DNA of 64,000 nt, from contig NZ_JNBA01000029.1 of the NCBI RefSeq assembly GCF_000760295.1, forward strand, positions 1 through 64,000. Direction: 5' to 3'. The position numbers and the translations under genes are program-made. The notes below the pieces were generated by a model, which saw only the letters and a program-made list of their open reading frames with translations, was not told the origin of the DNA and made no database searches. The stretch is from Prochlorococcus sp. MIT 0701. Lineage in GTDB: Bacteria; Cyanobacteriota; Cyanobacteriia; PCC-6307; Cyanobiaceae. Positions 1 through 64,000 of the stretch are shown here, in pieces. Position 1 is the first letter of the stretch, and each line of letters opens with the position of its first letter.

Positions 1-388
1 TTGCGCAATCACCATTGAGCCAGCGGTAGCCAAGCCTGGTTGAGGTGCTGATCGTGGTACCAGCGACATCGGTGTTAACGATGCTGCTTTCTCCATCACG
101 ATCACCAAAGTTGGCATTGGCTAAGGCATCAAGGAAGAAGACGCTGTTCTCACCAACAGCAATCGGCAGAAACGCGCCAATACCTGCCTGGTAAGGCGTT
201 CCAACTCCTTACAGTGCTCCTTGAAAACCCCAGCTGAAGCGCACAGCATCTTTGAGGTTGACTTCCTTCACGCCGAGATCTGCTGCACAGCCGTCCTCTT
301 GAGCACTGACAGGCTGGAGGGGAGAGTTGGCTAGCGCTAGTGTCGCAGCGCCAGTCAGTGATAAGGAGAGACGAAGGGAGCGCTGCAC
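1..388 (-). pseudogene. 5' end of a secreted beta-barrel-like protein, interrupted by an in-frame stop
   Basis: Reading the minus strand from a GTG at 388 gives a basic, hydrophobic signal peptide (QRSLRLSLTGAATLALA) ending near VSAQ. A mature part with DLGVKEVNLKDAVRFSWG follows. A TAA at 209-211 (complement) then breaks the frame. The same frame reopens directly after it and runs off the window start with GVGTPYQAGIGAFLPI, FFLDALANANFGD and RLGYRWLNGD. The LGYR and ANANFGD pattern resembles inverse-autotransporter or intimin-type barrels found in large surface proteins of marine picocyanobacteria; this family link is from memory. No ribosome binding site is obvious at the GTG. It could be a nonsense-mutated surface protein gene or a sequencing error. 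Only the first 130 codons are visible. Confidence 0.55.
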
Positions 389-673
389 TGGGATTGAACG
401 CTTAAAAAGTTATTCAATATCTGGGATGTTTCTGGTTGTAGCTATCAGTCCACATCAACTGCGGCAACTCATCTATTTAAGGGCTTTTTCTTATTTATTT
501 TCTCCCCCTAGAGCGGTGGCGACTTTTTGTTTTCACCCTTCACCGCTATCCATAGATTCACTCAACCACTTTAAAAACGCAGTGACCCTGTTCAACGCCA
601 GTAGTGAGTTTGAGCACAAGCATCAAGAAAATATCCGTTTGATGCAATCAGAGATTATCTAAAACCACAATTG
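389..673. other. AT-rich non-coding stretch upstream of the interrupted surface-protein gene
   Basis: No convincing coding region was found on either strand. The one long open frame here (327-662, plus) overlaps the signal-peptide region of the minus-strand gene and lacks protein-like composition. The stretch is the presumed upstream region of that gene. Confidence 0.4.
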
Positions 674-692
674 GAGAATGATTATCATTTTA
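674..692. promoter_or_regulatory. Fur-box-like site
   Basis: GAGAATGATTATCATTTTA matches about 15 of 19 positions of the classical Fur operator GATAATGATAATCATTATC, including the central ATGAT.ATCAT palindrome. It lies about 285 bases upstream of the minus-strand surface-protein start and about 100 bases before a small plus-strand reading frame. Iron-dependent control of either neighbour is inference. An AT-rich chance match is possible. Confidence 0.4.
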
Positions 693-793
693 ATAATAAG
701 CTTGATTGCACTCGGCTCTGAAAATAATTGACCGATTGACTTGGCAATGCATTTACTCTTGAAAGCCTTGGAAAGTTCCCATGCACTGGAAGA

Positions 794-925
794 TTGCCTG
801 CACGTAATAATCGTTCAGCTGTCGATTTTCTGGCGGTATACTCCCTTGGAAGAGATCAGCAATTCATTAAATGGGGCGGTCTTATTGCTGCAGTGATCAC
901 ATTGATTGCTGGCTTTACGCATTGA
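794..925 (+). pseudogene. short membrane peptide, probable paralogue fragment of the 59.7-kb peptide
   Basis: A 43-residue frame from a TTG ends in QQFIKWGGLIAAVITLIAGFTH. This closely matches the C-terminus of the 60-residue peptide encoded at 59736-59918 (KVIKWGGLVIAVVTATCALW), and the two DNA stretches share an AAATGGGGCGG core. The N-terminal half does not match, and there is no ATG or clear ribosome site in frame. It is therefore either a degenerate copy or a diverged small protein with a weak start. The shared part is a single membrane segment preceded by Lys-Trp-Gly-Gly. Function unknown. Confidence 0.35.
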
Positions 926-1043
926 TCCCAGCCGCCTTAAGCCCCCTTCACGGCTCCGGTTCAAAGCGCCAGTAAAAAGCCCCCGCCAAAGCAGAGGCCG
1001 CTGTGGTAAAAGCTCCTGGTCGCTCTAGGGATAATCTGAGGAT

Positions 1044-1069
1044 GCAGAGTGGACAATTGTCCACTCTGC
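1044..1069. repeat. perfect 26-bp palindrome
   Basis: GCAGAGTGGAC followed by AATT and then GTCCACTCTGC forms an uninterrupted inverted repeat with no asymmetric loop. No T-run follows on either side, so it is not a standard terminator. It could be a dimeric regulator site or a structured RNA element. It sits in a gene-poor stretch just before copy A of the small repeated gene. Confidence 0.6.
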
Positions 1070-1140
1070 TTGGCGCCTTCCATCCATGAAAAAGACTGGC
1101 CACGTAAGGCAAAGCTTCTACTAAGTGCCACTGGGGTAGT

Positions 1141-1207
1141 CGCATGCTCAAACGACTGATGAGCAGTGCAAGAGCTAGAAGCAAGAAACACAAGATCTCA
1201 ACAGGCC
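1141..1207 (+). repeat. direct repeat copy A of a small basic-peptide gene (degenerate)
   Basis: This 67-base block matches 5453-5519 at about 58 positions by eye. Weaker similarity extends on both sides. It starts in CGC and then ATG and would encode MLKRLMSSARARSKK, but the frame ends at a TGA after 23 codons where copy B continues for about 40 more. The opposite strand of both copies also carries a similar hydrophobic frame, so the coding strand is not certain. Both copies have the same orientation and flank the TPR-CHAT gene. Confidence 0.6.
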
Positions 1208-1450
1208 AGCTTTGATTGCCATGGGGTTGGGAAGTTAAGGATATTGGATAGAGATGAATAGTTAATGGCTGCTTTTGTGGCGACGATTAATCCCCTCAGA
1301 GATACTTTGGCAAGCAGCTCAGCTTTGTAAGTATTAAAAATAGCAAGAAAGAAAAGGTGCGCAATGATTAAATTCATAGCACTGAATAGCAGTGCAACAA
1401 TTGCAATGCTATTTTTCAAGTATGTCGTCGAATCGATCATTAACTACTGT

Positions 1451-1696
1451 CTAGAATGTATAGCGGTTCGCGCAATCCTTGACGTTGCAATATTTAATCA
1501 TTTCACCCCCTCTTGTTTGTCTTGTTTCCGTTTGCAATTCTATTACACCATTTTCCGGCATTCCTTTGTATACCAGAATCCCATCTATTTTAACTTCTAT
1601 CTCTTCTTGGGCCCTTAAAGAAAGAAATGGAGAACTCGCCAGGACAAGAACTGCAGTACTGGAAAGGACTAATGGAAGGAGCTTTAGGTGTCGCAT
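1451..1696 (-). CDS. small secreted protein of unknown function
   Basis: 81 residues. The first 30 or so form a good export signal: basic start (MRHLKLL), a long hydrophobic core (PLVLSSTAVLVLASS), and a likely cleavage near LRAQ. The mature part is about 50 residues, moderately charged, with two cysteines in KYCNVKDC that could form a disulfide. No domain is recognised. No ribosome binding site is obvious. The gene lies alone in AT-rich accessory DNA, 350 bases past the end of the TPR-CHAT gene and on the same strand. The signal peptide is the main support that it is real. Confidence 0.45.
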   Translation of the reverse strand: MRHLKLLPLVLSSTAVLVLASSPFLSLRAQEEIEVKIDGILVYKGMPENGVIELQTETRQTRGGEMIKYCNVKDCANRYTF

Positions 1697-2050
1697 TGAG
1701 ATCGTAATAACTGAGCATGCGGTCTAATGGAACTAATTAAATGCAGCCACTAGACCAGATGAAATCAAATCATATAGGATAACGTGTTTCCATTCAAGTG
1801 ATCATTTAAAGTATGACTCTAAATTTTCATTCGAGCAAGATTACTAGAAAGAATATTCAGCATAAAATTGATAAAGTGTACGACATCAATCTAGAGTTGG
1901 CTCTGTGAAAAGCTAGCAATCCTCTCGATCAACAATTAGAGACGGATTCCACCTATAATTTCGTTCTAAGGAAGATTGCTTGATAATTAGATATCCTGGC
2001 AAATAAAAAGGTGTTTTTAGTCTGCCAGGGTGAAAAGCAGCGAATGTTTA
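1697..2050. other. non-coding AT-rich stretch
   Basis: No open frame with protein-like composition, no RNA gene and no clear terminator were found between the small secreted protein and the end of the TPR-CHAT gene. Confidence 0.4.
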
Positions 2051-5000
2051 CTACCAGCTTACAGGTTTCCAATCACCGCTGAGCTGGAAGGCAGCCCATA
2101 TATATGGATTACGCCAAACAACTTTAGCGTGCTGACGGAATTCCTTCTGAGTCGCTGCTAAAGCATCAGCACGGCCAACTCCAGCTTTAAGCCTTTGATA
2201 AAAACTCTGCATAAATGCAGCAGTTCCAATATCATCAACTTGCCACAAACTCAAAAGGCTGCTGCGAGCTCCAGCAACAGCAATCGCTCGCTTAAGGCCA
2301 TAAACCCCCTCCCCAAATTCGATGTCTCCTTTTCCAGATTCACAAGCAGATATAACAACCATTTCTGTACCTAACCAATCAAGTTTGGCGACTTCAAGCG
2401 CCGTTAGATAACCATCATCTTTGCTATTAGTTTCAGGTTGGTTAGCACCTGCAAGAACAATCCCACTACGCAATAGTGGGTTCTCAATCTGAAGGTGCTT
2501 TTTTCTAGCTCTGTTATCGCTAATAGACTGTTCTGATCTCTGCTCATTGATATTAGCGTTTTTTTGATCAGCCAAATAATAAGCATGACTTGCTAGGTGC
2601 AAGACCTTTGGTGCAACTTGCTGCTGCACCGCTAATGCTGTTGCCTGTTCCTCAATCAACAACTTCGCATCAATCAGCTTGGCGATGGCATTACCTTCCT
2701 TTCGTGTGCCTAACAATTCTTGCCAATAGCGTGATTTAAGATCACCTGATCGCTGTTGGATTGAATCGGAGTTTGCTGAAGAAAGTGAACGAGTAGAGCC
2801 AAGCCTTTCCCTTCCATAATCAAATTTTGGATTCGCCACAACCAAAGATTCTTGAGCTACTCGATCATTGCGTTTAGCCAGATCTAAAAGCTCCCGTCCG
2901 GTGGTTAATAAGCGCAGTTGCACTGCTTCTCCAAGCAACGCATCTCCTGTTGGTGCAGACAGTGCCGCAAATGGAATTCTATTGAGTTCCCCATCAGGAG
3001 AGATAAACCAGGTTTTAGCTCCTGCTGTTCCTTGGGCTAATGGCTTAATTAGTAATTCACCAAGCTCAAGCCAAAGTTCTTGTGCATTTAACGAGCCATA
3101 TTCTGAAGCACGTAAGGCGACATGAATCTTTCTCTCAAGCGATTTAGCGAGACCTAAATCAAAATGTTCTATTTCGCCATTTGGCCTAAGAAGCAGAGCC
3201 ATATAACGAGTATCCGCCCACTGCTGATCAAGATCTTTTTTTCCATCGAACGGTTGATAACGTTGAAATTCAATCAACACAGAATCGTCAGGCAATACAG
3301 CAGCTACCTGATCAACTTCAACAAGACGCGGCTTTAGTTTGGGTAGTAGGCGATATAGCTGTGTCTCCAACTTCTCTTTTAGTATAATTAAACTCTTACG
3401 ATGTTTCTCGCTAAGGCTTACAGATGCCAATTTTTGAGTTAGAGCACGCAAGTCATTAGCTATCTCCTGTTGAGGACCAGGCAAAGATGCAAGCTGTGCT
3501 TGTCGCTTCTCAATTTCAGCCAATAAACCCTGGCGATTCAGCCTGGAATATAAGGACAGTTTTGCTCCAGAGTCTCCACTATCTACTGCTGAGAAGACTC
3601 TTTCATAGGTATTGCCTAGAGAGTTAATAAAGCTCTGACGATCAGAAAGTGTAAGATAAGGAACCTCTCGTTGTATTAGTGTGAACTGAATCGCAAGCGT
3701 ACGCCTAGTATACGAGTTAGATTTATTGGACAATCCTTGCACTCGATAAAGAGAGCTCAAATTATCAAGAGTATTTAGTGTCTCAGGGTGCAAAAAACCC
3801 AAGACATTTTCTCTGATGGCAAGAGCTCTTAGAAACAGAGGCTCCGCATTGGAATATTTATGCTGCTCGTAATAAACCTTGGCCAAGTTATTTAAGGCAT
3901 TTGCGGTATTCCTGTGTAACGGTCCAAGAGACTTTAGCCATATATCTAGCGCGCGTTTAAAATACAATTCCGCCTTTCCATATCTGCCGGTGGCGTGATA
4001 AATCAAGGCCAAATTATTTAGTGGTGTAGCAATTCTTGGATGATTAGAGCCAAATATCTTTTCCCTTATTGATAGGACTCTTCCGTAGATCTGCTCTGCC
4101 TTCTCAAAAAGTCCTTGCTTGTAAAACATCAAAGCCAAGTTATTGAGACTTATTGATGTTCTTAGATGGTCAGCCCCGATGGTCTTCTCCTTAATCAAGA
4201 TAGAGCGTCGATAGAGAGGCTTGGCTTTGTTGTATAAACCCTGTTTGCTATATAGAGCCGCAAGGTTGTTAATACTGGTTGAAGTCTCAGGGTGATCTGG
4301 GCCGAGAATCTTCTCTCGAATAGCCAATGCTCTCTCGTAAAGAGGTAATGCTTGCTTATACTGACCCCGCTGCTTGTACAATAAGCCAATGCTATTGAGG
4401 CTACTAGCTATATCCGGATGATTTGGATCAAGTATCTTATTTCTGATGGTCAATACATTTTCGTAATGAGTTTTTGCTTTTGCATATAATCCCTTCATCC
4501 TATATATAGAAGCCAATTCTCCAAGAGAGCTAGCAGTTTCTGCATCAACCAATCCATGCAATTTTTTATTGATTGATAGTGCCCTCAATGCTAGTGGCAA
4601 TGCCTTGGAAAATAAGCCTTGAGCTTTATAAATTATTGCAAGGTTCTTAATGGTAATTGCCGTATCTGGATCATCGAGTCCTAACAATTCCTTTCGGATA
4701 GCCAATGCTCGTAGCATGTGCTTCTCTGCCTGGCTATACAGGCCTTTCTTGTAGTATATAAAAGCAAGATCATTAAGAATGCTAGCTGTGTCTAGATGTT
4801 TTACTCCTGAGATTCTCTCACTTATTGCTAAAGAACGCCGATATAGTTGCTCTGCCTTGCTATATAGACCATGAATGTCATAAGCCTTAGCCAGCGCATT
4901 GAACCTTCTTACATTGCCTGAGTGATCTTTTGCTAGTATCTTTTCCTCCATCAGTAAAATCTTCTTCGCTATTTCCGCAGACTGTTGATAATCACCAAGC

Positions 5001-5182
5001 TCCTTCGCCTGAATCCCATCTTCAATTAGTCGATCAACATCATCAATAGTTAAATGCAACTTGTCTGTTGTTTGTGTCTCAGCAGCAAGTACTTCTAAGT
5101 TAGATTGCGAGATCCTTGGAGCCGCTACGCTATCAATTCTTCCCGGGATTAGCAATGCTGCTGCCAGAACCAGGTATTTCAT
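2051..5182 (-). CDS. exported TPR-CHAT (caspase-like) protein
   Basis: 1043 residues. An N-terminal signal-like segment (MKYLVLAAALLIPG) is followed by ten 42-residue kinesin-light-chain-type tetratricopeptide repeats over roughly residues 80-520, with the recurring pattern NNLALxYxxQGxYxKAxxLYxRALxIREK. A helical linker leads to a C-terminal CHAT domain (about 690-1043). The caspase-like dyad is present: His866 in LHLASHAYY and Cys947 in VISACESGKG. CHAT proteases are clan CD cysteine peptidases related to separase and caspases, and TPRs bind partner proteins. If the signal is used, this protein works in the periplasm or at the cell surface. No dedicated substrate or partner gene lies beside it. 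Codon use looks AT-richer than the core genes downstream, consistent with transfer, and two direct repeat copies flank it. Confidence 0.9.
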   Translation of the reverse strand: MKYLVLAAALLIPGRIDSVAAPRISQSNLEVLAAETQTTDKLHLTIDDVDRLIEDGIQAKELGDYQQSAEIAKKILLMEEKILAKDHSGNVRRFNALAKAYDIHGLYSKAEQLYRRSLAISERISGVKHLDTASILNDLAFIYYKKGLYSQAEKHMLRALAIRKELLGLDDPDTAITIKNLAIIYKAQGLFSKALPLALRALSINKKLHGLVDAETASSLGELASIYRMKGLYAKAKTHYENVLTIRNKILDPNHPDIASSLNSIGLLYKQRGQYKQALPLYERALAIREKILGPDHPETSTSINNLAALYSKQGLYNKAKPLYRRSILIKEKTIGADHLRTSISLNNLALMFYKQGLFEKAEQIYGRVLSIREKIFGSNHPRIATPLNNLALIYHATGRYGKAELYFKRALDIWLKSLGPLHRNTANALNNLAKVYYEQHKYSNAEPLFLRALAIRENVLGFLHPETLNTLDNLSSLYRVQGLSNKSNSYTRRTLAIQFTLIQREVPYLTLSDRQSFINSLGNTYERVFSAVDSGDSGAKLSLYSRLNRQGLLAEIEKRQAQLASLPGPQQEIANDLRALTQKLASVSLSEKHRKSLIILKEKLETQLYRLLPKLKPRLVEVDQVAAVLPDDSVLIEFQRYQPFDGKKDLDQQWADTRYMALLLRPNGEIEHFDLGLAKSLERKIHVALRASEYGSLNAQELWLELGELLIKPLAQGTAGAKTWFISPDGELNRIPFAALSAPTGDALLGEAVQLRLLTTGRELLDLAKRNDRVAQESLVVANPKFDYGRERLGSTRSLSSANSDSIQQRSGDLKSRYWQELLGTRKEGNAIAKLIDAKLLIEEQATALAVQQQVAPKVLHLASHAYYLADQKNANINEQRSEQSISDNRARKKHLQIENPLLRSGIVLAGANQPETNSKDDGYLTALEVAKLDWLGTEMVVISACESGKGDIEFGEGVYGLKRAIAVAGARSSLLSLWQVDDIGTAAFMQSFYQRLKAGVGRADALAATQKEFRQHAKVVWRNPYIWAAFQLSGDWKPVSW

Positions 5183-5452
5183 CTAGGTATTGAGGCTTTA
5201 ATAACCATTGCACAAATCTCCTTGGCCATAGCTGCATAGACGAGGTGGTGAAGCTGGCACATAGCTGGAACGGGTTAGGGCGGAGTAGTGGTCTTAACCA
5301 TCAAATAAGCCTTAATTAGACTCATACCTTGATCCAAAAGGGGATCGTCAAAGCCAATACGGAGAACTCAAACCGTGTAAACGATGCCTTTTATAGCTAT
5401 AGGCATTGTTCGAAGGGTATGCGAAGCTGCGATCAATTGCCATTGGCATAGT
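5183..5452. other. upstream region of the TPR-CHAT gene
   Basis: This presumably contains the TPR-CHAT promoter on the minus strand. No specific site is convincing. Its last bases begin the similarity to copy A around the repeat at 1141. Confidence 0.35.
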
Positions 5453-5519
5453 CGCATGCTCAAAAGGCTTGTGAGCAGTGCAAGAACTAGAAGGAAGAAA
5501 AATAAGATCTCACCAGGCC
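5453..5519 (+). repeat. direct repeat copy B of a small basic-peptide gene
   Basis: This is the partner of 1141-1207, in the same orientation and 4.3 kb away on the other side of the TPR-CHAT gene. It covers the start codon and first 21 codons of the small protein listed at 5456. Confidence 0.6.
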
Positions 5520-5644
5520 AACAAAGACTTCCTTGGGATTGGGATGTTCGCCTCAATCAAATTCCAGAAGAGTGGCATCAAGTTGCCATCAAGTTCCGTA
5601 GGGCCGATGGCATTCAAAATTGTAATCTTCAGTTCAACATTTGA
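5456..5644 (+). CDS. small basic protein of unknown function
   Basis: 62 residues from the ATG at 5456. The N-terminal third is very basic (MLKRLVSSARTRRKKNK). It is followed by LPWDWDVRLNQIPEEWHQ, which looks like folded protein rather than noise. The ATG was chosen because the duplicated block starts there; an in-frame upstream start at 5384 is possible. A second, truncated copy lies at 1144. Function is unknown. Nucleic-acid binding is possible from the charge but is only a guess. Confidence 0.4.
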   Translation: MLKRLVSSARTRRKKNKISPGQQRLPWDWDVRLNQIPEEWHQVAIKFRRADGIQNCNLQFNI

Positions 5645-5861
5645 TGGTTAATTGAGAAAGTATAGGCATTTATTAGAGGTGAGAAATTGATTGCTCTTAC
5701 AATGCCAAGGGGCTTAGATCAAGTGAAACATCAAGCAATTGACCACCTCGCTGAGTCATGAAAAATTTTTGCGGTTTTGATCTGTCTCAAGGCAATAAAA
5801 GCAAAATTATTGACAGCCAATCCAATATTGAAGCCATCGGCTATTGATCACAAACAGATTC
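5645..5861. other. intergenic stretch before ispD
   Basis: No gene seen. The composition changes from AT-rich to the core-genome level at about 5860, which marks the edge of the accessory region. Confidence 0.35.
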
Positions 5862-6539
5862 CTATTTTGCTCTCAGTGCAATCACTGCCTCGGCTACGGT
5901 GAGATCAAACGGAGTTGTGACTTTGATATTGGCAGGGCTGGCCTCCAACACCTGCACCGGCCATCCCAGGCGTTCATAAAGCGAGGCATCGTCAGTCACT
6001 GTCCAACCCTTGGCCTGAGCCTCAGCATGTCCTTGCTTGAGCTGCTCAACAGCAAAGCCCTGCGGAGTCTGGGCTGCCCATAGTTCCGCACGATCTGGTG
6101 TGTCCGTAATGATCCCTTGACCATCAACGCGCTTGATCGTGTCGGTAACAGGAGTTGCCGCAATCACAGCTGCGCCAGCCACCACCGCCTCAGCGCAGCG
6201 ATTGATCAAAGCCGGTTCAGCTAAACATCTAGCCCCATCATGAATAAGAACATGCTGCGCAACTGAAGGCAACGCCTGTAATCCACGCTCTACAGATTCC
6301 TGCCTTGTGCTGCCCCCCTCAATCCAAACAACGGGTTTGGCTGCCTCAGACAACAACTCCATGATCATTGCTCGGTCTACAGGTTGGCCAACAATGCCAA
6401 CCCAAGTGATCGAATCGGCTTCCATCACTGCATCAATCGTCCAAGCAAGAACAGGGCGTCCTGCCAGAGGCAAAAGCAATTTGTTGCGATCCGCTCCCAT
6501 ACGGCTTCCGCTGCCTGCAGCGACAATCAACAGATGCAT
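5862..6539 (-). CDS. ispD: 2-C-methyl-D-erythritol 4-phosphate cytidylyltransferase
   Basis: 225 residues from the ATG at 6539, which has AGGAGG five bases upstream and places the start at [15 protein letters not shown]. IspD couples MEP to CTP, giving CDP-methylerythritol in the plastid-type isoprenoid pathway that feeds chlorophyll and carotenoid synthesis. Family marks are the nucleotide-binding AAGxGxRMG...K loop ([17 protein letters not shown]), IHDGARCL in the middle and [11 protein letters not shown] near the end, with the usual length of about 225-230. It is divergent from the GT9-like gene, with only 73 bases between the starts. An upstream in-frame start at 6593 is less likely. Confidence 0.93.
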
Positions 6540-6612
6540 ATGCGCCTCCTGCCGCAAGCAGGCTGAAACCTCCTCCATACAATCAGCTCGCAACGCCTCT
6601 GCCTCTGGATCG

Positions 6613-7452
6613 ATGCGTGTTCTCGCCCTCAGTCCGGGTCCTTTAATCCAACAGCTTCAGAGGCTTCCCGCCCTAGCAGCCGCAGCCAACCAGCTGCAAA
6701 GCAAACTGCAGCTGGCCTGCGATCCCACCCATCAAGCTTTGTGGAATCTGTTGCCAGCGATAGAAAAGGTAATCCCAATCGCCTTTGACTCCAGCCCATC
6801 CCTCGCCGACTGGACCAATCTGCTCGGATCTGTAAGAGAAGGCGACTTTCAAGTTTGCTTCAACTTCGCCCAAGGGCAACAAGTGAATTTGATGCTCTCA
6901 ATGAGCCACATCCCCATCAGGATTGCCGAACAAGGCTTTGCAAGTACAGCCCTCGTTGAGCCCAGCAAAGATTGGCCTGCCCAACAATTCGACTGCTACC
7001 TCCAAGCGATTGGCCTCACTCTTGACGCCGACAGCTTCCGGCTGTTCCTGCCAGACGACAGCCTTCAGAAGGTTCGTGATCAACACCCCACTGGAGAGGG
7101 CCCCCTCCTACTGCTGGCTCCAAATGGCAACGATGGAGACTGGCCAACTCAGCAATGGTTAACGCTGCCGAATGCAATCAAAGGCAAATTACCCAATCTC
7201 AGGAGCATCACGCTGCCTTTAAAAACACCCCTAATCCATCGCGCTGCCGAAGTGGCCTGCGCCGATGTCGTACTCAGCAGCTGTCCAATCACCCAACTAC
7301 TTGCCGTTTATACAGGCGTTCCCTTAGTTGCCCTAGGCACTCCAGCCGACGCCTTTCCTAAGCGAGATGAAATCCGTTGCCTGGGTGCCAGTCATGCAGA
7401 CATCAACTCAATCAACCAGCAGGAGGTTCTCAACGCACTGGGCTTCCAATGA
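6613..7452 (+). CDS. GT9-like (heptosyltransferase-type) glycosyltransferase
   Basis: 279 residues from ATG 6613 ([11 protein letters not shown]). The layout follows ADP-heptose:LPS heptosyltransferase-like proteins: an N-terminal Rossmann-type half, a linker, then [18 protein letters not shown]. The end carries [29 protein letters not shown], the equivalent of the family's D(S/T)gp.H.A...G.P.v.l.g motif. The usual His after the Ser/Thr-Gly-Pro is replaced by SCPITQL, so the substrate site differs from classical WaaC or WaaF. It is probably involved in envelope glycan synthesis. The stop overlaps the start of the next gene in ATGA, suggesting translational coupling with the potassium channel. 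Confidence 0.65.
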
Positions 7453-8528
7453 AAAGTTGGTGGCACCAATTAAGACCAAGACCGCTTGCAAGCCTGCCGT
7501 TGCGAGTGCTCGCCAAACCCTGGCTGGGGCCAATCCTGGCCCTGGCCGTGGTGATCTTTGCAGGAGCCTTGGGCTATCGCCTCACCGAAGGATGGGACTG
7601 GGGAGATTGTCTCTGGATGGTGCTCATCACCATCAGCACCATCGGTTATGGGGAGGTGGAGCCGCTCTCGCAAGCTGGGCGACTGGTCACTGTGCTGATC
7701 ATTGCCGGGGGGGTGGTCGTGGTTCAGCTCACGATTCAACGGGCACTACGGCTGACAGAATCCGGCTACTTCCGCCAGCTGCGGGAGCTGAGGTTTCGCA
7801 GGGTCTTGCGGCGTATGCGTGATCACGTCATCGTCTGCGGTTACGGCCGCATCGGCCAAGAAATCGCCTCAAAACTGCAACTCGAGCAGGTCCCAGTGCT
7901 TGTCGTGGAAATAGATCCAGCCAACAAACAAGCAGCAGAAGAACAAGGCCTGAACGTTTTACAAGCTGATGCCACCTTGGATGAGACGTTGCTTGAAGCT
8001 GGCTTAGACCATTGCCGCAGCCTGGTAGCTGCTTTACCCAGCAATGCAGCAAACCTCTATGTGGTCTTAAGTGCCAAAAGCATGCGACCCCACTGTCGAC
8101 TGATCTCACGGGCCGATAGTGAAGAAGCTGCCGTCAAGCTGAAACTGGCAGGTGCCAGCGTGGTGGTGAGCCCCTATGTCGCCGCAGGCCGCACTATGGC
8201 TGCCACAGCTCTGCGCCCCCTAGCTGTGGACTTCATGGATCTGTTGGCTGGATCGGAGTATGAAATCGAAGAATTTCAACTCAGCCAAGACCCACTGAAG
8301 TTCAGCAAACTGAGCCAGCGCAGCCTGGCAAAACTTCAACTGGGCCGACGCAGTGGAGCAATGGTGCTGGCCATCCGAGACGGCGAATCCTTGATGGCCA
8401 ACCCTAGTGGCGAAGTCGAACTGGCCCCAGGTCAATTACTTGTCGTACTAGGCAGCAAAGCTCAACTCATCCGCTTACGTGAATTACTCGGCGAAGCATT
8501 GGACACCATCGAAAGAATGGCTAGTTGA
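7449..8528 (+). CDS. potassium channel protein with RCK/TrkA-N domain
   Basis: 359 residues from the ATG that overlaps the previous stop. Residues about 20-95 form a two-helix pore module with the filter TISTIGYGE, a variant of TVGYGD. A Rossmann RCK domain follows, with VIVCGYGRIGQEIA (GxGxxG) and acidic VVEIDP ending the second strand. The C-terminus carries a TrkA-C-like domain. Such channels are tetramers in the inner membrane, gated by ligands bound to the RCK ring. The filter Val-to-Ile and Asp-to-Glu changes are seen in some bacterial channels and may alter selectivity. Confidence 0.85.
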   Translation: MKSWWHQLRPRPLASLPLRVLAKPWLGPILALAVVIFAGALGYRLTEGWDWGDCLWMVLITISTIGYGEVEPLSQAGRLVTVLIIAGGVVVVQLTIQRALRLTESGYFRQLRELRFRRVLRRMRDHVIVCGYGRIGQEIASKLQLEQVPVLVVEIDPANKQAAEEQGLNVLQADATLDETLLEAGLDHCRSLVAALPSNAANLYVVLSAKSMRPHCRLISRADSEEAAVKLKLAGASVVVSPYVAAGRTMAATALRPLAVDFMDLLAGSEYEIEEFQLSQDPLKFSKLSQRSLAKLQLGRRSGAMVLAIRDGESLMANPSGEVELAPGQLLVVLGSKAQLIRLRELLGEALDTIERMAS

Positions 8529-8575
8529 GAAGAACTGCAATGGGTCCGTACGATCCTGCGAGAACGAATCACGCC

Positions 8576-9328
8576 ATGACCTCTCCTACTCCCCTCACTG
8601 GCCAAACCGCCCTGATCACAGGAGCCAGTCGCGGGATCGGTCGTGCTGTAGCCCTTGCCCTCGCAGAGGCAGGCGCAGAAGTAGTCGTGAACTACTCAAG
8701 CTCAGCTGATGCAGCAGAAGAAGTGGTTAAAGCGATCACCAGCAACGGTGGCTCTGCCTATGCCATCAAAGCCAACGTGGCAGAAGAAGACGCCGTAGAC
8801 CAACTGATCAAAACCGTGCTTGAACGCAGCAGCAGCCTCGATATTTTGATCAACAATGCAGGCATAACTCGCGATGGCCTGTTGATGCGAATGAAAACAG
8901 AAGACTGGCAAGCCGTGGTCAATCTCAACCTCACAGGTGTGTTTCTATGCACGCGGGCTGTTGCTCGCACGATGCTTAAGCAAAAAAGCGGCAGAATTAT
9001 CAATATCACCTCCGTGGTGGGCCTGATGGGCAATGCAGGCCAAGCCAATTACGCAGCAGCCAAAGCTGGAGTGGTGGGCCTCACGAAAAGTACAGCCAAA
9101 GAATTTGCCAGCCGGGGAATCACTGTCAATGCAGTAGCCCCTGGTTTCATCACAACAGATATGACTAAAGAGTTGGATTCGGAACCGATTCTTGCCGCTA
9201 TCCCCTTGGGATCCTTTGGCACCCCAGAGCAAGTCGCTGGGGCTGTGCGCTTCTTGGCAGCCGACCCTGCAGCGGCTTACATCACTGGACAAGTGCTACA
9301 AGTTGATGGCGGCATGCTGATGGGCTGA
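8576..9328 (+). CDS. fabG: 3-oxoacyl-[acyl-carrier-protein] reductase
   Basis: 250 residues, the normal FabG length, from ATG 8576 (MTSPTPLTGQTALITG). It makes the NADPH-dependent reduction of 3-oxoacyl-ACP in each round of fatty acid elongation. Classical short-chain dehydrogenase marks are TGASRGIGRA for cofactor binding, NNAG at about residue 90, catalytic Ser in ITSVVGLMGN, YAAAK with catalytic Tyr and Lys, and the GFITTDMT tail. GQVLQVDGGM near the end is typical of FabG. An upstream in-frame start at 8525 would add an unlikely polar tail. It follows the potassium channel by 47 bases. Confidence 0.95.
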   Translation: MTSPTPLTGQTALITGASRGIGRAVALALAEAGAEVVVNYSSSADAAEEVVKAITSNGGSAYAIKANVAEEDAVDQLIKTVLERSSSLDILINNAGITRDGLLMRMKTEDWQAVVNLNLTGVFLCTRAVARTMLKQKSGRIINITSVVGLMGNAGQANYAAAKAGVVGLTKSTAKEFASRGITVNAVAPGFITTDMTKELDSEPILAAIPLGSFGTPEQVAGAVRFLAADPAAAYITGQVLQVDGGMLMG

Positions 9329-9351
9329 AAAGCCACTGCTGGATCAGAAGC

Positions 9352-9528
9352 TCATGATTCCAGCGGCTGTCCCAGTTCATCTCGCAAGCGCCGGATGCGC
9401 TGAAGCAGCCTTAAACGTCTGCTCCTGGCAGTGGCTGTCAGGAAGAGACGCAAGGGCACATACACCAAAGCCATCATTCCGGCCAAGCCGGCCATGATCA
9501 CGAAAAACAGCGCCCCAGTGTCATTCAT
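9352..9528 (-). CDS. small membrane protein, conserved type, unknown function
   Basis: 58 residues from ATG 9528 (MNDTGALFFV); a start at 9549 would add seven. One hydrophobic helix (LFFVIMAGLAGMMALVYVPL) is followed by a strongly basic amphipathic tail (ARSRRLRLLQRIRRLRDELG). The pattern suggests a single-pass inner-membrane or thylakoid protein with a cytoplasmic tail. It sits between fabG and groL on the opposite strand. No family is recognised with certainty. Confidence 0.6.
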   Translation of the reverse strand: MNDTGALFFVIMAGLAGMMALVYVPLRLFLTATARSRRLRLLQRIRRLRDELGQPLES

Positions 9529-9618
9529 AGCTGGACCATACCCAGCCAATCCCCTGCAAGCACACCCAAAACAGCAAGGATTCGGCTTTCCCCACTTATG
9601 CCCCCTCGCCCGCAGTGA

Positions 9619-11340
<1,722 letters not shown>

Positions 11341-11384
11341 TCCAGCCCCAAAGCTTTTCCCTAGGGCTAGAAAAAGAACGCCGC

Positions 11385-11415
11385 CACAACGCATGGACAA
11401 GTCTCATGCGTTGTG
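11385..11415. terminator. hairpin between convergent groL and nanE
   Basis: CACAACGCATG and CATGCGTTGTG form a perfect 11-bp stem with a 9-base loop. It lies between the converging ends of groL (11340) and nanE (11478). No clear T-run follows, so termination in both directions is inferred from position. The loop motif TGGACAAGTC occurs again about 40 bases downstream. Confidence 0.5.
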
Positions 11416-11477
11416 CATCAGCATCTGCCTGGACAAGTCACGTCCCACAGTTCGGTTGATGCCAAAAGCTTTGGAAG

Positions 11478-12170
11478 TTAAGCCGCCAATGTTCGGCAAT
11501 AGTTTTCCACCTGCAGGTCGACACCGGTAATCGCTGTACCGACTACCACCATGTCTGCACCTGAAGCGAGTGCTTCTAGTGCTATCTGAGGAGAATCAAG
11601 CCCGCCTTCGCAGATGAGCTTGACATCTGAATCAAGCTGCTGCCTCAACGGCCCCAATAAACACAAACCTGGAGGCCGCTTAACAGCAGTCACTTCGGTA
11701 TAGCCATAAAGAGTGGTGCCTACAAAGCTGCAACCAAGCTCTGCTGCACGTAAACCATTCTCGATCGTATCGACATCTGCCATCAGAGGGGCTCCCAAAT
11801 CTTCCCGAACCCGACTCACAAGCTGCTCAAGAGTGATCCCACCTGGCCGATGACGCTGCGTAGCATCGAGAGCCACGACATCTGCTCCCGCCGACCAAAC
11901 AGCCTGAACCTCCTCCCATCCTGGCGTGATGTAGACAGCACTATCAGGGAAAGAACGCTTCCAAAGCCCAATAATCAAAGCGTCCGGACAACGGCGTCGA
12001 ACAGCACCAATGTGTTCCGGACTTTCCAAACGCACCCCAACTGCGCCATTGCAAAGACTGGCTTCAGCCATGGCCGCAATCACCTGAGGATGACGCATAG
12101 GTGAACCCTCGGGCGCCTGAACAGAGACAATCAACCCCCGTCTGAGAGTTTCAAAAGCAGGCAAAGACAT
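11478..12170 (-). CDS. nanE: putative N-acetylmannosamine-6-phosphate 2-epimerase
   Basis: 230 residues from ATG 12170 (MSLPAFETLRRGLIVSVQ). NanE interconverts ManNAc-6-P and GlcNAc-6-P. It is a TIM barrel with the family marks LIVSVQAPEGSPM at the start, GADVVALDATQRHRP, PLMADVDTIENG, FVGTTLYGYT and KLICEGGL ... GADMVVVGTAI for phosphate binding. Length matches the family. No nanA, nanK or sialic acid synthase is visible. The gene ends what looks like a four-gene unit with the ABC exporter and a small unknown protein, two bases downstream of the latter. Its role may be amino-sugar recycling or precursor supply rather than sialic acid breakdown. Confidence 0.88.
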   Translation of the reverse strand: MSLPAFETLRRGLIVSVQAPEGSPMRHPQVIAAMAEASLCNGAVGVRLESPEHIGAVRRRCPDALIIGLWKRSFPDSAVYITPGWEEVQAVWSAGADVVALDATQRHRPGGITLEQLVSRVREDLGAPLMADVDTIENGLRAAELGCSFVGTTLYGYTEVTAVKRPPGLCLLGPLRQQLDSDVKLICEGGLDSPQIALEALASGADMVVVGTAITGVDLQVENYCRTLAA

Positions 12171-12172
12171 GC

Positions 12173-12418
12173 TCAGGATGCCTTCGACAGCTCTGCATGA
12201 GTGATTAGCGAGCAATGATGCGGCAAATGGTTTAGAGCAAAAGCAGGCGAAGGTACTACTGACAACGAGTTCAGCACCGTCGGAGCTTGCTCCGACAGAG
12301 GCTCCTGCCCTTGAACGAAAACCTCTAAAGAGGCCTGAAAATCAAAGAACCATTGCATCTGCCAAAGGCTCAGCAATGTCGTGACGCAATAGCGATACAC
12401 CTGCTGGACTTCAAGCAT
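12173..12418 (-). CDS. small hypothetical protein in the ABC exporter-nanE unit
   Basis: 81 residues from ATG 12418. The N-terminal part (MLEVQQVYRYCVTTLLSLWQMQWFF is the hydrophobic region) is followed by an acidic, Ser/Pro-rich tail. No domain is recognised. Support comes from position: 26 bases downstream of the ABC permease and ending two bases before nanE, all on one strand, leaving no room for another gene. It may be membrane associated. Confidence 0.45.
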   Translation of the reverse strand: MLEVQQVYRYCVTTLLSLWQMQWFFDFQASLEVFVQGQEPLSEQAPTVLNSLSVVPSPAFALNHLPHHCSLITHAELSKAS

Positions 12419-12444
12419 GGCAAGCAGTGGAGTGGTGCACTAAA

Positions 12445-13299
12445 TCAGGCGAGTTTACGGTTCAACAAAGGACGAATCATCAGGAACAAGCCAACGGTGA
12501 CCACCATCAACACGGTCAAACATCCATAACCACTCACAGTCCCGTAAGGAGCATCAAGCAGAACGGCACCAAGATCAAGCGGACCGGCATAGGCAGCTCG
12601 TATGGGCTCAATCGCAAAAGTAAGAGGATTTAGGGCCGCAAGCCAGCCAAGCCAATCAGGCATAAAAGAAAGCGGCGCCAGAGCCGTGCTCGCAAACAAC
12701 AAAGGCAAATTGGCCACAAAGATCACCGCAATCAATTCAATGTGACCTGGCAGAGCAAAAGCCAGGCCAAGGCTCAAGGCAGTGAACGCAAAAACCAGCA
12801 ACAACAAGGTGAACAACACCAAGACCAGTCCCGTAACACCTGGCCAGCCATAACCAAGCAAGGCAGCCGTTGCCATGATCGCCAGGCTCTGAAGAAGACT
12901 TAGAGATGTGATGTAGATCACAGAAGCAAGCACGATCGAGCTGCGACTGCGCAGCGGAGCCACCAGAAGACGGTTTAAAAACCCAAATTCACGATCAAAC
13001 ATCACTGGCAACCCAGCATTGAGTGCACCACTGAACGCGGTGAACACAATCACACCAGCCCCTAAGAACCGCCCGTAGGTCATGCCTCCTGGCAATAAAC
13101 CATCCGGAGCATTAGAGAACAAAGCACCAAACAACACCAACCAGATCAAGGGCTGAAGGATGCCAGCAATCAAGGTCGAAGGGCGTCGCAACAGCTGCAA
13201 GAAAAGTCTGCGCGTGAGGGCCAAAGTTTCCTGCACAAGATCAGCCAATGGCCCCTGCTCTGCAGCACGGGTAGTAACAGCGGCAACAGGGCTAGTCAT
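12445..13299 (-). CDS. ABC-2 type transporter permease
   Basis: 284 residues with about six hydrophobic segments. The family features are a cytoplasmic N-terminus, the amphipathic region FDREFGFLNRLLVAPLRSR after the second helix, and LNPLTFAIEPIRAAY near the end, typical of DrrB/NodJ/TagG-type ABC-2 permeases. With the ATPase gene just upstream (77 bases) it forms a two-component exporter in the inner membrane. The substrate is not evident; such pairs move drugs, lipids or polysaccharides. Confidence 0.88.
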   Translation of the reverse strand: MTSPVAAVTTRAAEQGPLADLVQETLALTRRLFLQLLRRPSTLIAGILQPLIWLVLFGALFSNAPDGLLPGGMTYGRFLGAGVIVFTAFSGALNAGLPVMFDREFGFLNRLLVAPLRSRSSIVLASVIYITSLSLLQSLAIMATAALLGYGWPGVTGLVLVLFTLLLLVFAFTALSLGLAFALPGHIELIAVIFVANLPLLFASTALAPLSFMPDWLGWLAALNPLTFAIEPIRAAYAGPLDLGAVLLDAPYGTVSGYGCLTVLMVVTVGLFLMIRPLLNRKLA

Positions 13300-13375
13300 G
13301 GAGTGACTGTCAACAGAACGAATGAGAAAAGGGTGGATTAAGGCAGATCCAACTCAATAAAACGAACGAAAGGGA

Positions 13376-14383
13376 TCAACGCATCGCTTTTTTGCGCTCC
13401 AGCTTTGAGTCTCGTTGACCAGCTACAGCTAACTCAGCGTCCATCAGGGTTCGGCCAGTGGCCTGCAAATAAACATCATCCAAGCTCGGGCGACTGTGAG
13501 CGAGGGCAAAGACAGGCAACTGAGCCCCATCAAGTTGCTCACGCAAACGAGGCACAACCTCTTCATTCTCTACAACAAGGTTGAGGGAAAAACCCTGTAC
13601 CCGATTGACCACCACCTGGCGCACACCATCCACACCTTGGAGAAGCTGCCTGACCTGCTCGGCCTCACGATCATCGCTGAATTCCTTCACACGCAGAGTC
13701 ACCCGATCACCTCCAAGTTGCTGCTTGAGCTGATCAGGAGTTCCCTCTGCGATCACTCGCCCGTCATCAATGATCGCCATCCGATCAGCAAGGGCCTCAA
13801 CCTCCTCAAGGTAATGACTACTAAGGAGCACGGTGGTGCCTTGGGCCCTCAACTCACGCAACAATTGCCAGATCGCTGAACGACTCTCGATGTCCAAACC
13901 AACGGTGGGCTCATCCAACACCAGCAACTGTGGTTGATGCAACAAACCTGAGGCCAGGTCTATCCGGCGACGCATGCCGCCCGAATAGGTGCCGCAACGT
14001 CGATCAATCCAATCCTGCATGCCAAGGCAATCAATCAATTCAGCAATGCGTCCATCCCTATCGCTAGAGCGCAAGTGATACAAATCCCCCTGCAACTGCA
14101 ACAACTCCCGACCTGTGAGGATCTTGTCGATAGCAACCTCTTGTGCCACATAGCCCAATTCGAGCCGCACAGCACGAGGATCACTTAAAGCATCGAGGCC
14201 AGCCACGCTGACCGTGCCTGAATCAGGAGCGAGAAGGGTGCAGAGAATCCTGAGCGTGGTTGTTTTGCCTGCACCATTTGGACCAAGCAAACCATAAAGA
14301 CATCCCCGAGGCACCTTGAGGCTGAGGCCTTTTAGGGCTTGAACCGTTCCATAGGACTTCTCAAGCTGCTTCAGTTCAATCAT
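13376..14383 (-). CDS. ABC transporter ATP-binding protein (DrrA/CcmA type)
   Basis: 335 residues from ATG 14383 (MIELKQLEKSYG); an ATG three codons upstream is also possible. Walker A is GPNGAGKTT, followed by Q-loop YVAQE, signature YSGGMRRR, Walker B LLVLDEPTVGLD and switch His in LLSSHYLEEVE. The C-terminal 100 residues are the DUF4162-like extension seen in drug-exporter ATPases. It energises the ABC-2 permease encoded next and probably leads the operon ending in nanE. Confidence 0.9.
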   Translation of the reverse strand: MIELKQLEKSYGTVQALKGLSLKVPRGCLYGLLGPNGAGKTTTLRILCTLLAPDSGTVSVAGLDALSDPRAVRLELGYVAQEVAIDKILTGRELLQLQGDLYHLRSSDRDGRIAELIDCLGMQDWIDRRCGTYSGGMRRRIDLASGLLHQPQLLVLDEPTVGLDIESRSAIWQLLRELRAQGTTVLLSSHYLEEVEALADRMAIIDDGRVIAEGTPDQLKQQLGGDRVTLRVKEFSDDREAEQVRQLLQGVDGVRQVVVNRVQGFSLNLVVENEEVVPRLREQLDGAQLPVFALAHSRPSLDDVYLQATGRTLMDAELAVAGQRDSKLERKKAMR

Positions 14384-14476
14384 CGGCATCAAGAGGGAAC
14401 GTCGTACAAGTCTTAGAAAATCTAGGCAGCTCTATAGAGCTACCAGACCCTCCTGGGGGTCTCTAGTGACTTCTGT

Positions 14477-15478
14477 TTAGATGAACTGCCCGCCGCTCGC
14501 CATCTGCTGCAGCAAAGACCAGGCCTGAAGATCAAAATTAGCCGCCATGGGCAAACGACTAACCACCAGAAGAAGGCAAATACCAAACATATAGAAGATC
14601 GACCAACGGAAGAGCCCCTTCGCTCGATCAACATTCTCCGGAGAAGCACCTAGCTGATGCACCATTTGCAGCAGACGAGCATTGAAAGGAATTAGCAAAA
14701 GTCCGTAGAGCAAGCCCCCCTCCGGCAAGGCCCAGACACCAAAACCGCTGAGTAGAACAGTGGCCCAGCCATAACGAGAAATGGCTCTGGCGGTGACCAC
14801 AGGGCCCTTAACAACAGGAAGCATGGGTATCCCAACAGCCCTGTAGTCGTCTCGCAGCAACAGGGCCAGTGCCCAAAAATGCGCTGGGGTCCAAAGCATT
14901 ACAAGGGCGAACAACCACCATCCACTAAGGCCCACATGCCCGCTGGCCGCAGCCGCACCCACGAGAGGGGGGATCGCTCCAGCAACCCCTCCGATCACAA
15001 TGTTCTGGGGAGTGCGGGGCTTCAAGATCGCCGTGTAAAGCAGCACGTAACTGCACAGACCAAGCAAAGACAGGCCAGCCGCAAGACAGTTCACACCACT
15101 CACCAACAGAGCCGCTGCCGCCAAGGTGCAAGAGATGGCACCGATGAACGCCGCAGTTGGAGACAAGCGTCCTGAAGGCAAAGCCCTACCACTTGTGCGT
15201 TGCATGCGCCCATCAAGATCCTGTTCCCAAATGCAGTTGAGAACACCAGCAGCAGCAGCAGCCAGAGCCCCTCCGCCTAGGGTGCAAGCCAGCCTGAGAG
15301 AAGGTAGGGGCCAACCTTCAGATAGCGCCATCCCACCAAGGGTTGTTGCCAAAAGCAGTGGAATTAAGCGTGGTTTGGCAATCTCCAACCAAGCGGGCAG
15401 CTTGATCCGCTTGCGAGAAGGCACGATCTGCTCCCGGGTCACCCCCCCCTGGAGCATCTCTGGAGTTGAACTAACCAT
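14477..15478 (-). CDS. ctaB: protoheme IX farnesyltransferase (heme O synthase)
   Basis: 333 residues. It adds the farnesyl chain to heme B, the first step toward heme A for the aa3 oxidase encoded nearby. UbiA-family marks are [16 protein letters not shown] in the first helix, [21 protein letters not shown] (the first Asp-rich prenyl-diphosphate site) and [15 protein letters not shown] as the second. About eight or nine membrane helices are predictable. Its start overlaps the end of ctaA by eight bases, consistent with one transcript ctaA-ctaB, divergent from ctaCDE. Confidence 0.94.
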
Positions 15479-16394
15479 GACAGTGGTCTATCGAGGATGC
15501 ATCACCAACGGCAGACACCGCCAAAGTTGATTCTTCCGGGTTGCGGAAGGTAAGGGCAGCGAGCAAGGCCACAAGCAGAGTTGCAACCAGCTGATGGCAA
15601 ACCGTCACTGCAGGCTGGGATAGTCCAAGCTGCAAGGTAAGAAATCCAAGGCCTACCTGGGTCACAACAAGTCCTAAAGCAGATATCAAAAAAGGCCACT
15701 GGCGTCGAGGCCAGCCACCGACCAAGAGAGCAGTGCCAACAAAGATCACTACGCATGCTGCAACGGGTGTGGCAGACATACGGTGCCAATCCAGCCATTG
15801 ACAGGCCTGTCCGCCATTCAGGCAACGCTGGGCCGCCCAGGCCGTGGCCATACGACCACCAAGCAGACACTGGCCTATCACTGCCAACAAGGAGGCTCCA
15901 CCCATCAGGCGCCACCACAAAGGCGGTGACTCAACAGAAGAGGACAACAAGCCCTGAGCTAGAGCACTCACCGCCGCTACAAGTGTGAGAGCAAATGCCA
16001 GATGCGCCGTCACCACACCAGAAGGCAAAAGCTGCAAGACAGTCAGAGCTCCAAGAGCTCCCTGGACTAAAACTAAAATCACCAGGCCGCCGCAGACCCA
16101 GGGAAGCCAAGCGGGCAACTGAGAACGCCAAAAAAAAGCAGCCCCTAATTGCGCTAACAGGGCAATGCCCACCACAAAGGCATCAAGGCGATGAAACCAC
16201 TCAAGAAAAACCTGGATATTCATCTGACGCCCAGGCAGAAGAGAGCCATAACAGAGAGGCCAATCCGGACAAGCCAACCCTGCCTCCATCACACGCGTTG
16301 CTCCTCCGATCACAACCAGCGCAATAAGGGCAACAACAAGATGAACAGCCAACTGAGCAAGACGCCAGCGAACCCTAGGCAGAGACGACATCAT
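15471..16394 (-). CDS. ctaA: heme A synthase
   Basis: 307 residues with about eight membrane helices. It oxidises the C8 methyl group of heme O to a formyl group, giving heme A. Family marks are [19 protein letters not shown] in the first loop, with Cys residues, and conserved histidines in [26 protein letters not shown] and CHQLVATL that bind the two hemes. It is the first gene of the ctaA-ctaB unit and is divergent from ctaC across 299 bases. Confidence 0.93.
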
Positions 16395-16693
16395 GCTACT
16401 ATGCTACAATGAAAAAGTGTAAATCGATGGAGAGGCTTTAATCCCAAGGATCGGGCTTGTTATCTCTGAGAATGTAGCGATTGAATCATTAGATTCACCT
16501 TGTCTAGACGACTGCAACAGCACCACTGGTCGCCAAATCACCCATCCCTGACAGAAGCGCTCAGGCAAAAAAACCTAACCTCATCAGACACCTTGCAAAA
16601 TAAGGATTTCTTGCAAAATTTGCGACGGCTTAATAATCACTGCATGTTGCTTTGGAGCGATCTCCATAGCCTTAAAAGATCCAAATAGATTCC
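16395..16693. promoter_or_regulatory. divergent control region between ctaA and ctaC
   Basis: These 299 bases carry promoters for both the heme A genes (minus) and the oxidase genes (plus), by position. Visible small repeats are ATGCTACTATGCTACA just upstream of ctaA and a direct TTGCAAAAT pair at about 16602 and 16613 upstream of ctaC. No gene is seen. No regulator site is assigned. Confidence 0.4.
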
Positions 16694-17518
16694 GTGCCGA
16701 CTCCCTTTGCCATCCTGACGCTGGCGTTGGTCATAGCCCTTGTACTTGGAGGCCTATGGATTGGCCAGAACGTCAATCTGCTCCCTATTGATGCAAGTGC
16801 GAATGCACCTGTATACGACGAACTCTTCCGAGTCCTTTTCAGCATCGGAGCAATCCTTTTTCTCGGCATTGTTGGGTTGGTTGTATTCAGCCTGATTAAG
16901 TTCCGTCGACGTCCTGGCCAATTGGATGACGGCCTCGCCATTGAAGGCAATCTCCCCCTTGAAATCTTTTGGACAGCTGTACCTGCTGTGGTCGTGCTGT
17001 TTGTTGGGCTTTACAGCTTCGACATCTACGACCGCATGGGCGGAATGGTTCCATTAGCCCATGACGCCCATGACCATCAAATGATGGACATGAAGGAACA
17101 AATCTGGGGAGGGATCGGTTCTGTTGCTGATGCCTCCAGCGCTGACAACGGCCTCGCCGCACTAGCGGTGGAAGTCACCGCAATGCAGTATGCCTTCCTG
17201 TTCCACTATCCCCAAGGCGACATCATTTCAGGCGAGTTGCACGTGCCTCTAGGCCAACCTGTGACACTGCGCATGGAATCCAAGGATGTCATCCATGCCT
17301 TCTGGGTACCCGAATTCCGCATCAAGCAAGACATCATTCCTGGTCAGCCCACTCTCTTGAACTTCACAGCAACCAAGCCAGGCCGCTATCCAATCATCTG
17401 CGCCGAACTCTGTGGTCCATACCACGGGAACATGCATTCGAAAGTGATTGTCGAAGCGCCCGGTGACTACGACACCTGGTTCAGCAACAACGCCAAAACA
17501 ACGGTTTCAGAAGCATGA
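16694..17518 (+). CDS. ctaC: cytochrome c oxidase subunit II
   Basis: 274 residues from GTG 16694. Subunit II takes electrons from the soluble carrier through its CuA centre. Two N-terminal helices (FAILTLALVIALVLGGLWIG and a second at about 50-75) are followed by a cupredoxin domain. The CuA ligands are seen in KDVIHAFWVPEFR and CAELCGPYHGNMH. The loop after helix two carries an unusual His/Met/Asp-rich stretch (HDAHDHQMMDMK). It starts the ctaCDE operon and its stop overlaps the ctaD start in ATGA. Confidence 0.95.
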   Translation: MPTPFAILTLALVIALVLGGLWIGQNVNLLPIDASANAPVYDELFRVLFSIGAILFLGIVGLVVFSLIKFRRRPGQLDDGLAIEGNLPLEIFWTAVPAVVVLFVGLYSFDIYDRMGGMVPLAHDAHDHQMMDMKEQIWGGIGSVADASSADNGLAALAVEVTAMQYAFLFHYPQGDIISGELHVPLGQPVTLRMESKDVIHAFWVPEFRIKQDIIPGQPTLLNFTATKPGRYPIICAELCGPYHGNMHSKVIVEAPGDYDTWFSNNAKTTVSEA

Positions 17519-19191
17519 CGGTTGCTATCTCTCCTCCTAGCAAAAAGCAATCAGATGGTCTTCAACCAACTGGCTGGTTGCGTTACTTCAGCTTCAGCCT
17601 TGACCACAAGGTCATCGGTCTGCAGTACTTGGTTTGCGGATTCATCTTCTACCTAATCGGCGGAGTGCTTGGTGGCGCCATCCGCATCGAACTAGCCAGC
17701 CCAATCGCCGACTTCATGGCCAGGGATGTCTACAACCAGGTGCTAACGCTGCACGGCACGGTGATGATCTTCCTATGGATCGTGCCGGTCGTGAACGGTG
17801 CCTTCGGAAACTATCTGATTCCGTTTTACGTGGGGGCCCGTGATATGGCCTTCCCTCGACTCAATGCCGTGGCGTTCTGGATGATCCCTCCAGCTGGCCT
17901 GCTGCTGATCAGCAGCTACTTCATTACCGGTGCTGCTCAATCCGGCTGGACGGCCTATCCACCGCTGAGTATCACCACCCCCGCCGCAGGACAGATCATA
18001 TGGATTCTCAGTGTTCTCTTGCTTGGCGGTAGCTCAATCTTTGGTGGCATCAACTTCATCGCCACCATTCTCAAGCTGCGGCAGCCGGGGCTCAAGCTGA
18101 TGCAACTACCCATGTACTGCTGGGCGATGCTCGGCACAAGCATCCTGGTGGTGCTCTCCACGCCAGTCCTGGCTGGAACACTGGTTCTTTTAAGTTTCGA
18201 CATCGTTGCCCACACAGGATTCTTCAACCCCAGCCTGGGCGGCAACGCAGTCGTCTACCAACATCTTTTCTGGTTTTATTCCCACCCAGCTGTATACATC
18301 ATGGTGCTGCCAGCCTTCGGATTGGTCAGCGAAATCCTTCCTGTTCACTGCCGCAAACCACTTTTTGGCTACACCTCAATGGTGTATTCAATCATGACCA
18401 TCGTGATCCTTGGCCTCGTGGTTTGGGCACATCACATGTTCACCAGTGGAACACCTCCTTGGATGCGCCTCTTTTTCACCATTGCCACATCCTTCATTGC
18501 TGTACCCACAGGAATTAAGTTCTTCAACTGGCTGGCAACACTCTGGGGAGGGCGCATCTCTCTAAACAGTGCTGTGCTTTTCTCCTGTGGATTCATCATC
18601 AACTTTGTGCTTGGCGGCATTACTGGCGTAGCACTTGCACAAGTTCCATTCGATATTCACGTGCATGATACCTACTTTGTTGTTGCCCATTTTCATTACA
18701 TCGTCTATGGAGGTTCGGTGTTTGTGATCTTTGCCTCTATTTATCACTGGTATCCAAAATTTACTGGGCGCATGCTCAATGAGTCTCTGGGGCGTTTTCA
18801 TTTTCTAATCACCTTCATCGGCTTCAATCTCTGCTTTGCCCCCCAGCATTGGCTAGGCCTCAACGGCATGCCTCGCCGTGTGGCGGAATACGACCCGCAA
18901 TTCACCTTGATCAATCAAATCAGCAGTGTTGGGGCATTGCTAATGGCCATCAGCACGCTGCCCTTTCTCTGGAACGTCGTGCAGAGTGCATTGAGCGGCC
19001 CCATTGCCGGAGACAACCCCTGGAGGGCGCTCACTCCTGAATGGCTCACCAGCTCCCCACCACCAGTGGAAAACTGGAGCGGCAAAGCCCCTCTGGTAAC
19101 AGAGCCCTATGGCTATGGCGTACCTGGGGAGCAGCTCAACCTAGAAAAAACCAGCAACAGTGATAGTGATCTAGGGAGCAAAAGCCAATGA
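17515..19191 (+). CDS. ctaD: cytochrome c oxidase subunit I
   Basis: 558 residues, twelve membrane helices. This is the catalytic subunit with heme a and the heme a3-CuB site. Marks include LTLHGTVMIF with a heme a ligand, WFYSHPAVYIMVLPAFG with the CuB His and cross-linked Tyr, WAHHMFTSG with two CuB histidines, and HDTYFVVAHFHYI with the a3 and second a ligands. It is coupled by 4-base overlaps to ctaC upstream and ctaE downstream. This is the main terminal oxidase for dark respiration. Confidence 0.96.
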   Translation: MTVAISPPSKKQSDGLQPTGWLRYFSFSLDHKVIGLQYLVCGFIFYLIGGVLGGAIRIELASPIADFMARDVYNQVLTLHGTVMIFLWIVPVVNGAFGNYLIPFYVGARDMAFPRLNAVAFWMIPPAGLLLISSYFITGAAQSGWTAYPPLSITTPAAGQIIWILSVLLLGGSSIFGGINFIATILKLRQPGLKLMQLPMYCWAMLGTSILVVLSTPVLAGTLVLLSFDIVAHTGFFNPSLGGNAVVYQHLFWFYSHPAVYIMVLPAFGLVSEILPVHCRKPLFGYTSMVYSIMTIVILGLVVWAHHMFTSGTPPWMRLFFTIATSFIAVPTGIKFFNWLATLWGGRISLNSAVLFSCGFIINFVLGGITGVALAQVPFDIHVHDTYFVVAHFHYIVYGGSVFVIFASIYHWYPKFTGRMLNESLGRFHFLITFIGFNLCFAPQHWLGLNGMPRRVAEYDPQFTLINQISSVGALLMAISTLPFLWNVVQSALSGPIAGDNPWRALTPEWLTSSPPPVENWSGKAPLVTEPYGYGVPGEQLNLEKTSNSDSDLGSKSQ

Positions 19192-19811
19192 CATCCCTTC
19201 CAACAATCGACCATGACTCTGAGCAGCAGGCTGATCTAGCAGATGAACATGCTGAGCTTGAAGAGGAACATGCTGATCACCGCATGTTCGGCCTAGCCAC
19301 CTTCCTAGTGGCTGATGGCATGACCTTCGCGGGCTTTTTTGTCGCCTATCTCACCTTTCGGGCTGTCAATCCCCTGCTGCCTGATGCGGTTTATGAATTA
19401 GAGCTGCCCCTCCCGACCTTGAATACGGTGTTACTGCTGGTGAGCAGCGCCACCTTCCATCGAGCTGGACAAGCTCTGAAGCGCAACCAATCAGGCCAGT
19501 GTCAACGTTGGCTGTTCATCACTGCTGGCCTTGGGCTGGCCTTTCTCGCCAGCCAAATGGTCGAGTACTTCACACTGCCATTTGGCCTCACAGACAACCT
19601 TTACGCCAGTACCTTCTATGCCGTTACAGGCTTTCACGGGCTACACGTCACCCTAGGGACGATCATGATATTGATCGTGTGGTGGCAGGCTCGTTCACCA
19701 GGCGGTCGTGTCACCAGTGAAAACCATTTCCCCCTCGAAGCAGCTGAGCTCTATTGGCACTTCGTAGACGGCATCTGGGTGATCTTATTCATCATCTTCT
19801 ACCTTCTCTAA
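19188..19811 (+). CDS. ctaE: cytochrome c oxidase subunit III
   Basis: 207 residues with five hydrophobic helices, the short bacterial form of subunit III. Family marks are GLATFLVADGMTFAGFFVAY, the YASTFYAVTGFHGLHVTLG helix with the conserved FHGLHV, and AAELYWHFVDGIWVILF at the end. It stabilises subunit I and its oxygen channel. It overlaps ctaD by four bases and ends the operon. Confidence 0.95.
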   Translation: MTSLPTIDHDSEQQADLADEHAELEEEHADHRMFGLATFLVADGMTFAGFFVAYLTFRAVNPLLPDAVYELELPLPTLNTVLLLVSSATFHRAGQALKRNQSGQCQRWLFITAGLGLAFLASQMVEYFTLPFGLTDNLYASTFYAVTGFHGLHVTLGTIMILIVWWQARSPGGRVTSENHFPLEAAELYWHFVDGIWVILFIIFYLL

Positions 19812-19906
19812 AGCCAAGGCCCTACATCTCAATCAAGAGAAGTTCGAGCAATAACTTGCCACGGCCGGAAGAATTCGTCAGAATCAACACGAATAAACCT
19901 GGCGAA

Positions 19907-20269
19907 ATGCTCGTCGGAAAAGAACTTCTAGACAAGGCCAGGTCACTCAGCAACCGTCCTGAGGATGAGATTGCTCGTGGCTGCGGATACGTGGGGCCAA
20001 GTGGACGTGTCTTGCGCAAGAGTTTCTATCGAGCTCTCGTGGAAGCCAAGGGTTACAAGCTTCCCTCCAGCAGTGGAGGACCAGCGGCTTCCCGCGGTCG
20101 TCAGGCCGAGTTTCGCACTCGGGTCCACGGCAATGGCAACCTGCTTATTGGGCACGCCTATACACGCAGACTCGGCCTAGAGCCTGGTCAAGAGTTCCGA
20201 ATCGAAATCCACCGAGAATCAGGTGCTATCTGGTTGCTACCACTAGAAAATGAGGGTGACAAGAAGTAA
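19907..20269 (+). CDS. cyAbrB-type transcriptional regulator
   Basis: 120 residues from ATG 19907; an open frame extends upstream into ctaE but without family similarity. The N-terminal half (MLVGKELLDKARSLSNRPEDEIARGCGYVG then RVLRKSFYRALVEAKGY) and the C-terminal AbrB-like half (GNGNLLIGHAYTRRLGLEPGQEFRIEI) match the cyanobacterial AbrB family. These global regulators bind DNA through the C-terminal swapped-hairpin domain and act in carbon-nitrogen balance and redox response. It lies 95 bases after ctaE on the same strand. Control of the oxidase genes is possible but only an inference. Confidence 0.85.
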   Translation: MLVGKELLDKARSLSNRPEDEIARGCGYVGPSGRVLRKSFYRALVEAKGYKLPSSSGGPAASRGRQAEFRTRVHGNGNLLIGHAYTRRLGLEPGQEFRIEIHRESGAIWLLPLENEGDKK

Positions 20270-20372
20270 TTTGCCCCCTCCTTAATGCTTTGGTCTCTCC
20301 ATCATCAACATCGCCTTAGAGACACCCGAAAATTAGCAATTGGCACAACTGAATAGATCTTTTTTAGCCATT

Positions 20373-20963
20373 TCAGGTGACAGCAGGGTGCTGGTTGTCA
20401 TCGTGCAGGGTTGAGCTAAAGGCAATCAAGTCAATGCCACTAAACAGAAAGCTGATTCCCACCAATACTCCGAGTACCCACGACAGCTGCCAAAACTTCA
20501 TTGTCACAATCAACAAGCCAAGAATAAAAGTGATCACCCCATTAGCAATTGCCCAGCCAGACCCAGCACGTTTTGCGTGTGCCAATCCAGTACAGAAAGC
20601 CACGACACCCTCTACCAAAAACACGATGCCAATCGCCAGGGCAAATGTCGCCACCTGAACAGCCGCTTCAGCAGGGTTCTTCATATTGGAGATCATCGAT
20701 GCGCCTGCTACCAAGAACAGTGTTGATACCACTAGACGCCAAAAACAAACCCAACGGGCCATACGGGAAGAGCGAGCAAGGTTGCTAATCCAGCCAACGA
20801 TGCCGCCCACCAAAAACAACACAGCAATCAAACCGGTCGTCCAACTTGCAGCGACCACCGGAAAGATCAAAGCCAACACACCAAGCACGATCAACACGAT
20901 GCCTTCAGCAATCGCAAAGGCCTTGAAAGTGACCAAGGAATCCTGACGTTCATCAACGGTCAT
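20373..20963 (-). CDS. HdeD-like membrane protein (DUF308)
   Basis: 196 residues in six hydrophobic segments arranged as three pairs, each with the DUF308 pattern: GIVLIVLGVLALIFPVVA, FLVEGVVAFCTGL and NGVITFILGLLIV. HdeD in enterobacteria is linked to acid resistance; the biochemical role is unknown. The start at ATG 20963 gives MTVDERQ. It is a single gene with no obvious operon partner. Confidence 0.82.
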   Translation of the reverse strand: MTVDERQDSLVTFKAFAIAEGIVLIVLGVLALIFPVVAASWTTGLIAVLFLVGGIVGWISNLARSSRMARWVCFWRLVVSTLFLVAGASMISNMKNPAEAAVQVATFALAIGIVFLVEGVVAFCTGLAHAKRAGSGWAIANGVITFILGLLIVTMKFWQLSWVLGVLVGISFLFSGIDLIAFSSTLHDDNQHPAVT

Positions 20964-21055
20964 GAAATGTTCAAAATGAACAGCATCTGAACGCTATTGA
21001 GGGTCTCTTGATCCGGCCATGCTTTGTAAGATCCCTGTGCAAAAGACTTAGCGAC

Positions 21056-21718
21056 TCAGCTCCACCCATGGCTGGCAAGCCACTCCGTTGACATCTCTTG
21101 AGCGTTCCGGTTGCTTGCCATTGGCAAATGAGGCGCTCCTGCCAAAAGACGCTCGGTGTATTTGGCCAACAGATCGGCCTCCAGGTTCACCACCGCTCCA
21201 ACGTTCAACTGTTGTAAAGACGTGCTCGTCCAGGTATGAGCTATCACCGCTATCCAGAACCGGCTGCCGTCTTCAACGCATCCCGCAACAGTGAGACTGA
21301 TGCCATCTAAAGCAATGCTGGCTTTTTCGCAGACATAGCGTCCGAAGGCAGGATCCTGCCAGCAGACCTCCAGATACCAGGACGTTGAGCGAGCATCCAG
21401 GGCCACCACCTCTCCAGATCCATCAACATGGCCACTGACCAGATGGCCTCCGAGACGGTCGCAGAGGCGAAGGGCTGGTTCAAGGTTCACAACCCCACCC
21501 CGATCCGCCTTGGCCCCAAGGGTGGTTCGACGAAGCGTCTCCTCACTGACATCTGCACAAAAACCATCCGCGATCAATTCAGCCACCGTCAGGCAGACCC
21601 CATCCACAGCCACACTGTCTCCCTCTGCCAGAGGTGCTAATGGGGAACAGCCTTGCACCAACACGCCCGTCGCTCGACGCTGCACCCTTCCCACCGCCTG
21701 AACTAGCCCCGTGAACAT
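21056..21718 (-). CDS. ribE: riboflavin synthase alpha chain
   Basis: 220 residues. It dismutates two 6,7-dimethyl-8-ribityllumazine molecules to riboflavin. The start MFTGLVQAVGRV is diagnostic, and the two lumazine-binding half domains are seen: SVAVDGVCLTV ... LEPALRLCDRLGGHLVSGHVDG in the first, and SIALDGISLTVAG ... VVNLEADLLAKY in the second. It starts 60 bases from the oppositely directed nuclease-like gene. No FMN riboswitch was noticed upstream. Confidence 0.95.
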   Translation of the reverse strand: MFTGLVQAVGRVQRRATGVLVQGCSPLAPLAEGDSVAVDGVCLTVAELIADGFCADVSEETLRRTTLGAKADRGGVVNLEPALRLCDRLGGHLVSGHVDGSGEVVALDARSTSWYLEVCWQDPAFGRYVCEKASIALDGISLTVAGCVEDGSRFWIAVIAHTWTSTSLQQLNVGAVVNLEADLLAKYTERLLAGAPHLPMASNRNAQEMSTEWLASHGWS

Positions 21719-21778
21719 GGCAGGCCGTATGTGGCAACATCACTGGCCATAATCGGACAAAAGGGGGATGGGGGGTCA

Positions 21779-22378
21779 GTGGTCGAGATGAGCGTTGCCG
21801 GTCTCGCACTCGACGCGTCCAGCCGCAGCCCAATTGTGCTGCTCAGGGATCCATCCGGACGAAGACAGGTGCCGATCTGGATCGATCAAGCCCAGGCGCA
21901 CAACATCATGGCCGGAATTCAGGACTCGCCTATACCAAGACCACTGAGCCACGACCTCATGGTGGCCCTGCTCAAAGCAGGAAATCTTCAACTTGAGAGG
22001 GTCATCATCCACGCGATAGAAGACAACACATTCCAGGCTGTACTCAAACTTCGGCTCAAGGCATCAGAGGAAGAACCGGAGGAAGAGAAGACTCCTGAGA
22101 AATCAACCCTGCTGCTTGAAATTGATGCTCGTCCTAGTGATGCCATCGCCCTTGCAGTCCGCACAAAAAGCAGCATCTGGATGCTCGAGGAGGTTGTAGC
22201 AGAAGCCTCAATTCCTGTAGATGCCGAGGCTGACGCAGAAGATCAGAACGAATTCCGCCGCTTCCTTGATGAAGTGAGTCCTGCGGCTCTGGTCCGTCAC
22301 CTGCAAACCCGTGAAAGCGAAACAGACGAACCCTTCAATTCTCCAGATCCCGATCCCGATCCCGACCACCAGGAATGA
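21779..22378 (+). CDS. bifunctional nuclease-domain protein (DUF151)
   Basis: 199 residues from GTG 21779, which has a G-rich ribosome site; ATG 21788 (MSVAGLALD) is the alternative. The DUF151 domain runs over residues 1-160 with SRSPIVLLRD, RQVPIWIDQAQAHNIMAG, RPLSHDLM and LLLEIDARPSDAIALAVRT. In plants and Thermotoga these proteins have been described as having DNase and RNase activity. An acidic spacer (EEEPEEEKTPEK) splits the domain and the tail is a low-complexity DPDPDPD run. The stop overlaps the start of the aldo/keto reductase gene. Confidence 0.85.
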   Translation: MVEMSVAGLALDASSRSPIVLLRDPSGRRQVPIWIDQAQAHNIMAGIQDSPIPRPLSHDLMVALLKAGNLQLERVIIHAIEDNTFQAVLKLRLKASEEEPEEEKTPEKSTLLLEIDARPSDAIALAVRTKSSIWMLEEVVAEASIPVDAEADAEDQNEFRRFLDEVSPAALVRHLQTRESETDEPFNSPDPDPDPDHQE

Positions 22379-23511
22379 TGCCAATACGACGCCCCTTTGG
22401 TCGCGGACCGGCAGTGAGCCTGTTCACCCTGGGGACGATGAGGGCAATCGGCTCAGCCGAGCAAATGTATGGGGTTGTTAAAGCTGCCCAGGCCGCTGGC
22501 ATTAACCACATCGAAACCTCCCCGGCCTATGGCCAGGCAGAAAGTTTTCTTGGTACTGCTCTGCGACAGCTGCAACAAAACCAAGCTGAACCTTCTGGAG
22601 GCTGGGTCATCACCAGCAAACTTCTGCCAGGGCTAAGCCTGAAAGAAGGGCAGTGCGAATTGCACAACCTTTTGGCGCGACTTGGACGACCCAAGCTTGA
22701 AAACCTTGCAGTTCATGGCCTAAATCGCCCTGAACACCTGGAGTGGGCCCTAAGGGGAGACGGCGCAGCGCTACTGCGTTGGGCTGAGGAAGAGGCTCTT
22801 GTTGTCCAAGTGGGATTCTCTAGCCATGGCTCATTCCCCCTCATCAAGGAAGCCTTAGCAAGCGGCCGTTTTCAATTCTGCAGCCTGCATCTGCACCTAC
22901 TAGATCCCGAACGTATTCCACTGGCGTGGGAGGCCCTTGCCGCAGGCATGGGTGTCATGGCGATCTCCCCTGCTGATAAAGGAGGACGGCTTCAGGACCC
23001 AAGCCCAACCCTGGTTGAGGACTGCAGCCCACTCTCACCTCTCCAACTTGCCTATCGCTTCCTTCTGGCTGCAAAGATCAGCACCCTCAGCCTTGGTGCT
23101 GCTCAGCCAGAGGATCTGACCCTTGCTGCGCAGTTGGCCAACGCCGATGGGCCACTCAATCAACGCGAGCAAAGAGCCCTCAACCAACTTCGCCAACAAG
23201 GTGAACGCCGCCTAGGCAAAAACCGCTGCGGCCAGTGCAAAGCCTGCCTGCCCTGCCCAAATTCTGTACCCATACCAGATCTACTGCGACTACGAAATCT
23301 GGCCGTAGGCCACAACCTTCAAGCCTTTACAGAAGAGCGTTACAACCTGATCGGACGAGCAGGACACTGGTGGGAACGTCTTGATGGCAGTGCCTGCGAG
23401 CGCTGTGGCGAATGCCTACCCCGCTGCCCCCATCACCTGCCGATCCCGGATCTCCTCGCTGACACGCACCAACTCCTAGCGGCAGCTCCCAGGCGCAGGC
23501 TATGGGGTTGA
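22375..23511 (+). CDS. aldo/keto reductase with C-terminal ferredoxin-like cysteines
   Basis: 378 residues. The N-terminal 260 residues form an AKR barrel: LFTLGTMRAIGSAEQ, HIETSPAYGQAE (Asp replaced by Glu-Thr in the usual DTA.YG), and the late ISPADKGGR. The C-terminus adds two cysteine clusters, CGQCKACLPCP and CERCGECLPRCP, which look like two 4Fe-4S binding sites. This form is known in bacteria as a predicted oxidoreductase of the aldo/keto reductase family. The usual catalytic Tyr is kept in SPAYGQ. The reaction is unknown. It overlaps the upstream gene by four bases. Confidence 0.85.
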   Translation: MMPIRRPFGRGPAVSLFTLGTMRAIGSAEQMYGVVKAAQAAGINHIETSPAYGQAESFLGTALRQLQQNQAEPSGGWVITSKLLPGLSLKEGQCELHNLLARLGRPKLENLAVHGLNRPEHLEWALRGDGAALLRWAEEEALVVQVGFSSHGSFPLIKEALASGRFQFCSLHLHLLDPERIPLAWEALAAGMGVMAISPADKGGRLQDPSPTLVEDCSPLSPLQLAYRFLLAAKISTLSLGAAQPEDLTLAAQLANADGPLNQREQRALNQLRQQGERRLGKNRCGQCKACLPCPNSVPIPDLLRLRNLAVGHNLQAFTEERYNLIGRAGHWWERLDGSACERCGECLPRCPHHLPIPDLLADTHQLLAAAPRRRLWG

Positions 23512-24519
23512 TTGGCTCCAACGCTGATCCAGCTCAATCTGCTGAACAGCTGTAAGCACTGGTAAGGACCAACAACGCGACCAGACCTCCTTAGATGGCA
23601 ACACAATCGACTGATATGCCTTAGGAATCGCTCTTAAGGCAAGACGCAACTCTGCACGTGGCAAGGGAGGGATCCAACCACCGGCAAGTAATTGCCCCAG
23701 CAGAGGCTCCTGCCAAGACTGCTCGACCCATTGCTGTGGCAATGGCTCCCGAGTCAAGGCAGACCGTACAAGAACAGTCCAGTTCAATGGGGCTCCACTG
23801 TTGGGGAGTACAACGCTGAGCCTTGGGTCCCGACGCAGGCTGGGCAAGCAGCGCTGTAGCGGCAATACCGCGACCCGAGCTTTCCCTTGAATTAACCAGT
23901 TGAGACCCTGCCGATCATCAAAGGTGTAGGCCTGAGCACGCAGCTGCCGCAATCCATCAGCAACCTGCATCCGCTCAGCCAGAGACATCACAAGACGGGG
24001 GCTCTGGGGTAACACCACCCGCCCCTTAAGAGCCGGGTCTAACAAAACCTGCCAGCCAGACCTTGCCTGTAATACCCAAGGATCACCCTGACGAAAGAGC
24101 AACACCCAGGGGCTGACCCCGACAGGCAGAACCCGAGACTGAAGGGCTGGTCCCAGGCTCGCTTCAAAGGCCCTCGCCTGACCATCGAGCCGGTCTTGAA
24201 GTCCAGGCGCTTCGATCCGCTGCAAGGCTTTTTCGGGCAAGCTCGTCAGCCAGCCATCACCAAGAGCCAACAGGTCATTGCCCTGCTCGAGTGCGGCGGT
24301 GAAAGGGTTTCTACCTGCATCAACTTCAATCGGTTGATAGCTCCAAGGCACGGGCAAACTGCGCCGCCATTTCTTTGGCAACGTTTCCGGAGTTGCTCTC
24401 AACAAAGGGGCTGCTGAGGCACGTCCACAGCTCGCTAAGCCCATCAGCCCAGCCATCAAGCCCAGTTTTAGCAGCTCTCTTCGTCCAAGCTGCCTTTGTT
24501 CAAGCATGACGCCACTCAT
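23500..24519 (-). CDS. extracellular solute-binding lipoprotein (spermidine/putrescine-binding type)
   Basis: 339 residues. The N-terminus has a twin-arginine-like stretch (LGRRELLKLG) and a lipobox ending LASC, so it is probably an exported lipoprotein. The body resembles periplasmic binding proteins of the PotD type: DLLALGDGWLTSLPEKAL, LPVGVSPWVLLFRQGDPW and VVLPNSGAPLNWTVLVRSA. No ABC permease or ATPase lies beside it, so the transporter is elsewhere or the role has changed. ATG 24507 is an alternative start. The end overlaps the converging aldo/keto reductase gene by 12 bases. Confidence 0.7.
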   Translation of the reverse strand: MSGVMLEQRQLGRRELLKLGLMAGLMGLASCGRASAAPLLRATPETLPKKWRRSLPVPWSYQPIEVDAGRNPFTAALEQGNDLLALGDGWLTSLPEKALQRIEAPGLQDRLDGQARAFEASLGPALQSRVLPVGVSPWVLLFRQGDPWVLQARSGWQVLLDPALKGRVVLPQSPRLVMSLAERMQVADGLRQLRAQAYTFDDRQGLNWLIQGKARVAVLPLQRCLPSLRRDPRLSVVLPNSGAPLNWTVLVRSALTREPLPQQWVEQSWQEPLLGQLLAGGWIPPLPRAELRLALRAIPKAYQSIVLPSKEVWSRCWSLPVLTAVQQIELDQRWSQSTP

Positions 24520-24548
24520 CGATCAGACCCTACGGGGCGGAGAAAATC

Positions 24549-25760
24549 TCATGAGCAAGAAGTCCCCAACAATTGGTTCATAGCTTGATCACACGCCTCC
24601 AACAGCTGCTCACAAGAAGCCCCTTGAAGCTGAGCCAATAGCGCCAGGGCTCCAGCACCAACACCTTCTTTGACATATCCAAGCTCGTAATCCTGAAGAG
24701 CTCGATGGCGACTGTCATGAAAACGCAGCCCTGTGGCCAACCCCAAAAGGCGAACACCGAAATACTCCCCTACACAATCGATCAGACACTCAAGTGCACC
24801 TGGCCTGCCATCTGAACGCTTAGCCTCCTCTGCCAGCCAAGACGTGGTACCAAGCACAAGCCCATCAACCATGTCCTGGCGCTGGGATGGTTCCATAGCT
24901 GCCAAGGCCAGAGCCAGCACGGCCACCATCTGACTGCCACCGCCAAGCATGACAGGCTGACCAGCCTCTCTTGCACCAAGTAGCAGCCCAACAGCCACGG
25001 GCTGAAAAGGATCACCTAAGGCCGCAATCACTCGCTCAGGTGGAGGGTTAAACCCCAATGCCGCCTTACTCATTCCACGATCAACCAACTCCTGTTTCAA
25101 GACCATCGGTGCCTGACGAGCACTACCACTGATCAGATCAGCAACCTGCAAGCCAAGCCCGGTGAGTACAGCCTGAGCCGTGGTCGTTCCTCCAGGGACA
25201 CATTCGGCCAATACCAGAGGACGACGAAGACCTCGCCCAAGGCAAAAGCCACGCTGCCAGAGAGCCTGCACTCGCGACAGACCCATGGCCTCCCCAGTAC
25301 TCAAACAAGCAGCCGGACCCATTCCCGGCGCCTCCAGACGCAGGTGGGGGAATGGTGGCGACAGGGTTAAGCCCACCGCCGCCACCAATGGGTCCACACC
25401 AATCCAACGAGCGGCAACATAACTAATTAGGGCCGGTGAGATCCCCGCAGGAAGAGGTGGAAGCGAGCACAGCCTTGGTCTATCGGGGCCCTTCAGCAGC
25501 AGTTCCGCATCTGCCACAGCTGTGTAGCGACGGGCGGCTGAGGTAGCACCTGCCGCCGAAATGCCCTCCACCTCGGCAGTACGCGTGCCAGCCAACACCA
25601 ACAGTAAAGAAAACCCCAGGCCCCCATCCCGCCAGGGCATTAACCAACTCTCCTGCGCGGCTGGAGAGGCACCTGCACCAAAGGCTTTACAACCTGAAGG
25701 TAGACCTCTAGGAGGCGAACCCGGCTTGAGATTAGAGGGGATCCAGGGCAACGAGGCCAT
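24549..25760 (-). CDS. UPF0284 protein (CobT-related)
   Basis: 403 residues from ATG 25760 (MASLPWIPSNLK). The family is related to nicotinate-nucleotide-dimethylbenzimidazole phosphoribosyltransferase but its function is not settled. Recognised stretches are FSLLLVLAGTRTAEVEGISAAGA, GMGPAACLSTGEAMG, LAECVPGGTTTAQAVLTGLG and MLGGGSQMVAVLALALAAM. The chosen start overlaps the preceding membrane-protein gene by 29 bases; longer readings into that gene lack family similarity. It may act in the cobalamin lower-ligand pathway. Confidence 0.85.
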   Translation of the reverse strand: MASLPWIPSNLKPGSPPRGLPSGCKAFGAGASPAAQESWLMPWRDGGLGFSLLLVLAGTRTAEVEGISAAGATSAARRYTAVADAELLLKGPDRPRLCSLPPLPAGISPALISYVAARWIGVDPLVAAVGLTLSPPFPHLRLEAPGMGPAACLSTGEAMGLSRVQALWQRGFCLGRGLRRPLVLAECVPGGTTTAQAVLTGLGLQVADLISGSARQAPMVLKQELVDRGMSKAALGFNPPPERVIAALGDPFQPVAVGLLLGAREAGQPVMLGGGSQMVAVLALALAAMEPSQRQDMVDGLVLGTTSWLAEEAKRSDGRPGALECLIDCVGEYFGVRLLGLATGLRFHDSRHRALQDYELGYVKEGVGAGALALLAQLQGASCEQLLEACDQAMNQLLGTSCS

Positions 25761-26412
25761 GCAGAAGTCTGGGGGGCTCGGGAATTGGTACCTGCAACCG
25801 AGGGAAAAGCCAGAAGGCCAGCGCATGAAGAACAAGCACGTAGACCAACTCTTGAAAAACCACCAAAGCAAAGGCCATCAGCTGCACATGATTGAGATCT
25901 GGGGCCAGAGGCAGATTGAGCAGGTCCACCAATCGATCAAGCAGACCTGATCCTGCTCGGGTGATCACCACCCAAAGGTTCTCACCCACCAAAAGCGACA
26001 GCACCACAACCCTTACCAGAAAACCTGCTGTTCCAATAACAACCCCACACCCCCAACTCACCCACCAGCTCAGCCCACGATGCCAACTCCAGCCAAGCCA
26101 GAACGCTAGAAGGCCATAAGGGAACAGCACCAAGGGGCCACGAACAGGCCCCATCAAGGCAATCAACAAAAGCACCGCTAGGGCGACACCCTCTAGCCCT
26201 GCCTTAGAACCGCGACGCACATGCAGCAGGGCTAAAGGCAACGGCAACGCCAGACGAAATAGGGCTCCACCAACAGGGAGGTAATAGAGCGCTACCCAGA
26301 TCAGAGCTGAAGCGGCCGCAAGGTAGGAAGTCTCCATCATTCTCAGGGCCTGGCGACGGCTTATGGGTTCAGAAGCTCTCGAACCCTTGCGCAAGCCACC
26401 AAACCAAATCAA
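25732..26412 (-). CDS. DUF2232-like membrane protein
   Basis: 226 residues with five or six hydrophobic segments. Features are ALIWVALYYLPVGGALFRLALPLPLALLHVRRG near the N-terminus and MAFALVVFQELVYVLVLHALAFWLF near the end, as in cyanobacterial DUF2232 (YybS-like) proteins. The start shown is a TTG overlapping the previous stop; ATG 26340 (MMETSY) is the alternative. It lies in a tightly overlapped minus-strand run topA, lipoprotein, this gene, UPF0284. Function unknown. Confidence 0.7.
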   Translation of the reverse strand: MIWFGGLRKGSRASEPISRRQALRMMETSYLAAASALIWVALYYLPVGGALFRLALPLPLALLHVRRGSKAGLEGVALAVLLLIALMGPVRGPLVLFPYGLLAFWLGWSWHRGLSWWVSWGCGVVIGTAGFLVRVVVLSLLVGENLWVVITRAGSGLLDRLVDLLNLPLAPDLNHVQLMAFALVVFQELVYVLVLHALAFWLFPRLQVPIPEPPRLLHGLVALDPL

Positions 26413-26885
26413 GGCTGCGCTCCCATACCGGAAGGCGGCACTCTGATCAAAGACTGATCCTTGACCCGTTCAATCGTCTCAACCTCAAAAGTCACTCCAG
26501 CCATTCGTAATGCCTGAGTGACGGCTTCTGCCGGCGCCGAAGGGTCGGCAGCGGACAACTTGATGGTGATGCGATAAGGCTGCGGGGTAACAGTGTTACC
26601 AGGCAACTCTGGCTTCTGCTCAACCTGTCTCGACGTCTGAGGATTGGCAGCTTCCGGGTTGCTCGCGTCCTGATCAGGAGCTCTTGAGTTAGATGAAGAG
26701 TTCGTGGGTTCTGGATCACTGGAAACAGGTGCGACAGGCACAGGCTCCTGCGTGGGAGCATCAAAACTGTTCGCAAGTTCCTGACCAAACGGCGTATTAG
26801 CGCAGGACTGCAACATCAACATAAGCAGCGGAACACACAGGCCGAACCAATCAGCAAGTAAGCCCCTTGCGCTCACCTTGAGCAT
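26409..26885 (-). CDS. lipoprotein of unknown function
   Basis: 158 residues from ATG 26885, whose A is the last base of the topA TGA. A signal sequence (LCVPLLMLML) ends in the lipobox LQSC. A long Pro/Ser/Asn/Glu-rich linker follows (about residues 35-95), then a small C-terminal region with ITIKLSAADPSAPAEAVTQALRMAGVTFEVETIERV, which looks folded. It is probably anchored to a membrane with a flexible stalk. No family is recognised. Confidence 0.65.
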   Translation of the reverse strand: MLKVSARGLLADWFGLCVPLLMLMLQSCANTPFGQELANSFDAPTQEPVPVAPVSSDPEPTNSSSNSRAPDQDASNPEAANPQTSRQVEQKPELPGNTVTPQPYRITIKLSAADPSAPAEAVTQALRMAGVTFEVETIERVKDQSLIRVPPSGMGAQP

Positions 26886-29584
26886 CAAACCTCACCAGGC
26901 TTGATGACCCGAACAGCACTGGCTCGCAACCGACCTGTCTTTGTAGTAGCAGGAGGTTTACGAGTTTTTGGTTTGCTCGCGGCGGGTTTTTTGCTGGTTG
27001 TTGAAGTGCTCTTTTTGCGTCGACTTGTCTTCTTACTTAAAGCCTTGGCAGCCAATAGCTCCACTGCTACATCAAGAGAAATGTCGTCGGCGCCCTTCCC
27101 TTCAGGTAGCGAGGCATTCACCTTGCCCTGCTTGACATACAAGCCATAGGGACCGTCAAAAATCTGCACCGTCTCCTCACTCCCCTCCGGGATGCCAAGG
27201 TCTTTCAATGCAGTCCGGCCGCCCCTGCCCCGCTTGGGCATCGCTAAAAGCTCTAGTGCACGGCTAAGCCCCACCGCCAGCACGTCATCCTCCCCCTTAA
27301 GGGAGCGATAGTCCTTCTCTCCCTTGCTCTTATCCCAGACCACATATGGTCCGAAGCGACCCAAGCCCGCTTGAATTCGTCCACCATCGGGATGCTCTCC
27401 CAGTAAGCGCGGCAGACGCAGTAAGCCAAGTGCCTCATCAAGGCTGAGCTCATCAGGCTTCTTGCCTTTGGGCAAGGATGCCCGCTTCGGCTTGGGGTTG
27501 TCCTCACCCACCTGGCCTCGTTGCACATAAGGCCCGTACTGACCAAAAAGGAGGTAAACCTGATCACCGGTTTCCGGGTCTTCCCCAATCGATTCCGGGC
27601 CATCAGCTTTCTGCTTGAGAATCAGCTCGGCTTTCTCTGCATCAAGATCAGCAGGGGTGATCTCTTGAGGGAGGGTGGCCTTAAGCGATTCCTCCTCGCC
27701 GTCATCACCCACTCGTTTGGCTTCCAGATAGGCCCCAAAACGACCGATGCGCACCACACAGGGCAATCCCTCCAGGTCCACAGTGCGAGACACACTGGAG
27801 TCGATGTCACCTTCACGCTGCTGAACCTGACTCTCAAGGCCCTTTTCCCCCTTGTAGAACCCTTCGAGATAAGGCAACCACTGCACCTTGCCCGTGGAGA
27901 TCTCATCAAGCGTGAATTCCATCCGAGCCGTAAAGCTGGTATCGACAAGATCGGGGAAATGCTCCTCTAGGAGAGCGGTTACAGCAAAAGCAGTGAAACT
28001 GGGAGTAAGGGAGTTGTTTTGCAATGCTGCATAACCCCGATCAACGATGGTGCCGATGATGCTGGCGTAGGTGGAGGGCCTGCCAATGCCCTCCTTCTCG
28101 AGCATCTTCACCAGTGAAGCCTCGCTATAGCGAGCCGGCGGCTGAGTCTGGTGGCCAAGGGCCTCCACATCCTGCAGCGTGGGCGAATCGTCAACCGCTA
28201 AATCAGGCAGCAAAACTTCCTGACCTTCCAACGCAGCGTCTGGATCATCACTGCCCTCCACGTAAGCGCGAAAGAAACCTGGAAAATCAATGCGCTTACC
28301 CGTGGCCCGAAACTTGGCATCAGCCACACGAAGATCAACCGCCAGCATGGTGAGTCGAGCCTCGGCCATCTGGCTGGCCACTGTTCGCTTCCAAATCAAC
28401 TCATATAGGGCCATGTCGCGCCCTTCAAGTCCAGATTCACTTGGGGAACGGAAGCTTTCACCGGCTGGTCGTATCGCTTCGTGAGCCTCCTGGGCATTGC
28501 GTGACTTAGTGCTGAACTGACGTGGAGTTTTGCTCAGATAATCATCGCCATAGCGTGACCCCACGCAGCTCCGAGCAGCCTGAATGGCCTGCTCGGATAA
28601 ATGCACAGAGTCAGTTCGCATATAGGTGATAAAGCCACGCTCATAAAGCCCCTGGGCACACCGCATCGTTTCCCTGGCCGAAAACCGCAACTTGCGATTT
28701 GCCTCCTGCTGCAAAGTGCTTGTCGTGAAAGGAGGCACCGGTTTACGTACCGTTGGCTTCTCTTCCACCGCCTCAACCCGCCACTGACTGCTGCGAACGG
28801 ACTCGGAAAGAGTGAGCGCATCTGATTCGCCAAGCAGTCGAACATTTCTGCCAGCCTTTAAAGCGCCTGTCGTTTCATCGAAATCACTGCCGGTAGCGAT
28901 CTTCTGGCCAGCAAGACTGGTGAGCTTTGCCTCAAAGTGACCACCACCTTTATCAAGTTTGGCCTTTAGATCCCAGTAGCTGCCGCTACGGAAAGCCCTA
29001 CGGGCACGTTCACGCTGCACAAGCAACCGCACAGCAACGGACTGCACCCGACCGGCGGAGAGTCCCCATGCCACCTTCTTCCACAACAGAGGCGAAAGCG
29101 TGTAGCCCACCAGACGATCAAGAATCCGTCGCGTCTCCTGGGCATGGACCAGTTCCATGTCGAGATCTCTGGGCTGATCAAGAGCCTTAGCAATGGCTTC
29201 TTTGGTGATCTCGTGAAACACCATTCGCTTGACAGGCACTTTGGGAGCCAACAGCTGCAGCAAATGCCAGCTGATGCTTTCGCCCTCTCGATCTTCGTCA
29301 GTCGCCAACAACAGCTGATCAGCATCCTTCAAAGCTGCCTTCAGCTCCTTGACCACCTTCTTTTTGTCCTTCGGAACCACATAAAGAGGTTCGAAATCCG
29401 CGGTGGTGTTGACGCCAAGGTTGGCCCATTTCTGCCCCTTTTGGGCCGCAGGGATCTCACTGGCGTTGTTGGGCAAGTCGCGCACATGGCCCATGGAGGC
29501 CTCCACACGGAAGTCCTTGGGCAGAAACCCTCGAATGGTTCTCGCCTTGGTAGGGCTTTCGACAATGACCAGAGTGTTCGCCAC
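26885..29584 (-). CDS. topA: DNA topoisomerase I
   Basis: 899 residues from GTG 29584 ([14 protein letters not shown]), the usual start of the family; a start at 29635 is possible. It relaxes negative supercoils. The TOPRIM domain has VESPTKA and ATDEDREGE. The active-site Tyr is in [27 protein letters not shown] and [10 protein letters not shown] are further marks. The C-terminus replaces zinc fingers by repeated TopoI-C modules (three or four copies of GRFGPYVxxK-type repeats, as in [43 protein letters not shown]), then a Lys/Ser/Thr-rich tail typical of cyanobacterial enzymes. It leads the overlapping minus-strand run. Confidence 0.96.
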
Positions 29585-29711
29585 AGACGATCTGTAACCG
29601 TTCCAATCTTTATCGCACCGGCAAGCGAGCTGCATGGTGCGTTGTTCTCAATAAGGTATAGCAAGGCAGCACAGCTACAGTCACCCAAATTGGTCTGATC
29701 GTGCACGCGTC

Positions 29712-31283
29712 ATGCCCGAAATGGGTGTATTTCTTCTCGCCACCCAGGCCATGGCAGCTCCAGGCGAGCTGCTCAACCTTGCACTGAATGCTGGTGCGAT
29801 TGCCCCTGAAGGGGCTGTTCTCGTCGCAATGCTGGCGACCCTACTTGTGGACTTAGCCGGTGAACAGGCTGCAGCCCGCTGGGTACCTCCCATTTGTTAT
29901 GCCGGCCTTGGCACAGCACTCGTGCTCCTCGCCCAGCAATGGAATGCGCCTCTGGAACCCTCGTTCCTTGGAGCTTTTCTGGCTGACAACCTGGCCATTG
30001 CCTTTCGGGCCGTGGTGGCGCTCTCTACCTTGCTGTCACTACTGATCAGCTGGCGCTACGCAGAGCAGAGCGGCGCGCCAATTGGTGAATATGCCGCCAT
30101 CCTTCTGGCCGCAACCCTCGGGGCAATGCTCCTTTGCGGCTCAACTGATCTTGTGAGCGTGTTCGTCTCCCTCGAGACCCTCTCCGTGGCGAGCTACCTG
30201 CTGGCTGGCTACATGAAACGAGATGCCCGTAGTTCCGAAGCAGCACTCAAATATCTGCTGGTGGGCTCCGCCGCGGCAGCAGTATTTCTCTACGGCGCCT
30301 CTCTTCTCTACGGGCTCAGCGGCACCACCAGCTTGCAGGCTATTGGCATTGCTTTACTCACCAGCCCTACTCCACTGGCCGCACTATCACTGGTCTTCGT
30401 ACTTGCAACGGTGGCCTTCAAAATTGCTGCGGTGCCTTTCCACCAATGGACCCCGGATGTCTATGAAGGATCCCCAACTCCAGTGGTCGCATTCCTCTCA
30501 GTGGGATCTAAAGCTGCTGGCTTTGCTCTTGCACTGAGGTTGTTGGTTGGTTGCTTCGGTGCCTTCGACACCCAATGGAAATTGCTTTTCACCGTGCTGG
30601 CTGTGTTGAGCATGACCCTGGGCAACGTCGTCGCGCTGGCGCAGACATCAATGAAGCGAATGCTGGCTTACAGCTCCATCGGCCAGGCAGGATTCGTGAT
30701 GATTGGCTTGGTGTGCGGAACCGAAGACGGCTTCGCTGCAATGGTTCTCTATATGGCGGCCTATCTATTCATGAACCTGGGAGCTTTTGCCTGCATCATC
30801 CTCTTCTCGATCCGCACGGGAAGTGATCGAATTTCTGACTATGCAGGTCTCTATCAGAAGGATCCGTTGATAACGCTGGGACTCAGCCTCTGCCTTCTTT
30901 CCTTGGGAGGAATACCTCCGATGCTCGGATTTTTTGGCAAGATCTATCTTTTCTTTGCTGGCTGGGCCGACCATCAATACCTCCTCGTCGTTGTTGGCCT
31001 AGTGACCTCCGTAGTGTCGATTTATTACTACATCTCTGTCATCAAAATGATGGTGGTCAAAGAACCAAAAGAAGCTTCCGATGTCGTGAAGTCCTATCCA
31101 TCGATCCAGTGGTCGACGATTGGCATGCCTCCACTTCGAATAGCACTGGTGGGTTGCGTTGTTGTAACAGCCGTTGGTGGGATCCTTTCAAATCCTCTCT
31201 TTCAATGGGCTAATAGTGCCGTAGCCGGCACGCCGCTTCTCCAGGAAGCCATTGCTCTGGGCAGCCAACGATCCATTGGCTAA
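29712..31283 (+). CDS. ndhB: NAD(P)H-quinone oxidoreductase subunit 2
   Basis: 523 residues, about fourteen membrane helices. It is a proton-pumping antiporter-like subunit of the NDH-1 complex for respiration and cyclic electron flow in thylakoids. Marks are [21 protein letters not shown] with the key Glu, [42 protein letters not shown] with the pumping Lys and conserved His, and [15 protein letters not shown]. It is divergent from topA with 127 bases between the starts. Its end overlaps the start of the ABC ATPase gene. Confidence 0.96.
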
Positions 31284-31971
31284 TCCAACGGCAAGCAGCA
31301 CACCCGTCGCCGTGCTGAGCGATGTCAGCAAGCTCTACGGACAAGGAGCTGGAACAGTAAAAGCTCTAGACCATCTCAATCTGATCGTGAATCAAGGGGA
31401 TTATTTAGCCGTGATGGGTGCCAGCGGCTCTGGCAAGAGCACAGCCATGAACATTCTCGGTTGCCTGGATCGTCCCACCAGAGGTAGCTATCGGCTCAAC
31501 GGGGTAGCGGTCGAAGATCTCGATGATGATGCTCTGGCGAATCTGCGCAATCAAGAACTGGGCTTTGTTTTTCAGCAGTTTCACCTACTCCCTCAGGCCA
31601 CAGCCCTGGAGAACGTAATGCTGCCAATGATCTATGCCGGGGTGCCTGCTGTCCAGCGAAGAGAGCGAGCTGAACAAGCTCTCGAGCGAGTAGGTCTAAG
31701 CAAACAAATGGGAAACCGCCCCAATCAACTCTCGGGGGGTCAGCAGCAGCGGGTTGCAATTGCCCGAGCAATTATCAACCAACCGGCTCTACTGCTAGCT
31801 GATGAACCCACGGGTGCTCTCGACTCAAGAACCACAGAAGATGTTCTCAACCTTTTCGATGAGTTGCATCATCAGGGGATCACTCTGGTATTGGTCACCC
31901 ACGAAAACGATGTTTCTGAAAGGGCCGACCGAATAGCGCGCTTCCACGATGGCCAAGTCGTTCGGGACTAG
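31276..31971 (+). CDS. ABC transporter ATP-binding protein (MacB/LolD/DevA type)
   Basis: 231 residues from TTG 31276; TTG 31252 is also possible. Walker A is GASGSGKST, then [10 protein letters not shown], signature [14 protein letters not shown], Walker [13 protein letters not shown], and [14 protein letters not shown]. The [13 protein letters not shown] segment is typical of the MacB/LolD group that drives export of lipoproteins, glycolipids or peptides. No permease gene is next to it, so its partner must be elsewhere. It overlaps ndhB by eight bases. Confidence 0.87.
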
Positions 31972-32012
31972 AGCGCTGAGTTGGCTGCTACTGATATCAG
32001 ATCGATAAAGGG

Positions 32013-32450
32013 ATGAACCAAACGAATCCCCCTAATCGCATCGGTTTATCGGGTAAAACCCATCCTCTTACCGTGGCCATAGTGGATGACGATCCCAGAG
32101 TTCGTGAGTTGCTCAAAGAGGAAATTCAAGACGAAGGTCATCACGTCTTGAGCTTTGAATCGGCCGAAAGCTTTCTTGACAACAGCTCTTTGGAGAGCAT
32201 TGATTTAGTACTGCTAGACCTGATGATGCCAGGCATGAATGGGCTGGAATGCCTGCAGCAACTGCATCGACAAGCTTGTCATGACAAATTGCCGAGGATT
32301 GTTGTTGTATCCGCCCTCAGTGACCCAAGCAAACAGCGCCAAGTACTCGAGGCCGGTGCTGAAAGCTATGTGATCAAACCAGACCTCTTCGAGAGACTTC
32401 CCACCCTCCTAAATGGATCCACACCCTGTGAAGGAGGGGCCCACGAATAA
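32013..32450 (+). CDS. single-domain response regulator
   Basis: 145 residues, receiver domain only. The acidic pocket is AIVDDDPRVR, the phosphorylation Asp is in DLVLLDLMMPGMNG, the Ser of the Thr/Ser switch is in VVVSALSD, and Lys is in YVIKPD. There is no output domain, so it acts by protein contact or in a phosphorelay. It precedes an OmpR-type regulator on the same strand by 65 bases. No kinase gene is nearby. Confidence 0.88.
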   Translation: MNQTNPPNRIGLSGKTHPLTVAIVDDDPRVRELLKEEIQDEGHHVLSFESAESFLDNSSLESIDLVLLDLMMPGMNGLECLQQLHRQACHDKLPRIVVVSALSDPSKQRQVLEAGAESYVIKPDLFERLPTLLNGSTPCEGGAHE

Positions 32451-32515
32451 CCATTGATTGCACAAGGTCTGAATCCAGAGAAACTGCTTAAGTAGACACC
32501 AGGTTGATTGCATGA

Positions 32516-33244
32516 ATGACTAACGCATCATCACCGAGAACCAGAGTCCTATTGGTGGATGATGAACCGAGGCTGACAGAACTTCTACGCCTAGAGCTTG
32601 ATGTTGAGGGTTATGAGGTCAGCGTGGCGGAGGACGGGGCCTCAGGGTTGATCAAAGCTCGAAGTGATCCATCACCAAACCTAATCATTCTTGATTGGAA
32701 CCTTCCTGATTTCACAGGTGTCGATATCTGTCAACGTATTCGTTCTAGTGGCATTAAGACACCAATCTTGATGCTCACAGGTCATGACGATGTTACCGAT
32801 CGCGTCAAGGCACTGGATGCTGGAGTTGATGACTATCTAACCAAACCCTTCTCCATTGAAGAGCTCATGGCCAGATTACGAGCCATGCAACGCAGAGCAG
32901 AGCAATTCTCAGGAGACTCTGGCATCGAACATCTACCAGAGACAATACAAGTGGCGGACTTAAAGATGAACACCAGCACAAGGGATGTAACACGCAACGA
33001 TCGCACGATTCAACTTTCCGTAAAAGAATATGAGTTACTACATTTCCTGATGATTGGAGCAGGAAAAGTTCACGAACGTGACGCCATTATGAAAGCTGTA
33101 TGGGGAGAGGACTTCTTCGGAGATGACAATCTTCTAGACGTTTACATCCGCTATCTACGCCAAAAGATTGAGCGAAAAGATACTGCCACTCTGATTCACA
33201 CAGTTCGCGGGGTCGGCTTCATCCTTCGTGAAGAGAAGCAGTGA
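32516..33244 (+). CDS. OmpR/PhoB-type response regulator
   Basis: 242 residues. The receiver domain (about 9-122) has LLVDDEPRLTELL, the phospho-Asp in NLIILDWNLPDFTG, LMLTGHDD and YLTKPFSIEELMAR. A linker leads to a winged-helix DNA-binding domain with LSVKEYELLHFLM and NLLDVYIRYLRQKIERKDTATLIHTVRGVGFIL split over helix and wing. The overall form resembles cyanobacterial RppA/NblR/ManR-type regulators. The cognate kinase and targets cannot be told from the window. Confidence 0.92.
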   Translation: MTNASSPRTRVLLVDDEPRLTELLRLELDVEGYEVSVAEDGASGLIKARSDPSPNLIILDWNLPDFTGVDICQRIRSSGIKTPILMLTGHDDVTDRVKALDAGVDDYLTKPFSIEELMARLRAMQRRAEQFSGDSGIEHLPETIQVADLKMNTSTRDVTRNDRTIQLSVKEYELLHFLMIGAGKVHERDAIMKAVWGEDFFGDDNLLDVYIRYLRQKIERKDTATLIHTVRGVGFILREEKQ

Positions 33245-33248
33245 TTGA

Positions 33249-34211
33249 TCAAGGCCGTTCGAGGCTCTCGATCAACTGACCGACCAACAGCGACACCGGG
33301 TCGATACCTGAAGCCATGAGTGGATTTAGATCCAAATCACCTGGATCCATCGCAACCCAACCGCCACCCTGAGGGCGTCTCAGTTCGAAGTGGAGATGTG
33401 GACCAGTGCTTAAGCCGGTACTACCAACCCGACCAATCACCTCCCCTTGACGAACCCGCTGACCCGGCCGCAGGTAAATCTCTGAGAGATGCCCATAAAG
33501 AGTGCGCCTACGAGGAGCGTCATGTTCCACTTCCACAGCGATGCCATAGCTCCCAGCTAGGCCGCTACTGACAACAGTTCCCGTTAATGCAGCCACCACA
33601 GGAGCGCCTTCTGGTGCGGCTAGGTCTTTGCCCGCATGCATCAACCAACTGCCAATCACAGGATGCAAACGCATACCGAATTCACTACTGGTAAAAGCCC
33701 CACCGATGATCGGGAAAAGAAGCTGACGATCTCCATTCCCTCGCAGGGGCTTGGGCCTCGGAGTCACCGCAAACACCGAAGCCAAGCTGAAGTCACTCCC
33801 AGAGCCTGCCAATAATGCCGAAACCGGAACCGTAAGGGGCGACAACAGCCGACCGCCAGGGCCACGGCGCAGCAAGCGGAACTGGGCACGCCCCCTGGAA
33901 CGCAGAGCAACGCCACTGGCACATTCCTTGGCTGACAGAGCACCACTACGACAGGCCTGCTGCATCCGAGGCCTGTCGATCGTCAAACCCACCGCATGCC
34001 CCTCCAGCTGTCGGCGTTCCGCTGAAGTGATCACCTTGTTGCGCTCCAGCTCCTCAAGAGATTGATCAAACCTTTGCGGCGACTCAAGCTGAATAGCCTC
34101 ACGCGCAGGCAATAACTGTGCTTGCCGAACCGCTGGAGCAACAGGCTCCACTGGCTTAGCAAGCACAGGCACTGAAAGCAGCCATGCAGCAGCTAACCAG
34201 CGAAACGACAC
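33249..34211 (-). CDS. M23-family metallopeptidase (LytM domain)
   Basis: 320 residues from GTG 34211, with an export signal (FRWLAAAWLLSVPVLA). The C-terminal LytM domain holds the zinc ligands in SSEFGMRLHPV ... HAGKDLAAP and the GPHLHFELR motif, so the enzyme should be active on peptidoglycan cross-links. The N-terminal half (about 25-170) includes an ERRQLEGHAVGLTIDRPR stretch of unknown fold. It converges with the response regulator gene, only four bases apart. Confidence 0.88.
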   Translation of the reverse strand: MSFRWLAAAWLLSVPVLAKPVEPVAPAVRQAQLLPAREAIQLESPQRFDQSLEELERNKVITSAERRQLEGHAVGLTIDRPRMQQACRSGALSAKECASGVALRSRGRAQFRLLRRGPGGRLLSPLTVPVSALLAGSGSDFSLASVFAVTPRPKPLRGNGDRQLLFPIIGGAFTSSEFGMRLHPVIGSWLMHAGKDLAAPEGAPVVAALTGTVVSSGLAGSYGIAVEVEHDAPRRRTLYGHLSEIYLRPGQRVRQGEVIGRVGSTGLSTGPHLHFELRRPQGGGWVAMDPGDLDLNPLMASGIDPVSLLVGQLIESLERP

Positions 34212-34259
34212 CCGATCGGATCCTCAGACGAGAAAAACTATAGAAAAAGTACAACTCAG

Positions 34260-35021
34260 TTATGACCAGCGTGTCCAGCGCATGGTCCGAGAACCCTGGC
34301 TCAGCAAAAGCGACCCATCCAGGCCAAGTCCGATCACGTCCCAGAGTTCACCACCCTTCGGATCACGAACCTGCTTTGTCCAGAGGCGTCGCTCAGCTTC
34401 GGCGCAAACCCAATCGGCTCGACCAGCCAAATCCATGGTTCGATCCAGAGCGCAGAGCACTTCTGCCATCCAGGCCAGAGGCTGACACTGGCCGGATCGA
34501 AGCAACTCATCTAAGGCAATCCCTTCTCTGGGCACACGGTTGCAAACATTCAAGCCAAGACCAATGCGTGCCAGCCTGACGCGACTGCCACGGTGCACCA
34601 ATCTCGGCAAGAGACCAGCCAATTTACGGTCCCCCACCATCAAATCGTTAGGCCACTTGATACTCACCGGCACTCCCCGCCGCTCGAGCCGTTCAGCCAG
34701 CGCCACAGCGACTGCTACTCCAAAAATACCGGCAGAGCACTGAGCATCAAACCAGGGCAAAGCGGCACTGATCCATACCCCACCGATCGGTGCCTGCCAG
34801 ATCCGACCACGCTGCCCCCTCCCATGGGTCTGGCGATCAGCAAACAATGCCCGGGGCTGCTGGGCTGAAAAAGGTTGCTGCTTCAGCCAGTCAGACAACA
34901 TCAACTCAGTACTTGCACAGACCGGCTGCCATCGCAACTGCCATGGCCTAGCCCCACAAGACTGCCTACGCCACAGCCGGGCAACCGCAGCAGCACCAGT
35001 CCATGACTCAGATGTGCGCAT
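34260..35021 (-). CDS. birA: biotin-[acetyl-CoA-carboxylase] ligase
   Basis: 253 residues from ATG 35021 (MRTSESW); a longer reading into the aminotransferase gene is unlikely. It activates biotin with ATP and attaches it to the biotin carboxyl carrier protein. The biotinyl-AMP loop is present as QTHGRGQRGRIW, with VSIKWPNDLMVGDRKLAGLL and IGLGLNV downstream. There is no N-terminal DNA-binding domain, so it is a ligase only. It overlaps the aminotransferase gene by 14 bases. Confidence 0.9.
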   Translation of the reverse strand: MRTSESWTGAAAVARLWRRQSCGARPWQLRWQPVCASTELMLSDWLKQQPFSAQQPRALFADRQTHGRGQRGRIWQAPIGGVWISAALPWFDAQCSAGIFGVAVAVALAERLERRGVPVSIKWPNDLMVGDRKLAGLLPRLVHRGSRVRLARIGLGLNVCNRVPREGIALDELLRSGQCQPLAWMAEVLCALDRTMDLAGRADWVCAEAERRLWTKQVRDPKGGELWDVIGLGLDGSLLLSQGSRTMRWTRWS

Positions 35022-36204
35022 GCCACCAAGGCCACATCCGAGCAACTGCCGCCTCCAAATCTTCCACCGGATGAACCAGGGCCAGGCGCAGCCAACCATC
35101 CCCGCCGGAACCAAAACCTGATCCAGGCGTCAAGGCAACGCCAGTCTGATCCAAAAGATCTGCTGCCAAAGTCTCATCGTTGTAGTTCTGCTGTTTTGCC
35201 CAGGCTGGAATCGGCAACCAAAGATAAAGCGCCATTGAGGGACAAGGAGCATGCCAACCCAATGCGTGGAGAGCTGCCAGGGTCCTGTCTCTGCGCTCCC
35301 GGTAAACCCCAAGAATCTCTTGAGGCCAATCTTGGGCATCGGTAAGGGCGGCTATGGCGCCTCGCTGTAAAGCCAAGGATTGGTTGAAATCCACGACACC
35401 CTTGAGCTCACGAAGGGCTGTAATCAAATGTTCAGCCCCAATCGCAAAGGCCAATCGGAACCCCCCCAAGCACCAGGCCTTGGAGAAGGAGAAAAATTCA
35501 ATCCCGCATTCCCTCCAACCAGGACAGCGCAACAGAGCTGGCGCCTCACCGTCCAGTGCCAAATCCACATAAGGATTGTCGTGAGCAACCACCACTTGAT
35601 GACGGATGCCCCGATCCATGGCTTCCGCCAACCAGCTCTGTTCTCCTACCTGGGCTGTGGGGTTATGAGGAAAGCCAAAAACCATCATCCGCAACTGGTC
35701 CCACTGGCTGTTGCTTAAAGCCTTGAAGTCAGGTCGCCATTCCTGCTCCGGTCGTAGCAGCAGTCGTTCAATACGGGCATCGGCCAAAATCAACCCACCC
35801 CGATGTGAAGGATAAGCAGGATCCAGAATCAAGGCAGAATCCCCAGGATCCAAAACTGCCAAAGGCAGGTGGGCCGTTCCCTCCTGTGAACCGACCAACA
35901 ACAACACTTCCCGATCTGCATCAACGCTGACACCGAAGCGCCTCTGACTCCACGCAGCGACAGCCTCCCGAAAGGGCCTCGTCGAAGCATGCAAGCAATA
36001 GGAAGAGCTCTCAGGTTCCCTTAGAGCAACTTCGATGGCCTCAAGTGCCACCGCTGGAGGTGATAAGTCTGTGGACCCCAGTGACAAATCCAGCAGAGGC
36101 AAACTTTGAGGGCCTGCGTTAGCCAGGCGATAAGCCTGCTTACGGCGATCATTGCGGTCAAAAACGCCACGACCCAATCTGCCTAGACGCCTTGAAGTCG
36201 CCAT
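35008..36204 (-). CDS. class I/II aminotransferase (LL-DAP aminotransferase-like)
   Basis: 398 residues from ATG 36204 (MATSRRLG). The fold type I PLP enzyme marks are LDLSLGSTDLSPP at the start, VGSQEGTAHLPLAVLDPGD, FGFPHNPTAQ, AHDNPYVDLAL, the PLP Lys in FFSFSKAWCLGGFRLAF and GSGFGSGGDGWLRLALV. It resembles LL-diaminopimelate and N-succinyl-DAP aminotransferases, but the substrate cannot be assigned from motifs alone. It is followed directly by birA. Confidence 0.85.
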   Translation of the reverse strand: MATSRRLGRLGRGVFDRNDRRKQAYRLANAGPQSLPLLDLSLGSTDLSPPAVALEAIEVALREPESSSYCLHASTRPFREAVAAWSQRRFGVSVDADREVLLLVGSQEGTAHLPLAVLDPGDSALILDPAYPSHRGGLILADARIERLLLRPEQEWRPDFKALSNSQWDQLRMMVFGFPHNPTAQVGEQSWLAEAMDRGIRHQVVVAHDNPYVDLALDGEAPALLRCPGWRECGIEFFSFSKAWCLGGFRLAFAIGAEHLITALRELKGVVDFNQSLALQRGAIAALTDAQDWPQEILGVYRERRDRTLAALHALGWHAPCPSMALYLWLPIPAWAKQQNYNDETLAADLLDQTGVALTPGSGFGSGGDGWLRLALVHPVEDLEAAVARMWPWWHAHI

Positions 36205-36329
36205 CAACGGAAAGCTAAAACTGTGTTTTGGTGATCGGCCACCAGATCAAATAAGTAGCCGCTAAGAACTCCGCCACTGAGACAAGACATCTTGCAGCAC
36301 AATGATCTGCCAATGAGATCCATCCCCTT

Positions 36330-37133
36330 TCAGAGCTTGTCGATGGCGCGCTTAAGTTCCTCCAACTCAGCATCCACCTCAGCCACCTTGACAGCCTCCA
36401 CCTCTGGGCCAGTGGCATCCTTACTCTCCTGAAGTGAAGACGTCTCCGCGGCGGGCAAAGCCACTGCCTCAGCCCCCCCCTCAAGACGCTGACGCAGAGC
36501 AGATAGTTCATCATCGACATCGTTTCCACCTTCCAGAGCCGCAAACTGACTCTCAAGATCAGCACCGGCGAGCTCAGCGGCAGCCTGACTACTGGCTTCC
36601 AAGGCCTGGACCTTGTCTTCCATGCGATCAAAGGCCGCCATTGCAGAGTTAGTGCCAAGATTGCCCACAGCGCTCTGTAATTGCTGCTGGGCCTTTGCCG
36701 CCTGTGCTCGGGCCTTGAGCATGTCCTTCTTGGTTCTGGCCTCGGCGATCTTGCCCTCAAGAGCCACTAAGCTCCGCTTGAGGGTCTCCACCTGCCCTTC
36801 CTGCCCCTTGAGCTGGTTGGTGAGCGCCGTAGAAGATTCCTGGAAACCCTTCCGTCGAGTAAGGGCTTCCTTAGCGAGATCCTCTTCACCCTTCTGAAGA
36901 GCCAGCTCAGCACGTTCGTACCAGGTTTTTACTTGACCCTCAGCCTGATCAGCCTGATTGCGAAGCCGCTTCTGACTGGCGATGGCCATAGCAACAGCCT
37001 GTCGCAACTTGACCAAATCGGCTTGCATATCTGCAACCGATTGATCAAGGATCTTGACGGGATCCTCGGCCTTACTCACAAGATCGTTGAGATTGGCACG
37101 TAATAAGCGGCTTAACCGGTCAAAGAAGCCCAT
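36330..37133 (-). CDS. vipp1: PspA/IM30 membrane-associated protein (Vipp1)
   Basis: 267 residues, almost fully coiled coil. The amphipathic N-terminal helix MGFFDRLSRLLRANLNDLV binds membranes, and EDPVKILDQSVADMQADL continues the family signature. The protein forms ESCRT-III-like rings and rods that maintain thylakoid membranes. A C-terminal extension after about residue 215 is acidic with an end helix (ELEELKRAIDKL), which distinguishes Vipp1 from PspA. The 122 bases between its end and the aminotransferase start hold no gene. Confidence 0.93.
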   Translation of the reverse strand: MGFFDRLSRLLRANLNDLVSKAEDPVKILDQSVADMQADLVKLRQAVAMAIASQKRLRNQADQAEGQVKTWYERAELALQKGEEDLAKEALTRRKGFQESSTALTNQLKGQEGQVETLKRSLVALEGKIAEARTKKDMLKARAQAAKAQQQLQSAVGNLGTNSAMAAFDRMEDKVQALEASSQAAAELAGADLESQFAALEGGNDVDDELSALRQRLEGGAEAVALPAAETSSLQESKDATGPEVEAVKVAEVDAELEELKRAIDKL

Positions 37134-37199
37134 CGAGGCATTGAAAAGACCTCTCGGAGGCTAGCGAGCTGGAGCCAAGACTCCACTTAGGCTTTTGAG

Positions 37200-37742
37200 A
37201 TGGCCATAGCTCCCGATCAGCAACGCAAACGGCTTGGTCGAGGAGAAGTGCTGCAACAAGCGCCTCCCGCAGCCGCCACAGCCCTCTCCAGCTGCCTTGA
37301 ATCCATTAAGCGTGACTGGAAGCAACAAGGCTCCATGGCTGGTCTCTGGCAAGAATGGCCCCGACTGGCAGGCCCCCTGCTTGCTCCCCACTGCCGCCCA
37401 CTCAACGTTCGCCAAGGGGTTTTGATCATCGGCGCCAGCCATCCTCAGTGGAGGCAGGCCCTGCTCTATAACCGCCCCCAACTCTTGGCAGCCCTGCGTG
37501 CCGCGGGCCATGACATCAAAGATCTACGCATTCAACAACACCACCCCGGAAGCACCCCAAAGCTGGAAAGTGAAGCCAGCATCTGGGCACGACATCCCAG
37601 CAGAATTGATGTTCATGGAATGGCCGCATGTCATGCCTGCGGTAGTCCTGCCCCAGCTGGAGAAATGGCCCTCTGGGGACGATGTGGTTTCTGTAGAAGA
37701 CTGCAACTTGCTGACCCGACCCAAGCGGAGACCAACGCTTAA
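37200..37742 (+). CDS. DUF721 (DciA-like) protein with C-terminal zinc ribbon
   Basis: 180 residues. The N-terminal domain matches DUF721: LWQEWPRLAGPLLAPHCRPLNVRQGVLIIGASHPQWRQAL, the KH-like fold of the helicase loader DciA. The C-terminus carries CHACGSPAPAGEMALWGRCGFC, two CxxC pairs that should bind zinc. DciA proteins help load the replicative helicase in bacteria lacking DnaC. It is divergent from vipp1 with 66 bases between the starts. Confidence 0.8.
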   Translation: MAIAPDQQRKRLGRGEVLQQAPPAAATALSSCLESIKRDWKQQGSMAGLWQEWPRLAGPLLAPHCRPLNVRQGVLIIGASHPQWRQALLYNRPQLLAALRAAGHDIKDLRIQQHHPGSTPKLESEASIWARHPSRIDVHGMAACHACGSPAPAGEMALWGRCGFCRRLQLADPTQAETNA

Positions 37743-37840
37743 ATCCTGCTCACGCACTATGCGAGACGTCTTGCTCGCATGCTGGTCCAAAAGCAAAGGA
37801 CAAGAGCCCACTTCATCAAGCCATTAAGACAACCAAAACA

Positions 37841-39682
37841 TCAGAAACGCTCAGGTCGTGGTTGCCGCCAATCGGTATGGAAACCTTCAGCTTTGAGCTG
37901 ATTCGCTCGCTTCTCAAGATTACGACGATCCAACCGCCAAACCCTATAGATCCCGAACTTGCCAAGCAGCTCAGGTTGAAGGTCCTGCCAATGCCTCCGC
38001 TGCGTTGTGCCCTTATCAATCACCACGAGAGCGGTTGAAGATCCCATGGGCCCCTCAATTGGCAGACCTGACCATCCCCTGCGCTCTTCTTCTCGTAATC
38101 GATCATCCAGGTTCACTAACGCCCCCGCAGAGCGCCCCTCATACACCACCACCTGATCGGTATAGAAGTGAAGTGAAGGTTTAATTGCGCCAACCATCAC
38201 CAAGGGTTCGCGAGACTTCTGAGAAGCGACCAACAGTTGAGCAGCTTGCCTTACAGGCAGCTGGCGCACCTGGTCACCCAACGCCCACATCGGTAAGAAC
38301 GAAAACAATTGGAAAGCAACCAGTGGCCCTTGAAGGGCCAGCAATCGCCCAGGCCGTGGCCGCCAAGCCAACCAGATCCCAAGTAGCACCGAAAGGCTGA
38401 AAAAAACTGCTGCCCTGAGTACAAGACGACTAGCAAGCAGTTCTGCCGCAAGAGTGGGCATCTCCGGGTCATAAATCCATTCAACCCAGAACGGTGAAGC
38501 CCAAAGCCCTGCCGCTAACAATCCCGCCAAAACAACTGATCCGCCCCATGCCCAGACAAGACCTGGTCGCTGTTGGGGCGAAACACTTGCGGCCAATCCA
38601 ATCAACAACGCGGCCGCCGGTGTCGCAGGCAACCAATAACTTGGCAATTTTGTGGCAGCGCAAGTGAATAGCAGCAACACAGCCAGCAGCCAACAGGCCG
38701 CAAAACTCTGCAGAGATCCCTCAGGCTCTGTCTGGCAAAGCGCACCGCCCCTCCTGACTGGAACGAAGGCCTGCAACAGCCCAAGGATCAGCAAGGGGGT
38801 AAATGGCAGGGACGCAACCACCAAGACAGGTCCAAAAAACCACCAAGGCTGCAGATGACTATTGACTACTGATGTGAAGCGTTGAAGATTGTGATAGCCG
38901 AAGAAGCTATCCCAAAAGGGTTGTCCCTCCACAAGTAATTCCGCCACATACCAAGGCAGGCTGATCAGGGCAGTAATCAACAAACCAGGCAGAGGGCGCA
39001 ACCGCTGCCAAAGGGTTGCCAGATTCCACTGCAGCAAAGCAAAGAGAACAAGCACCATGCCGGTCAGCACGACAGCCGCTGGTCCTTTGGTCAGCACTGC
39101 TAAACCCAAAACAAGCCAGGCCAACCACCATGGCTGGGTAAGCGGGGCGGCAAAGCGGCGCCATTGCAGAAGCAAACTCACCCCCAAGGTGCTGCAAAAC
39201 AAGGCATCGCTAACAGCAACCCGACTCCAGAGCAGGACCAGTGGCGAAAGAGCAAAGGCCAAGGCCACCGCAACACCTGTTCGGCGTGGGCAAGCGTCAT
39301 CCTTCTGGGGCCAACACATCACAGTGTCACCAAGGGCCAGCATCATCAAGACAGATGCAAGCGCAGAAGGAAGACGTGCCGCCCATGTCCCTAGTGGGTC
39401 CCAAACCTGATGGCCGGGCAAGGCATAAACCAACCCCATTAGCCAATACACCAGAGGAGGCTTGTCGAAGCGAGGCAGACCATTAACCCTCGGCGTCAGC
39501 CAATCTCCTGTGGTACTCATGGCACGACCTGCCGCGGCAAAGAGAGGCGGGGTTTCATCAACCAAACCAGACTCTCCTAACTGCCAAAGGCAGAGAGCTA
39601 CCCCAAACGCCAGGATCAGCAGCAGACCTCGACGCCGTTGAAGAGGAGACAGCAACACCGTCGCAGCAAACGTCAGCACCAT
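37841..39682 (-). CDS. ArnT-like (GT83/PMT) lipid-dependent glycosyltransferase
   Basis: 613 residues from ATG 39682 (MVLTFAATVLL). About eleven hydrophobic helices. The first large loop has the PMT-family Asp/Glu motif in GLVDETPPLFAAAGRAM, and GLPRFDKPPLVYWL is the ArnT hallmark. Such enzymes move a sugar from undecaprenyl or dolichyl phosphate onto lipid A, proteins or other acceptors outside the membrane. Acceptor and sugar are unknown. A longer frame upstream overlaps the drug/metabolite transporter gene and is not preferred. Confidence 0.85.
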   Translation of the reverse strand: MVLTFAATVLLSPLQRRRGLLLILAFGVALCLWQLGESGLVDETPPLFAAAGRAMSTTGDWLTPRVNGLPRFDKPPLVYWLMGLVYALPGHQVWDPLGTWAARLPSALASVLMMLALGDTVMCWPQKDDACPRRTGVAVALAFALSPLVLLWSRVAVSDALFCSTLGVSLLLQWRRFAAPLTQPWWLAWLVLGLAVLTKGPAAVVLTGMVLVLFALLQWNLATLWQRLRPLPGLLITALISLPWYVAELLVEGQPFWDSFFGYHNLQRFTSVVNSHLQPWWFFGPVLVVASLPFTPLLILGLLQAFVPVRRGGALCQTEPEGSLQSFAACWLLAVLLLFTCAATKLPSYWLPATPAAALLIGLAASVSPQQRPGLVWAWGGSVVLAGLLAAGLWASPFWVEWIYDPEMPTLAAELLASRLVLRAAVFFSLSVLLGIWLAWRPRPGRLLALQGPLVAFQLFSFLPMWALGDQVRQLPVRQAAQLLVASQKSREPLVMVGAIKPSLHFYTDQVVVYEGRSAGALVNLDDRLREEERRGWSGLPIEGPMGSSTALVVIDKGTTQRRHWQDLQPELLGKFGIYRVWRLDRRNLEKRANQLKAEGFHTDWRQPRPERF

Positions 39683-39800
39683 GTGGTGATGGTGGCATCC
39701 CTGGCTATGTTCCTGAACAGACCCAATACCTTCTGAAGTGCCATAAGGGCAGGCCAGCAGAGTGGACCATCTCCATCCAAGCGCAAGGAACGAAATAACA

Positions 39801-40760
39801 TCAGCCGATTTTGCCCGGCAACACATCCGAGTCAGCTTCAGCCGGTTCCCATAGTCGACGACGCTGACTCACAACAAGCACCGAAAGCAGGACCAAAGCC
39901 ACCCCGAACCATTGCAGAGGCTGAAGCCGTTCTCCTAGCCAAAAGCCACCAGCAGCAAGGGCAAACACCGGTGTCAGGAATGCCAGGGTGCTAAAGCTTG
40001 TGAGCTCCTCCCGATTGACGAGCCAAAAGAACAATCCATAGGCCAGGGCACTGCCAAACAAGCTGGCGTAGGCCATCAATCCCCAATCAAAGCCAGTCCA
40101 ATCAGGCCACAAGGGCCATGTGCGATCAAAACCGTGCCAGAGCAGTAACGGCAAGCTGCCTAACACCATGTGCCAACCAGTGACCGCAACGGGATCACTG
40201 CTCCGGCAGGCATACCGACTCAGCACTGTGCCTAAGGCCATGGCGATCGCTGCTGCGAGCATCCAGACTTCCCCTTGCTCCAACAAACTGGAACCAGACG
40301 CCTGTTCGCCTAGCAACCACCAATGGCGCAACAAATCCGGCGGGGCACCAAGGCAGATAATCCCGACCAGACCGAACATCAAACCCATCCAGCCAACTGG
40401 GTTAATGGACTCTCCAAAGAGGCTGCGTGCCAGCAGAGCTACCAGCAATGGCTGGGAGTCAATCAGAACAGATCCCATCCCTGCTCCGGTGTAGGCCAAG
40501 CCCTTGACCAGGAACATTTGGAAAAGACATGCATCAACAACCGTAAAGACCAGGAACCAAATCCTGTCAGTTGAGGCGATAGCCCAGTGACGTCCCAACG
40601 ACGGCAAGGCCAGCAGGATGACAACTCCTGCTGGGAAAAGGCGCAGACAAGCGACGAGAAGCGGTCCGCCCGAAATCACCAGAGGTGTCATCGCAGCCAT
40701 GGCCGTACCCCAAAGGGCAAAGGGCAGGACCATCAACAGCCAGTGCCGTATTGACAACAT
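39801..40760 (-). CDS. EamA/DMT-family transporter
   Basis: 319 residues, ten membrane helices in two EamA repeats. MLSIRHWLLMVLPFALWGTAMAAM begins the first repeat and DSQPLLVALLARSLFGE closes it. The second repeat has SRYACRSSDPVAVTGWHMVLG and LTPVFALAAGGFWLGERLQ. These carriers export amino acids, nucleosides or drugs. It lies upstream of the ArnT-like gene on the same strand with a 118-base gap. Confidence 0.88.
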   Translation of the reverse strand: MLSIRHWLLMVLPFALWGTAMAAMTPLVISGGPLLVACLRLFPAGVVILLALPSLGRHWAIASTDRIWFLVFTVVDACLFQMFLVKGLAYTGAGMGSVLIDSQPLLVALLARSLFGESINPVGWMGLMFGLVGIICLGAPPDLLRHWWLLGEQASGSSLLEQGEVWMLAAAIAMALGTVLSRYACRSSDPVAVTGWHMVLGSLPLLLWHGFDRTWPLWPDWTGFDWGLMAYASLFGSALAYGLFFWLVNREELTSFSTLAFLTPVFALAAGGFWLGERLQPLQWFGVALVLLSVLVVSQRRRLWEPAEADSDVLPGKIG

Positions 40761-40813
40761 GAAGGCAGCAAGCAGGTTCCTTTTTAAGATCCAATCTTCT
40801 ACGAAGAAATTGA

Positions 40814-41626
40814 ATGGGCTGGCTCTGGCGACGCAAATCTCGCCGAAGGATCGCGCACATCACCATTGAAGGAGCAATCAGCGGTGCAACGCGCGAGCGG
40901 GTGCTGAAAGCGATCAAGGAAGTTGAAGAGAGAGAGTTTCCCGCTCTTTTGCTGCGCATCGACAGCCCAGGAGGAACTGTCGGTGACAGTCAGGAAATCC
41001 ATGCGGCCCTGCTCAGGCTTAGAGAAAAGGGTTGTCATGTCGTGGCGAGCTTCGGCAATGTATCCGCCTCCGGCGGTGTGTATGTCGGGGTAGCGGCAGA
41101 AAAAATTGTTGCCAATCCCGGCACGATCACTGGCTCAATCGGGGTCATCTTGCGGGGCAACAACCTCTCCAAATTGCTGGAGCGTATCGGCATCCGCTTC
41201 GAGACAGTAAAAAGCGGCACCTACAAGGACATTCTCTCGCCTGATCGCGCACTCACAGCAGAGGAGCGTCAGCTACTGCAATCACTGATCGATAGCAGCT
41301 ATGAGCAATTTGTGAACGCGGTAGCAGAAGGCCGCCATCTCAGTGCCGCAGAGGTGCGCAACTTCGCCGATGGCCGCGTATTCAGCGGAGCTCAGGCCCA
41401 TGAGCTCGGACTCGTCGATGAGCTGGGAGATGAGGAACATGCTCGAAAACTTGCGGCCAAGCTGGCGGACCTTGATGAAGCCAACACCCAAACGCTCAAA
41501 CTGGGCCGCCCCAAAAAACGGCTAGCGGGATTTCTACCAGGCAGCAAACTCCTATCCAAGCTTGCCGAACTTCTCAACCTTGAGCTTGGCAACAATGGTC
41601 AGGTGCTCTGGCTCTTTCTGCCATGA
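40814..41626 (+). CDS. sppA: signal peptide peptidase SppA (protease IV-like)
   Basis: 270 residues, the short form. Catalytic Ser is in FGNVSASGGVYVG and the general-base Lys in SGTYKDILSPDR. LLLRIDSPGGTVGDSQEI is a family mark. It breaks down signal peptides and possibly antenna proteins in cyanobacteria. No clear N-terminal membrane helix is present, unlike longer SppA forms. The stop overlaps the aroH start in ATGA. Confidence 0.92.
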   Translation: MGWLWRRKSRRRIAHITIEGAISGATRERVLKAIKEVEEREFPALLLRIDSPGGTVGDSQEIHAALLRLREKGCHVVASFGNVSASGGVYVGVAAEKIVANPGTITGSIGVILRGNNLSKLLERIGIRFETVKSGTYKDILSPDRALTAEERQLLQSLIDSSYEQFVNAVAEGRHLSAAEVRNFADGRVFSGAQAHELGLVDELGDEEHARKLAAKLADLDEANTQTLKLGRPKKRLAGFLPGSKLLSKLAELLNLELGNNGQVLWLFLP

Positions 41627-42009
41627 CCACTGCCATCCCTTATGGAAGCCTCCACTTACACGGGCTCAGAGGTGCCACAACAAGCTCTGCTAACACGACT
41701 AAAGCCATCGAGGCAGCCGTCAGCGAGCTCGTGAAAGCGCTAATGCAACGCAATCGACTCAAGCCTGCTGAAATCGTGTCTATCACGTTCTCTGTAACGG
41801 CAGACCTAAACGCTTGTTTCCCTGCAGCGATCGCGCGCCGTCAAGCAGGATGGGAGTCGATAGCACTGCTGGACTGCCAGCAAATGTATGTCGAGGGGGA
41901 TCTGAAACGCTGCATCCGCATGCTTGCCCATGCCTGGCTGCCCTCAGATCAGCCCCCTCAACATCCCTACCTTGGCGAAACCTCGCTACTGCGTCCAGAT
42001 CGATCCTGA
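41623..42009 (+). CDS. aroH: chorismate mutase, AroH type
   Basis: 128 residues. It rearranges chorismate to prephenate for Phe and Tyr synthesis. The AroH trimer marks are LRGATTSSANT at the start, with the active-site Arg, ITFSVTADLNACFPAAIAR, and MYVEGDLKRCIRM near the end. Length is normal for the family. It is coupled to sppA by a 4-base overlap. Confidence 0.93.
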   Translation: MTTAIPYGSLHLHGLRGATTSSANTTKAIEAAVSELVKALMQRNRLKPAEIVSITFSVTADLNACFPAAIARRQAGWESIALLDCQQMYVEGDLKRCIRMLAHAWLPSDQPPQHPYLGETSLLRPDRS

Positions 42010-42136
42010 ATCACTTGGCGCACCAAAAGCTGCCAACTACTAGGCCGTCCTAGTCGTTGTGATTCATAGAGGAGAGCAAAGGAGAATCCATGTACTTTTT
42101 AGTGCTGGTGGTTAGCAACACACCCGCTTTGATCTC

Positions 42137-42727
42137 ATGATTAAGCAGCTTTTCAGGTTTTGTATTCCAGGCACCCTTGCGATAGGAGGCCTCACTGCCG
42201 GTTTGATCGGTTCCAGTGTGATGGTTGAAAGCATCACACCGCCAAAGGCTCGAGCCCAGGCAACACCAGCGCTACTTGAATTTCGCTGGGAGAACTCTAA
42301 AGACTATAAAAAGCTCTATTACTGGCAAAGCTCAACCATCAGGCGTGACCGAGCAACCTATTACCTGATGCTGAAACCCAAGGACCGCAAAACTGCGATC
42401 CTCAAGCTAAGCATCACTGTTCCTGATTATTTCGATGCAAAGATCAAACCGAACAAGCTGAACCTTTGCCTTGTCCATCTAGGGGGGATGCTCTCACGCA
42501 CCCGCTGCAAAGAAGAGGTTCCTGCGATTTTCGAAGTCTCTGAAGACCAAACAAGCATTGAAGTCTTCCCGGAAACCCCCATCCCTACAGAAGGCACCTA
42601 TGCGGTGGTCATGAAAATCTTTAACCCCGACCAACGTGGGATGTTCCAGTTCAATGCCCTTGCCCAGGCTCCTGGAGATGTGCCAATGGGCGGCTACCTT
42701 GGCAGCTGGCTAATTGACATCAACTGA
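42137..42727 (+). CDS. exported DUF2808 protein
   Basis: 196 residues. An N-terminal membrane or signal segment (GTLAIGGLTAGLIGSSVM) precedes a beta-rich domain. Family stretches include YYLMLKPKDRKTAILKLSITVPDYF and the late KIFNPDQRGMFQFNALAQAPGDVPMGGYLGSWLI, typical of cyanobacterial DUF2808. Location is probably periplasmic or lumenal. Function unknown. It lies just before rpmH. Confidence 0.85.
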   Translation: MIKQLFRFCIPGTLAIGGLTAGLIGSSVMVESITPPKARAQATPALLEFRWENSKDYKKLYYWQSSTIRRDRATYYLMLKPKDRKTAILKLSITVPDYFDAKIKPNKLNLCLVHLGGMLSRTRCKEEVPAIFEVSEDQTSIEVFPETPIPTEGTYAVVMKIFNPDQRGMFQFNALAQAPGDVPMGGYLGSWLIDIN

Positions 42728-42775
42728 ACTGATAAGTTGGTCGACTGACAAAAGGCTGTACGCAGTTCTCCTTCA

Positions 42776-42913
42776 ATGACAAAAAGAACCTTTGGTGGAA
42801 CCAGCCGCAAGCGAAAGCGCGTCTCCGGATTTCGTGTCCGCATGAGAACTCACACTGGTCGAAGAGTGATCCGCAGCCGCCGAAAACGTGGCCGCACTCG
42901 TCTCGCTGTCTAA
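42776..42913 (+). CDS. rpmH: 50S ribosomal protein L34
   Basis: 45 residues, very basic. [30 protein letters not shown] and [11 protein letters not shown] match L34 over its whole length. ATG 42776 gives the family start. It is followed by rnpA after 60 bases, the near-universal bacterial order rpmH-rnpA. Confidence 0.96.
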
Positions 42914-42973
42914 TCCATAGAACTGCGGGGCAATCACTCAAATCACGCCACTTCCTCAGGAAACCAACCTCCA

Positions 42974-43360
42974 ATGGTGCTGCCAGCATCAATGCGATTA
43001 AGGGGAAGTCGATGTTTTGAACGCCTTCAGAAGTGGGGCTATCGCTTTTATGGAACTTCAATGGTGCTCCGTGTCATAGAAGCAGATCCCCAACTGCTCA
43101 AAGCACCCCATCGACACCACAACTCCACGGCATGCCGTTGTGCCGTTGTGATCAGCAGCAAGGTGAGCAAACGGGCCGTCATTCGCAACCGTCTGCGTCG
43201 ACTTCTGCACGATCATCTAAGAAGCAGGCTTGAGGTTGCACCCGAGCATGCCAATCATTGGGTGCTGATCAGCCTCAAGCCAGTCGCCTCCGCAATAGAA
43301 TCGTCACCATTGCTAGAAGAATGCGACAGATTGCTCCATCAAGCAGGTTTGTTGTCATGA
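42974..43360 (+). CDS. rnpA: ribonuclease P protein component
   Basis: 128 residues. It assists the RNase P RNA in removing 5' leaders from tRNA precursors. The RNR motif is SKRAVIRNRLRRLLHDHLR, and MRLRGSRCFERLQKWGYRF is the N-terminal domain. Its stop overlaps the start of the PH-domain gene in ATGA. Confidence 0.94.
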   Translation: MVLPASMRLRGSRCFERLQKWGYRFYGTSMVLRVIEADPQLLKAPHRHHNSTACRCAVVISSKVSKRAVIRNRLRRLLHDHLRSRLEVAPEHANHWVLISLKPVASAIESSPLLEECDRLLHQAGLLS

Positions 43361-43764
43361 TCACAACCTCAGAAGAGGTCTTCTATGAGGGAGGCCCCGC
43401 TCAAAGCGATCTCATCATCAACCTATTGATGGGGCTCACACTGATTGGCCTTCCGTTCACTATTGGAGCGGTGATTCGAGCGTTGTGGTTGCGCTTTCGC
43501 ATTACCAATCGGCGAGTTTCGGTGACGGGGGGATGGCTGGGACGCGATAAGACACAAGTCGTGTATAGCCAAATCAAAGAGGTGCGCTCAGTGCCCCGCG
43601 GCCTGGGCTCCTGGGGCGACATGGTACTGGTACTCAACGATGGTTCAAGACTTGAGATGCGCTCTTTACCTAGCTTCAGAGAAACCGAGAAATACATCAA
43701 TGCGCGGATTAGTGCCCGCAGGGCCAAAGGTTCTCCCCAGGATCTAAAAGGCTTTGCGGCTTAA
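43357..43764 (+). CDS. PH-domain membrane protein
   Basis: 135 residues from the ATG overlapping rnpA. EVFYEGGPAQSDLI leads to a hydrophobic hairpin (LLMGLTLIGLPFTIGAVIRALWL), then a bacterial PH domain with FRITNRRVSVTGGWLGRDKTQVVYSQIKEV and RETEKYINARI. The position between rnpA and yidC is conserved in cyanobacteria and suggests a membrane-related role. A longer frame upstream lies inside rnpA and is not likely. Confidence 0.82.
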   Translation: MITTSEEVFYEGGPAQSDLIINLLMGLTLIGLPFTIGAVIRALWLRFRITNRRVSVTGGWLGRDKTQVVYSQIKEVRSVPRGLGSWGDMVLVLNDGSRLEMRSLPSFRETEKYINARISARRAKGSPQDLKGFAA

Positions 43765-43845
43765 ATAGCCCCCAGCGTGTAATCCAGCCATATAGGTGCT
43801 GATGCACACTGGCATCACTGTTCCATCCACCCTCAGCAATCGATC

Positions 43846-44979
43846 GTGATCGGGTACATCTCCGACAACATTCTGCTCCCGATCCTGGATTTCTTCTACG
43901 GATTAGTGCCGAGCTATGGCCTCGCCATCGTCGCCCTCACAGTGGTCATCCGATTGGCACTGTTCCCCTTAAGTGCTGGATCCATTCGTAGCGCTCGTCG
44001 CATGCGGATCGCCCAGCCGGCCATGAAGAAGCGCCAGGATGAAATCAAGAGCCGTTATGCCAAAGACCCTCAGAAGCAACAGGAGGAGCTTGGGAAAGTC
44101 ATGAAGGAGTTCGGCAACCCCCTCTCAGGGTGCCTGCCCCTATTGGTACAGATGCCAATTCTCTTCGCCCTGTTTGCAACCCTTAGAGGATCACCTTTTG
44201 CTGATGTGCCTTACTTGGTGAACCTCAAGGTGCTGCCTAGCGACCAAATTGCAGCCATTGAGCCCAAGCCATTTACCAGTAGCAAGCATTCCATTTTTAT
44301 CAGTGAAACCAAACACTTCCCAGTCCTTGCGTCTCTGCCAAGCGGCACAAAATTAGGAGTAGGAGACAAGGCCCAAATCAAGCTGCAAACGCTCACTGGC
44401 GAAAGCTTCACAAGCAGACTTTCTGGCGTAGAAGGTGGAACCAAGTTCACGCCAACCTGGAGCGTTACCAAGGGGGATGATCTTGTCAAGGTGTCTGCCG
44501 ATGGCACGATCCAGGCTTTGTCTGAAGGCGATGCCACCGTTCAAGGCAAAATTCCTGGCCTTGCTGCCCAAAGTGGCTTTCTATTCATTAAGGCCCTTGG
44601 TCAAGTTGGTTTCTACGTCGATGGGGAAATCAACTGGGATATCGCAATCCTGGTCGGTGGTTTCGGCTTGACGCTTTTGGTCTCGCAAATACTTTCCGGC
44701 AGGGGGCTACCTGCGAACCCACAACAATCAACAGCCAACAAGATCACTCCAGTGATGATCACTGGCATGTTTTTGTTCTTTCCACTACCAGCAGGTGTAT
44801 TGCTGTACATGGTGATCGCAAACATCTTTCAAGCAGGTCAGACTTTTCTGCTTAGTCGTGAAGCCCTACCTGAGAACCTGCAAAAAATCCTCAATGAACA
44901 GCAGTCCAAACCTGCGTTGGCAACAGCAGCCATAGGTGAATCAGATCGCCTTCCCTTTGAACCTAAAAAACGTAAATGA
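43846..44979 (+). CDS. yidC: YidC/Oxa1 membrane protein insertase with Ig-like insertion
   Basis: 377 residues from GTG 43846. It inserts and folds membrane proteins. The core is seen in [29 protein letters not shown] with the groove Arg, [36 protein letters not shown] split over helices, and [20 protein letters not shown] near the end. Between helices two and three a segment of about 110 residues (around 150-255) resembles a bacterial Ig-like BIG2 domain: [18 protein letters not shown], then [20 protein letters not shown] and [13 protein letters not shown]. That loop faces the lumen or periplasm. Its stop overlaps the next gene by four bases. Confidence 0.93.
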
Positions 44980-45506
44980 TCCCAGGGCTCCAACCCATTT
45001 CATTGCAAGACCTAAAAGCCTTAGCTGCTCCTCGGCACTGGTCTATCGAGGGACATCTTGACGAGATGTCCTCTCTTACCCCATTGAGAGGCAACATCAG
45101 CGCCGAGCATCAAGGCAGCATTCTTGAAGTGAAAGGGAAATTCCAAACCATCGTCACCCTCTGCTGTGATCGATGCCTAAGCGAATTCAATCAAAACCTC
45201 GCCTGTAATACCGAAGAACTGATCTGGCTAAAGGGGACTGGTCCAAACCCAAACGAACTGAATGGCTCGAGCCATTCAGATGATGTGGATGCACTGATGG
45301 AGTGCCTTGACCCTCTTGGCAGCTTTGACCCAGAACGTTGGGTTTTCGAACAACTGAGTCTGCAAATGCCTTTAGTCAAGCGTTGTGGGGCCGATTGTCC
45401 CGGTCCAGCTCAGCTGCAGCCCTCAACTAAAACCACTGCCGTTAAACCTGAGGGAACTGATCTCGATCCACGCTGGGCAGCATTACAAAAACTCAACTCG
45501 CTATGA
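44976..45506 (+). CDS. DUF177 (YceD-like) protein
   Basis: 176 residues. The DUF177 core has [22 protein letters not shown] with a Cys pair and a later LPLVKRC-like CGADCPG that may bind metal. The DUF177 family in other bacteria is linked to 23S rRNA accumulation and lipid genes. In this cluster it is translationally coupled to yidC and the ycf46-type gene by 4-base overlaps. Confidence 0.85.
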
Positions 45507-46993
45507 CGAGCTGGGATAACCACCTGGATCTGCTGATCAGAGCCAGAACACCTCTCCTTTGGATTCGCAGCAGCGAAGAGGAGCGTGTTGAAGTGCTGCT
45601 TGAGCAAGCCGCAAAACGACTACAGCCCCGTCGCCTTGCCAGCTGGGATTTTATTGGCGGCCTTAAAGGCGTGCTTAACGAAGAAGGGCTGGGGGCACGT
45701 CAACCGATGGCCGTCCTGCAATGGCTGCAACAACTTGAAGCCAGTAGTCCAACCCTATTGCTAGTCAAAGATTTCTATCACTTCTGCGAAGACGCTGGTA
45801 TCGCTCGCATGTTGCGCAACTTATCGGTTCACTTGCGCCATCAACCCCACACTGTGGTTCTCTGCTCAGGGCCATGGACTCCGCCCAGCGATCTTGATGA
45901 TTCCCTGACCATTCTCGATCTACCGCTGCCGCAGGAACCAGAACTGCGAACACTGCTGGAGAACATTGCCCAAGCAAGCGGCTCCCCCCTTTCAGCAGAC
46001 GTTTTAGAAGAGCTCACCCACGCTTGCAGCGGCCTCAGCGAAATGAGGGTGCGTCAGGTAGCAGCCCGTGCCCTAGCCCAGCGGGGCAAACTAGGTTGGG
46101 CAGATCTGGCCGAAGTCCTTGAGGAAAAACGTCAGACCGTTGCCCGCAGTGAGGTTCTTGAGTATTGCGTTACAGAAGCCTCGCTTGCCGACATAGGAGG
46201 ACTGGATAGTCTTAAGGGTTGGCTGGAGCAACGCCATCAGGCATTCTCCGACGAAGCTCGTCACTTTGGCTTGCCACTGCCCCGCGGTGTTCTACTGATC
46301 GGCCCCCAAGGCACAGGCAAATCGCTCACCGCCAAGGCCATCGCCCACAACTGGTCGATGCCACTGCTTCGCCTCGATGTAGGCCGCCTATTTGCCGGGC
46401 TAGTGGGTGCTAGCGAGGCACGTACCAGAGAGACGATCCAGCGGGCAGAAGCCATGTCTCCATGCGTTCTCTGGATCGATGAGATCGACAAAGGTTTTGG
46501 TGGCGATGCCCGAAGTGATGGCGGCACCAGTCAACGTGTCCTTGCCAACGTGCTCACCTGGATGGCGGAGAAAACCTCCGCGGTGTTTGTAGTCGCTACG
46601 GCTAATGGCGTAGAACGCCTACCTGGAGAGCTCCTCCGAAAAGGTCGTTTCGACGAAATCTTTTTGCTTGACCTGCCATTCAGCGAGGAACGCCGCAACA
46701 TCCTTGAGCTACATATTCAGCGACGAAGACCGAACTTAAACCTGCCCCTGGCTGCGGTAATCGATCGCAGCGAAGGCTTCTCAGGTGCCGAACTCGAACA
46801 GACTGTGATTGAGGCCATGCACTTGGCCTTCGCCGAACGCCGAGAACTTGGAGAGACCGACCTGATTCTTGCTGCCAGCCAACTGGTGCCGCTCTCCCGC
46901 ACAGCCCGAGAACAACTCAACGCCCTCAAGGAATGGGCCGCTAGCGGAAGAGCCCGAGCAGCATCTTCTGTTGCTTCCAATCTTGCAGGCTGA
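45503..46993 (+). CDS. ycf46: Ycf46-type AAA+ ATPase
   Basis: 496 residues. The N-terminal 200 residues form a degenerate ATPase-like domain (RTPLLWIRSSEEERVEVLL). The AAA+ domain has Walker A GPQGTGKS, Walker B CVLWIDEIDKGF, an arginine region in RKGRFDEIF and second-region GFSGAELEQ. Cyanobacterial and algal plastid Ycf46 is linked to inorganic carbon and photosynthesis regulation. Here it is coupled to yidC and DUF177. Confidence 0.9.
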   Translation: MTSWDNHLDLLIRARTPLLWIRSSEEERVEVLLEQAAKRLQPRRLASWDFIGGLKGVLNEEGLGARQPMAVLQWLQQLEASSPTLLLVKDFYHFCEDAGIARMLRNLSVHLRHQPHTVVLCSGPWTPPSDLDDSLTILDLPLPQEPELRTLLENIAQASGSPLSADVLEELTHACSGLSEMRVRQVAARALAQRGKLGWADLAEVLEEKRQTVARSEVLEYCVTEASLADIGGLDSLKGWLEQRHQAFSDEARHFGLPLPRGVLLIGPQGTGKSLTAKAIAHNWSMPLLRLDVGRLFAGLVGASEARTRETIQRAEAMSPCVLWIDEIDKGFGGDARSDGGTSQRVLANVLTWMAEKTSAVFVVATANGVERLPGELLRKGRFDEIFLLDLPFSEERRNILELHIQRRRPNLNLPLAAVIDRSEGFSGAELEQTVIEAMHLAFAERRELGETDLILAASQLVPLSRTAREQLNALKEWAASGRARAASSVASNLAG

Positions 46994-47067
46994 ATAGGCG
47001 TAACCAAACAGGATTCAATTGCTGGGCCAACAACACTTAGGCTGCCCGCGCTGACATCAAAACCCTC

Positions 47068-48345
47068 GTGCTTGACCAGCGACTGGTGCGGGACAACCCC
47101 GACCTGATTGTTAACGAACTGGGCCGAAGGGGCATGACGTTAGACCTAACGGGCCTACAACTGATCGCCCAGCAACAAAGAAATCTCGAGGAACAGCGCA
47201 GCAGCCTCCAGGCAGAAGGGAATCGCATCGGCAAGGAAGTCGGTCAACGTATCCAGAAGGGAAGCGACCCAAAAGCCAGCGTCGTGGCAGAACTAAGACA
47301 GCAAGGCAACCTCATCAAGCAAAAGGTGGCCGTTTTAGAAGACGAAGAGAAACAACTATCAGCCCGATTGCGAGAGCAACTGCTGAGCTTGCCAAACCTG
47401 CCCTCCCCTGATTGTCCGGAAGGACGCGACGAGAACGACAACCAGGAAAGACACTGTTGGGGCAATCCACGTGAAGGGGAAGGCCTTCTGGAGCACTGGT
47501 CAATTGCCGAGCGGCTCAACCTTTTCGAAACAGAACGCTCTGTACGGATTGCCCAAAGTCGCTTCGTCACCCTGATGGGTCAGGGTGCGCGACTGGAACG
47601 AGCACTCATCAACTTCATGCTCGACCTCCACACCGCAAAGGGATATCGAGAAGTCATGCCTCCGGTACTGGTGAATACCGCCAGCCTTACGGGCTCTGGC
47701 CAGCTGCCAAAATTCGCCGAAGAAAGCTTCCGCTGCGCTGAAGACGACCTCTGGCTAACACCAACTGCAGAGGTGCCGGTGACATCTCTACACCGCGATG
47801 AAATCATCCCCGCTGACCAACTGCCACTGCGATACGCCGCTTACAGTCCATGCTTTCGCCGCGAAGCTGGAAGCTATGGACGAGACACCCGGGGCCTGAT
47901 CCGGCTGCATCAATTCAACAAGGTGGAGCTCTATTGGTTCGTCCATCCAGACCATTCGCAGGCTGCCCACGCTCAGATCACAGCCGATGCCGAAGCCGTG
48001 CTGCAGGCCTTGGAATTGCCCTACCGCGTCATTGAACTTTGCACAGGTGATCTAGGGTTTTCTTCCTCACGCACCTACGACCTCGAAGTCTGGCTACCAG
48101 GAGCAGGCGCCTTCCGGGAAATTTCAAGTTGCAGTATCTGTGGAGACTTCCAAGCACGGCGATCTGCTATTCGCACCAAAGACGGAAAAGGTACCCGACT
48201 TATCCACACACTCAATGGCAGTGGCCTGGCGGTAGGACGCACCATGGCGGCCCTTCTAGAAACAGGCCAGCAATCTGATGGGAGTGTCCTACTCCCCAAG
48301 GCACTTGTGCCTTATTTCGGCAAAGATCGACTAGAGCCAGAATGA
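47068..48345 (+). CDS. serS: seryl-tRNA synthetase
   Basis: 425 residues from GTG 47068 (VLDQRLVRDNPDLI). It charges tRNA-Ser. An N-terminal coiled-coil arm (about 27-100) is followed by a class II catalytic core: motif 1 PVLVNTASLTGSGQLPKF, motif 2 YSPCFRREAGSYGRDTRGLIR split, and motif 3 NGSGLAVGRTMAALLE. Length is normal. Confidence 0.96.
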   Translation: MLDQRLVRDNPDLIVNELGRRGMTLDLTGLQLIAQQQRNLEEQRSSLQAEGNRIGKEVGQRIQKGSDPKASVVAELRQQGNLIKQKVAVLEDEEKQLSARLREQLLSLPNLPSPDCPEGRDENDNQERHCWGNPREGEGLLEHWSIAERLNLFETERSVRIAQSRFVTLMGQGARLERALINFMLDLHTAKGYREVMPPVLVNTASLTGSGQLPKFAEESFRCAEDDLWLTPTAEVPVTSLHRDEIIPADQLPLRYAAYSPCFRREAGSYGRDTRGLIRLHQFNKVELYWFVHPDHSQAAHAQITADAEAVLQALELPYRVIELCTGDLGFSSSRTYDLEVWLPGAGAFREISSCSICGDFQARRSAIRTKDGKGTRLIHTLNGSGLAVGRTMAALLETGQQSDGSVLLPKALVPYFGKDRLEPE

Positions 48346-48364
48346 ACCCATTACTAGAAGCTGA

Positions 48365-49447
48365 ATGAACGTTCTTGCGGCGCTGACGGTTCTAGCCCTG
48401 CTGATCATCATTCATGAAGCTGGGCACTTTCTAGCTGCCACTGCTCAGGGAATCCGTGTGAATGGATTTTCGATCGGGTTTGGACCGGCGCTGATCAAAC
48501 GGCAACGAAAAGGCGTCACCTATGCGCTGCGAGTTCTGCCTTTAGGGGGCTTCGTTTCATTTCCAGATGACGACGAAAACAGCGAAATCCCCCCTGATGA
48601 TCCCGACCTACTACGCAACCGGCCGATCAGACAACGAGCCTTGGTGATCTGTGCAGGGGTCATGGCCAATCTGCTGCTGGCATGGCTGGTGCTGATGGGC
48701 CAAGCGGTCATGATCGGGCTCCCAAGCCAACCGGATCCAGGCGTAATCGTTGTAGCCGTTCAACCTGGAGAAGCCGCGGCTGCATCAGGGCTAGCCGCTG
48801 GCGATCGAATCCTCAGCGTGGATGGCAACGAGCTAGGGCGAGGTCAAGAAGCGATCCAGGCCCTGGTGAGTCAAATCAAAGACTCACCAGGGAGCAAACT
48901 TCACCTGGACAGAGTCCGTTCGGGTCAACGCAGCAAGATTGTGCTCACCCCAGCGGAGCAACAAGGCAATGGCAGGGTGGGCGCCCAATTGCAGGCCAAC
49001 GTCACAGGCAAAACCCGCCGGCCCCACGGCCCCGGAGAGGTTCTGAACCATGTTGACAGCCAATTCATTTCCCTACTCAGTCGAACCGTTAAGGGCTATT
49101 CAGGACTCATCACCGATTTCGGAACGACAGCCCAACAAGTCAGTGGCCCTGTAAAGATTGTCGAGATGGGTGCCCAGCTGTCCAGTCAGGGTAGTTCTGG
49201 CCTAGTGCTCTTCGCGGCATTGCTTTCGATCAATCTCGCCGTACTCAATGCCATTCCGCTCCCCCTGCTTGATGGCGGCCAACTGTTGCTACTGCTATTA
49301 GAAGGCGTGCGTGGGCGGCCAATTCCAGAGCGCATCCAGATGGCTTTCATGCAATCAGGCTTTTTTTTATTGGTAGGTCTCAGTGTGGTGTTGATCGTTC
49401 GCGACACCACTCAACTATCGGTGGTGCAACAGCTGATCGGTCACTGA
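48365..49447 (+). CDS. rseP: site-2 membrane metalloprotease RseP
   Basis: 360 residues, four or so membrane helices with a central PDZ domain. The zinc motif is IIIHEAGHFLAA in helix one and NAIPLPLLDGGQ is the second metal motif. LPLGGFVSFPDDDE and GVMANLLLAWLV are family marks. The PDZ region is about residues 115-200 (VQPGEAAAASGLAAGDRILSVDG split). It cuts membrane anchors in signalling. It follows serS by 19 bases. Confidence 0.94.
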   Translation: MNVLAALTVLALLIIIHEAGHFLAATAQGIRVNGFSIGFGPALIKRQRKGVTYALRVLPLGGFVSFPDDDENSEIPPDDPDLLRNRPIRQRALVICAGVMANLLLAWLVLMGQAVMIGLPSQPDPGVIVVAVQPGEAAAASGLAAGDRILSVDGNELGRGQEAIQALVSQIKDSPGSKLHLDRVRSGQRSKIVLTPAEQQGNGRVGAQLQANVTGKTRRPHGPGEVLNHVDSQFISLLSRTVKGYSGLITDFGTTAQQVSGPVKIVEMGAQLSSQGSSGLVLFAALLSINLAVLNAIPLPLLDGGQLLLLLLEGVRGRPIPERIQMAFMQSGFFLLVGLSVVLIVRDTTQLSVVQQLIGH

Positions 49448-49555
49448 TCTGCCCTATATGCAGAAGCCTGAACAGCTGAAACCTGGGCAAGCAAAACAAT
49501 GGCAGCAGTTGGAAGGTAAAGTGCGTTATCGACCCTCGCGCTTCAAAACTGCCGC

Positions 49556-49858
49556 ATGGCTAAAAAGTCAATGATCGCCCGTGATGTAAAGCGCAAGAAG
49601 ATTGTTGAGCGCTACGCAGCCAAGAGAGCGGCTCTAATGGCAGCATTCAATGCAGCCAAGGATCCAATGCAACGTCTTGAGATCCACCGCAAGATTCAAG
49701 CTCTCCCGCGCAACAGTGCTCCAAACCGCATCCGCAATCGTTGCTGGGCCACAGGAAAGCCACGCGGCTTCTATCGCGACTTCGGGCTATGCCGCAACCA
49801 GCTGAGAGAACGGGCACACAAGGGAGAACTTCCTGGTGTCGTCAAGTCCAGCTGGTAA
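49556..49858 (+). CDS. rpsN: 30S ribosomal protein S14
   Basis: 100 residues, the long form without zinc cysteines. [18 protein letters not shown] at the start, [21 protein letters not shown] in the middle and [21 protein letters not shown] at the end match cyanobacterial S14. Start ATG 49556. A strong terminator follows after 52 bases. Confidence 0.96.
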
Positions 49859-49910
49859 CTCTCAAACCATTTCTGCATCTAATAGGAGTGGAGAGCTCTT
49901 AGTAATTCGC

Positions 49911-49946
49911 AAGAGGGATTGAAGTCATCCATCCCTCTTTTTTATT
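49911..49946 (+). terminator. rho-independent terminator after rpsN
   Basis: AAGAGGGAT pairs with ATCCCTCTT across an 11-base loop and is followed by TTTTATT. It separates rpsN from pnp on the plus strand. Confidence 0.85.
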
Positions 49947-50045
49947 GCTTAGCAACTGAACCAACAGGAATCAATTCCAAAATTCCATGAAAGTTGACTC
50001 GGCAAAGTGCCAGTATGGTGCTTGACAAAAAAAACATAAGAGAAC

Positions 50046-52211
50046 GTGCAAGGTCAGACACAGTCGATCTCCTTTGATGGTCGGGAGATTCGGCTGACCA
50101 CAGGGCGATATGCCCCCCAGGCCGGTGGTTCCGTGATGATGGAATGCGGCGACACCGCCGTCCTGGTAACCGCCACCAGATCGACAGGCCGCGAAGGCAT
50201 CGATTTTCTTCCCCTGATTTGCGACTACGAGGAGCGGCTCTATGCAGCTGGCCGCATTCCTGGCAGTTTCATGCGACGTGAAGGTCGCCCGCCAGAGAGA
50301 GCCACACTGATCGCTCGTCTAATCGACCGCCCCATGCGGCCCTTATTCCCTAGCTGGATGAGGGACGACCTACAGATCGTGGCAACATGCCTCTCCCTCG
50401 ATGAACGGGTTCCAGCAGATGTGCTGGCCGTTACGGGAGCTTCCATGGCCACCTTGCTAGCAGGCATCCCCTTCCAGGGTCCAATGGCTGCAGTGAGGGT
50501 AGGGCTTCTCGGTGATGATTTCGTTCTGAATCCCAGCTATCGAGAAATCGAACGTGGCGATCTCGATCTCGTGGTGGCTGGCACCCCAGATGGAGTTGTG
50601 ATGGTTGAAGCCGGTGCAAACCAGCTGCCAGAAGGGGACGTCATCGAAGCCATCGACTTTGGCTATGAAGCCGTCTGCGAATTAATCAAGGCACAGCAAT
50701 CCATCCTCAAGGATGCAGGGATTAAGCAGGTACTGCCGGAACCCCCCACTCAAGACACCAAGCTGTCGACTTATCTGGAAAAAAATTGCAGCAAGAGCAT
50801 CGGAGAAGTGCTTAAGCAATTTGAACAAACCAAAGCTGAACGCGATAGCAAGCTGGATGCCATCAAAGCGAAAACAGCTGAAGCCATTGACAGCCTCAAA
50901 GAAGACGATGCCGTTCGCAAGTCAGTGAATGCCAACAGCAAAGTCTTGAGCAATAACTTCAAGGCGCTCACTAAAAAATTGATGCGTGAGCAGATCATCA
51001 AACAAGGCAAACGCGTCGATGGTCGCAAGCTCGATGAGGTCCGCACGATCAGTTCCGCCGCAGGCGTGCTGCCAAAACGCGTGCACGGATCCGGACTCTT
51101 CCAACGCGGACTAACCCAGGTGCTGTCCACCGCCACCCTGGGCACACCCAGCGATGCCCAGGAGATGGATGACCTCAACCCTGGACCTGAGAAGACCTAT
51201 CTACACCACTACAACTTTCCCCCCTATTCCGTTGGCGAGACACGTCCAATGCGATCCCCCGGCCGCCGTGAGGTAGGCCATGGTTCCCTCGCTGAACGCG
51301 CCATCATTCCAGTGCTGCCTCCCAAGGACACTTTCCCTTACGTGCTCCGGGTGGTGAGCGAAGTCCTCAGCTCCAATGGGTCCACCTCGATGGGCTCGGT
51401 CTGCGGCAGCACCCTGGCCCTCATGGATGCAGGTGTTCCGCTGAAGGCTCCAGTAAGCGGAGCCGCCATGGGCTTGATCAAGGAAGATGCTGAGATTCGC
51501 ATCCTCACTGACATCCAAGGAATCGAGGACTTCCTCGGTGATATGGACTTCAAGGTGGCTGGAACAAAAGATGGCATCACGGCCCTGCAAATGGACATGA
51601 AGATCACCGGCCTTCCGGTAAAAACCATTGCAGAAGCTGTCAATCAGGCCCGCCCTGCCAGGATCCATATCCTCGAGAAGATGCTGGAAGCCATTGACGC
51701 TCCCAGGACTAGCCTCTCTCCCCATGCCCCGCGCCTGCTGAGTTTCAGAATCGATCCAGAACTGATCGGCACAGTGATTGGCCCAGGTGGTCGCACAATC
51801 AAGGGCATCACAGAACGCACCAACACCAAGATCGACATAGAAGACGGTGGCATCGTCACGATTGCTTCTCATGACGGGGCTGCTGCAGAGGCAGCTCAAC
51901 GCATCATCGAAGGACTCACCCGCAAAGTAAACGAGGGGGAGGTTTTCAGCGGAACCATCACAAGGATCATTCCGATCGGGGCTTTCGTAGAGATCCTTCC
52001 CGGCAAAGAGGGCATGATCCATATCTCCCAGCTGTCAGAGGCTCGCGTGGAGAAGGTCGACGACGTCGTGAAAGTAGGGGATGAGGTGACAGTACGAATA
52101 CGAGAAATTGACAATCGTGGCCGTATCAACCTCACACTCAGAGGCGTCCCTCAAAACGGCGAAGAGACTCAGTCAGAGCCAGCTCCAACTCCTGTAGCCC
52201 CTCTCAACTGA
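50046..52211 (+). CDS. pnp: polyribonucleotide nucleotidyltransferase (PNPase)
   Basis: 721 residues from GTG 50046. It degrades RNA by phosphorolysis and in cyanobacteria also adds heteropolymeric tails. Two RNase PH domains are present: the first with [19 protein letters not shown], the second with [23 protein letters not shown] and [26 protein letters not shown], split between linker helices. KH domain: [21 protein letters not shown]1 domain: [28 protein letters not shown]. Full normal length. Confidence 0.96.
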
Positions 52212-52237
52212 GGGGCCTGAAGGGCTATTAGGTCAAT

Positions 52238-53155
52238 TCAAACCTGAAAGCCTGGGTCGATCTCTTGCATAGCCCGCGCCGCTGCTTCACAAAGCTGGGC
52301 GTGGGCGAGGCCATGACTGGCGATCAAACATCCGGCCTGACGTACATCACCGCTGTTGTAAGCAAGCTGGCGTCCATCAGCATGAGTGAAACATCCCCCT
52401 GCAGCCATCAGCACCGCCTCTGGAGCCGCCATATCCCAGTCTTTTGGAGCACTACGACCTGAAAGAGAGACATACAGATCTGTTTCTCCGCGCAGAATCG
52501 TGGTCACCTTGCACCCCACACTGCCCACAGCCTTGCTACCACCAAGAGCAAGGCTCTCTAGCAGCTGTTCAAGCCTGTTGTCGCGGTGGTTGCGACTCGC
52601 TACCAGCATCAACTCACCAAAAGCCTTGCGCTGACTAAAACGCACCGGCGAACGTTGTCCCTGCCGGTCTTCGCACCAGGCACCAGAACCGATCACACCA
52701 AACCAAAGCTCCTCGGCTTCTGGCAGGAGTACCACGCCAAGCACTGGTCGTTGACCATGCACCAAGGCAAGATGCACGGCGTATTCACCTGTGCCCTGCA
52801 AGAAGTCCTTTGTGCCATCCAAGGGGTCAAGGATCCACAACCATTCCGCAGCTAAGGGTTCGCCTGCAGTGAGTTGCTCCTTTGCCGTCTCCTCACTCAA
52901 TAGAGTCCAATCTGCCAAGGGAAAATTCGCTTCTAAGCCATCCAAAAGCCAACTGTTCACCGCAAGGTCAGCGGCAGAGACAGGCCCCTCACCACCATCG
53001 TCAACACTCAGAGCCTTAGAAAATCCATGCGGTGGCTGTTCTCCCCGGGCATAGGCCAGCAGGATGTCTGCAGCACCCCAGCTCAATCGCCTCAATTGCT
53101 GCAACAAAACCTCCAGGTCCACACCAGCAGGGAGAAGAGGTGCGTTCGGCATCAT
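52238..53155 (-). CDS. cysQ: 3'(2'),5'-bisphosphate nucleotidase, CysQ type
   Basis: 305 residues from ATG 53155. It removes 3'-phosphate from PAP made in sulfate assimilation. The lithium-sensitive phosphatase marks are SAADLAVNSWLLDGL, LLSEE with a metal Glu, LWILDPLDGTKDFLQGTGEYAVHLAL as the main metal site, and APKDWDMAAPEAVLMAAGG. A longer frame overlaps the divergent rsmI gene and is not preferred. Only 24 bases separate the two starts. Confidence 0.9.
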   Translation of the reverse strand: MMPNAPLLPAGVDLEVLLQQLRRLSWGAADILLAYARGEQPPHGFSKALSVDDGGEGPVSAADLAVNSWLLDGLEANFPLADWTLLSEETAKEQLTAGEPLAAEWLWILDPLDGTKDFLQGTGEYAVHLALVHGQRPVLGVVLLPEAEELWFGVIGSGAWCEDRQGQRSPVRFSQRKAFGELMLVASRNHRDNRLEQLLESLALGGSKAVGSVGCKVTTILRGETDLYVSLSGRSAPKDWDMAAPEAVLMAAGGCFTHADGRQLAYNSGDVRQAGCLIASHGLAHAQLCEAAARAMQEIDPGFQV

Positions 53156-53179
53156 GAATAGACACGTGCAAGCCTCATT

Positions 53180-54049
53180 TTGAGTCAGCGAGAGGAACCA
53201 GCACCAGGGGTGCTCTATGTGGTTGGGACGCCCATTGGTCACCTCGGAGATCTCTCCCCCAGAGCACGCTCTGTGCTCACGAATGTCTCGGCCATCGCCT
53301 GTGAAGACACACGCCATAGCGGCCATCTACTCAACAGCCTGGGCGCGCAGAGTCAACGCTTCAGCTTCCACCAACACAACACCAAAGCTCGCCTCCCCCA
53401 ACTACTTCAACTGCTCAGCGAAGGGCAAAGCCTGGCTTTAATCAGTGATGCCGGGCTGCCGGGCATCAGCGATCCCGGCGAACAACTCGTCGCAGCCGCT
53501 AGGGCAGCGGGGCACCAGGTGATCTGTATTCCCGGCCCCTGTGCAGCAACAACAGCCTTAGTGAGCAGCGGACTTCCATGTGGCCGCTTTTGTTTTGAAG
53601 GTTTTCTACCCTCCAGAGGCAAGGAACGGCGGCAGCAGCTGGCAGCGGTCGCCAGCGAGACCCGAACAACCATTCTTTACGAAGCGCCACACCGGCTGGT
53701 GCAACTGCTGAAAGAATTGGCGCAACTTTGCGGGGATGAGCGGCCCTTACAGGTGGCCAGGGAACTCACCAAACGCCATGAACAACAAGTAGGGCCAACG
53801 ATCGCAGCAGCCCTACAGCATTTTCTTGAACACAAGCCTCTAGGGGAATGCACTCTTGTCCTAGGAGGTGCTCCAATTGCAATACCAGATCAGCAAAGTG
53901 ACGCGCATTGGCGAGCGGAATTGGCAGCATTGATGGCCAGTGGAGCAAGTGCAAGTGATGCCGCTCGACAACTCGCTCAACAATCAGGACAATCCAGAAG
54001 GGTTCTCTATGCCCTGCTACACCAAATGGTAGAAAACGAGAGCGAGTGA
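53180..54049 (+). CDS. rsmI: 16S rRNA (cytidine-1402-2'-O)-methyltransferase
   Basis: 289 residues from TTG 53180 (LSQREEPAPGVLYVVGTPIG). It methylates C1402 in the ribosomal P site. Tetrapyrrole-methylase fold marks are LYVVGTPIGHLGDLSPRA, ACEDTRHSGHLL, LISDAGLPGISDPGE, ICIPGPCAATTALVSSGL and FEGFLPSRGKERR. Normal length. Confidence 0.94.
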   Translation: MSQREEPAPGVLYVVGTPIGHLGDLSPRARSVLTNVSAIACEDTRHSGHLLNSLGAQSQRFSFHQHNTKARLPQLLQLLSEGQSLALISDAGLPGISDPGEQLVAAARAAGHQVICIPGPCAATTALVSSGLPCGRFCFEGFLPSRGKERRQQLAAVASETRTTILYEAPHRLVQLLKELAQLCGDERPLQVARELTKRHEQQVGPTIAAALQHFLEHKPLGECTLVLGGAPIAIPDQQSDAHWRAELAALMASGASASDAARQLAQQSGQSRRVLYALLHQMVENESE

Positions 54050-54092
54050 ATTCCTAGAAACGGCAAACTAAGGGAACCATCGAAAACACATC

Positions 54093-54320
54093 ATGCTGCT
54101 GCGGCTTCGACTGCTAACAACCAGTCTTGTCAGCGGCGGCTTGCTCCTGGTCGTGCTCTGCCTGGGAGCCCAAAATCTCACTGATCGCCACAGTCTCAGG
54201 CTGGGTGATGCCAAAAGCGCAGAGCTCCCCACAGGTTTTCTGGTAGGGATGTCAATCGTCGTAGGTGTCATTAGTGGCGGCACTACCGCCGCACTGCTTC
54301 TGCCCAAGCCAAGATCCTGA
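54093..54320 (+). CDS. small membrane protein of unknown function
   Basis: 75 residues with two hydrophobic segments: LLTTSLVSGGLLLVVLCLGA near the start and FLVGMSIVVGVISGGTTAALLL near the end, joined by a short polar loop. The arrangement suggests a hairpin in the membrane. It starts 43 bases after rsmI on the same strand. No family is recognised. Confidence 0.65.
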   Translation: MLLRLRLLTTSLVSGGLLLVVLCLGAQNLTDRHSLRLGDAKSAELPTGFLVGMSIVVGVISGGTTAALLLPKPRS

Positions 54321-54353
54321 ACGCCTCATAAGCGAATCAAGAACCGTTCAGAT

Positions 54354-55172
54354 CTATGGGGCTTGAACATCAAGGGCAATCAGTGAACCCTCCAGCACCA
54401 AACGGGTGATGCCGCGAGCCAACAGATAGGAGGTGGTGAGCTCAAAAACACTTGTATCAGGCACCTTGATCACCCTTTGACTACGTCCACACTGACGTTT
54501 GGCAGAACGGGGATTCGCAAACAAACAAAGAGCCCGTCTGTCCTGATCATCATCGGCTAGCAAACCCAACTCTGAGAACTCCTTCAACGGGCGCGCATCA
54601 AGTTCAACTGTCTTGTCGACAAGCATATAAACACTGCTAGGTAACAAGCCAGGCAAGAGAGGCTCACATTTCACCTTTGGACGATCATTGAAAGCAACAG
54701 AATCTGCGACTAAAGGAACCAGCTCGCAAAACACCTCGGACCCAGGCAGATCTCCCATATCCGCCTCGAGATGGTCATCTTGGCTGGAGTCCTCTTCCGG
54801 ATCATCACCAAAGTCATCGGCATCATCGAGAGCAAGAACACCTGCAGCTTCGTCGTCCAACGCGAGCTCATCCACCTTCCCCTCTTCAAGATTCCCCTCA
54901 TCAAGCGAATTCAGCGTCGATGAACTCGACTCTGATGGATCATTAACGGTTGCTTCTCCAACAGCAGAGAGAGTCTTAGAGATGGCACCACGCTGGGCAC
55001 GAGAGGCCTTCACCGCGACGTAGTCCTTCTCTGAAAGCAGCGTTTTAACGGTGCGAGTGACAGTATTAGGACTGCAGCCGTAAGCCTTGGCAAGGCTTGC
55101 TGTGGCATCACCTGCCCTGTAACGCTCCACAAGCTCAGATTTCTGGCTGTCGCTGAGCCGGCTGGCCGCCAT
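54354..55172 (-). CDS. helix-turn-helix protein with acidic linker
   Basis: 272 residues from ATG 55172 (MAASRLSDSQK). The N-terminal HTH is clear: KSELVERYRAGDATASLAKAYGCSPNTVTRTVK, like transposase- or sigma-type HTH units. A long, very acidic Ser/Asp/Glu linker covers about 75-140. The C-terminal half (VKCEPLLPGLLPSSVYMLVDKTVELDARPL and DRRALCLFANPRSAKRQCG) is of unknown fold, with Cys residues. It probably binds DNA. It is next to the tRNA-Arg, at the boundary of core and accessory DNA. Confidence 0.75.
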   Translation of the reverse strand: MAASRLSDSQKSELVERYRAGDATASLAKAYGCSPNTVTRTVKTLLSEKDYVAVKASRAQRGAISKTLSAVGEATVNDPSESSSSTLNSLDEGNLEEGKVDELALDDEAAGVLALDDADDFGDDPEEDSSQDDHLEADMGDLPGSEVFCELVPLVADSVAFNDRPKVKCEPLLPGLLPSSVYMLVDKTVELDARPLKEFSELGLLADDDQDRRALCLFANPRSAKRQCGRSQRVIKVPDTSVFELTTSYLLARGITRLVLEGSLIALDVQAP

Positions 55173-55239
55173 CGGATGCAAGTTCGCAGCCTCTAACCAT
55201 AGAAGGCCAACTCGATGTTGACTGCCACAATGCTCTGGT

Positions 55240-55313
55240 GCTCCCTTAGCTCAGCTGGATAGAGCAACTGCCTTCTAAGCAGTCGGTCGTGTGTTCGAAT
55301 CACACAGGGGGCG
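55240..55313 (+). tRNA. tRNA-Arg (anticodon TCT)
   Basis: 74 bases fold into a full cloverleaf. The acceptor is GCTCCCT with AGGGGGC and discriminator G, the D-arm is GCTC...GAGC, the anticodon stem is ACTGC...GCAGT around CTTCTAA, and the T-arm is GTGTG-TTCGAAT-CACAC. CCA is not encoded. It is the left boundary of the decayed element that ends in the tRNA fragment at 57133-57179. Confidence 0.95.
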
Positions 55314-55455
55314 TGAGTTATATCGGGGGTTCTCATCGCCATGCCTGGCGTCAGTCTGCTTTTGCAGCTGACGGCCCCTGGCGAAACAGCGCCAGAAAGA
55401 TCCACCTACTTGAGGCCATCCGGCGAGCTCATAAGTTGAAGCGTCGGAGGAGGAT

Positions 55456-55931
55456 ATGAGCCGGAAGTCTCCAAAATTTCTCTCCCGTGAACAAGACGCT
55501 CTTCTGAGGACAGAGCTGCTGCGCTTGACTGCAGAGCTCCATCCGATCACCGTCCGCGGTCTCTACTCCCAAGCGGTCGTGTCTGCACTGCTGGATTACA
55601 TCAGCCAGCACAGCATGGGGCAGCAGGGTCAACTACAACCTTCTTCAAGAATCTGCGTAAGGCAGCAGTCATGCCATGGGAATGGGTGGTAGATGAAACT
55701 CGACCCAACTATGGAGTCAACCGCTGGGTTGATCCTGCTGGCTTGACTGAGACAGCACCGCTGTATTACTCGCTGGATTTTTGGCGTAAGCAGCGGACTC
55801 GCCCGCTGGTCATGGTGGAAAAGGCAGGTCAGATCCCTTTTTATCTCCACCACGCTCATGAACGATGCCTTCAGCTTTTTGAAGGTGGCCTGGATGCTGT
55901 CGATTGGATCGAGCTGTACGGGCAGCAGTAG
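55456..55931 (+). pseudogene. frameshifted phage/mobile-type protein, TOPRIM-like family (tentative)
   Basis: A strong ribosome site (GGAGGAGGAT) precedes ATG 55456. The first frame encodes KFLSREQDALLRTELLRL and HPITVRGLYSQAVVSALLDY. The second frame, usable from about 55640 to 55931, continues the same protein with FFKNLRKAAVMPWEWVVDETR, YYSLDFWRKQRTRPLVMVEKAG and LHHAHERCLQLFEGG. The order HPxTVRGxYxQxV ... GxMPWEWxVDxTR ... WRxQ...xVxVEKxG is that of a protein family common in phages and mobile elements with a TOPRIM/Spo11-like part; that assignment is from memory. The shift lies at about 55615-55640. The C-terminal domain also looks truncated. Confidence 0.6.
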
Positions 55932-55945
55932 TGGCAGGCAGGCAA

Positions 55946-55973
55946 TCAAAAACCCCACTCACGAGAGCGGGGC
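55946..55973 (-). terminator. terminator after the GG-leader peptide gene
   Basis: On the minus strand CCCCGCTC-TCGT-GAGTGGGG, one mismatch in an 8-bp stem, is followed by TTTTTG. It lies 25 bases past the stop of the peptide gene at 55998 and supports that gene being transcribed. Confidence 0.7.
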
Positions 55974-55997
55974 ATTGTCTTCTGACTCTACCGATGG

Positions 55998-56273
55998 TCA
56001 ATACCAGACATTCGGACCAGGATTTTCTTCACCAGGAGGCTGGTGGACGTTGCCACCATTGCCACCACCAGAGCCAGCAACGATCGTAATGACCTTGATG
56101 ACTTCATCGACATAGTCAGAGCCTTCATGCTCCCCGTCGCCATCGCCGAAAGTTTTTTCAATCCACTTTCCTACTTTTGTCTTGGCTTTTTTGCCACCAC
56201 CGCACACAGTCGTGAGATCAGTGAGTTGAAGCTCTTGGTCAATGGTTTCGTTGATAAAAGAAGTATTCGTCAT
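55998..56273 (-). CDS. double-glycine-leader peptide (bacteriocin-like)
   Basis: 91 residues. The N-terminal part NETIDQELQLTDLTTVCGGG fits the leader pattern of peptides processed and exported by C39-peptidase ABC transporters (E-L-x-x-L-x-x-V-x-GG), with predicted cleavage after CGG. The core of about 65 residues is basic first (KKAKTKVGKWIEKTFG), then has a hydrophobic stretch (YVDEVIKVITIVAGSGGG) and ends in Pro/Gly. No cysteine remains in the core, so lanthionine rings are excluded; an unmodified class II-like bacteriocin or signalling peptide fits better. No exporter, immunity or modifying gene is visible within the window. A terminator follows. Confidence 0.65.
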   Translation of the reverse strand: MTNTSFINETIDQELQLTDLTTVCGGGKKAKTKVGKWIEKTFGDGDGEHEGSDYVDEVIKVITIVAGSGGGNGGNVHQPPGEENPGPNVWY

Positions 56274-56379
56274 GGTTTTGTTTAAGTGAGGAAGTGGAGG
56301 TCATCCCTCCAACACACTCACCATCTCTGAATTCACGGGATGACTCGATGACCTGCCTCAGTCGTCGCTGTGATGTTGC

Positions 56380-56657
56380 TCACAGGGTCAGATCGTCGGT
56401 GGTGAACAGCATCGCCAACCAATCTTCTGGAGGTTGATCCACATCTAGATCCCGAGGTAAGTAAGCATCCGCTGCCGACGGATGGGCTGGCCCAGTCGGG
56501 AGGATCGCCGGTAAGTGCTCACCAGAACGAATTGCGCGTGCTGCGTTGGTGAGTCGGGCCGGATCTGGACCAGCAATCCCTCCTGCTGATTCACCAGCCA
56601 ACCCTCACCATGGGGCTTCTCCTGGAACTGCTTGTAATACGGATGTTCCTTAAACAT
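56380..56657 (-). pseudogene. frameshifted small protein of the tRNA-bounded element
   Basis: From ATG 56657 the first frame encodes MFKEHPYYKQFQEKPHGEG and QEGLLVQIRPD. In a second frame the sequence continues as PARLTNAARAIRSGEHLPAI, AADAYLPRDLDVDQPPEDWL and ends at 56380. The shared DNA at about 56545-56570 reads RPDSPT in one frame and GPDPARLT in the other, so a one- or two-base indel there would restore one protein of about 90 residues. No family is recognised. It is not possible to tell decay from a sequencing error. Confidence 0.45.
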
Positions 56658-56710
56658 CGGAGGAGTCTGGTCATCGCCCTCGGCAAACTGAGAGCCGCAA
56701 TAAGTTACTC

Positions 56711-56869
56711 ATGCCAGAGACCACCAAGACCTGCGTTGAGATGACGTGTTTGCAAGGGTTGGCGGATCTGGAACGACTCTAGGGACCATCGCTGGATTTC
56801 TTACCCACCAACGACCCTGAGGCAGCACCGCCGCCGCTCCCTCAGGGTCGCTGGCTCATATGGCCGTGA
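56711..56869 (+). pseudogene. small gene with internal TAG
   Basis: ATG 56711 opens MPETTKTCVEMTCLQGLADL, a TAG lies at 56780-56782, and the same frame continues to TGA 56869 with LDFLPTNDPEAAPPPLPQG and RWLIWP. Both halves look like real protein. A single base change at the TAG would give 52 residues. A perfect 11-bp hairpin lies within its second half. Alternatively the two halves are unrelated. Confidence 0.35.
56812..56850. repeat. 11-bp perfect inverted repeat
   Basis: CGACCCTGAGG and CCTCAGGGTCG are separated by 17 GC-rich bases. There is no T-run after it. It may be a structural RNA or DNA element of the mobile remnant, or chance within a Pro-rich coding region. Confidence 0.5.
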
Positions 56870-57107
56870 CGAGCAAGCGGCTGCCAGGAGCGATGGTGCT
56901 CGATCGGCTGGATGTGGAAGCCAATGCTGTGGACCGAGCAACTGCCTTTCAGGCAATCAATCATGGAGGGATTGCAAGGTGCTGCACAGGGGTGAAGACC
57001 TGTTGCAAAAGGGTGAGAGCACTGCTCTCAGTTTTACTTCAAATCACTTTTGCAGAGGATTGCGGACGCAAGCACCGATTAACAAGAATCAATTCCCTCA
57101 CACAAAA

Positions 57108-57128
57108 AAGCCCATCACCACTGGGCTT
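57108..57128. terminator. bidirectional hairpin directly before the tRNA fragment
   Basis: AAGCCCA and TGGGCTT pair across a 7-base loop. The A-run at 57104-57109 serves as a T-run for minus-strand transcription, and TTAATT follows on the plus strand. It ends four bases before the tRNA-Arg 3' copy, as terminators often do at element ends. Confidence 0.65.
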
Positions 57129-57132
57129 AATT

Positions 57133-57179
57133 ACTGCCTTCTAAGCAGTCGGTCGATGGTTCGAATCCATCAGGGGGCG
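57133..57179 (+). repeat. 3'-half copy of tRNA-Arg (attachment-site remnant)
   Basis: 47 bases from the anticodon stem to the discriminator base repeat 55267-55313. The first 23 bases (ACTGCCTTCTAAGCAGTCGG...) are identical, as are the loop TTCGAAT and the end AGGGGGCG. The T-stem is GATGG/CCATC instead of GTGTG/CACAC, still fully paired. The D-arm and 5' acceptor are missing, so it cannot be a working tRNA. This is the expected direct repeat left by integration of an element at a tRNA 3' end. Confidence 0.85.
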
Positions 57180-57736
57180 TGCAGCCAGAGAAAACGAGTT
57201 AAGGAATTCTCCAACCGCACCTCGGCCTTTTACACTGCGCGAGCTTAATTTTTACTTTAGGCAAAAGCTATGCGTCATTTAGTAGATAATTTTTACTATA
57301 TCGTTTCAGCACTAATTAGCCCCGCAGCGGTGCAATTTAAAGAGGTTCTATACTTCAGCGGACAATGACCAGAGGAGCTGTTCTTTTGAGTCAGGGAAAG
57401 CCTTGCAGGCATGCTCCTTTATTCTGTTCGCAACAATTAAAATTACTTGGCCAAATAAATTCATTCATCCTCTTACGCTCGCCAGGGATGTTAGCCATCA
57501 ATCCAAAATTAAAGAATCAATAGTAAGTCAAGTAAAAAAATTCCCACAAGTGAGTTCATGGGCAGCAGGTATCGCACAAAATCACAAAGGAATACCAATA
57601 AAAGGCCAAGGTATTTCCGGAGAGATCAACATGAAATTGTTGCTGAGTTGATTAAAGAGTAGCCGCATAAGAACGCATTACAATCTATACAAAAATAGCT
57701 TTCAATTCTTGAACACATTAATCTAACTGACCATTG
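57180..57736. other. stretch without clear genes
   Basis: AT-rich. One open frame of 82 codons (57403-57651, plus) begins with a hydrophobic run but has no ribosome site or recognisable pattern and was not accepted. No RNA gene was identified. Confidence 0.35.
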
Positions 57737-58081
57737 CTAAGACTGATCATTATTGCCTGCGTCTTCAACAATGCATTCATCAATGGCGGCTTCGTCGATT
57801 TCGCTGACTACTGCAACAGAAGTCACGTCTTCAACTTTTGCAGCTTCATCAATTCCCTCTGGTTCACGCCGAACTAGCTCTTTAATAAACGCCTCAAGAA
57901 GATTATATAATCTTACAAATCGAACTGAAAGATCTTTAAGATCAATCCACATGCCCTCAAGGAGGGCTTTTATCTCCTCAGCCTTTTCACCTTTATTGAG
58001 CAGCAGGATTAAAGCTCCAACTCCTAAAACAATTCCCCCAAAAGAAAGAAGAATAAGCACAAAAACAACTAGAGCAGCCAT
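57737..58081 (-). CDS. single-pass membrane protein with acidic tail
   Basis: 114 residues. GGAGG lies three bases before the ATG, a strong site. One long N-terminal helix (LVVFVLILLSFGGIVLGVGALILLL) is followed by a basic-acidic coiled region (KGEKAEEIKALLEGMWIDLKDLSVRF and on) and a very acidic end (EIDEAAIDECIVED). It resembles DUF948- or YtxH-like membrane stalk proteins but no family can be named with confidence. It stands alone in accessory DNA. Confidence 0.65.
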   Translation of the reverse strand: MAALVVFVLILLSFGGIVLGVGALILLLNKGEKAEEIKALLEGMWIDLKDLSVRFVRLYNLLEAFIKELVRREPEGIDEAAKVEDVTSVAVVSEIDEAAIDECIVEDAGNNDQS

Positions 58082-58365
58082 GAACCTCCTTTTGACGCAC
58101 TTAGACGATCACGCACACATCCATTAACGACAAGCAGCCTTCAATAAAATTCAGGAATCAAAAGCGCTAAGCATTAATGGAGAAATGACTGTGCCATTCG
58201 ATTCACTCGGCTTGGGCACGTAATGATGGCTCATTGAAGAGTCCTCAAAGCTCTGTCCATATTTCAGAAGCCAGAGGTGATCGCAAAGACTGACTTGCAT
58301 ATGAACCAATATTCAGCGACAAAATAGCTATGCAGCTAATTTCATCACTGACAAGGTTTGGCCCC

Positions 58366-58830
58366 ATGCCTACTGATGAGATCAACACTCTCGAGCTGAA
58401 TAAGGGTCTCATCACGGTGATGACCGAAGGACCATTGGCCTTTCATCGCATCAGCGAGCCCCTGCAGCAACTTATCGAGAACCACGGTTACAGAGATGGT
58501 GCTGTGGTGCTGGCCGGTCTGCACACCACCACAGCCCTGATCGTGAATGAATGGGAAGAACGCCTGCTTGAAGACATCAAGCATTGGCTCAATCAATTGG
58601 CCCCAGCAAATCTGACCTGGAAACACAACGACCTTCATCTTCGCCCCAATATCCCTGAGGATGAACCGCGAAATGCCCATGCACACTTACAAGCGTTGCT
58701 GCTCGGTAATCACCTCACGGTTTCTGTCCAGGATGCCCAACTCGTGCTAGGTCGATATCAAGACGTCATCCTGGTGGAGTTAGACGGTCCACGACGACGA
58801 CAGGTTGGCGTGAGCTTTCTGGGTGCTTAA
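58366..58830 (+). CDS. YjbQ/UPF0047 family protein
   Basis: 154 residues from ATG 58366 (MPTDEINTLELNKGL); an ATG twelve codons upstream is possible. Family stretches are AVVLAGLHTTTALIVNEWEERLLEDI, NAHAHLQALLLGNHLTVSV and LGRYQDVILVELDGPRRRQV, each split by short loops. The conserved His, Asp and Glu form a probable active site. YjbQ has been reported to have low thiamine-phosphate synthase activity, but its true role is unsettled. Length is a little over the usual 135-140. Confidence 0.9.
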   Translation: MPTDEINTLELNKGLITVMTEGPLAFHRISEPLQQLIENHGYRDGAVVLAGLHTTTALIVNEWEERLLEDIKHWLNQLAPANLTWKHNDLHLRPNIPEDEPRNAHAHLQALLLGNHLTVSVQDAQLVLGRYQDVILVELDGPRRRQVGVSFLGA

Positions 58831-59735
58831 AAGCTTAAAACGATCCCTCAAAATCAACCAATTCCCCAAAGTCTTTACACCATCCTGATCAACACCAACG
58901 CGATGAGCTAATCGCCATGAGTTGCTCCCGACCAGTACATAACGAATGCAAGGCAAAGCATGTCAACAGGCCAATCACCTAGCCAAGACAAAAAATCAGA
59001 TAGGTGCTCCAATGAAAGCGCAGCTGGAATGCCACCACAGTTTTTTGTCGAGGCCAATCACACTCATCACTCGGGCTAATCCTGAATACCCCTGATATCC
59101 AGAAGCTGAACAACTTGGCACACTTGATTTAGCAGATTTCCTGTACGCATAAATTGGTTAGCACTTAAAGCCAAACATGCCGGCATACAGACCTATCGAC
59201 GATGAGGTGCTCCTAAAAACAAATCACTGCTCGCGACGACTGCTCAACCAAAACTGCTAGAAGATGGGGATTCAAATGTTGAGCAGTTCAATCAACATCG
59301 TAAAAATATATTCGCCATTGTGAATCCACTATCTACTATCAAGAATCGAGTCAGTCGGGTGATCATGAAGCTCAACAACTCCCTAACGATTGGAGAAGGA
59401 AGCCCTCACCGGCAAGGCTAGGAGTTTGCATCCCTCTTGAGGATCTTGTTAACACGAGTTTTCCATCACTGGCAATAGAGTTTGATATCCCTGCTAGAGA
59501 CAGGTGCTTAGGGAGTATTTCCCCCTGCGCAAGGGGCCACCTGTATTCCTGTATCGAATGGGTTTAAGTTTTTTTCACTCCTACCACGACGAGTTTCATT
59601 TGTACGGGATATTAATTATCTAGGTCGCCTTCAGATTGGGAGCAGCCTTGCTAACTAAACCTAGGAAAATAAACACAACTAAGCTGTATCCAAGACAATA
59701 TTCATTCTAATATCACTTCACTGTAAAGACTCACT
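58831..59735. other. 0.9-kb stretch without clear genes
   Basis: AT-rich with many stop codons in all frames. A 27-codon frame at 59178 (MPAYRPIDDEVLLKTNH) is too short to call. No tRNA, repeat or CRISPR was seen. It may hold small RNA genes that cannot be recognised by reading alone. Confidence 0.35.
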
Positions 59736-59918
59736 ATGAACTTGCTCGCCACTGCAGGGCCTTTCGGCATCTCGCCTTCAGCTGATCAGCTCATGGTGAT
59801 CAACCTTTCCGCAATCTTGGTGGGCACCACATTCAATGCTCACCAGAAGGTCATCAAATGGGGCGGGCTGGTCATCGCTGTCGTGACTGCAACTTGTGCA
59901 CTCTGGTGCGGACACTAA
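59736..59918 (+). CDS. small membrane protein of unknown function
   Basis: 60 residues. It contains two hydrophobic segments: MVINLSAILVGTTF near the middle and IKWGGLVIAVVTATCALW at the end, with KVIKWGG before the second. The same C-terminal pattern occurs in the fragment at 794-925, which indicates a small family in this genome. No clear ribosome binding site. Function unknown. Confidence 0.55.
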   Translation: MNLLATAGPFGISPSADQLMVINLSAILVGTTFNAHQKVIKWGGLVIAVVTATCALWCGH

Positions 59919-60383
59919 GGACTCGGCAGCTTTCGGCTTGGGGGCAATATTGACCTCTTTAAAAAGCTAGCCATCAAGCAAGGCAGCAACCTCATGGAGG
60001 CTCTCAAGGTGCTCGTCCATCTCTCTGACCCATCGCAGCAGCGAAGATGGCAAGAAGGAATGCTTTATCTGAACACCTGAATACCACCCTGCTTAACCAG
60101 GACCACCAAGACTGTGAATGCTCTTGGTGGTCCCTAAAGGTTGGTTTGATCTAGTGCTCATAGCACACACATCTGCTGTTGAAGCCCCAGGTTTAACTGA
60201 CATCAGCCTGATAGACAGTGAAAGCACTAGAAGCATGTTGAGCAATCAGCCATATGATCAAACTCACCCCTTCACCACTGGCATTAAGCCAGCCCAATAC
60301 CTCTCTGATGCATGTGCAAAAACCTGCCAAAAGCGGTCGATCACGATGACAAAAAGTCGACACCGCTATAGGGGAAAAACAAT
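59919..60383. other. stretch with only doubtful frames
   Basis: A minus-strand frame ending at 59967 (WVREMDEHLESLHEVAALLDG) looks protein-like but has no proper start and may be a gene remnant. A plus-strand frame at 60118-60402 runs into the terminator at 60384 and was not accepted. Confidence 0.35.
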
Positions 60384-60416
60384 AAAAAAAGCCCCGCTTT
60401 AAAAGCGGAGCTTTTT
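60384..60416. terminator. bidirectional terminator
   Basis: AAGCCCCGCTT pairs with AAGCGGAGCTT (one wobble) around a short TTAA loop. T-runs lie on both sides (TTTTTA on plus, TTTTTTTATT on minus). It lies 140 bases past the end of the minus-strand membrane gene at 60555. Confidence 0.8.
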
Positions 60417-60554
60417 AGTGATATCAATGCTAACTAAATCCAGTGATGATACTTCTGAGAGATCGATTGATCAAATCAGCACAAATGAACACAGTGCCAA
60501 TCAATTTAGATCTAACTGCTCATGCGAGCGGAAAAGAGGAAGATTGGCGAGCAA

Positions 60555-60887
60555 TCAACCACCAGACCTAGAGAGTTGCCGACCCAACTGGTCTAGGACG
60601 AGCAATCCAAGGATGAGCATAAATAGGCCAACAGCCAACGAGGGACCAACCAAGCCGCGAGCCACCTCTACCACCGTCACAACGCTAGCCAGTAGCACAA
60701 TGCCCACCAGCCATGGAGTACCTGTGCCCCAGCCTCTCAGAGAGCCATACACCCCGGAAGAGGGCAAGATATAACCAGTGAGGATAAGGCCAACGATCAC
60801 GATGACACATACCAAATAGAACTGCCAACCGAGAGTCCCGGTAAGGACGATGACAGGGGAGCCGAAACTGCCAAGAACTGGAGGCAT
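60555..60887 (-). CDS. multi-pass membrane protein of unknown function
   Basis: 110 residues from ATG 60887. Three hydrophobic helices are visible: FYLVCVIVIVGLILTGYILP, WLVGIVLLASVVTVVEVARGLV and LAVGLFMLILGLLVLDQLG. The loop SSGVYGSLRGWGTGTP between the first two is Gly-rich. The protein looks complete but no family is recognised. A strong terminator lies downstream. Confidence 0.65.
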   Translation of the reverse strand: MPPVLGSFGSPVIVLTGTLGWQFYLVCVIVIVGLILTGYILPSSGVYGSLRGWGTGTPWLVGIVLLASVVTVVEVARGLVGPSLAVGLFMLILGLLVLDQLGRQLSRSGG

Positions 60888-61268
60888 AATTTTTTAGCAG
60901 CCTTTACTTGAAGACGCCGAACCTTACCACATTTAGAAAGAATGAAGCTGGGCTCCGCTAAAAATTACAACAGGCGCCATTCCTGCCGGAATTCGTGATC
61001 GGACAATCTGATCAGTTTGATGTGATAGCAAGAGATCTACCCAGATTTTCTTTGGCCATCTCTACATCAAAGCAAAAGCCTGCAAATGCTTGACTACGAA
61101 TTTAGCATGCATTTTGTATCATCAAATCACAAGGTTCGCAGATAAAAAGATATCCCTAAACGACCAAGAGAATGAAGCTGGACCTGCAGTATTCTAGAGA
61201 GAATAGATGAATTGAGCAAGAGCAGTAAATCAAACAATCATCAAAATCCCAAGACAATCTCTACTGGC
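60888..61268. other. AT-rich stretch without genes
   Basis: No convincing frame, RNA or repeat seen. It includes the upstream region of the minus-strand membrane gene. Confidence 0.35.
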
Positions 61269-61511
61269 TTATTCATACTTATTTCTTTTTCCAGTCGCGT
61301 TAAAAAGTCTCTTGATAAGTCGCCTAAATATTCGACTTACGAAGCAGATTTCTCGCCAATCGATTAAGTAAGAATAGTCGTCTTTACCTGTGAGGGCAGG
61401 CGTGGTCAATGGTTGGAAGTCCATTAACCACGCCTGCACCAAAATCTGATTGTTCTCAGGCAGAGCTCGCATGCCAAGCTCTATCAACGACAGATCACGA
61501 CTCAACAGCAT
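61269..61511 (-). CDS. hypothetical protein (doubtful)
   Basis: 80 residues from ATG 61511. The sequence is mixed (SLIELGMRALPENNQILVQAW, then LIDWREICFVSRIFRRLIKRLFN), with a basic amphipathic end. No ribosome site, no family. It is the only reasonable frame in this interval but could be chance. Confidence 0.3.
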   Translation of the reverse strand: MLLSRDLSLIELGMRALPENNQILVQAWLMDFQPLTTPALTGKDDYSYLIDWREICFVSRIFRRLIKRLFNATGKRNKYE

Positions 61512-61661
61512 GCGACTTGAACATGATCGCCATGCAGAGCATGATCTCTTTCAAAGGAGATGGCAGCTGCCAGTTAAAAGAATTCCTACCTGCAAGACGG
61601 GTGCCTGCAGCAATCGATACCAGATCCCCGATAGGGTCAGATCTCAGAACCTGATCAGATC

Positions 61662-62414
61662 ATGAACCTGGCAGCGACCTATTTTGGTGCCAACGGTTGG
61701 TTGCTGGAGTTTGGTGCCTGCAGGGTGTTGGTGGATCCCTGGCTCACCGGTCTTCTCTCCTTCCCACCAGGACCCTGGTTGCTGAATGGCAGGCTGCCCC
61801 GCGACTGGGCTGTGCCTGACAACCTTGATCTGCTGCTTTTAAGCCAGGGGTTACCAGATCATGCCCACCCAGAAACGCTGCAGCTTCTTCCCAAGGATCT
61901 CAAGATCGTTGGCTCCCCCTCGGCCGCAAAACTGGTTGGCCGCTTGGGGTTTACACAAGTAACGCCATTGCATCCTGGAGAGAGCACCAACATCGCTGGA
62001 CTCACCATCCGCGCGACCGCTGGAGCCATGGTGCCCTCGATGGAAAACGGTTATCTCATCAGCAATGCTGACGGCAAGATCTACCTTGAACCTCATGGTT
62101 TTCTCGACAGCAAAATCGAATCACAATCCGTTGATGCGGTGATCAGCCCGGTGGTTGATCTTGGTTTGCCTCTTGCAGGGGCTTTTGTGAAAGGCCGTCA
62201 AGTCCTGCCTGAATTGCTCAAAAGATTTGAGCCAAAAACCGTCCTTGCCAGCACTGCTGGAGGGAATGTTCGCTTCGAGGGGCTGCTGAGCAGCTTTATG
62301 CAGATGGAGGGATCAGCAAAAGATGTTGCCGAAATGCTGCCTGCTCAGGTCAAGTTCATTGACCCAGAACCCGGCAAACGCTACGCCCTTAGCTCCAAGC
62401 AATCTCTGGTTTAA
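61662..62414 (+). CDS. metallo-beta-lactamase-fold protein with altered metal motif
   Basis: 250 residues. The N-terminus (LAATYFGANGWLLEFGACRVLVDPWL) and the layout match the UlaG-like MBL-fold group, whose members hydrolyse phosphodiester or lactone bonds. At the place of the metal-binding HxHxDH there is LLLSQGLPDHAHPETL: the first two His are replaced by Gln and Leu, while Asp-His and a further His remain. Later family positions include GAMVPSMENGYLI and VISPVVDLGLP. Similar proteins occur in plants and cyanobacteria. The enzyme may bind one metal or be non-catalytic. Confidence 0.75.
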   Translation: MNLAATYFGANGWLLEFGACRVLVDPWLTGLLSFPPGPWLLNGRLPRDWAVPDNLDLLLLSQGLPDHAHPETLQLLPKDLKIVGSPSAAKLVGRLGFTQVTPLHPGESTNIAGLTIRATAGAMVPSMENGYLISNADGKIYLEPHGFLDSKIESQSVDAVISPVVDLGLPLAGAFVKGRQVLPELLKRFEPKTVLASTAGGNVRFEGLLSSFMQMEGSAKDVAEMLPAQVKFIDPEPGKRYALSSKQSLV

Positions 62415-62477
62415 CCATCTGGCTCATGAGCCCCGTCAGCAAGCTCAATAAAATCTCAAGCTGACGCGATTGAGGCC

Positions 62478-62612
62478 ATGACGAAGACAAAAGAAGGTGA
62501 TGCTCGCAATCAATCGTTCTTTCAGGCCAGAGGCTTCTTAAAGCTGTCTCGACTCCAGCTAAGCAAAGCAGGAATCTCTGAGCGAGTCCTGAAAACGAAG
62601 GGGTTATTTTGA
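62478..62612 (+). CDS. small hypothetical peptide (doubtful)
   Basis: 44 residues, basic, from ATG 62478: MTKTKEGDARNQSFFQARG then LKLSRLQLSKAGISERV. Composition is helix-forming and not random-looking, but the frame is short and has no clear ribosome binding site. No family recognised. Confidence 0.3.
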   Translation: MTKTKEGDARNQSFFQARGFLKLSRLQLSKAGISERVLKTKGLF

Positions 62613-62829
62613 TCTGAGCTTTAACGCTGCGAAAACTGGCTGAAGCGGAGACTGAGCCTCGGCACAGGGGTAGACATGATTCATCTTATTCAAAATGTTC
62701 CCTGCTGTGAAGATCACAATCCACATCAGGATTATGGTGTTAATAGCAAATCATTTTCTAAAAGGATCATCTGCTGTTGCTTAAACGTCAACGCAATTTT
62801 GATAGCCCAATTTATTTTTTTGCCCGCAC

Positions 62830-62861
62830 AAAAAAAGACCCGGATCAAAAATCCGGGTCTT
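62830..62861 (-). terminator. strong terminator of the 51-residue gene
   Basis: On the minus strand AAGACCCGGAT-TTTTG-ATCCGGGTCTT is followed by seven T. This is a perfect 11-bp stem, 33 bases past the stop of the small gene at 62894. It is one of the clearest terminators of the window. Confidence 0.9.
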
Positions 62862-62893
62862 GGAATACAAATTGACTATGAAAATCTAGAAAC

Positions 62894-63049
62894 TCAGCCA
62901 CCGTGGCAAGAGAATGCACCCATTAAGAAGTTGTGAACGCCTGGCACTGTGCGATCCAAGCCATAAATAAAGAGAGTCGACGCAAACAGAGTGGCCAATG
63001 TCTTCTGAGCCCAGTTGAGGCCTGAACTTCTTGAGAGTGCAGAATTCAT
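62894..63049 (-). CDS. 51-residue single-pass membrane protein
   Basis: From ATG 63049 the frame encodes MNSALSRSSGLNWAQKTL, a hydrophobic helix (ATLFASTLFIYGL) and an end GVHNFLMGAFSCHGG. The strong terminator directly downstream on the same strand supports a real transcript. An overlapping plus-strand frame (63015 on) is less likely here. No family is recognised; the length and single helix are typical of small thylakoid or photosystem-associated proteins, but this is only a suggestion. Confidence 0.65.
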   Translation of the reverse strand: MNSALSRSSGLNWAQKTLATLFASTLFIYGLDRTVPGVHNFLMGAFSCHGG

Positions 63050-63110
63050 TAATCGCAAAAGCAAGCGTAAATCGACAATAGCGCCTTTTCATGCTCTCGC
63101 TGTTGCAAGC

Positions 63111-63218
63111 ATGAATTTGTACAAAAGCCTCATTGCTGAGCCCAGCCCCGCAAAGCGCCAAGGAAACGCAAGGGAACGACTCGACTCAATCCGAGCCAAG
63201 CATGGTTGGCGCGATTAG
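63111..63218 (+). CDS. small basic peptide (doubtful)
   Basis: 35 residues from ATG 63111: NLYKSLIAEPSPAKRQG, then NARERLDSIRAKHGWRD. The C-terminal end looks like a real protein end. No ribosome site was seen. A longer frame to 63015 would overlap the minus-strand membrane gene. Confidence 0.3.
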   Translation: MNLYKSLIAEPSPAKRQGNARERLDSIRAKHGWRD

Positions 63219-63362
63219 CAAGCAGCGAAGGATCACAAGGCTTAAACGGCGACACTCTCAGCACTTGCATGGAAATACAACAGCTGTGGCTTATTCATTC
63301 AGATTGAAAGACCAGTGTTTTCTCCACAAGACTGGTATCCATAAGAGGGATTGAGCTGCTTG

Positions 63363-63554
63363 CTATTCCGAAAAATTCCAGGTAATCAGCCCAATCGCTG
63401 TCAAGAACCAAAGCGCTACCACAAATGCCCCAAAAGCCCAACTCCCTCCCCTGCCGACGGCCCACAGCCAAACAAAGAGGCCGATGAACGCCAACACAAT
63501 TTGAATCAAAATGTCTTGCTCAACAGGCAACGCAAGGAGCAGATCTCTGAACAT
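63363..63554 (-). CDS. small two-helix membrane protein
   Basis: 63 residues from ATG 63554. Two hydrophobic helices (ILIQIVLAFIGLFVWLWAVG and FGAFVVALWFLTAIGLITW) are joined by a Gly-rich turn (GRGGSWA). The compact Trp-rich hairpin resembles small conserved membrane proteins of picocyanobacteria. No family name can be given. It is isolated on the minus strand. Confidence 0.6.
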   Translation of the reverse strand: MFRDLLLALPVEQDILIQIVLAFIGLFVWLWAVGRGGSWAFGAFVVALWFLTAIGLITWNFSE

Positions 63555-64000
63555 GGATCAACAAATAGATCACAGCTTCCATCATTAACAAGTGTCGACG
63601 ATGGAAGGAGGCAGGAAAAGAGTTTTAACCCTTAAAAACCATTATAGCATCAGCTCGCCAGACTTGAAAGGTCAGAACATTAAGGGGGCTAATGATTATC
63701 AGCGGGCCCCGCATGCAAATAGCTTGGAGTTTGCAGGCATACTTTAAGTTATTAATCAACAAAATCATAGTTTTTCATAGAGCTAATCGCGGGCAAGAAG
63801 CTCAATACTGAAAGTCAATAGACAAGCGGGAAAGGTTCTTTAAAGCCACTGGCAAACTAGATTAGACGCTGTGAACCAATGCATTGTCTCGATACAGGTC
63901 GATTAAAATCCACAAACTTAGACATTAGTCAAGCAGCAGCAAAAGATGTGATTACTCCAAAAGCTGTGTATGAACTGCTTCCTATCTGCAACGAAATAAA
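63555..64000. other. AT-rich end of window without clear genes
   Basis: No supported coding frame, RNA gene or repeat was found. A gene may begin beyond the right edge. Confidence 0.35.

Follow-up and report, generated by a model that had tools for sequence, protein, structure and literature searches.

The window analysed here comprises 64,000 nt of the Prochlorococcus sp. MIT 0701 genome (2.59 Mb, 99.98% complete) and lies on a 103-kb contig, C29. It contains a single tRNA, a tRNA-Arg(UCU) called by ARAGORN at 55239–55314, with the intact gene placed at 55240–55313 on the plus strand and scoring 65.8 bits against the Rfam tRNA model. A 47-nt copy of its 3′ half is found downstream on the same strand (57133–57179), where the model returns 26.1 bits, below the 29-bit cut-off. 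Alignment of the gene and the fragment gave 41 identities in 47 positions, with all six differences located in the T-stem, where three base pairs are changed on both sides: the gene has the T-arm GTGTG/CACAC (55289–55305) and the fragment GATGG/CCATC (57155–57171). The T-loop and the acceptor end are identical. The identity begins exactly at ACTGCC, with 0 nt shared further upstream, ends 2 nt beyond the 3′ end, and includes an uninterrupted 23-bp core (55267–55289 in the gene) running from the anticodon arm to the first base of the T-stem. When the 47-nt half was compared with the entire window, the two sites matched at 47/47 and 41/47 positions and the third best site at only 27/47, which excludes chance. 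The initial annotation had placed the gene, its copy and both T-stems correctly to the base. As a search of the genome found no further full-length tRNA-Arg(UCU), the gene at 55240–55313 is the sole complete copy and must presumably be working; the tRNA, chimeric as argued below, would therefore be functional.

The gene and fragment are separated by 1819 bp (55314–57132), a mosaic of broken mobile-type genes, as the initial annotation had also recognized. The clearest of these is a topoisomerase-like gene (55456–55877, plus strand) that is frameshifted and 3′-truncated, corresponds by tblastn to residues 17–160 of a 318-amino acid homologue, and is 76% identical at the DNA level to the genome encoding that homologue (G191). 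The homologue is intact in G191 and matches the phage topoisomerase family phrog_6247 at 4e-32; its truncated relative is the only phage-type sequence found in the insert, and the phage protein matches of the window ORF itself are distant, at 34.5% identity. The G191 locus (contig C26, L130) is a satellite-like element adjoining tRNA-Thr(CGU), with an integrase-like ORF, the topoisomerase-like protein, a DUF5906 DNA primase, a terminase-like protein and an HNH endonuclease.

On the minus strand, an ORF at 55998–56273 encodes a 91-residue peptide with a double-glycine-like motif (LTDLTTVCGGG), for which searches of Pfam and PHROG gave no match. It is 70% identical over 322 bp to a region of another contig of the same genome (G000:C23), and relatives occur at other places in this genome and in other genomes. 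Upstream of this ORF, at 56304–56390, lies a stretch of ∼70–85 nt that recurs at 72–83% identity on contig C30 of the same genome, twice in L059, and in L104, L132, G002:C55, G238 and others; it gave no match in Rfam and may be a common leader or promoter of peptide genes.

The right end of the insert consists of a decayed gene (56679–56945, plus strand), collinear with and 75 and 73% identical to L059 (Synechococcus AG-679-A04) and L132 (G293), respectively, followed by a segment adjoining the fragment (56974–57127, plus strand) that is 78% identical to G125. In L059 and L132 the matching DNA lies directly 5′ of a displaced tRNA-Arg fragment, and in G125 it runs up to that genome's own displaced tRNA-Arg fragment. 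Thus, the right end of the window insert is right-end DNA of tRNA-Arg elements found elsewhere. The pieces of the insert could derive from one element or from successive ones, and its mosaic makeup may stem from several events. No recombinase was found in the insert or elsewhere on contig C29, in agreement with the initial annotation; the matches in this genome sit on other contigs.

To the left of the tRNA gene the chromosome is conserved. An HTH protein gene (54354–55181, minus strand) follows pnp, cysQ and rsmI, an order kept beside tRNA-Arg in nearly all of the family genomes read and common to the window and three genomes of the same genus, G002, G003 and G004. These three are the same-genus genomes with a readable tRNA-Arg(UCU), in a comparison set of one genome per species, and it is from them that the resident allele was read. 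All three genes have the T-stem GATGG/CCATC and are identical to the window fragment at 47 of 47 positions, and the intact gene of the window differs from them in its T-stem. Since the displaced fragment corresponds to the allele of the genus and the intact gene does not, the fragment appears to be the resident half and the GTGTG/CACAC half the imported one, and a join between the import and the resident 5′ half is what Campbell-type integration predicts. Judged from these three genus-mates, this direction of exchange is likely. The earlier proposal that the fragment had been brought in is therefore reversed, whereas its argument against an origin of the second copy by decay is borne out by a fully paired T-stem that equals the genus allele. 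The GATGG/CCATC 3′ end, which the initial annotation suggested seeking in other genomes, was found both in these three genes and in three viral contigs.

To the right, the DNA at 57180–59017 is absent from the corresponding position of G002 and G003, with homology resuming at 59018 in G003 and ∼59199 in G002, and may represent the remains of older insertions. A UPF0047 gene (58330–58830) lies within this variable flank and was not seen at that position in either genome. Both of these genomes have a single tRNA-Arg 3′ end genome-wide among the matches listed. The alignment with relatives that had been proposed as a check thus yielded an insertion polymorphism, in which the fragment is absent and the site is differently occupied in G002 and G003; it did not yield an exact empty site among the relatives compared, as G002 and G003 have DNA of their own after the tRNA and the G004 contig ends ∼370 nt beyond it. 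The initial annotation had regarded either the same fragment in all relatives or a complete second tRNA-Arg allele as grounds against an insertion; instead, relatives without the fragment were observed, and the window's gene has no full-length companion.

The same site is occupied repeatedly across the picocyanobacteria. A pattern search for tRNA-Arg(UCU) gave matches in 129 of 251 family genomes, at least 21 of which have two or three 3′ ends on the same strand and contig, 1.8 to 86 kb apart. In at least seven genomes (G000, G226, G125, G088, G144, G265 and G149) the paired ends carry unlike T-stems, and detailed reading of six of these (G149 excepted) placed the full gene upstream and the headless copy downstream in every case. 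One of them, G226, belongs to another genus and repeats the arrangement in the window, with GTGTG in the intact gene, GATGG in the displaced copy, a spacing of 1830 bp and unrelated contents. Moreover, at least six genomes (G271, G238, G114, G155, G253 and G139) have a Phage_integrase match located between gene and fragment, and the integrase of G114 also has a weak match to an integrase PHROG. G238 (L096, L097) has a tandem array at the site: the same strand bears three tRNA-Arg 3′ ends, spaced by 10.4 and 16.1 kb, and the 10.4-kb interval contains an integrase. Across 29 distinct displaced copies, identity to the full gene was lost 0–10 nt 5′ of the anticodon loop, a count that required the loop sequence CTTCTAAG and hence bounds the crossover on its 5′ side only, fragments starting 3′ of the loop being outside its reach. 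These boundaries agree with the anticodon class of integration sites (PMC4383910). Integration at tRNA-Arg(UCU) is thus widespread among picocyanobacteria, and the earlier suggestion that a tRNA-targeting element explains the copy gains support from the recurrence of the gene-plus-fragment layout in the family and from the integrases found between the two in other genomes.

Halves of tRNA-Arg(UCU) are also carried by viral contigs, three with GTGTG and three with GATGG, and in L055, L057 and L142–L144 the half lies near a recombinase-like ORF. L057 encodes psbA and a class II ribonucleotide reductase, and its half, a putative attP, is identical over 49 nt around the T-arm to the intact gene of the window, an identity that is not specific to phage because native genes of other hosts match as well. 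The ORF ∼100 bp after this half has a weak integrase match and motifs like those of tyrosine recombinases. Its counterpart in L142, a contig with an endolysin, a reductase and a DNA polymerase, is 36% identical to it, and in L055 a phage capsid gene is present and an integrase adjoins the half. A 102-bp stretch at the displaced fragment of G256 is 100% identical to L144, so phages of the L144 kind have integrated at tRNA-Arg(UCU). L057 and L142–L144, all from uncultivated phages, thus present a putative attP type, a tRNA-Arg(UCU) half beside a recombinase-like ORF, that falls outside the tRNA-Leu sites of an earlier survey (PMC8776855). The window insert may or may not be of phage origin, and no direct phage source was found for it: L057 and L142–L144 do not match the insert outside the tRNA, no other phage DNA match to the insert beyond the tRNA was found, and the 47–48-nt halves had no match in annotated phage records by megablast.

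Taken together, these observations make it very likely that an integration targeted to the tRNA left 55240–57179 as its scar. In the reading that we favor, at a probability of roughly 0.87, integration into tRNA-Arg(UCU) was site specific, imported the GTGTG 3′ half and displaced the resident one, and the body of the element was lost later. The resident gene would have had the T-arm GATGG/CCATC before the event, and the incoming element an attP containing a tRNA-Arg(UCU) 3′ half with GTGTG/CACAC. A tyrosine recombinase would have carried out the crossover inside the 23-bp core that surrounds the anticodon loop, so that the resident 5′ half, completed by the element's half, became attL (55240–55313) and the resident 3′ half moved to the far end as attR (57133–57179). 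Subsequent loss of the recombinase and most of the body, presumably by deletion, would have left 1.8 kb of broken genes and, with them, a swap that is now fixed. The genus allele, the insertion polymorphism, the recurrent use of the site, the recombinases in other elements there and the right ends in common with other tRNA-Arg elements all support this sequence of events.

The alternative that deserves most weight involves the same mechanism in two or more rounds, with the GATGG fragment being the left-end tRNA half of an earlier element, whose remains would be 57180–59017, and the GTGTG element inserting later. The absence of 57180–59017 at this place in both G002 and G003 would fit such layering, tandem arrays are known at the site (the three 3′ ends of G238), and GATGG halves do occur in elements and phages; however, no second downstream fragment was found in the window and one step is enough to account for a fragment with the genus allele; layered integration is possible but rather doubtful. 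Phage contigs with the GATGG half, together with the presence of both alleles in the family, could suggest that GATGG was brought by the element and GTGTG was original. This is very unlikely, given that GATGG is found in three of three readable genus-mates and that integration into a tRNA gene leaves the resident 5′ half attached to an imported 3′ half (PMC4383910).

Two further explanations dispense with site-specific recombination. Annotated phage records include tRNA-Arg genes matching the region, from which the 3′ half could have been replaced by homologous recombination with a phage-borne gene, the fragment being unrelated debris, but this would leave unexplained both an old half kept downstream in the same orientation and the repeated gene-plus-fragment layout with recombinases in other genomes, and it is highly improbable. 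Duplication of the tRNA gene and later decay of one of the copies would account for two tRNA-Arg copies on one strand 1.8 kb apart. It is the least credible explanation of all, since the fragment starts at the anticodon arm, as other displaced copies do, and pieces of unrelated mobile genes lie in between; decay and simple duplication were rejected on account of the fully paired, genus-type T-stem.

Site-specific integration at the anticodon, as favored here, is an ordinary, textbook mechanism. In genomic islands at tRNA genes, the island brings a tRNA fragment that rebuilds the gene and displaces its former end (PMC4383910), and the window has in common with islands bearing the Islander signature a restored tRNA gene, a downstream 3′ fragment in the same orientation and an anticodon-class crossover. 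It differs from that signature in its two unlike T-arms, and the Islander filters (at least 2 kb, with an integrase) would reject its 1819-bp insert. Tycheposons, given a size of 4–200 kb in PMC10872708, resemble the window in their picocyanobacterial host and in the tRNA gene at their border; by that description the window differs in having no tyrosine recombinase that could be found, in being far below this size range and in having no cargo identified among its broken genes. With no recombinase and an insert of 1.8 kb, the locus is a relic and not a demonstrable tycheposon.

In T7-like cyanophages the attP sites surveyed were all in tRNA-Leu and integration occurred without stable lysogeny, and marine isolates contained prophage remnants and no intact prophages (PMC8776855), so that relic scars are to be expected. 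The layout of a half-tRNA beside an integrase, with relics in hosts, is repeated by L057 and L142–L144 with tRNA-Arg in place of tRNA-Leu; these contigs share only the tRNA half with the window insert. The putative site of P-SS2, the tRNA-Met of MIT9313, a close relative (PMC2784084), likewise lies in an island that contains degraded mobile genes and recurring tRNA 3′ pieces, but involves a different tRNA, and a T-arm difference is not described in the available text of that report. What is mildly new here is the readable T-arm swap, in which two distinguishable alleles allow the direction of integration to be read from sequence alone, and the tRNA-Arg attP sites in cyanophage contigs, compared with only tRNA-Leu in the survey; tRNA-Arg(UCU) is also added to the widely used integration sites of picocyanobacteria.

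At least six T-stem types (GATGG, GTTGG, GTGTG, GCTGG, GTCGG and GAGTG) occur at tRNA-Arg(UCU), several of them within single genera. In a control gene, tRNA-Gly(UCC), the T-stem is nearly invariant, with GCGGG/CCCGC in almost all matches, and with this one clean control the variation at tRNA-Arg(UCU) fits swapping by integration. The chances are about even that serial integration keeps exchanging the 3′ half of the essential, single-copy tRNA-Arg(UCU) across picocyanobacteria, in which case the T-arm would be an element-borne allele recording the previous host of the element, and cyanophages with a tRNA-Arg attP would be one carrier. If T-arm swapping is general, variation in target tRNAs would reflect the traffic of mobile elements and not slow drift. 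A second intended control, tRNA-Ala(GGC), apparently is itself an integration target, with two or three 3′ ends in several genomes and two T-stem alleles mixed within genera, including that of the window. In the window's genome (G000:C25:14007–14052) its T-stem is AGCGG/CCGCT, compared with AGGAG/CTCCT in G002, G003 and G004, and T-arm swapping may have occurred in tRNA-Ala(GGC) as well.
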